Source of the DNA: a virus
Virus record (IMG/VR): IMGVR_UViG_3300047174_000129
Coordinates: 1-25,816 of that record
Strand: one strand, 5' to 3'
DNA length: 25,816 nucleotides
Below, piece after piece: positions 1 through 25,816 of this stretch. The notes beneath the pieces are model-generated. The model saw only the letters and a list, made by a program, of their open reading frames with translations, did not search any database and was not told the DNA's origin. The translations under genes were made by a program, and so were the position numbers. Within the stretch, counting starts at the first letter, position 1. Each line of letters starts with the position of its first letter.

Positions 1-421
1 TGTTATCACCCTCCCACAGTAATAACATTGATCCGCCAAAACCAGCGGGAACACTGGGTGGAACTTTAACGTGCTTAACTGTTATAGAAAAATAAGCAGG
101 ATCAGTTATTGGTGAATTTATTCCGTCAGATGCACCTATTGCAAATTGCCAAGTATAATCAGCGTTTAGCTTTGTGTTTGTTACTATATTGTTTAGAGAA
201 GCAGTTCCTGATATTGTTCCTTTTGCTGGATCAAGAACAAGTCCAATTGGAAGACTACCTTCAATTAAGTAAAAAATGACTTGATCACCTTGTGGGTCTA
301 TGGCGTATAGCTGTCCTAAAAAATTATCACCATCGTAACATATACCCGGAGTGTTCGGGTCATGTAGACTCGGTAGTGCGTTTAAAAGAGGAGCCGGATT
401 GCTTGAATTATTGATTATCAT
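1..421 (-). CDS. Ig-like domain virion protein, partial at 3' end
   Basis: The reading frame starts with ATG at 421 and overlaps the stop of the giant upstream gene by 4 nt (ATGA), which suggests translational coupling. It remains open to the window edge, so about 140 N-terminal residues are visible. Residues ~55-75 carry the pattern SLPIGLVLDPAKGTISGTAS, the signature of the 'putative Ig' (He_PIG/cadherin-like) fold, in which a conserved L-P-x-G-L is followed by G-x-I-x-G. A second segment near residues 95-120 looks like the closing strands of the same domain. In phages such domains usually decorate tail, baseplate or fibre proteins and are thought to bind cell-surface sugars or to act as spacers. 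Its place directly after the baseplate genes supports a virion role. The exact protein is not recognised. Confidence 0.75.
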   Translation of the reverse strand, partial: MIINNSSNPAPLLNALPSLHDPNTPGICYDGDNFLGQLYAIDPQGDQVIFYLIEGSLPIGLVLDPAKGTISGTASLNNIVTNTKLNADYTWQFAIGASDGINSPITDPAYFSITVKHVKVPPSVPAGFGGSMLLLWEGDN

Positions 422-3400
422 TTATTAAATGGCGGGGCTGGTGGCGCTCCGCTATACCAAATAGGAGGTTTATTTATTGCTGGAAGAGCAACAGGTTCAC
501 TTAGATTTATTGTTAAATTAACTTTGTTTGAATCAAAACCAACCAAGCTATCCCTTAGTTTTCTCCAAAGCCAATTTGGAGGAAGTGATTGTTCGTCAGT
601 TGGACGCAACAAAATCCATTGATCATGAAGTACACCATCATCAGACTGTGTTTTGAGTTCGATCTGTAAAACTGTTCCAGATGTGGCAACTCCATTAGTA
701 ACATTAAATGGATCGTCTACAAATGGATTCGCTCCTCCAACTAAAATGCCATTTGGCATTATTGGAGCAATCCACGGCGCGTCCTCAATCATCGGATTAG
801 TTATGTATTGTGCTACTGTGTAAACATCTATATTACGAAACGGCACGTCGGGAGTTACAGTTACATTTTTTACCCAAAAGTAATAAAATGTAGTTGGAAT
901 ATTACCCACATATTCTTCTGCTTCAACCCACGTGGGTTCAGAAGCATTGTAAACTGTACCAGTGTATGTTCCCGTGCTATCGGAAGATACTGCGTTTGTA
1001 TAATCAAAAGGATTGAGCGAACTTCTTGTCCACTCATAAACATCAACAGATGTGTTCGGTGCTGCATCACCCCAATTGTCAATACGGTACTGAACTTCGG
1101 CATTATAACGATCTGGTGGAGTTAAGCCAAAAGAAACATTATCTGTTTCGGTTTCTAGGAATCGAACAGTAGACAGGTCCCACCATACTCGTCCTACTTG
1201 AGATGGTCCCCAAATTCCAGTTGAATTGCCTGTAGAATTATAAACAATCACGCCTTGACTTGCATTTTCTGAAAACACATCGTAAAGAGCGGGATCATAA
1301 TCGACTGCATAATCTATTTCATCCATTGCAATACCAGGAACTATCCCGATTTGTGGAGAAATAGTTATCAAGTCATTCAACGACAATGGTAAAGGTTGAA
1401 GGTCAGTTGTCGTAATTTTTGTTTGTAAGTCATATATCAATGAACCTAATATACGGTGTGCATCCATTCTCCGAGGCTGTGATCTCACCACTGGCCAAAA
1501 AGTGTAGTTTATGATTTGCTGATTTTGTGCATAGTCGTCCGTAATTTCAGTTACCGAATTACACTGTAATACTTGCCAAGGCACGTTTGCCGATCCGTCA
1601 ACATATGCAAGGTCGCCATTTTGAATTCCTATGCGCGTTTTGCTTGCATTAAATGAATCCATGTTAGGGAAATGAATAGAACGCAATATTCGAACTGGCG
1701 GTCCAATTTCGCCATTTGAAGTAAAGTCATATCCCTGGATACCAGGCAAGGACAGATCAAAATAATTTGGTCCAACATTGAAGATTTTATTAATTCCTTG
1801 TTCATTTGGATCACCACCAGTTGAACCATCTATAATACAAAATAAACCAGTATCAACACTTGTTAGTCCATGAGGATTTACTGTGAATATACGAGTTATT
1901 GTATTAGAAATTGAAGAATCTTCGTAATTTGTTACGACATTTGCAATAGTATTTACATTTCCATCTGCACTCATATTATAAGATTTGAGTGCATCCCAAT
2001 CAACAGGCTGAGAAATTTCTACAACAGAATTTTGAATCTGATAAACAGTATTTGAAAACGTTGTTCCTGGTCCATCATTTGGATATGTTCGGTTTATACG
2101 TATGCGCCCGCGCGCCGTCGCGTAATACGGAGTGGATGGACAGGTCCAAGTTGATTCTACCTGATACCATGTTCCAATTTGCCAATTTGTTGTATCTATC
2201 AGATCAATAGAAGAATTATATCCAAAACCATTTTTGATCCCCAAGGCACCATCTTCAGTTCCGTCACTGCGAAAACCATCAAACGCTGGTCGCACATATG
2301 ATGGTACTCCATTAGTATCTTGAGTAATCTTTCTGACTGTAAAACTGATGGTATATGTTTGGCCGGGAGTAGGTGTAAAATAATCCTGATTTGTTAAAAA
2401 TACTGATTCTAATGGATTAGTTTGATAGTAAGAGTTACCAAGAATATCAGTAATTACGTTATTTTGAGCTAACGTCTCAACGGCACTTCCATCCCAATAA
2501 CCTGGGGATGTTTCGGTACCGAGTAAATACCAATCGGTTGTGTCAGCACTATTTCCTATTGTTCTATAAACATCATTGTTGTGTGCCCAAGTTACTGACC
2601 CGGTTGGTAGGGTAGAAACGTTTGCGACATACAAATTTGGAATATCGCTTGCATTAAACACAGTATAGTCAACTTCGTTTAAACGAACATATCCAGCAAC
2701 AGGAAAATCTCCCAATTGTCGTTCTAACATTGGACGTTGTGAAAAAGTTTGTAATGGATTAGGTGGTCTTTCCACCCATTTTTGATCCAGCCCCTTTATA
2801 GAATCATCAACCAACTCAATCCAATTCGGATTGGATTGAAATGAGACGACATTTGCAGCCGCATTTGTTTGTCTGAACTCAATGTATTGCGGGTCTTGTG
2901 TTATAGAAGATTGACCAAATAAAACAGCGATACGTGCATTTTTTTCATTTACAGCCCCAAATTCATTAACTTTAATTGCCCATTCTTCAAAAAAGTTTAG
3001 CGTGCTGCTGCTTTCTTCAATGTAAGTACTTCTCAGTAGTTTATCAAAAGCTCCAGGGGCGCCTTTTTGATGGATCAAACCTTGGTAGAATTCAAATTGT
3101 TCAACATCAGAAAGGACAAGAGTAGATAGATAATCTCTGTTATCATATCCAATATCGTTGCGAGCATGTGCCGTAAGAACAGCATTATCAGCTTGTTCAA
3201 TGTCAAACATTGTAAGTAAATCATCAGCAGCTTTTGTAAAGTTAGACTGTATCTGATTATTAATAAGCATGTAACCAGGAGCGTCTAGTCTTCCAGTCCA
3301 ATTAGTTGATCGGCGACCGATAACAAGTAAGCGGGGCTGACGTAAGTTAAACAATGGATCATAAATCAGATCATTAAAAACAGTAAAATTACTGAATATG

Positions 3401-6400
3401 AGAATATGTTCAATTTCTGAAACACTTACTCGGCAAGCAAAAATGTCATTATTGACAGACAACATAGTTGCCGAACCATCTATGCGATTAACAACGATAT
3501 TACTACGATCAATTGGCATGCCTGCTCGATCCAACATGGAATAACTTCCATTTACAGGATCGAGTATATTGTCAACCATCCCAATCGTGGTTGAAAAAGT
3601 CGCGCCCTGAGCGGCGGGAGATAGAGATATAAAATTACCGGGTTGCCAGTTGACTTGCGCCCAACTTAAAAAATCCTTGACCATTAAATTCCAGTTCAAT
3701 GGTTCTTGAGTTTCTGGATTTATCCCCTCAAACTTCCAACCTTGTTGTGTCAGATAACGACCATACCCAATTAGAAAATCAGATACTTCTTGATAAGTTG
3801 AAAAAACCGTGCCGTAAGGAACAGTATTTACAACATTATTATTGGCCTTTAGATATGTTACAACCCTTGGCGCTTGCTGTGGGACATTTCCAAATGCCGT
3901 CCAATAATCAACCTCAAATGTTGCTCCGCTGGTGTTACTCGTTATGCAACTATATATAACATTTCCGTAGGAAACATTGGTACCAACCGTATAATAAACA
4001 TTTGGACGCCACGGACTTATTACAGGTTCTTGAGATGCGGCAAGGCTTATTACACCTTTTGGACCAGTAGAGAATCCAGGAATTACAGAAAAGAAAGGAT
4101 TCCGAACATCATACCCAAGTACCCGCCAACCTTGTCCTGTCCACTCAATAAGTACGCCGCTATAAACAGACTGATTAGTTGATGGTGAACTATAAAGCGA
4201 TATTGAAATGTCTTCGGCTGGCACCAATCCAAAATTGTCTGCAAGAATACTGAGATTATTCGCAGTTGTAAAACCAGCCATTTTATGCAAAAGACGCACG
4301 TCAAGCCCGCGAATTGCAGAACCAAATATCGAAGGGTTTTGCCCAGTTGATACCATATAGTCGCTTATCCACTGCTGTACACCTAGATGAATTATTTCTG
4401 TTCCATCGGAATTCAGTTCTCCATGAACATAAAGTTCATCATTTTGAGGTCGGTTACCCGTAGGAATATAAATCCACTCACCTGTTATATCTTTGGCTTG
4501 ATTCAGTGTGTCCCAACCTTGTTCTACGAACCTTGCTGGCTTCATTAGGAAGCTCACCTGGGCCTGTGCAAACCTAAATGATGGTGATGTGCGCCAAAGA
4601 CTTTCAATCGGCCCGTAATCGCCTGCCTGCCAAGATGCAGCGGCATTCTGAAGCGTGGGTGCTGTTCTAATAATACCGCATGAAATTGGATCAAGTAACA
4701 AACCTTCATCATTGACGGGCAGATAATTCATCAAGTTCGGACGAGCATAACGCAAGTCTGTTCCTTGTCGTATACCACTTGCAACATAACCGTTTGTAAG
4801 ATCAGTCCATAGTTTCGTATTACCACGAGTGTATGGTGCAGGACCATACTGCCCCTGCCACCAGGAAGGTTGATCTATAAACCCAAGCATTTCCCACGGA
4901 GCGATATGAGGTCTATCTGTATCAAAATAAGTTTTATAAATGCCTCTCCAATATCCTGGAACAGGTAAACCATTAATATCCACACAAGAAGAATAATTCC
5001 AAGAAAATGGATTATTTTGATCGTAAGAATTATTAGTTCTATAGTCTAGTTTGTTTATCTGAACCCAACGTTGAAAAAATGGAGAAAGCATAGTATCAAC
5101 TTCGGTGCGAGTAAAAGATAAACCATTTGGATCAACATAGAAATAGCTCTGATTGTAATAATCTATATCAAAAACTGGACGAGCTTCTGTTGTAAATTGC
5201 GCTGGGATATTATCATAAATTTGCTGTTCGAGAGCGACTATAATTGCATCGCGCCAATCTCCAAACGCAGGAACCAAACTTCCGTCATGACCACGAATCA
5301 TTGAAACAGGATTTAAATAAGTCGTGTCAGTTAAAAGTCCTGGTTGTGCCACCAGATTCAAACCCATTGAAGATGGTGTAGGAGGAATAAAGTATTGTCC
5401 GCCAGCCATCTGACTTCCGGCAAAGGGAAAACTATTCGTTCTTCCTAAACGCATTTTATTAAGAGCAGTCGTAACCCATGTGGTTGCTGGATCACTATCG
5501 GTTAAAACTCCACTCGAACGAATATTGATCAAGGTCTGAACAAATCTGTTACGGAACCGAGTATACTCTTGATCAGCATATCTTAAAGACGACGGCAGAT
5601 CGTAATTTGTGTCAGCCGAAATTAGCATTACTTTAAGAAGAGGAGAACGATGCTGAAGAATACTATCACCAAAACTTAGATTTTTCGGCGTATCTCTCCA
5701 ATTGTTAGCACTATACGCAACACCCTGGAACCCAGTTTGACTTGTCATAATGGTACTAAATTGATCGAACCATTGACTTTTACTTATTGTAGAAACTTCT
5801 AAATTATTAGGATTAGCCTGAAGATTCAATGGAATAGTATATACACCATTCACAAGCGACTGTGTGCTTGGAACAGGTTCTGGAAACCAATTATTAGAAA
5901 ATGTTCCGTTTGTTGCGGCGGTTGGATCAAGAAAATGATGGTAGTAATATCCAGCAATAGTACCGCCATTATATGTGACTCGATTAACAATCGGATCAAG
6001 AAAGAAAATAGGATTTCCATAAGAATCATACGATATAGGAAAACCTAGTACCGGGTCTACTGTTCCTGTGCCCACAACATATGCAAACAATGAACTTCCT
6101 GCAAAAGTAGTTTCAGGATAACCATTAACGTCACTTAGTTGATTTTCATTATCATCATAAAGCATAAACAAAGGTATATTGCTTGCTGTTTGAGCACGAA
6201 CCCAAGAAACACCATTATACCAATATTCAATTTGGTCAGCAAAAACACTTGTGGTTTCGGGCGTTACTATGCGAATTATATCACCACGAGATATTTGGCC
6301 AGCAAGAATTAATTCAACAACATCTACGGTTGCACCCGAAGGAAGAGGAACATTTGGATTTGATATAACTTGATAAATCAAATTATTGAGTTCAGGTTCC

Positions 6401-7896
6401 AAAGAATCCGACTGATTAACAAACAAGCGATCCCCTGGTTGTAGCACATAACCATTATCTACTAAAACACTTCCAATGTAATTTGTATCATTTGGATGAA
6501 GTTTTCCGAAGAACTGTCCATTGATTTGGGAAACCAAAACTTTATCTTGATCCCACACACCAGAATCGAATGGGTAAATATCCCAATTTTCTTGCACCTG
6601 AGCCGTAGTGTTACTTAACGTTGCTTGAACATCAGGAAGACGATTTGTGCCGTAATTATAAAGTTCAATGTTTGGTAGAAATTCAATTATTGGACGAGTG
6701 GCAGCAAAAGACGACCATATTTGTCCTGTCCACTGAAGAGATTCCTGGTGAACCCAAAGATTGCGCAGAGCCCAAGGACTACCTTCCGCTGAACGACGAT
6801 CAATAACAACATATTGCGGAGTTGAACCACCAGCGTCAGTTGAGTAATCATTAGTAAGCTGTATCGAAGAGCCAACACCATCAAAAATAAAATAACGAGC
6901 TGTTGAAACCGTCGTTCCTATACCATCTACTAATCTTACACGAGAACCAGTTGTAGCGAATTGCCCGTTTACTGCTGGAGTCCAATATTCAGATAGTTGA
7001 AGATAGAATTGACTTGCCGCAGTATTGTCAGCGGTACACAGATAAGAATTTCCTATCCCATATTCGTCATATCCATAAACCAATTGCCCGACAACGTATT
7101 GATTAGGAGCCAATAAGTTTCTTGTCGAATAATCTGGAATGGTAGACTGCCAACTTATGAAAGGTGCAAAATTAAATGTTGAGCTGCCATTAATTACTGC
7201 AGTCAAATCACCGTAGCGAATTGTTTCGATTATATCCCCAATATTCAAACCTGTTGAATCTATTATTATGCTTCCTGTATTATCCGTATCACTTGATACG
7301 ACTTGTCCATTAACAAGTGCAACATGATCTTCAACAGAGGCTGATATACCAACTACTGTTGCTGGCAAAGGATAAGTTTTTGAAGTATTACCATCATAAG
7401 AAAAACTATTTCTTGGAGAACTCAAAGTTATTACAGTAGCTGCATTGTTTGCTTCTGATAAAGAACCAAGCCATACATATTGGAGATAGTTATTAAGCTT
7501 ATCCAGATCGCATGGCGGCGCCCAAGAATAATAGTCCCCTTCAAACAGTCGGCTATGATTATTTACAAATGCTCCTTGAGAACTCAGATAATTAATCAAA
7601 TCATCATAAGTTAGAGTATCTGTAATTGTACCGCCCGAGTTTGCCGAAATCATACCAGCTTCAAGTTGATATTCCGTTCGTGCCGTGCTCGGTTCAGCAA
7701 TGTAATAATCAGTATCAGGGTTATAGTATACTGGCTTTTGTCCAATGTAGCCACTGATTGCTTCGGATTGTCCCGGCTGAAATAGGTGATCAATAGTCGC
7801 CGCAAAGAAATTTTTAAGAGTAGGTGTCTGATTTACAGCGGCTAGCTGTTCGACATTACGACGTTTGGTTACTGAATTTGCAGTGTTTGTGGACAT
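418..7896 (-). CDS. Giant baseplate-associated structural protein (possibly gp7-like wedge)
   Basis: This protein of about 2492 aa is the largest in the window. The frame extends 5' to a TTG at 7911, but ATG at 7896 (MSTNTANSV) is preferred. No ideal Shine-Dalgarno settles this: an AGG lies 15 nt upstream of the ATG. The N-terminus (~residues 10-140) is rich in aromatic residues (YYSWAPPCDLDKLNNYLQYVW). There are two stretches of the W/Y-G-x-x-V-Y-x-C type (residues ~265-310 and ~1290-1350) that resemble small carbohydrate-binding modules. There are no membrane segments or enzymatic motifs. It lies after the gp25-like and gp6-like genes, where T4 carries gene 7 (gp7, ~1030 aa), so a wedge role is inferred from order and size rather than from clear homology. 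It could instead be a large tail or fibre-attachment protein. A virion structural role is likely; the gp7 equivalence is weak. Confidence 0.75.
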   Translation of the reverse strand: MSTNTANSVTKRRNVEQLAAVNQTPTLKNFFAATIDHLFQPGQSEAISGYIGQKPVYYNPDTDYYIAEPSTARTEYQLEAGMISANSGGTITDTLTYDDLINYLSSQGAFVNNHSRLFEGDYYSWAPPCDLDKLNNYLQYVWLGSLSEANNAATVITLSSPRNSFSYDGNTSKTYPLPATVVGISASVEDHVALVNGQVVSSDTDNTGSIIIDSTGLNIGDIIETIRYGDLTAVINGSSTFNFAPFISWQSTIPDYSTRNLLAPNQYVVGQLVYGYDEYGIGNSYLCTADNTAASQFYLQLSEYWTPAVNGQFATTGSRVRLVDGIGTTVSTARYFIFDGVGSSIQLTNDYSTDAGGSTPQYVVIDRRSAEGSPWALRNLWVHQESLQWTGQIWSSFAATRPIIEFLPNIELYNYGTNRLPDVQATLSNTTAQVQENWDIYPFDSGVWDQDKVLVSQINGQFFGKLHPNDTNYIGSVLVDNGYVLQPGDRLFVNQSDSLEPELNNLIYQVISNPNVPLPSGATVDVVELILAGQISRGDIIRIVTPETTSVFADQIEYWYNGVSWVRAQTASNIPLFMLYDDNENQLSDVNGYPETTFAGSSLFAYVVGTGTVDPVLGFPISYDSYGNPIFFLDPIVNRVTYNGGTIAGYYYHHFLDPTAATNGTFSNNWFPEPVPSTQSLVNGVYTIPLNLQANPNNLEVSTISKSQWFDQFSTIMTSQTGFQGVAYSANNWRDTPKNLSFGDSILQHRSPLLKVMLISADTNYDLPSSLRYADQEYTRFRNRFVQTLINIRSSGVLTDSDPATTWVTTALNKMRLGRTNSFPFAGSQMAGGQYFIPPTPSSMGLNLVAQPGLLTDTTYLNPVSMIRGHDGSLVPAFGDWRDAIIVALEQQIYDNIPAQFTTEARPVFDIDYYNQSYFYVDPNGLSFTRTEVDTMLSPFFQRWVQINKLDYRTNNSYDQNNPFSWNYSSCVDINGLPVPGYWRGIYKTYFDTDRPHIAPWEMLGFIDQPSWWQGQYGPAPYTRGNTKLWTDLTNGYVASGIRQGTDLRYARPNLMNYLPVNDEGLLLDPISCGIIRTAPTLQNAAASWQAGDYGPIESLWRTSPSFRFAQAQVSFLMKPARFVEQGWDTLNQAKDITGEWIYIPTGNRPQNDELYVHGELNSDGTEIIHLGVQQWISDYMVSTGQNPSIFGSAIRGLDVRLLHKMAGFTTANNLSILADNFGLVPAEDISISLYSSPSTNQSVYSGVLIEWTGQGWRVLGYDVRNPFFSVIPGFSTGPKGVISLAASQEPVISPWRPNVYYTVGTNVSYGNVIYSCITSNTSGATFEVDYWTAFGNVPQQAPRVVTYLKANNNVVNTVPYGTVFSTYQEVSDFLIGYGRYLTQQGWKFEGINPETQEPLNWNLMVKDFLSWAQVNWQPGNFISLSPAAQGATFSTTIGMVDNILDPVNGSYSMLDRAGMPIDRSNIVVNRIDGSATMLSVNNDIFACRVSVSEIEHILIFSNFTVFNDLIYDPLFNLRQPRLLVIGRRSTNWTGRLDAPGYMLINNQIQSNFTKAADDLLTMFDIEQADNAVLTAHARNDIGYDNRDYLSTLVLSDVEQFEFYQGLIHQKGAPGAFDKLLRSTYIEESSSTLNFFEEWAIKVNEFGAVNEKNARIAVLFGQSSITQDPQYIEFRQTNAAANVVSFQSNPNWIELVDDSIKGLDQKWVERPPNPLQTFSQRPMLERQLGDFPVAGYVRLNEVDYTVFNASDIPNLYVANVSTLPTGSVTWAHNNDVYRTIGNSADTTDWYLLGTETSPGYWDGSAVETLAQNNVITDILGNSYYQTNPLESVFLTNQDYFTPTPGQTYTISFTVRKITQDTNGVPSYVRPAFDGFRSDGTEDGALGIKNGFGYNSSIDLIDTTNWQIGTWYQVESTWTCPSTPYYATARGRIRINRTYPNDGPGTTFSNTVYQIQNSVVEISQPVDWDALKSYNMSADGNVNTIANVVTNYEDSSISNTITRIFTVNPHGLTSVDTGLFCIIDGSTGGDPNEQGINKIFNVGPNYFDLSLPGIQGYDFTSNGEIGPPVRILRSIHFPNMDSFNASKTRIGIQNGDLAYVDGSANVPWQVLQCNSVTEITDDYAQNQQIINYTFWPVVRSQPRRMDAHRILGSLIYDLQTKITTTDLQPLPLSLNDLITISPQIGIVPGIAMDEIDYAVDYDPALYDVFSENASQGVIVYNSTGNSTGIWGPSQVGRVWWDLSTVRFLETETDNVSFGLTPPDRYNAEVQYRIDNWGDAAPNTSVDVYEWTRSSLNPFDYTNAVSSDSTGTYTGTVYNASEPTWVEAEEYVGNIPTTFYYFWVKNVTVTPDVPFRNIDVYTVAQYITNPMIEDAPWIAPIMPNGILVGGANPFVDDPFNVTNGVATSGTVLQIELKTQSDDGVLHDQWILLRPTDEQSLPPNWLWRKLRDSLVGFDSNKVNLTINLSEPVALPAINKPPIWYSGAPPAPPFNK

Positions 7897-7926
7897 ATTA
7901 TTATTTAACAACCTATAAAGGTAGTA

Positions 7927-7934
7927 TATTTAGC
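7927..7934 (-). promoter_or_regulatory. Late-promoter-like box GCTAAATA
   Basis: On the minus strand the octamer GCTAAATA lies about 31 nt upstream of the ATG at 7896. It resembles the T4 late promoter TATAAATA and occupies the same relative position as the boxes ahead of other structural genes here. It overlaps the stop codon of the small gene upstream, so the giant gene could be transcribed separately from the methyltransferase cassette. Confidence 0.35.
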
Positions 7935-8232
7935 CAGAATAATTCAGCTTAAAAAGTATAGCATCCGATAAATTTGGAAAGAAAAACTCAAAAACTGTAT
8001 CTTGATTTTTATTTTTGAAGCAACGAACAGCATAAACTATTCCTTTACAATTACTTCTTATCCATTTACACATATCATGTTCGGCAGTTTCAGGCTGTGG
8101 TGTAGCTTTAATTCCAAACTTTGTCCGCCAAGCATATTCTTCCATCCATTTTTTGTAATTTTTATCAAATGGTATGGCAACTCTATGCATACTCTTTGTA
8201 TCATTTGGGATCGAAAAAATTATTCTAGCCAT
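7930..8232 (-). CDS. Small conserved phage-type protein, 100 aa
   Basis: The 100-residue product starts at ATG 8232, inside the last codons of the methyltransferase gene (13-nt overlap), and ends 33 nt before the preferred start of the giant gene. Function is not recognised. The N-terminus is basic and aromatic (KKWMEEYAWRTKFG), and the C-terminal half has W57-I58, N61-C62 and a final strand-like FEFFF...DA..FK (D90, A91, F94, K95). The same arrangement occurs in the 113-aa product at 24956-25297, so the two probably belong to one small alpha/beta family. The base composition is clearly AT-rich, like the methyltransferase gene. Tight packing suggests co-transcription and co-translation with that enzyme. 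Confidence 0.75.
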   Translation of the reverse strand: MARIIFSIPNDTKSMHRVAIPFDKNYKKWMEEYAWRTKFGIKATPQPETAEHDMCKWIRSNCKGIVYAVRCFKNKNQDTVFEFFFPNLSDAILFKLNYSG

Positions 8233-9008
8233 AAGATACCATCGTCGGAATGCTTAAGATTATCTTCAATGCGTTCTATTGACTTATTGTAATAGTTTTC
8301 TTCTTTTTCAATACAAATCCATTTACGATTTGTATTTTCAGAAGCAATCGCAGTGGTACCAGAACCTGCACAATTATCTAAAATTAAACTTTCTTCATTG
8401 GAATATGTTTTTATTAAATATTCGAATAATGCTACTGGTTTTTGTGTAGGATGAATCTTGCCTTCTCTATTTGGAACAGTATTAAACAATAAAACTGAAG
8501 AAGGATTTACCAATTTTGGATCATAAAATTTCTTTACCTTTTTCATTTTTACATGATTGCTGTCACCGCAATAATGTTCGTAATTATAACAGTCTTTCCC
8601 TATTCCTTCTCTTTCTTCATATTGCTTGTTGAAGACCGATATTTTTTCCTTGCAAAATACTTGTATAGTTTCGTGATATTTCATCGGAGCATAAGAAGCT
8701 TGCGCCATTCCTGTAGGAACATTTTTGAACCATATTATTTCGTGCTTATAGTATTTTAATTGTGAACATATCAAAAGTGAAGTAAACGGTTGTGATGATG
8801 TTAATATAACGACCGCATTTGGTTTACAAATTCTCCAATATTCTTGCCATAACATTTCGAATGGCAAGATAACATCCCATTTACAAGAAGTGGTTCCATA
8901 AGGCAAATCGCAAAGTATCATATCGATGGAAGAACTTGGTATTTCTGCCATTACTTCAAAGCAATCACCGTTATAAAATCTTCCTTTCCCTATATCCTTG
9001 TATTTCAT
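8220..9008 (-). CDS. DNA N-methyltransferase, beta class (YhdJ/CcrM-like layout)
   Basis: The 262-aa protein is predicted to transfer methyl from S-adenosylmethionine to adenine N6 or cytosine N4 in DNA. Catalytic motif IV is near the N-terminus as D34-L-P-Y37, a DPPY variant followed by GTTSCKWD. The HPTQKP motif is at residues 186-191, and the AdoMet-binding motif I is near the C-terminus (DNCAGSGTT, residues 211-219). The order IV first, motif I last is the beta-class arrangement. The length is normal for a solitary enzyme, and no restriction partner is adjacent. The gene begins 20 nt after the gp6-like stop and overlaps the following small gene. It therefore sits as an AT-rich insert within the baseplate operon. 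A likely role is protecting phage DNA from host restriction or altering its regulation; the recognition site cannot be read from the sequence. Confidence 0.92.
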   Translation of the reverse strand: MKYKDIGKGRFYNGDCFEVMAEIPSSSIDMILCDLPYGTTSCKWDVILPFEMLWQEYWRICKPNAVVILTSSQPFTSLLICSQLKYYKHEIIWFKNVPTGMAQASYAPMKYHETIQVFCKEKISVFNKQYEEREGIGKDCYNYEHYCGDSNHVKMKKVKKFYDPKLVNPSSVLLFNTVPNREGKIHPTQKPVALFEYLIKTYSNEESLILDNCAGSGTTAIASENTNRKWICIEKEENYYNKSIERIEDNLKHSDDGILWLE

Positions 9009-9028
9009 TTCATTATGCTATCATAATA

Positions 9029-12000
9029 TTAGCTGATGCGCAATTGTGATGGAGTATTAGAAGATATTATCTGGACTTGCGCCACTTGTGCGGTGCTAAT
9101 GAAAATTTCATCTGATCTACAACGAATTTCAAAATTATCACCAAATGTTGAGTTAACAAAATTTGGTACAAGAACGACTGAAGCCACATCAACAGCTAAT
9201 TGCTGGTGAATATAAGCAGCAAGAGGAGTGAAATAGAAAGTCTCACCAAAATCCCACAGGCTTACATCAAAATATTGATTTATCGCAGCGATGACAGCAC
9301 TTTGTACCTCGCCTGCACTTAAAGTCGAATTAGGAAGTTGAACGACCTTGAATGTAGCTTGTAATTGATCGTCAGCTCCGGGACCAAAAAGAAACTTATA
9401 TGTTGCTGGGCGCCAAGTGATTGCATCACTGAACATTCGATAATTTTCATAATCCGCAAAAGCAATCCGTAAATCTAGTTCTGTTGGTGCTGGGGGAATT
9501 TGAGTTGGATCAGCACCATTAGCAATCCACAACCGTGTTAGATAATCATACCCAGTGCTTAAAACAAATATATCATTGATGTTGGTCCTTGCTGGATCAA
9601 TACGCACATCCGTAGAAGCATAGTGTTTCCACAAGAACATCAAAGAGTCTGGTGGAGTTAGTGAAACAGGTTGCTGTCCCGGCCCATAATAAGTTGCGGC
9701 CACGTTTGCTCCGCGACCTATACCATAGCTATATGTTCCAAGAGGTTGAAGTTGCCAGCCTGAATCTGCTCCTGCTGGATCAGTTTGAACCCAAAATGTA
9801 TTATTGTAAATGGAGGTTGCACCGTTTATCTGAAAAGCAATAGTTCCTTGTGGTAGAGTATTTGCGTGACGATCTGCTTCTTGAAAGAACATAACTACGG
9901 TGCTTGCTAGTGGCGTATCACCATATGTATCGTCGTGCTGCCAGAACAAATATGTATTAACAAAATTTGGGTCCAATACTTTAACAAATGTGTCAGGTTT
10001 ATCAGCGTAACCAGTAAGATTGGTGTCCGAATATGTTAATGTAACACGGCGAGGATTAGCTGATCCATCTCTATTCAAATAAATGCGATCAACATCCATA
10101 TCATAATTAATACCGAGCGCTCTACCATTTGCCGAGGGTGCAAGATTCTCATTAACTTTCATAATACGAACTAAGTCTGATTCAATAGTTCCCGTTTGAG
10201 CATCAGTTGTCCTACGTCCATCATCATACCATTGAACATTACTGAGGCTTTCAAAAACGTATCTAGAACCATTAGATGTAATATTCCATTGTCCGCCACT
10301 AACATATGTTATAGTTGCAACTTGAAATTGTGTATTTGTTGGAGAAGCTGGATTAATAAGCCATCTCGTGGCACCAGTATTTGGCGAATAATCAAACCAC
10401 AATGTAAATGATTGATTTTGTGTAATTTGTGAAATCGCAATTGCAGTAATATTGCTGTCTAAACCAGAAGAGTAAGATGGAATAACCTGAATTATTGTTG
10501 AGCCAGTTGGAATTATTAATGACAATGTTACTGGTCCAGCCGTTCCCGTAGGAGGAGCTTGTGTGATACCACCAGTTATAGAAGCAATTGTAGCCCATAT
10601 TGGAGAAGCACCGGCTGGTGGTTGAAATTGAACGAACGCCCCTTCAACAAGATACGGATTTGAAACTGAAAAATAACCGCTTGTTCCAAAACTTGCATCT
10701 GTTAATGCTTGGTTCCAAACAATACCAGCAGCACTCGTTTGTGTTTGGGTAAGAAGATAATTGTTTACATAATTCGTAACTTCTTGGCGATTTAGAAGTG
10801 GTTGCAAATATAAATTAACGATATCAGATGCTGTCGGATTCAAATTAGCCGGTATGGAAGTAAAAAGAGGGTATAATTCACTAAAAAATATACCATCATC
10901 TGAAAAAACATTTACGTCTTGATAATTTCCTGTTGGGTCATTCAAGTCAATAAAACGAGAATGACCAGAATAAACACGGTTCAATGCCTTTAGTTTAACT
11001 GCAAGATTGCTTTGATAAGGAAAAGTATTATAATCTTGTCCAGATACCATGCGGTTTTGTGTTGCATATACGGCAGGAGCACGAGCCTTAATCTGTGCAT
11101 CAGTTTCAGCAGGAACGGAATTCGTTACCGATGATTGCAGCGAATAAGTAACAGTTAAATTATGTTTAACTCCAGCACTATTATAATATGGTATAACGGT
11201 AGAAATTTGATTTAAGTCTGCAGGACGAATTTGATAGAGTAAACCATTAGACGTTCTATATGTAACTCTAATATTACCAACTGGCACAGCACCAAAACGC
11301 CCATCAGAAAAACGAATGCTTATCTGATCGTTTTGCTGAGTAATAACAGAAAAAATATTACGGATACTTGGATCATAATTGTTGTACGTGATGTTCTCGC
11401 TGAATATTGCTGGGACTTTGCTCCACGTTATTAAAACTTGTCCAGAATCATTTACGGTTTGAACCCAAACATCCGAGTCATTAATATTAGACACGCCAAT
11501 GGGAAGAACATTATTCTCTACAGGAGTCGCAATATTAAACAAGGTATTGGCAGATGTTCCTTGTTTAAACATCAAGAAAAATCCTGATGTCGCACTTGAA
11601 AAACCATTACCATCATTCAAGTAAAAAAGATTGAATGCTGTAGTTGGATCAGGAGTACGTTCATAAAAACCACCGCCGTCGTCAAAGTCAGCATTAACAA
11701 GTTCAAAATCCATAGTATTTCCGGCTACGGATGCACTAAAACCGAGACTTCCGTCTGCAATGACATTGTTTAGGCGATAACCCTGTGTCGCAATAGTGCC
11801 AACAGTCCCCGTCTTCAAAGGAACACCGAATGGGTTAGTTGGCAAGAAAGCGTCGTTCATAATCAATACGAATCTCTCATACCAATCCGGATCGTCAGGA
11901 TTATTCCAGGTGATCGGGACGTTATTTAAATTGGTTCCAAATCCATCATAGACATCATCATCGGTTTGAATTTTCACAATTTTCACAATACCTTGTCCAC

Positions 12001-12337
12001 ATTGGTTTCGGCGCGGGTTGTAGGATACGAAACGAGCGAGGCGCAAAACAGCTTGGCGCGTCTCGGCTGTGTCAAGAAAAGCCTCACGAGCATTCAAGTC
12101 AGTTTTGAACGCCAGAGTGCCAGCCAACCATGACAAAAGGTCTATGATGGCCACAAACTCTGATGATTCTATCCAATCGTTAAAATTTTCAGGATAGTTC
12201 TGTTGAATATAAGCACGCAGAGCAGCGTTGATTGAAGGCGGATCGCTAGCGTTGAAATTTACATCTGTAAACGCTCGATACAAAACCTGCCAATCGGCGC
12301 CGGTAAAAAGCTCACTTTGCCTAATACTTTGACTCAT
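9029..12337 (-). CDS. 6: Baseplate wedge protein, T4 gp6 / baseplate-J-like
   Basis: This 1102-aa protein belongs to the baseplate assembly family of T4 gp6 and P2 gpJ, which forms the ring of wedge dimers around the tail hub. The N-terminal block (~residues 60-110) contains IIDLLSWLAGTLAFKTDLNA followed by REAFLDTAETRQAVLRLAR and then YNPR. This is the typical gp6 pattern of a helical hydrophobic segment, a conserved EAFLDTA and a following arginine-rich helix. The C-terminus has the usual 'VIAAINQYFD...FGETFYFTPLAAYI' pattern ending in hydrophobic strands. It is much longer than T4 gp6 (~660 aa); the extra length is in the middle, where beta-rich, Asn/Thr-rich insertions occur. It starts at ATG 12337, 34 nt after the gp25-like stop, matching the T4 order 25-6. 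Confidence 0.9.
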   Translation of the reverse strand: MSQSIRQSELFTGADWQVLYRAFTDVNFNASDPPSINAALRAYIQQNYPENFNDWIESSEFVAIIDLLSWLAGTLAFKTDLNAREAFLDTAETRQAVLRLARFVSYNPRRNQCGQGIVKIVKIQTDDDVYDGFGTNLNNVPITWNNPDDPDWYERFVLIMNDAFLPTNPFGVPLKTGTVGTIATQGYRLNNVIADGSLGFSASVAGNTMDFELVNADFDDGGGFYERTPDPTTAFNLFYLNDGNGFSSATSGFFLMFKQGTSANTLFNIATPVENNVLPIGVSNINDSDVWVQTVNDSGQVLITWSKVPAIFSENITYNNYDPSIRNIFSVITQQNDQISIRFSDGRFGAVPVGNIRVTYRTSNGLLYQIRPADLNQISTVIPYYNSAGVKHNLTVTYSLQSSVTNSVPAETDAQIKARAPAVYATQNRMVSGQDYNTFPYQSNLAVKLKALNRVYSGHSRFIDLNDPTGNYQDVNVFSDDGIFFSELYPLFTSIPANLNPTASDIVNLYLQPLLNRQEVTNYVNNYLLTQTQTSAAGIVWNQALTDASFGTSGYFSVSNPYLVEGAFVQFQPPAGASPIWATIASITGGITQAPPTGTAGPVTLSLIIPTGSTIIQVIPSYSSGLDSNITAIAISQITQNQSFTLWFDYSPNTGATRWLINPASPTNTQFQVATITYVSGGQWNITSNGSRYVFESLSNVQWYDDGRRTTDAQTGTIESDLVRIMKVNENLAPSANGRALGINYDMDVDRIYLNRDGSANPRRVTLTYSDTNLTGYADKPDTFVKVLDPNFVNTYLFWQHDDTYGDTPLASTVVMFFQEADRHANTLPQGTIAFQINGATSIYNNTFWVQTDPAGADSGWQLQPLGTYSYGIGRGANVAATYYGPGQQPVSLTPPDSLMFLWKHYASTDVRIDPARTNINDIFVLSTGYDYLTRLWIANGADPTQIPPAPTELDLRIAFADYENYRMFSDAITWRPATYKFLFGPGADDQLQATFKVVQLPNSTLSAGEVQSAVIAAINQYFDVSLWDFGETFYFTPLAAYIHQQLAVDVASVVLVPNFVNSTFGDNFEIRCRSDEIFISTAQVAQVQIISSNTPSQLRIS

Positions 12338-12352
12338 AACACTTTTTCTTTC

Positions 12353-12360
12353 TTTTTATA
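12353..12360 (-). promoter_or_regulatory. Weak late-promoter-like box TATAAAAA
   Basis: TATAAAAA on the minus strand, 16-23 nt upstream of the gp6-like ATG, is one base from the T4 late consensus. It is closer to the start codon than the other boxes in this window and may be chance in an A-rich leader. Confidence 0.2.
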
Positions 12361-12371
12361 TTCAGAAGGCA

Positions 12372-12773
12372 TTAAGTAAATCCAAGCTCGCTATCTTGGC
12401 GGGATTCAAAATCAACAGTAAATGTATCTATAACGCCAAATGGGTTAAAGATTAAAGTTAGTTCAACTCTAATACCTTGACCAAATTGGTAAACATTTAC
12501 ACTATTAACATTTACTCTACTATCGGCTTCACAAATACTTGTTGCTTCTTGAGAAATTAAATCTACTATACTTGGAGTAAGAGGCTCCATTAAATAATCC
12601 CAAATCTTACAGCCATAAGATGGGCGCATAACACGTTCACCGACGCGAGTATTAAAAGCATTCAGCAGATCAATTTTCACAAGATCAATGTCATAATACG
12701 TCCAATTTTTTGTCAACGTACTTCCTATGGTACTAAAACCTGTGAAAAAAATTTGACTATTAGCCGTGGCCAT
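12372..12773 (-). CDS. 25: Baseplate wedge protein, T4 gp25-like
   Basis: The 133-aa length is almost identical to T4 gp25 (132 aa), a small baseplate wedge component related to the GPW/gp25 family that joins the baseplate to the sheath. The core signature is clear: residues ~35-63 read DLLNAFNTRVGERVMRPSYG followed by CKIWDYLMEP, with the family's conserved G-E-R (45-47), P51 and G54. The second half ends with strands 'VNVYQFGQGIRVELTLIF'. The start ATG at 12773 has a good Shine-Dalgarno (AAAGG, 8 nt upstream). An ATAAATA box lies 25-32 nt upstream. The next gene downstream is gp6-like, as in T4. The older label 'gp25 lysozyme' for this family is not supported by any catalytic motif visible here. 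Confidence 0.93.
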   Translation of the reverse strand: MATANSQIFFTGFSTIGSTLTKNWTYYDIDLVKIDLLNAFNTRVGERVMRPSYGCKIWDYLMEPLTPSIVDLISQEATSICEADSRVNVNSVNVYQFGQGIRVELTLIFNPFGVIDTFTVDFESRQDSELGFT

Positions 12774-12797
12774 GCGAAAACCTTTAAATATACTATG

Positions 12798-12805
12798 TAT
12801 TTATT
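12798..12805 (-). promoter_or_regulatory. Late-promoter-like box AATAAATA
   Basis: AATAAATA on the minus strand sits 25-32 nt upstream of the gp25-like start, leaving room for a short leader with the AAAGG ribosome site. It differs from T4 late TATAAATA only at the first base. Confidence 0.45.
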
Positions 12806-12831
12806 GTTAGAATAACTGCGGATATATTAGC

Positions 12832-13218
12832 GTGAAAAAAGAATGCTATGTGATTGGTGTTGAGAGGCGTGATGGAACACAAGCGTTCCTAAAAGTAATG
12901 TCGAGCAGCACAGTAAGATCATCTTCTAATAATGGTTTAGTAGAAGACCCCGCTAATGCTCGGCAATTCGAAATAGATATTGATAAAGAAGATTTAATAA
13001 TCTGGATGGACCAAGAGCGTCCAAAAATTACAAAATGGGCTAACGTAGATACACTGAAAATTATGATTTATGAATGTAAAACCACTGAAATTTCGTCAGA
13101 TGATATTGAGTGGAAAACCGCATTACAACGCACTGCTATGGAAAAACTTTCTGTTTTGCAGATTGAAGCTCTTGGACTCGCCAAATACGAAATAGAGCGG
13201 AGACTTAGTAAAAAATGA
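12832..13218 (+). CDS. Hypothetical protein, 128 aa, plus strand within the structural block
   Basis: GTG at 12832 opens a 128-codon frame that reads against the surrounding structural genes. Function is not recognised. The N-terminus (ECYVIGVERRDGTQAFLKV) looks like two antiparallel beta strands. A Ser-rich stretch follows, then an acidic helix (DIDKEDLIIWMDQERP) and a long charged C-terminal helix ending in RRLSKK. There are no membrane segments, signal peptide or cysteine clusters. No strong Shine-Dalgarno is visible before the GTG. The stop overlaps the ATG of the following small frame by 4 nt (ATGA), which argues that both are translated. It diverges from the gp25-like gene across a 58-bp gap, so opposing promoters must share that space. 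Confidence 0.7.
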   Translation: MKKECYVIGVERRDGTQAFLKVMSSSTVRSSSNNGLVEDPANARQFEIDIDKEDLIIWMDQERPKITKWANVDTLKIMIYECKTTEISSDDIEWKTALQRTAMEKLSVLQIEALGLAKYEIERRLSKK

Positions 13219-13394
13219 TTAATTCTTGGAAAGAATATAGGAGCTGTTGGATATTCATTGATGAATATGTAGGAGAATTAATTCCCGGAACCCCAGATCA
13301 TGATTTAATAGAAACACTGAGATGTGAAATTAATGTATGGAAGATGAAATCTATTGGTTTTTCAGATTATCAATCTCCGCTGAAAGTTCTTTAA
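13215..13394 (+). CDS. Small hypothetical protein, 59 aa, overlapping the tail fibre gene antisense
   Basis: A frame starting at ATG 13215 overlaps the stop of the 128-aa gene as ATGA, the usual sign of translational coupling. It encodes 59 residues beginning MINSWKEYRSCWIFIDEYVG and ending SDYQSPLKVL. It is rich in aromatic residues and has no recognisable domain. The last 44 nt run through the 3' end of the tail fibre gene on the opposite strand, so the two genes converge and overlap. Evidence for expression is the coupling and a plausible amino-acid composition; it is short enough that chance cannot be excluded. Confidence 0.5.
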   Translation: MINSWKEYRSCWIFIDEYVGELIPGTPDHDLIETLRCEINVWKMKSIGFSDYQSPLKVL

Positions 13395-15834
13395 CCTTCT
13401 CACTCAATTCCTTAACTGCTTCAATCAAAAGCGCGGTTAAGTTTCCATAAGAAACACCAAGAAGTCCATTCTGATTGTGAACAACCTGTGGAACATGCTT
13501 CTGCACTTCCTGAGCAATGACACCCATCTGCTCAGGATTTCCAGGAAGGTCATCACGAGTAAATAAAGTACCACGGAGATTATTGACCGTGTATAATGCA
13601 TCTGGAATTGTTCGAACATTTGATTTTAAACTTACATCTGATAAACCGATAACATCACCTGATGCGGTTATACTTCCTGTAACAGACAAATCACCAGAAC
13701 CATCCAATGTTAATACAACTTGGCTATTTGTGCTTCCACTTGGTGTTAATTTAATTTGTAATAATGTTTCTTGATTTATAGATGTCCAAGCGGAATTAGC
13801 AATAAGGTCTATCTCGGCTGCACCGGAACCCGAAGTCCACGTGTTGCCATCATATCCAAATCCAGCTAAGCTAGACAACAAATGCCCAGCAGGTGTGGCT
13901 AATGGAATTTCGTTTGTTCCCCCACTTGAACGTCCTGCATATTTTGTCCCATAACCGTAAGCAACAAGCTCAACTATTGATCCTCCTCCATCTGCACCAG
14001 CGATCTGCATGTAAGAATTTGCCAATATAGGAGGTGGAGCAATAGAAGCATTAGCTATAACGCCATTGGCATTAGCAAGAGCGGCACTATCTTGTGTAAA
14101 AAGAATCGGATTTTGTCCGTTAGAAGCATTTCCGTTAATAATTATGCAGCCTGCTGTCGTTATGTTACCCGTTGCACGCTCAATTCGAACTGTATTATGG
14201 CAAGCATTCCCCACATAAATTGAAGCTTCTGGCATGTAAGGCGTGCGTACTTGATTATACCCACCAACTGATAAATCATCCAATCCTGTCCATCCGGGGT
14301 TCATCCAAAGATCGGCAGATGGTTCAAGTGCTAAGCTGTCAGATTGAAAACCATTGGATGGATCGTTTGTTACGACAATTCTAAGACATGAAAGTTCGTT
14401 GTTAATATTAGCATTTGCAATACCGTTTGCTATTATGTCTTGAGCTACGGTTTGAGCATATGCTTTTGTTAAACGATTGTAGAAAAAATCATTTTGTTGA
14501 TATACAAGATATGCGCTATCTCCGCCGCCAACATCATTTGGAATACTCTGGAGAACAAAATATTGTCCAGAATCCAATATTAAATTAGATTTAGGAAGAT
14601 ATAAGGTCGAGTTGCTTAAAGATAGACTACTTCCATTTGCAATATTAACATTTGTATTATCAAAATACACATTAGTATTGGAGACAGTAACGGGTTGAAC
14701 GCTAACGCCCCCGTCAAAATCAAAAGCACTATTTGACATCATAATAGCTGCACTATTCATGACAAGATCACCTGTCATTGTGCTACCTGTTATTAGGACG
14801 ACATTACCCACATTTGCGTCCGCAATTTGATTAGCTAGATCGGCTTCTGCCGCTTCGGCGCGAGCAGTTTCGGTCATAAGTCCGTTTGCAAGCGTTACAA
14901 TAGAATTGCTGTTATCGCTATCGCCTTGCATCCGCGCTGCAGCTTCTAGTGAAATAGCATTAGAAAGAGTAGACTGTGTAACGCCCGCATTAATAACATT
15001 ATACAGGTATTGATCTGCGTTTTCTCTATTAGTAATTTCGGTAGTTAGTTCTGATGAAGTTAAGTTTGATAAAGAAACGGCCTGATTTACTTGTGTGGTC
15101 AGTGAATTAATAGAATTTACTTGAGAAGTATCCGCTGCCGCACGAGCACTTGCTTCTGCTGCTAGCCCAGAGGATAGTGAACTAATTTGTGCAGCGGTTG
15201 CATTTGATTGCGTAGAATTATTCGTAAGAGCTGAATCAATAGCTGTTATTTGTGTTTGTAGATTTGTATCTGCACTTTGACGATTTGTTGTTTCGTTATC
15301 TAATTCAGTTTGTAGTGCGGATATAGAAGCGGCACTTGAGCCAGAACCAGATTCAATAGAAGAACTCAAAGACAAAATTTGACTATCAACATATGCTTTG
15401 CTTGCGGCATCCGTGGGATTGGTAGGTGTGTAACCAAGAGTTAAACCATTAGTAACGGTAAGATTAGAAAGCGTTACGGCTCCCGAAACAGCATATATGG
15501 TTTGGCACCACGCAGTTCCATTATAAAACTCAAGACAGGAAGTTACAGTGTTATAACGAACCATTCCTGTAATTGGTGAACCGGACGACGGATCACCAAT
15601 CGGCAAAACAAGAGCATTATTTTTGTAAGAAGCATCAAGTGTCATTGAACCAATACTGCTTAGTGTTGGCGTTAATGTTATAATACTTGATGAGTCGCTT
15701 GAAATAGCTTGCAGACTCTCAACAGCAGTTTTGATAATTTGAAAATTATCACGAAATTGCTGAGACGGTTGATCAATGCCCGGCGTCGGAAAGTTCGCGT
15801 TAAAAACTAAATTTTGACCAGTATCAATGCTCAT
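13351..15834 (-). CDS. Tail fibre/spike protein with C-terminal S74 intramolecular chaperone
   Basis: This 827-aa protein is a likely receptor-binding fibre. The N-terminus (GIDQPSQQFRDNFQIIKTAV, residues ~19-38) is a short attachment-type segment. Residues ~150-340 contain repeated heptad-like units of the type E-x3-R-x2-AD-x2-L, typical of a trimeric coiled coil. The middle is Asn/Ser/Gly-rich beta structure. The last 96 residues are a peptidase S74 domain, the chaperone that assists trimerisation and then cuts itself off. Its catalytic pair is present as S732 and K737 in SDVSLK, matching the Ser/Lys dyad of endosialidase-type chaperones, followed by GVIAQEVQKHVP and a terminal coiled coil (LLIEAVKELSEKVKELSAEI). 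Cleavage is predicted just before S732. It ends in TAG and starts at ATG 15834 after an ATAAATA box. Confidence 0.92.
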   Translation of the reverse strand: MSIDTGQNLVFNANFPTPGIDQPSQQFRDNFQIIKTAVESLQAISSDSSSIITLTPTLSSIGSMTLDASYKNNALVLPIGDPSSGSPITGMVRYNTVTSCLEFYNGTAWCQTIYAVSGAVTLSNLTVTNGLTLGYTPTNPTDAASKAYVDSQILSLSSSIESGSGSSAASISALQTELDNETTNRQSADTNLQTQITAIDSALTNNSTQSNATAAQISSLSSGLAAEASARAAADTSQVNSINSLTTQVNQAVSLSNLTSSELTTEITNRENADQYLYNVINAGVTQSTLSNAISLEAAARMQGDSDNSNSIVTLANGLMTETARAEAAEADLANQIADANVGNVVLITGSTMTGDLVMNSAAIMMSNSAFDFDGGVSVQPVTVSNTNVYFDNTNVNIANGSSLSLSNSTLYLPKSNLILDSGQYFVLQSIPNDVGGGDSAYLVYQQNDFFYNRLTKAYAQTVAQDIIANGIANANINNELSCLRIVVTNDPSNGFQSDSLALEPSADLWMNPGWTGLDDLSVGGYNQVRTPYMPEASIYVGNACHNTVRIERATGNITTAGCIIINGNASNGQNPILFTQDSAALANANGVIANASIAPPPILANSYMQIAGADGGGSIVELVAYGYGTKYAGRSSGGTNEIPLATPAGHLLSSLAGFGYDGNTWTSGSGAAEIDLIANSAWTSINQETLLQIKLTPSGSTNSQVVLTLDGSGDLSVTGSITASGDVIGLSDVSLKSNVRTIPDALYTVNNLRGTLFTRDDLPGNPEQMGVIAQEVQKHVPQVVHNQNGLLGVSYGNLTALLIEAVKELSEKVKELSAEIDNLKNQ

Positions 15835-15861
15835 AAAATACGTCCAATCTACAATGTAGAA

Positions 15862-15869
15862 TATTTATC
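15862..15869 (-). promoter_or_regulatory. Late-promoter-like box GATAAATA
   Basis: GATAAATA on the minus strand is 28-35 nt upstream of the tail fibre ATG. Between box and start lies a small inverted repeat (CTACA-T-TGTAG, 15849-15859). The box lies in the 41-bp gap after the preceding gene's stop. Confidence 0.45.
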
Positions 15870-15875
15870 GTAGGA

Positions 15876-17933
15876 TTAGCTAGTAGTTAGATTGAATCGT
15901 GCTCTGTTCATACGAAACAGATCGCTTCCTGATTCTGCAAATCCATCAAATAGAGTTGTACTAGAATCAAAATTAGTTGTTTCACCGTCAAAGGTGGTTT
16001 GATTTGCTAATGTCTGAAAATCTATATAATATTGCTCTAAATCTACTTCATGTCCAACTGTTACCGGATCAGAAATATCAGTTGGATTATCTGGATCAGC
16101 AGGACGATTTGTTATGCTATTTAAAACTGCTTGTCCTGTTCCAGGTAGCAAATATGCCAAAGCAATTGCCGGAATATACCCAAGTGCAGTTGTGGTGTCA
16201 TTTCCAACCTGTGGACTTGTCATCCAAAGAGGAAGATTTTCTGAACCCCCTGACAAACTCAAATTATTTGTAAGAGCTGTATTAAGTGTTGGAAAACCGA
16301 TATCCGAAACAAACTCGTTTCTCAAATTAGCCAAGCTCGGAGGATAAAAATAAGTTGGTGTTGCAGGATTAGATTCTGGATAATACAGAGGGTTTGCCGT
16401 GGGAACACCATTTGTAACCGTATATCCGCCCGCTCCTAATAATGGATCAATAACATCGCGATATAGAACTTCATAGATGATTTCATTGTTAAGTTTAGCA
16501 TAAGCAATTTTATGAGAGCCTAGATATACTGTAATAGGACCATCAAAGTTTGAATTTCTAATAATAGTTTGTAATTCAATTAGATTTCCATTGAGGCCAC
16601 CTACCAACAAGATTTTTATAATGCCAGAGTTAAGAACACTTGAAAAATTTATATCCGTAGGACGAAATATACTTTGACTTGGAACAACTGATGAATAATA
16701 TGTTTGAAGAGGTATAGTATCGTTCGCGCTCAAAATAAAACTAATATTGAGAAAATCAGGAGAATTATATCTGTTCAATACAGTAATTGAAAAGTTTTGA
16801 TCTAAAAATGCCTGACCAGAACTTGCTCTAATAGTAAAATTGTATGTTGTATCTTGACCAACATGTCCTACTATACCTTCTATATAACCAGTAGATGAAT
16901 CTAAAGATAATCCAGGAGGTAGTGGAGTAGATTGATTTAACGTATAAGTGATTGCTGACCCAGTTGTACTTGTAGCTAATACACCTATAGGAAAAGGTTG
17001 TCCCTCGTAAACAGATGCCAAAGAGCCCGAAGGCGTTGTCCAAATGATAAAGTTCAATGGTTGTAGAGGTTGAGACAATCCTATTACATCTATTCCACAT
17101 GTTATTGGATATGCCCCTGTTCCAACGGTAATTGCGTTGCCAAAACTGTCCAACATGTTGATATTAAAAAAGTAATTACCAAGTGGTGCAGCCGTACTTA
17201 CTGCACCAGTTATCAACCCGGTAGAAGTGTTTAGTGTTAAACCAGTAGGAAAGGAATTGAATGGAGCTTCAATTGAAGAAGAACCAAGAAAGTCTTGTAA
17301 TACTAATTCCGGAAAACGCCCTGTTGGTAAAAATAAACTTAATTGAAATTCAAAAGGAACTCCTCGTGTTGTTGAACCGAGAGGAACATATGTGAAGGAC
17401 TGTGAAGTTTCTTGTTGAACTTGCAGAGACGGTAACGTTCCCCAACCCGGAGGAGTTATATTCGCAGAAGCTGGCGTACCTACAATCGTAAATTGTCTAT
17501 CGCGACTATTCGTTCCATCACTAACTCTAACACCAAAAGTATAAGTTACAGGTGTGCCATCTGAAGGTAAAATACCAACCGTTCCAGAAATTGTTCCAGT
17601 TGAACTTATTGAAAGTCCAGGAGGAAGTGTATTGTAAAGAATAGAAAATGTAAGAGACTGCGATGTTGTGAATTGAATTATATCGCTTGCAGATAATGGA
17701 TTAATAAAATTTACATGTTCACCAGAAATACTGTAATCAATAGTATCAATAGTATTTATTTTTACATCTGTAATAATACTTGCATTGTTGCCGCAATATA
17801 TTGTTTGTTGATTTTGCTTTGCCATAAAGAGAGCTATTTGACTAGCTTCAAGCACGTAAGTTACGGATTCATTCTCAGTAACACTGGGAAGATTGCCTTC
17901 GGGAGTTATCCAGACTGGATAGAAGTTGATCAT
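15876..17933 (-). CDS. Virion protein with three putative Ig-like (He_PIG) domains
   Basis: The 685-aa product contains three copies of the cadherin-like 'putative Ig' signature: LPPGLSISSTGTISGTVG (~residues 102-119), FPTGLTLNTSTGLITGAV (~225-245) and LPPGLSLDSSTGYIEGIVG (~335-353). Each lies near the end of a beta-rich unit of about 90-120 residues. The C-terminal ~290 residues differ: they include a segment (KILLVGGLNGNLIELQTIIR) that may be an alpha/beta unit, and a Thr/Asp-rich tail (FDGETTNFDSSTTLFDGF). No signal peptide is seen. Such domains are common in phage fibre, baseplate and head-decoration proteins. The position directly ahead of the S74 fibre suggests a fibre connector or accessory adhesin. 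It starts at ATG 17933 with a good AAGGA ribosome site 8 nt upstream and an ATAAATA box further out. Confidence 0.85.
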   Translation of the reverse strand: MINFYPVWITPEGNLPSVTENESVTYVLEASQIALFMAKQNQQTIYCGNNASIITDVKINTIDTIDYSISGEHVNFINPLSASDIIQFTTSQSLTFSILYNTLPPGLSISSTGTISGTVGILPSDGTPVTYTFGVRVSDGTNSRDRQFTIVGTPASANITPPGWGTLPSLQVQQETSQSFTYVPLGSTTRGVPFEFQLSLFLPTGRFPELVLQDFLGSSSIEAPFNSFPTGLTLNTSTGLITGAVSTAAPLGNYFFNINMLDSFGNAITVGTGAYPITCGIDVIGLSQPLQPLNFIIWTTPSGSLASVYEGQPFPIGVLATSTTGSAITYTLNQSTPLPPGLSLDSSTGYIEGIVGHVGQDTTYNFTIRASSGQAFLDQNFSITVLNRYNSPDFLNISFILSANDTIPLQTYYSSVVPSQSIFRPTDINFSSVLNSGIIKILLVGGLNGNLIELQTIIRNSNFDGPITVYLGSHKIAYAKLNNEIIYEVLYRDVIDPLLGAGGYTVTNGVPTANPLYYPESNPATPTYFYPPSLANLRNEFVSDIGFPTLNTALTNNLSLSGGSENLPLWMTSPQVGNDTTTALGYIPAIALAYLLPGTGQAVLNSITNRPADPDNPTDISDPVTVGHEVDLEQYYIDFQTLANQTTFDGETTNFDSSTTLFDGFAESGSDLFRMNRARFNLTTS

Positions 17934-17952
17934 AAACGTTTCCTTGCTCTTT

Positions 17953-17960
17953 TATTTATG
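17953..17960 (-). promoter_or_regulatory. Late-promoter-like box CATAAATA
   Basis: CATAAATA on the minus strand is 20-27 nt upstream of the Ig-domain protein start, in the 43-bp gap after the nucleotidyltransferase gene. It differs from T4 late TATAAATA only at the first base and is followed by AAGGA, a clear ribosome site. Confidence 0.45.
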
Positions 17961-17976
17961 AGCTGGAGTTTTTTGA

Positions 17977-18711
17977 TTATTTTCCAGAAAGGACGTCATC
18001 TTGAATGCGATTACGAACCTTGAATAAACGGTCTAAATAGCCGAGGTTGCGTAAGGATTTGAAGGCCAAATTCTCCGTTGAGAATTCTCCACCTTCAGCT
18101 AGTCCGCTGCGCCGCATCGTTTTAATTCGAGCGAGCATCTCATCAATTTGCTCAACATTTGGTTTTGATGCTAGTATCGAATCTATTTCGTCGGCGAGTT
18201 GGTCTGTTTTCGCCACAACCGCCATATCATCCCATGATGGTCGTTTAGGTTTTGGTTTAATAATCCAATGATTTTTAAGCAGAGAATAAACACCATTTGC
18301 CTCAAGAAGTCCGTCGCGATCTTGGACGTACATCTCAACTGTCTGCCCTTTTACTTTAATATCGTGAATGGTATTCCAAAGGGTCTTTTTTGTGGTAAAG
18401 AAATTTTCTATTAGTGATGGACACGGCGCCGTTTTGAAATTAACTATAAGATGCACATCAAGATCGCTTAATGAGGTATAATTAAAGCTGGCATTTGATC
18501 CAGTTACTATAATATCTTCAACATGTAGATTAGGTAGATCAATAAATCGATAAAATTCCATCGCTGCTTTTAGCAGTAGTAAACGCACCGTGGGTTTCAT
18601 CGTGTTTTCATTCTGCCAAAACTTAGGATTTAAAGTTTTATGAAATACGATATATTTGCGAACCTCTTCAGGATTTACATCTTCGGATTGTATCTGGTCA
18701 GGAAATGGCAT
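17977..18711 (-). CDS. Nucleotidyltransferase-fold protein (pol beta superfamily)
   Basis: The 244-aa product (frame open to TTG at 18735; ATG 18711 with AGGG just upstream is preferred) carries the pol-beta nucleotidyltransferase signature. G71-S72 is followed by D83-x-D85 in TGSNASFNYTSLSDLDVHLI, and strands around it supply a plausible third acidic residue (the E of QTVEMYVQD). The enzyme would bind an NTP and two metals through these residues. The target is unknown; relatives modify tRNA, antibiotics, proteins or toxin partners. The C-terminal ~50 residues include SGLAEGGEFSTENLAFKSLR, a pattern I associate with other phage proteins of this type. It is first in the minus-strand late block and lacks a clear ATAAATA box at the usual distance. 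Family assignment is good; the biological role is open. Confidence 0.8.
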   Translation of the reverse strand: MPFPDQIQSEDVNPEEVRKYIVFHKTLNPKFWQNENTMKPTVRLLLLKAAMEFYRFIDLPNLHVEDIIVTGSNASFNYTSLSDLDVHLIVNFKTAPCPSLIENFFTTKKTLWNTIHDIKVKGQTVEMYVQDRDGLLEANGVYSLLKNHWIIKPKPKRPSWDDMAVVAKTDQLADEIDSILASKPNVEQIDEMLARIKTMRRSGLAEGGEFSTENLAFKSLRNLGYLDRLFKVRNRIQDDVLSGK

Positions 18712-18782
18712 AACCCTATTTAGATATTCCAACAAATTTGCTTGAAAGGGCTTGATTTCGTTTTTGTTTTAGATTATTTTCG

Positions 18783-18990
18783 TGGTTCAGTGTAAAGAAC
18801 CAAGATCGGTTTGCCTTTAAGAGTCTATTAACATGTTGCAAGGCCTAGTGCTGAGCATGACAAAAAGCCCCCGAACAGTGTTTGGTGGTTTGCGTCTTGA
18901 TAAATTTCAATCCATCAATTTTGTCGCAAATACGGGCGTTTCCATGTGGAACCGTTTCGTGGTGAACCACCTTAATGGTATGGTTAACCA
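18783..18990. repeat. Cluster of inverted repeats with GGTT/AACC half-sites in the divergent intergenic region
   Basis: The 306 bp between the nucleotidyltransferase and the 278-aa gene contain several short inverted repeats: TGGTTC-8 nt-GAACCA (18783-18802), TTCCA-TG-TGGAA (18940-18951), GTGGT-GA-ACCAC (18959-18970) and the perfect palindrome TGGTTAACCA (18981-18990). The last three are centred about 19 and 21 bp apart, close to two helical turns, and end 27 nt before the ATG at 19018. This is the layout of an operator array for a dimeric regulator or of a structured leader. No other gene is visible in the interval, and no strong sigma70 promoter could be fixed. Confidence 0.4.
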
Positions 18991-19017
18991 ATCTTACGCA
19001 AAAAGATGAGGTCTAAA

Positions 19018-19854
19018 ATGTCGTTCAAAATAACGTTCAACAAGCCCGCTGGGCGCCAGTTCATCCAAGGCGAAGAGTCTGGTGGACTGAGAATTAAAAT
19101 TCAGGACGGAACAGTCATGTTCATGCCCGTCCCGAATGATAACCTGCCTGATACGGCAAAACTGATCCCTCGAACAAGGGGTGGCTTCGAGACATTCATT
19201 GATGGTTCTGAAGCCGATGCGGTTCTTGAAACCCTTCATAATGAAGCTGGACCATTCTTCATTATAAAGCGTGTCTCAAAAGACTGGGTGGCTGCTGAAC
19301 CATATTCTGGAAAGGATGCCCCTCCAAAATTCGAACCTCATATAAGGGTTTGGACACCGAAATCAAAATCAACAGATGCCAAACAAGCTAAAACCAAAGT
19401 CAAAAAAGCGACATCTGTTACCGTGAACGAAACGGCTCAACAGCCATCGGCATTCGAACAGATAATTGATATCAACTGGGCTTACCAAAAGCTTTCAGAG
19501 CCTCCACATCCCGGTCGTCCAGATAAAGAAACACTCAAAGCGCGCGCAATTCGCGATAGCTTTGAAAATACCGACCCTCAGATCATAATAGAGGCATATA
19601 ATACGTTGGGTAGTCACCTTCGTAAAATATGTCCTAGTGCGGTCATTGAGTTTAGGGATCAAGCTCCTACTGCTGCACGTGGGTATCGCCCTATCAAATC
19701 GAAGACGGCAGAGCCACTAATACGTTCTGCTGACGATTTGGAATCAGAAAATCAAATTCAAGAAGCTCTTGAAAAGCTAGGTTTGTCCGATACCACCTCG
19801 CATACTCCGTCCTCACGGAAGCGTAGAGCAAGCTTCTCGGAGGCTACCGCTTAG
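19018..19854 (+). CDS. Hypothetical protein, 278 aa, first gene of the plus-strand island
   Basis: The frame opens at ATG 19006, but ATG 19018 is preferred because GAGGT lies 5 nt upstream of it. The 278-aa product is not recognised. Residues ~1-110 look beta-rich (MSFKITFNKPAGRQF, then GGLRIKIQDGTVMFMPVP). Residues ~115-145 are a Lys/Thr/Ser-rich linker (KSKSTDAKQAKTKVKKATS). Residues ~150-215 look helical (FEQIIDINWAYQKLSEP and DPQIIIEAYNTLGSHLRKI), and the C-terminal ~60 residues are charged and disordered, ending SSRKRRASFSEATA. The two-domain layout with a basic linker would suit a nucleic-acid-binding or regulatory protein, but no known motif is visible. It is followed by a hairpin terminator and so may be a separate transcription unit, possibly controlled by the repeats upstream. 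Confidence 0.75.
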   Translation: MSFKITFNKPAGRQFIQGEESGGLRIKIQDGTVMFMPVPNDNLPDTAKLIPRTRGGFETFIDGSEADAVLETLHNEAGPFFIIKRVSKDWVAAEPYSGKDAPPKFEPHIRVWTPKSKSTDAKQAKTKVKKATSVTVNETAQQPSAFEQIIDINWAYQKLSEPPHPGRPDKETLKARAIRDSFENTDPQIIIEAYNTLGSHLRKICPSAVIEFRDQAPTAARGYRPIKSKTAEPLIRSADDLESENQIQEALEKLGLSDTTSHTPSSRKRRASFSEATA

Positions 19855-19895
19855 TTTTTTGAAATCTCCTCGGCTTAGTTTTGAAATCCCTCTCG
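19849..19895 (+). repeat. Imperfect tandem duplication spanning the stop codon
   Basis: A 24-nt unit starting GCTTAGTTTTTTGAAATCTC is followed at once by a 23-nt near copy starting GCTTAGTTTTGAAATCCCTC. The first copy contains the TAG stop of the 278-aa gene, and the second forms the left arm of the terminator hairpin. A local duplication by slippage is the simplest explanation. Confidence 0.6.
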
Positions 19896-19917
19896 GACAG
19901 GTTTCGAGAGGGATTTT
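19884..19917 (+). terminator. Intrinsic terminator-like hairpin after the 278-aa gene
   Basis: AAATCCCTCTCG (19884-19895) pairs perfectly with CGAGAGGGATTT (19905-19916) across a 9-nt loop, giving a 12-bp stem. The U-tract is short (the arm itself ends TTT and one more T follows), so termination may be partial. Because the A and T runs are in the arms, it could also work in the reverse direction. Confidence 0.7.
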
Positions 19918-19980
19918 CATTTGACGATAAGACACTTACCCGATAAGGTTTGGATTACCAAATTTTTCAGGTGAGTGACC

Positions 19981-20724
19981 GTGAGCGAAGCCCTTTATGA
20001 TCTCGGTGGTTTGCGGTTTTGGACTGAGCGAGAAATTCTCGTTCGGGATCAAGCGGTGCAAATGCTTATTCAAGGGTTGAGCAAAAGTCTTCAAACCTTA
20101 AATTCGGCATGGACTTTCCATCGTATGGAAGGGCCTCTTCTGACGCCTCGCCAGTTTATAAGCGAAGCGTATGATGACAACGACATTTTTTCTCTTGAAG
20201 CACAGCTTGGGGGTAGCCAAGCTGCCCTGCGTGCCGAAACGACGGCTTCAAGCTATCTTTACGCAGAACGCTTGTTAAAAAACGGTGGAGCCCGACCGCC
20301 CGTCTGCGTATGGCAAGTTGGAAAAAGTTTTCGGCGCGAAACCAATGATGGTGCGCGCGCTTCGGAACTTCGCTTCAACGAGTTTTACCAAGCCGAATTC
20401 CAGTGCATCTACAAGAATGATACAAAGGCTGATGTTCGGGGCTGCGTTGAACCCGTGATTGAGGGATTGATACGCCAAATCACGCGTTCAACAAATTCTC
20501 GTATCGTAGAAAGTGACCGTCTCCCAGCCTATTCCACAAAGACGAGAGATGTTGAAGTTCTTTATAAAACCGGAGATTCATTACCAAATCGCGAGCCTGC
20601 GGTAAAATGGAAAGAGATGGCTTCCATTTCAACTCGAACCGATTTTCCAGTAGAAAATATGCTGGTGCTTGAGGTGGCAATAGGACTTGATCGGCTTGTT
20701 GCGGTAGAAGCCAACAACCAATGA
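19981..20724 (+). CDS. Stand-alone class II aminoacyl-tRNA synthetase-like catalytic core (GlyRS-type)
   Basis: GTG at 19981 is chosen because AGGTGA lies 6 nt upstream; a GTG at 19975 is too close to that site. The 247-aa product has class II synthetase motifs in order: a motif-1-like helix and proline (RMEGPLLTPRQF, ~48-59), LRAET (83-87, compare GlyRS LRPET), motif 2 (GKSFRRE at 114-120, then R131-F-N-E134-F-x-x-AE139F), and motif 3 (VAIGLDR, 232-238, with R238). These resemble archaeal/bacterial alpha2-type glycyl-tRNA synthetases most, with threonyl/prolyl types as alternatives. Full GlyRS is ~450 aa or longer; here the anticodon-binding domain is absent. The ATP-binding arginines remain, so adenylate formation is plausible. 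Substrate is unknown; it may charge a small acceptor other than tRNA. The stop overlaps the next gene as ATGA. Confidence 0.8.
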   Translation: MSEALYDLGGLRFWTEREILVRDQAVQMLIQGLSKSLQTLNSAWTFHRMEGPLLTPRQFISEAYDDNDIFSLEAQLGGSQAALRAETTASSYLYAERLLKNGGARPPVCVWQVGKSFRRETNDGARASELRFNEFYQAEFQCIYKNDTKADVRGCVEPVIEGLIRQITRSTNSRIVESDRLPAYSTKTRDVEVLYKTGDSLPNREPAVKWKEMASISTRTDFPVENMLVLEVAIGLDRLVAVEANNQ

Positions 20725-20918
20725 AACATTCCGATTTCATCATCAAAGAAAAATTTACTTGTGGGGACAAAACTTGGTTGTGTACCGATATCGGTACGCG
20801 AGTTATTGTTGCCATACAATTTAATTCGGAAGATACCTCGTGGAATAACGGTCCTCCTTACGCCGTTTTAGAACATGTATTTGACGAATATGATATAGAA
20901 GTTTGTGAGCCCGTCTAA
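20721..20918 (+). CDS. Small conserved hypothetical protein, 65 aa
   Basis: The ATG overlaps the synthetase-like stop (ATGA), so the two are probably translationally coupled. The 65-aa protein has a compact beta-rich layout: an FxxGDKTW start, CTDIGTRVIVAIQF (residues ~20-33), WNNGPPYAVLEHVFDEYDIE (~41-60) and a final CEPV. I recall small proteins with this CTD-x-GTR-x-IVAI and NGPPYAV-x-E-x-VFDEYD pattern as a widespread family of unknown function in bacteria and phages. Two cysteines are present but no metal site is evident. It carries no catalytic motif; a role with the upstream enzyme is suggested only by coupling. Confidence 0.8.
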   Translation: MKHSDFIIKEKFTCGDKTWLCTDIGTRVIVAIQFNSEDTSWNNGPPYAVLEHVFDEYDIEVCEPV

Positions 20919-21232
20919 TGGCGTTTGGAAATGCTAAGCAAAACTTCTACATGGGACAATGGGTTCGTATAGGACGAATGCCGGAAGGCGATGAGCTAGA
21001 GGGTATGCTTTGCCGTGTAATTGGTGTGTCTTCACGAGATTCTTTCTGTGATCACTACATTGTCTTATTGACAAAAAAACTAAGCTACAATGATATGATG
21101 GCCATCACAATGACCGAAACTTGTTTGGAGCCTGCTACGGATGTTCAATATTGGAGAATGCATTCAGATAGAGCAGGCTATGACCGAAGTGAAATTAAAT
21201 CTCAAACCGTTTCCAGATTGCTTCGGAGATAG
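20918..21232 (+). CDS. Small hypothetical protein, 104 aa, beta-barrel-like
   Basis: The start codon overlaps the previous stop by one base (TAATG). The 104-aa product begins MAFGNAKQNFYMGQWVRIGR, then MPEGDELEGMLCRVIGVSSR, then DHYIVLLTKK. Alternating hydrophobic strands around a glycine-rich turn resemble a small SH3/KOW-like barrel, but this is a reading of pattern only. The C-terminal 40 residues are charged (SDRAGYDRSEIKSQTVSRLLRR). The final 53 nt overlap the start of the next frame, which begins at 21180. It belongs to the same tight plus-strand operon as the synthetase-like gene. It ends in TAG, showing that amber is an ordinary stop in this region. Confidence 0.72.
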   Translation: MAFGNAKQNFYMGQWVRIGRMPEGDELEGMLCRVIGVSSRDSFCDHYIVLLTKKLSYNDMMAITMTETCLEPATDVQYWRMHSDRAGYDRSEIKSQTVSRLLRR

Positions 21233-21461
21233 CGATATAAGCCTGAGATGGCGTGTGTCTGGCTTGGCACGGCGCCAGTCGGATGGTAGATGGCAGGTCT
21301 AGGTTGCCTGTGAAGATGGCGTTAAATGCTTATGGAAAGATTGGGACGAACTTCCATTAAACACGCGGATTGGAATTGTCGCAGTAGCTCTTCAGCACGA
21401 TCATTCAGGTGCAGCTCTGATTATTCATAAGGCTTATATGAGATTGTGCAAACAAAAATAG
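21180..21461 (+). pseudogene. Reading frame interrupted by a single in-frame amber codon
   Basis: ATG 21180 opens a frame of 40 codons (ending GLARRQSDGRWQV) closed by TAG at 21300-21302. The same frame then continues for 52 codons (VACEDGVKCLWKDWDELP ... AYMRLCKQK) to TAG at 21459-21461. The composition stays coding-like on both sides of the amber: GRWQV-stop-VACEDG reads like one beta strand missing one residue, such as Trp (TGG to TAG). The 92-residue product that would result is not recognised. Possible explanations are a recent nonsense mutation, a sequencing error, or suppression or readthrough. Other genes here end in TAG, so genome-wide amber recoding is unlikely. The start overlaps the 104-aa gene by 53 nt. 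Confidence 0.6.
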
Positions 21462-21490
21462 TTGACTCATATGATAAAGGCTGATAAATA
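21462..21490 (+). promoter_or_regulatory. Promoter-like element ahead of the tRNA cluster
   Basis: TTGACT (21462-21467) matches the sigma70 -35 box at five of six bases and is followed after exactly 17 bp by TAAATA (21485-21490), a modest -10. The -10 area also reads GATAAATA, the late-type box seen before structural genes. A start site about 7 nt downstream would fall near the ATG at 21497. Confidence 0.45.
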
Positions 21491-21496
21491 ATCATT

Positions 21497-21541
21497 ATGA
21501 ACACTCAGGCCAGAAACAGATTGAGACAAAGCAGGCGCTAA
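21497..21541 (+). CDS. Arginine-rich 14-codon mini-ORF, possible leader peptide
   Basis: ATG 21497 to TAA 21541 encodes MNTQARNRLRQSRR. Five of 14 residues are arginine, encoded by AGA three times, AGG once and CGC once. The tRNA immediately downstream of this leader has a possible UCU anticodon (reads AGA) and the next one has CCU (reads AGG). A hairpin of seven pairs, including two G-T wobbles (GCAGGCG 21531-21537 with CGCTTGT 21543-21549), overlaps the last codons and the stop and is followed by a T-rich stretch. This is the geometry of an attenuation leader. No Shine-Dalgarno is visible, so translation would need a leaderless or weak start. It may be chance. Confidence 0.3.
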   Translation: MNTQARNRLRQSRR

Positions 21542-21561
21542 ACGCTTGTGTGTTTCTCTAT

Positions 21562-21649
21562 GGCCCCCGACCCGGCACGCGCCTTCTAAGCGTGTGACAT
21601 AAAATAGTCGGAAGGAAGTCAAGAGGTTCGATTCCTCCGGGGGCTTCCA
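21562..21649 (+). tRNA. Aberrant tRNA-like element, possible tRNA-Arg(UCU)
   Basis: GGCCCCCG at 21562-21569 pairs with CGGGGGCT at 21638-21645 (one G-T wobble) to give an acceptor stem, followed by T and an encoded CCA at 21647-21649. The T-arm is clear: GAGG-TTCGATT-CCTC (21623-21637). An anticodon arm can be drawn as CGCGC-CTTCTAA-GCGTG (21579-21595), anticodon TCT reading AGA, with the usual T33 and A37. Only 10 nt separate the acceptor from this arm (9 if the first stem is taken as 7 bp), so no D-arm fits, and the variable region is about 27 nt. An alternative pairing CCTTC/GAAGG (21582-21586 with 21611-21615) would leave a 24-nt loop. It may be a degenerate, unusually folded or intron-bearing tRNA. 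It ends one base before the next tRNA. Confidence 0.5.
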
Positions 21650-21650
21650 C

Positions 21651-21723
21651 GATCTCGTAACTCAGCAGGAAGAGTGTCTACGTCCTAAGTAGAATGTCGC
21701 AGGTTCGATCCCTGCCGAGATCG
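21651..21723 (+). tRNA. tRNA-Arg (anticodon CCT)
   Basis: This is a complete cloverleaf of 73 nt without encoded CCA. The acceptor stem GATCTCG pairs with CGAGATC, D-arm ACTC with GAGT around AGCAGGAA, and anticodon stem TCTAC with GTAGA around GTCCTAA. The variable region is ATGTC and T-arm GCAGG pairs with CCTGC around TTCGATC. Discriminator is G. The anticodon CCT at 34-36 decodes AGG, a codon rare in many GC-rich bacteria, so the phage may supply it for its own genes. Its last base abuts the stop of the convergent 99-aa gene. Confidence 0.95.
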
Positions 21724-22023
21724 CTACGTCTCTGGTTTATAATATGGAGAAAATGGGTGCGCTTCTGCTGATTCCAGCCACGACCCATCAATCATGAAAC
21801 CGTGTGCCCATTTTTGGGTATAATCACATGATGGACAGACCCATCCATGAGGGGTTGCCACCAAGGTATCCGAGTCACCTTTCGAGTGCTTCTCTTTGGT
21901 ACCACAAGTGAATTCGTGGAATATTCCGCATTTTTGAAAATTATTAAGAGAATTAACTTCGGCTTCGGTCCAAATAGGAGAACCTTCTTGAACATATTCA
22001 TCTGGTTTAAAAATAAGGGGCAT
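21724..22023 (-). CDS. Small zinc-ribbon-like protein, 99 aa
   Basis: The 99-aa product starts at ATG 22023 with GAGGA 4-5 nt upstream. Residues ~30-80 hold a probable zinc site: a cysteine in FQKCG, a second in FTCG, a histidine region (KEKHSKG), then W-V-C-P-S-C followed by DYTQKWAHGFM. Small phage proteins with a GWVCP-x-CDYTQ-x-WAH-x-FM ending are familiar to me as a conserved family of unknown function. It lies 29 nt after the M16 peptidase stop in the same direction, so the two are probably one transcript. It ends in TAG. A nucleic-acid or protein-binding role is possible, but no partner can be named. Confidence 0.8.
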   Translation of the reverse strand: MPLIFKPDEYVQEGSPIWTEAEVNSLNNFQKCGIFHEFTCGTKEKHSKGDSDTLVATPHGWVCPSCDYTQKWAHGFMIDGSWLESAEAHPFSPYYKPET

Positions 22024-22052
22024 ACGATCCTCTATTAGCGTGCTACGCGGGT

Positions 22053-23360
22053 TTATTTTGAAGAAATGACATCAGCCACCAAACCATCGTAATCGGCGTC
22101 TGGGGCGTTCCCAGCGACTATAATGGTAGGGACACTAGAAATCAATTCTCGCGCAGCCGCGATTACTTCTTCTCTGGTAACATTAAGGTATCGCTTCTTC
22201 ATATCCGAAAGCGAACGGGTATGTCCTAAAGCAAAAAGTTGTGCTGCGGACATTTGAGCCAAGCTCATTGAGCTTTCTGATCGTGAAACTATTTGGCGGG
22301 TAACTTGATTACGCGCTCGTTCCCAATCCGTGTCTTCAATGGTGCCATTGGCAATTTTTACCAATTCACCCAAAGACTTTTTCATAAATTCGGAAACATG
22401 CCCAGCCGAACAGGCGCCGCCTACGACAAAAAGGCTCCGATCATTGTGTGGGAAGAGTCCAGCAGATACGACGTAGCCAAGTCCAGCCTTTTCACGAACT
22501 TCTTGAAAGAGGGGAGACGACATACCTGTGCCTAGCACGTCGGACAGAAGATCAAAGCGAGCGAAATCGTCATCAACTGAGCCGGGGCATGGAAATGCCA
22601 TGTGTATATGAGCTTGGCTGAACCGTCCGTCCAAAATCAAAGTTGTGCCACCAACATATTGAGTGGGAACCGGTGCTGGCGTTTCACCCGGTTCAATCGT
22701 TCCGAACCGAGACGTAACCTCATCAACAAACAGATCGTGATCTATGTCACCGGTACAAAGAACAATAAGACCATTCGCATGGCAATGACGCTTCAAATAA
22801 TCCAGAAGATTTTCTTTTTTGAAGCTTAAGACATTATCTTTCGACCCCAAAATTGGGCGACCGATAGCTTGGTTCGGATAAGCAGTTGCGGACAACGCGT
22901 CCATTGCAACATCATCAATATTATCTTGGCTGCGATCAATCTCATCGAGAACAACATTCTGTTCCCGTTCGATTTCATTCGGGTCCATAACGGAGTTCAT
23001 CAAGACATCTGACAAAATATCAAGCGCGGGACCAATATGATCCGACAGCCCAGCCACGTAATAAGCCGTCATCTCATGACTGGTGAATGCGTTTACCGAG
23101 GCGCCGAGATGTTCTACTTCAAATGTAATGTCTTTGGAGGATCGAGTAGGAGTGCCCTTGAAGGCCATGTGTTCAAGAAAATGCGAAAGCCCGTTCTCTG
23201 CTTCTGTTTCAAATCTCGAACCAACATTCACGAAAACCGAAACGATAACCGATTGAACCGGACGATATACGGTAACAACTCTCAAACCATTCGGGAGCGT
23301 TGTCAGCTTAACATTATCGTCGCTGGCAAATTCAGCATGAGACAGGCTATAATTTTTCAT
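22053..23360 (-). CDS. M16 family zinc metallopeptidase (pitrilysin / processing peptidase type)
   Basis: The 435-aa protein has the inverted zinc motif H60-F-L-E63-H64 and the third ligand E140 in NVVLDE, 76 residues after H64, as in mitochondrial processing peptidase beta and bacterial PqqL/YmxG-type peptidases. The N-terminal strand (LPNGLRVVTVYRPVQSV), the AFKGT after the motif, and a C-terminal half with GLGYVVSAGLFPHNDRS match a single-unit M16 enzyme of usual length (~420 aa). No signal peptide is seen, so it should act in the cytoplasm. Closest remembered relatives are alphaproteobacterial. TTG at 23363 is an alternative, but ATG 23360 follows AAAGG by 7 nt and is preferred. Composition is more GC-rich than the structural genes, consistent with transfer from a host. 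Such peptidases are unusual in phages. Confidence 0.93.
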   Translation of the reverse strand: MKNYSLSHAEFASDDNVKLTTLPNGLRVVTVYRPVQSVIVSVFVNVGSRFETEAENGLSHFLEHMAFKGTPTRSSKDITFEVEHLGASVNAFTSHEMTAYYVAGLSDHIGPALDILSDVLMNSVMDPNEIEREQNVVLDEIDRSQDNIDDVAMDALSATAYPNQAIGRPILGSKDNVLSFKKENLLDYLKRHCHANGLIVLCTGDIDHDLFVDEVTSRFGTIEPGETPAPVPTQYVGGTTLILDGRFSQAHIHMAFPCPGSVDDDFARFDLLSDVLGTGMSSPLFQEVREKAGLGYVVSAGLFPHNDRSLFVVGGACSAGHVSEFMKKSLGELVKIANGTIEDTDWERARNQVTRQIVSRSESSMSLAQMSAAQLFALGHTRSLSDMKKRYLNVTREEVIAAARELISSVPTIIVAGNAPDADYDGLVADVISSK

Positions 23361-23388
23361 CAAAAAACCTTTCTAATTCAATCTTAAC

Positions 23389-23415
23389 CCTATACCAAAT
23401 TTTTAATTTGGTCAA
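23389..23415 (-). promoter_or_regulatory. Sigma70-like promoter with overlapping inverted repeat before the M16 gene
   Basis: On the minus strand TTGACC (23410-23415) is followed after 15 bp by TATAGG (23389-23394). The perfect inverted repeat ACCAAATT-TTT-AATTTGGT (23394-23412) covers most of the spacer and part of the -35 box, a typical operator position. The spacer is short for sigma70, so the -10 assignment is uncertain. Confidence 0.45.
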
Positions 23416-23488
23416 CAAATTAGACCTCGTTTATCACGCTATCACATAAGGCTAATACGTCAACTAAAACGATGCGGCTAAATAAGTG

Positions 23489-24082
23489 ATGCCCATAGAC
23501 CTAGAAAAAATACAAGAATCACCTCATCTTTTGGATATTCTTCTCCAAATGGAAGATGTCCTGGATTCATTAGATGTATATGTTTTTAAAAATTGGTATC
23601 TGGGAGAAATCGCAGAGGGTCCAGTTGTTCATCGTTATTGGCTAGATTTCACTTTAAAATATCCATATGATAAAATGCCTGATCCCAAGGCCGCACTTCG
23701 TCTATTGAAGCATGGTATTAGAGTAGATTTCTGGAAAGCCAAGCTAAAAAACGATGAATTTGTTGATGCCGAGGATGCTGAAGTTCAACAGGAAGATGGA
23801 AAGCAAGAAGTTGGGGCTATCCCTAAAAAAGAAGAAGACCCTGTAAAAGACACAGTGTGGCTTGTTAGGATAAGCATTCCAAGACGGCTTGTCGCGCAAA
23901 TGTCATCCGAAGAGATGGATTTCTATGACGACGAAGTTGACGTAGACGATGTAGAAGATGCAAAAGATACGGGCATTGATGATGAAAGCGCATACACCAG
24001 TGGAGAGGGTGGTCAGCGTCCTGATGAGGATCAAACTGGTCAGGACCAACAGAATACTGACCAAGAAGGTGCACCACAATGA
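23489..24082 (+). CDS. Conserved phage-type protein with acidic tail, 197 aa
   Basis: GTG 23486 and ATG 23489 are adjacent start choices and no clear ribosome site decides; ATG is taken. Residues ~25-105 form a compact domain (LDVYVFKNWYLGEIAEGPVV, then HRYWLDFTLKYPYDKMPDP, then LRLLKHGIRVDF). I recognise this as a pattern seen in large T4-like phages, function unknown. Residues ~125-150 contain a further strand pair (DTVWLVRISIPRRLVAQM). The final ~50 residues are very acidic and Gln-rich (DFYDDEVDVDDVEDAKD), probably disordered. It is coupled to the next gene by an ATGA overlap. It is likely a virion-related or assembly protein but no function can be shown. Confidence 0.75.
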   Translation: MPIDLEKIQESPHLLDILLQMEDVLDSLDVYVFKNWYLGEIAEGPVVHRYWLDFTLKYPYDKMPDPKAALRLLKHGIRVDFWKAKLKNDEFVDAEDAEVQQEDGKQEVGAIPKKEEDPVKDTVWLVRISIPRRLVAQMSSEEMDFYDDEVDVDDVEDAKDTGIDDESAYTSGEGGQRPDEDQTGQDQQNTDQEGAPQ

Positions 24083-24828
24083 TTATAATTGAGGGGATGC
24101 GGCCTCGCGATCTTGAAGATTTAGTTCTTCCAATGATCACTGTAGATGAATATGAAAGCAAATTAGACGACGATGCCGTTGTTTTTGGTTTTTATGTTGG
24201 AGACAAGGATGCAGCAGGAGATTTAAACAGATTCTTGCAAAAGTCTCCCATGCAAATCCTAGACACTGAAGTCTCTCCTGCACCGGATCAACACGGTTAT
24301 TATTTGGTTTTTATTGAGATGATGAACGATAAAAACCTTGTAAAGAACATAAAATCAATTTTAGATGAAGTTAGTCCCTTAACTGGAAATGATAGTTGGC
24401 AAATGCGTTTGAGAGGTCACGATGGCGTGATACCCTTTAATGCTAAGCTTTTAGGCAAACGATTCGCCGAAATGCGTCAAGACCTTGACCACGATGACGC
24501 AGATGAGACAGAACGTCGCGTAATTGAATTTTTCACCGCGAGCGATCTTAAAAGCCTTTCTGTGGAAAATAGAAATCTAGTTTTGACGGGACACGATGCA
24601 TCGTTCAGAGGAGAAATCATAGCGCTTGATTCGGAAGAGAACTTGCTTTTGAGGCATGGTCTAAACGAATCCGCCATGTCTCTTGACCTGAAAGATATTG
24701 CCGAGTCTTTGAAACTTACTAGGCTTCTGGGGGAAGGCTGGCTTTCAAGTCATTTTAATGACTTCACTGTGCTTCAAAGGGTTGGCTCCGATTCCTCACT
24801 TTTGCTGCGGAACGCATCTTTCGGTTAA
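24079..24828 (+). CDS. Conserved phage-type protein, 249 aa
   Basis: The ATG overlaps the stop of the preceding gene, and the pair appear to travel together. The N-terminal ~110 residues (MIIIEGMRPRDLEDLVLPMI, VVFGFYVGDKDAAGDLNRFL, then LDTEVSPAPDQHGYYLVFIE) show a pattern I associate with T4-like marine phages, where it has no agreed role. Residues ~120-145 (SWQMRLRGHDGVIPF) and ~175-210 (LKSLSVENRNLVLTGHDASF) look like further alpha/beta units. No catalytic motif, membrane segment or metal site is evident. A structural or assembly role is inferred only from co-occurrence with the acidic-tailed protein. A short inverted repeat (CGTCA-AG-TGACG, 24829-24840) follows the stop. Confidence 0.72.
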   Translation: MIIIEGMRPRDLEDLVLPMITVDEYESKLDDDAVVFGFYVGDKDAAGDLNRFLQKSPMQILDTEVSPAPDQHGYYLVFIEMMNDKNLVKNIKSILDEVSPLTGNDSWQMRLRGHDGVIPFNAKLLGKRFAEMRQDLDHDDADETERRVIEFFTASDLKSLSVENRNLVLTGHDASFRGEIIALDSEENLLLRHGLNESAMSLDLKDIAESLKLTRLLGEGWLSSHFNDFTVLQRVGSDSSLLLRNASFG

Positions 24829-24955
24829 CGTCAAGTGACGGAATATACCTAGCGTGAAAATAAAAATATGGATCGAATGCGGCGTGCATGACATTGTTCC
24901 TTAACGCCTTGCGATTCGGGCGGCTTTGGTTCCCAGCAGTTTAGGGGTTTATATC

Positions 24956-25297
24956 GTGGGTATTAGCCTTGTTGAAGTGGAATGCAACTGGCGCAGTGTA
25001 CATAATCTAAGAACAAGAGGTGAGCGGCTTTGGCCATCGGCTGAAAAATTGAAGACCGATGGAATAGAAATTTGCAGTGAACCGACCAGTGTTTTGATTG
25101 GCTTTCATAACCGTGAAGATACCGAAGTCTCTGAAGTAAGAGACTGGATTTTGGATAACTGTCGGGAAAAATATAAGCTTTACCATCGCTTTCATTATGA
25201 AATTTTCCCATATCAATCAAAACGTTCGTATATGGGTGTTAATTTTCGTTTTGAAGATGACAATGATGCATTTTTCTTTAAGATGCGTTGGTATTAA
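24956..25297 (+). CDS. Small conserved protein, 113 aa, related to the 100-aa protein at 7930-8232
   Basis: The frame is open from TTG 24926, but GTG 24956 is preferred because AGGGG lies 8 nt upstream. The product of 113 aa begins MGISLVEVECNWRSVHNLRT. Residues W64-I65, N68-C69 and the end FRFEDDNDAFFFKMRWY (D104, A105, F108, K109) match the W-I...N-C and F-x-F...D-A..F-K arrangement of the small protein after the methyltransferase. The C-terminal strand-helix pattern suggests a small alpha/beta fold. No enzyme motif is visible. The interval 24829-24955 upstream holds only a short inverted repeat and no convincing gene. It is followed by a strong hairpin, so it probably ends a transcript. 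Confidence 0.72.
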   Translation: MGISLVEVECNWRSVHNLRTRGERLWPSAEKLKTDGIEICSEPTSVLIGFHNREDTEVSEVRDWILDNCREKYKLYHRFHYEIFPYQSKRSYMGVNFRFEDDNDAFFFKMRWY

Positions 25298-25323
25298 GCA
25301 ATAAAAGCTATGTTCCACTAATC

Positions 25324-25357
25324 AAAGTCATCCCTAAATACCATTAGGGATGACTTT
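25324..25357. terminator. Strong bidirectional terminator-like hairpin
   Basis: AAAGTCATCCCTAA (25324-25337) pairs perfectly over 14 bp with TTAGGGATGACTTT (25344-25357) around the 6-nt loop ATACCA. The arms begin with AAA and end with TTT, so either strand yields a stem ending in U. It separates the 113-aa gene from the next gene. Confidence 0.8.
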
Positions 25358-25370
25358 AGTAGGTGATTAA

Positions 25371-25625
25371 GTGGACGGAGTAGTTGGATCAATTCTCAAC
25401 CTTTTGACGAATGGAAAAACAGGCGTAGAAGCCCTTCCTATCATCATGGGATTGATAATCTGGCACCTTCTGGATGAACGCAAGAAATTAATTGCGGAAA
25501 ATCAAAAGAAGGATGAAAGAATAGATAAAATCATCGATGACTACCATAAAGGTAATTTGACGCTTACCGAAGCGCTCAATTCGTTGAGAATCGTTTTGTA
25601 TGAGATTAAATCAAGAATAAACTAA
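25371..25625 (+). CDS. Small membrane protein with coiled coil, holin-like layout
   Basis: GTG 25371 follows AGGTGA by 4 nt. The 84-aa product has an N-terminal amphipathic stretch (MDGVVGSILNLLTNGKTG), a hydrophobic segment that could span the membrane (VEALPIIMGLIIWHLL, residues ~19-34), and a long charged helix (DERKKLIAENQKKDERIDKI and beyond) ending SLRIVLYEIKSRIN. One membrane helix plus a cytoplasmic coiled coil is seen in small phage holins, antiholins and XhlA-type proteins, as well as in membrane anchors of unknown role. No signal-peptidase site is seen. No endolysin lies within the window, so a lysis role is only a suggestion. Confidence 0.72.
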   Translation: MDGVVGSILNLLTNGKTGVEALPIIMGLIIWHLLDERKKLIAENQKKDERIDKIIDDYHKGNLTLTEALNSLRIVLYEIKSRIN

Positions 25626-25687
25626 TCCTTGATGCGAATCTATGAAATACATCCTATATAACGATAAAAACTATTATCTAAATACGT

Positions 25688-25704
25688 TTATTATTATTAT
25701 TATT
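25688..25704. repeat. Short TTA trinucleotide repeat
   Basis: Five TTA units followed by TT lie in the AT-rich interval between the membrane-protein gene and the last gene. The tract may vary in length by slippage. A nearby TCTAAATA (25677-25684) resembles the late-type boxes but is about 60 nt from the next start. Confidence 0.6.
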
Positions 25705-25742
25705 CACAACGGTTGAATCAACATAAAGGATGTTATTGTATA

Positions 25743-25816
25743 ATGCGCTGGCCATTCAGCACTAGCAAGAAACACCTTGAACTGCGCGAGCGGGAAATCG
25801 AACGCGACATTAAAGT
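25743..25816 (+). CDS. Start of a gene truncated by the window edge
   Basis: ATG 25743 opens MRWPFSTSKKHLELREREIE and continues to the last base. The visible 24 residues are a basic, aromatic start followed by a charged heptad-like helix, suggesting a coiled coil. AAAGGA lies 12 nt upstream, a little far for an ideal ribosome site. Too little is visible for a function; its composition shift from AT-rich to GC-rich at the ATG supports a real coding start. Confidence 0.55.
   Translation, partial: MRWPFSTSKKHLELREREIERDIK

Follow-up and report, generated by a model that had tools for sequence, protein, structure and literature searches.

What can a class II aminoacyl-tRNA synthetase core do for a phage once it has no anticodon-binding domain, and which amino acid and acceptor would it use? 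This question is raised by a gene in a 25.8-kb piece of an uncultured phage genome, and we refer to this whole stretch of 25,816 nucleotides as the window. The gene, which encodes a minimal GlyRS-like synthetase, runs from 19981 to 20724 on the plus strand and specifies 247 aa from a GTG start. The open reading frame listing also offers a GTG at 19975 (249 aa), and the start at 19981, the one taken in a preliminary description made from the letters alone, is favored because homologues begin ‘MSEALY...’. The tail and baseplate genes of the window are on the minus strand, and a DNA methyltransferase gene (8220-9008, minus strand) is situated amid them.

The surroundings of the gene are less informative than they first appeared. 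Its stop codon overlaps a 65-aa open reading frame (20721-20918, plus strand) through an ATGA at 20721-20724, and that frame overlaps a 104-aa frame (20918-21232, plus strand) through a TAATG at 20916-20920. The preliminary description had proposed that the synthetase is coupled to these two small proteins. The overlaps are real, but the arrangement is restricted to the window phage and its nearest kin and therefore gives no clue to synthetase function: the 65-aa frame has no homologue in related loci, the 104-aa frame is kept among them only in L011, and neither matches a family. We rejected both as partners, since conservation of either stops at the nearest relatives. Of the arginine tRNAs that had also been placed downstream, one stands, a tRNA-Arg (CCT) at 21651-21724 on the plus strand, the only one of them that ARAGORN calls. 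The second, a tRNA-like sequence at 21561-21650 (plus strand) with the anticodon loop CTTCTAA (Arg-TCT), has intact acceptor and T arms but hardly any D arm, and its variable region is long; it goes uncalled by ARAGORN, and its Rfam match, to tRNA-Sec at 25 bits, is below threshold. A tRNA-Arg(TCT) that ARAGORN does call occupies the corresponding place in the window's nearest relatives. Further along, the minus strand encodes an M16-family peptidase (22053-23363) with strong matches to both Pfam M16 domains, which is unusual for a phage, and adjoining it is a small protein (21724-22023) with a weak rubredoxin-like hint.

Several lines of comparison place the protein itself. Its Pfam and NCBIfam matches are weak but fall among class II synthetases, GlyRS scoring best. 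The top NCBIfam match is GlyRS (E 1e-11), which misses the curated cut-offs (44 bits vs 312 for PRK04173, and 27 vs 243 for glyS_dimeric); hisZ (E 3e-5, far below cut-off) and genX (E 0.06) are among the other matches, and AsnA is absent from the NCBIfam matches. A profile of 60 family sequences searched against the PDB returned GlyRS structures first (E 1e-16). An AlphaFold2 single-chain model (pLDDT 94.9, pTM 0.91) had Mycobacterium tuberculosis GlyRS (MtbGlyRS) as its top Foldseek match (E 2e-13), the outcome of a structure-prediction check that the preliminary description had itself suggested for its GlyRS-like class II core. Judged by family matches and predicted fold, the window protein is a class II synthetase core of the dimeric-GlyRS type. 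The best viral structure match, A0A6J5M2P2 from an uncultured Caudovirales phage (BFVD; 222 aa, TM-score 0.75-0.83, 32% identity), is a predicted, uncharacterized class II synthetase-domain protein and probably belongs to the same family.

The nearest known system is the dimeric (alpha2) GlyRS, as in M. tuberculosis (8t5n/8u2p) and T. thermophilus (1b76/1ggm), with which the protein has in common the class II core, motifs 1-3, the glutamate triad for the glycine amino group, and the counterparts of Gln214, Arg197, Glu284, Arg291, the lid Tyr, Ala326 and the motif-3 Arg. We gauged conservation in an alignment of 60 homologues of 207-257 aa, down to ~36% identity. Motif 1, F46-HRMEGPLL-54 (20116-20142, plus strand, as are all the motifs), contains the motif-1 proline P52, conserved in at least 90% of sequences, and the LRAETT block (20227-20244) contains E86, equivalent to the amino-group-binding Glu165 of MtbGlyRS and present in 59 of the 60. 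Motif 2 (residues 117-141, 20329-20403) reads F117-R118-R119-E120 ... R131-F-N-E-F135-Y-Q137-A-E139-F-Q141, and R118, E120, R131, F135, Q137, E139 and Q141 are each found in 60/60. The lid SDRLPAYSTKTRD (residues 178-190, 20512-20550) carries Y184, equivalent to Mtb Tyr264, and EMASISTR (residues 212-219, 20614-20637) carries E212 (Glu284; ribose, Mg) and R219 (Arg291). Motif 3, VLEVAIGLDR (residues 229-238, 20665-20694), carries E231 (Glu324), A233 (Ala326) and R238 (Arg331), in a register backed by profile alignment to another GlyRS. Motif 2, the LRAET block and motif 3 had all been picked out on first reading, and the ATP-binding arginines, whose loss had been named as the result that would count against an active core, are present in every one of the 60 homologues.

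The pocket can be compared contact by contact. In MtbGlyRS, glycyl-AMS is held at its amino group by Glu165, Glu216 and Glu324, at its carbonyl by Arg197 and Gln214, and at its adenine by Glu199, Thr209, Phe212 and Arg331, while Glu284 holds both ribose and Mg, side chains are kept out by Ala326, and Tyr264 is part of the lid (PMC12208437). All of these contacts except Thr209 have counterparts here, namely E86, E139, E231, R118, Q137, E120, F135, R238, E212 and A233, with Y184 for the lid tyrosine. Ten of the eleven named contacts are kept in 59-60 of the 60 homologues, as are the equivalents of Arg291 and lid Tyr264. The eleventh contact, Thr209, is not kept, with Phe or Leu at position 132; human GlyRS has Val there (PMC12208437). 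Buried Glu218, which orients Glu324, is replaced by the invariant Gln141. The glycine-pocket residues of dimeric GlyRS (E86, E139, E231, Q137, R219 and A233) are thereby present in 59-60/60, and the class II hallmarks R118, E120, F135 and R238 in 60/60. Because this pocket is conserved residue by residue, glycine is the predicted substrate and not a new one, and we think it very probable on these sequence grounds that the gene product activates glycine. The ‘new substrates’ of the preliminary description fit poorly with a glycine pocket that includes the side-chain-excluding alanine.

The chain stops 9 residues past motif 3, leaving no anticodon-binding domain, as had been noted at the outset, and the homologues are equally short. 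The GlyRS insertion domain, which lies on the acceptor-stem side (Mtb 88-143), is absent, with ~30 residues between P52 and E86, and so is the GlyRS beta-hairpin. At 247 aa, against at least 461 for dimeric GlyRS, and with two defining domains absent, the window protein is not a canonical GlyRS. We rejected the idea of a fragment of a full-length GlyRS gene, a possibility raised earlier as a threat to the free-standing interpretation, given that the homologues are all short and have open frames. The homologue alignment contains no invariant Cys or His, and a median pI of 5.5 and the composition give no hint of RNA binding.

The family is spread across phages and some bacteria. By tblastn, 19 INPHARED phages have a homologue that aligns with 95-97% of the protein (best E 7e-70), with identities of 52% in Caulobacter CcrSC, 46% in Brevundimonas, 43% in Sinorhizobium Phosso and 37% in Xanthomonas XbC2 phages, and the matches include two 635-kb uncultured phages. 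Profile searches recovered 71 IMG/VR loci, and 80 loci in bacterial genomes, mostly Rhizobium but also Mesorhizobium, Devosia, Phenylobacterium and Paraburkholderia. Across the phylum just 3 of 398 genomes have a homologue, while within Rhizobium an intact copy is present in ~57 of 120 genomes and a broken one in a few. Genes of this kind in Rhizobium chromosomes carry such labels as ‘hypothetical’, ‘serine-tRNA synthetase’ and ‘aminoacyl--tRNA ligase-related’. The bacterial copies stand alone in the chromosome. Since the main bacterial clade nests within phage branches of the tree, gene transfer from phage to bacteria seems the simpler reading of these sequences. Among the Rhizobium cases L150/L151, G121, G127 and G062, two intact copies occur together in a single genome and broken remnants in a few others, from which it follows that the bacterial gene is dispensable. 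In the open-access literature we found no published description of a minimal GlyRS family, nor is one described in the searched passages of a review of duplicated synthetases (PMC9437257).

The gene tends to keep company with tRNAs. Their genes are about five times denser beside the synthetase gene than 5-6 kb off (~0.5/kb on each side within 500 bp vs 0.05-0.12/kb), and a tRNA lies within 1 kb in 10 of 24 lineages. The most over-represented neighboring isotype is tRNA-Gly, with 12 genes vs 2.8 expected within 1 kb and 22 vs 8.9 expected within 6 kb. Counted by lineage the link is not significant (9 lineages vs 6.8 expected, p 0.19 in a permutation on presence alone), and an over-representation that is significant per tRNA but not per lineage is suggestive only. 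Every tRNA-Gly gene found in five genomes (G016, G024, G034, W05 and W06) lies within ~2.5 kb of the synthetase gene, with hypergeometric p values of 0.004, 0.009, 0.005, 0.012 and 0.16; these genomes were picked because a tRNA-Gly was near, and a rough corrected p of ~0.003, which allows for 24 tRNA-bearing lineages, covers three clear and largely independent cases. No tRNA-Gly is near the gene in the Caulobacter, Brevundimonas and Phosso copies, or in the window. All 11 carrier genomes with tRNAs listed encode tRNA-Gly, and the carrier tRNA-Gly sequences have U73 in 41 of 42 and G1-C72 and C2-G71 in nearly all, with the remainder of the molecule varying widely. U73 and C2-G71 are determinants for host GlyRS too, and so their presence in phage tRNA-Gly does not discriminate. 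In 31 carrier phage records, nothing matches GlyQ and no dimeric GlyRS passes the cut-off.

With moderate confidence, we propose that the gene encodes a minimal, anticodon-blind glycyl-tRNA synthetase with tRNA-Gly as its acceptor. ATP and glycine would be bound by the 247-aa core as in dimeric GlyRS, and the glycine, once activated as glycyl-AMP, would be loaded onto the 3' end of phage-encoded tRNA-Gly and perhaps also of host tRNA-Gly. Because the anticodon domain is absent, the tRNA would have to be recognized through its acceptor end (G1-C72, C2-G71 and U73), and the phage would likely benefit from a glycine supply to translation that is independent of the host enzyme. Charging without an anticodon domain has a precedent among PylRS enzymes that have no N-terminal domain, the part that binds tRNA; MaPylRS is one of these and still charges tRNA (PMC10810272). 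Such enzymes (M. alvus / ISO4-G1 type) resemble the window protein in being class II cores, of ~270 aa, that do not read the anticodon, and the PylRS structure 8ifj is a Foldseek match to our model (E 4e-11). The window protein differs from them in its glycine-type pocket, in having no tRNA-Pyl, and in belonging to another family by sequence. Other observations run against a tRNA-Gly acceptor. The acceptor-stem-side insertion is missing as well, leaving no evident hold on the tRNA, and the bacterial copies are isolated and intact in 57 of 120 Rhizobium genomes.

These same features make it conceivable, though with less confidence, that the enzyme is a glycine ligase whose acceptor is something other than a tRNA 3' end (candidates being proteins, carriers, small molecules and modified nucleobases), by analogy with amino acid:carrier-protein ligases, EpmA and GluQRS. 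Both the anticodon and insertion domains are absent, the gene is isolated in bacterial chromosomes and dispensable in about half of Rhizobium, and free-standing synthetase cores with activities of this sort are known, according to one review (PMC9437257). Weighing against a ligase of this kind, no partner gene is conserved across lineages, no carrier-protein family was matched in the neighbors tested, and the gene tends to sit amid tRNA genes. Amino acid:carrier-protein ligases are, like the window protein, class II cores without a tRNA-binding domain, and some activate glycine, but the conserved Cys/His zinc site of the characterized members has no counterpart in a family without invariant Cys or His, and no carrier-protein gene was found beside ours; we rejected a carrier-protein ligase for want of zinc ligands and a carrier gene. 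EpmA (GenX), HisZ, AsnA and GluQRS are likewise free-standing cores, of another subclass or class, with weak or no NCBIfam matches to the window protein. In a broader version, to which we give similarly modest odds, the phage enzyme would work off tRNA altogether, with a protein, a nucleic acid or a metabolite being glycylated while a jumbo phage infects its host, and Rhizobiales would have domesticated it for the same job. The non-tRNA role put forward in the preliminary description is therefore possible without being the leading reading, as the gene sits among tRNA genes, tRNA-Gly is the isotype most over-represented near it, and the carrier phages have no other GlyRS.

A different tRNA partner looked strong at first. 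In Phosso and eight related phages, a tRNA with the anticodon CUA, labeled ‘tRNA-Pyl’ by ARAGORN, precedes the gene by 0.1-2 kb and is usually the sole tRNA within 12 kb, and several of these loci make little use of TAG stops, all consistent with the synthetase being the partner of an amber-suppressor tRNA in a pyrrolysine-like pair inserting at UAG. However, we consider such a pair very unlikely and rejected it as a general role: the Phosso-like phages share one syntenic neighborhood, a block that includes CysRS and RNA ligase; CcrSC has no CUA-pattern match; no CUA tRNA was found in ten bacterial carrier genomes, the tRNA matches there being Arg-TCT; and the nearby CUA tRNAs differ from tRNA-Gly in that their acceptor stems vary and most of them have G73. 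UAG recoding was rejected as well, because TAG still ends genes in the Phosso-like loci. CUA tRNAs with no target found have been reported in the Xanthomonas jumbo phage XacN1 (PMC5852040), and we regard those near the synthetase gene as a separate puzzle. They occur at 7591-7666 of L003, upstream of the gene in L026, L029, L037, L040-L043 and L047, and also in L013, L063 and L077, and with their diversified acceptor stems they are conserved in a clade of jumbo phages where TAG continues to terminate some genes.

Idle or regulatory domains have arisen repeatedly from class II synthetases, and the weak HisZ matches could be taken to suggest a catalytically idle scaffold of the kind seen in HisZ or the mitochondrial polymerase accessory subunit, but catalytic residues that are invariant in 60 sequences down to ~36% identity make this highly improbable. 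Least probable of all is a dinucleotide (Ap4A-type) synthase using the adenylate site, an activity known for GlyRS, including the human enzyme, and compatible with the intact ATP site, for which the glycine pocket need not have stayed invariant.

If the minimal synthetase does charge tRNA-Gly, it would rank with the smallest synthetases in nature, as a GlyRS blind to the anticodon, and would make it directly testable whether an acceptor stem is sufficient to specify an amino acid. It would also offer synthetic biology a compact tool, and would mean that jumbo phages substitute a pared-down enzyme for the host synthetase. The FaRel2 toxin, which is linked to phage defense, pyrophosphorylates the 3' end of tRNA-Gly (PMC11559606), and it is tempting to speculate that a phage GlyRS might bear on a toxin contest over this tRNA. 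If instead no tRNA is charged, the gene would point to a new glycylation reaction in phages and in many Rhizobium chromosomes.

Phages of the carrier set also encode other synthetases. CysRS is found in the carrier set, G003 (the contig behind L011, and the window's nearest long relative) encodes Val, Leu and Trp synthetases, and G016 encodes those for Ile, Asn, Asp and Tyr. The ValRS and LeuRS of G003 (L228 7941-9422 and L229 199-2136) are trimmed, at 493 aa vs 863 in the model and 645 vs 843, and apparently have no editing insert; their shortness alongside the minimal GlyRS suggests that jumbo phages pare down several synthetases. A minimal synthetase gene overlaps a full-length CysRS gene in L033 (5992-8036), and CysRS is also near the gene in the Phosso-like group and L017. 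A T4 Rnl1-type RNA ligase lies less than 6 kb from the gene in about five lineages (L001, L003, L010, L015, L067 and the Phosso-like loci). We set aside a function drawn from neighbors, as Rnl1 and CysRS (three lineages) both recur within 6 kb and neither is universal. In L015 and L067, putative end-healing kinase and phosphatase genes stand beside Rnl1, and the Rnl1 surroundings suggest a tRNA-repair neighborhood.
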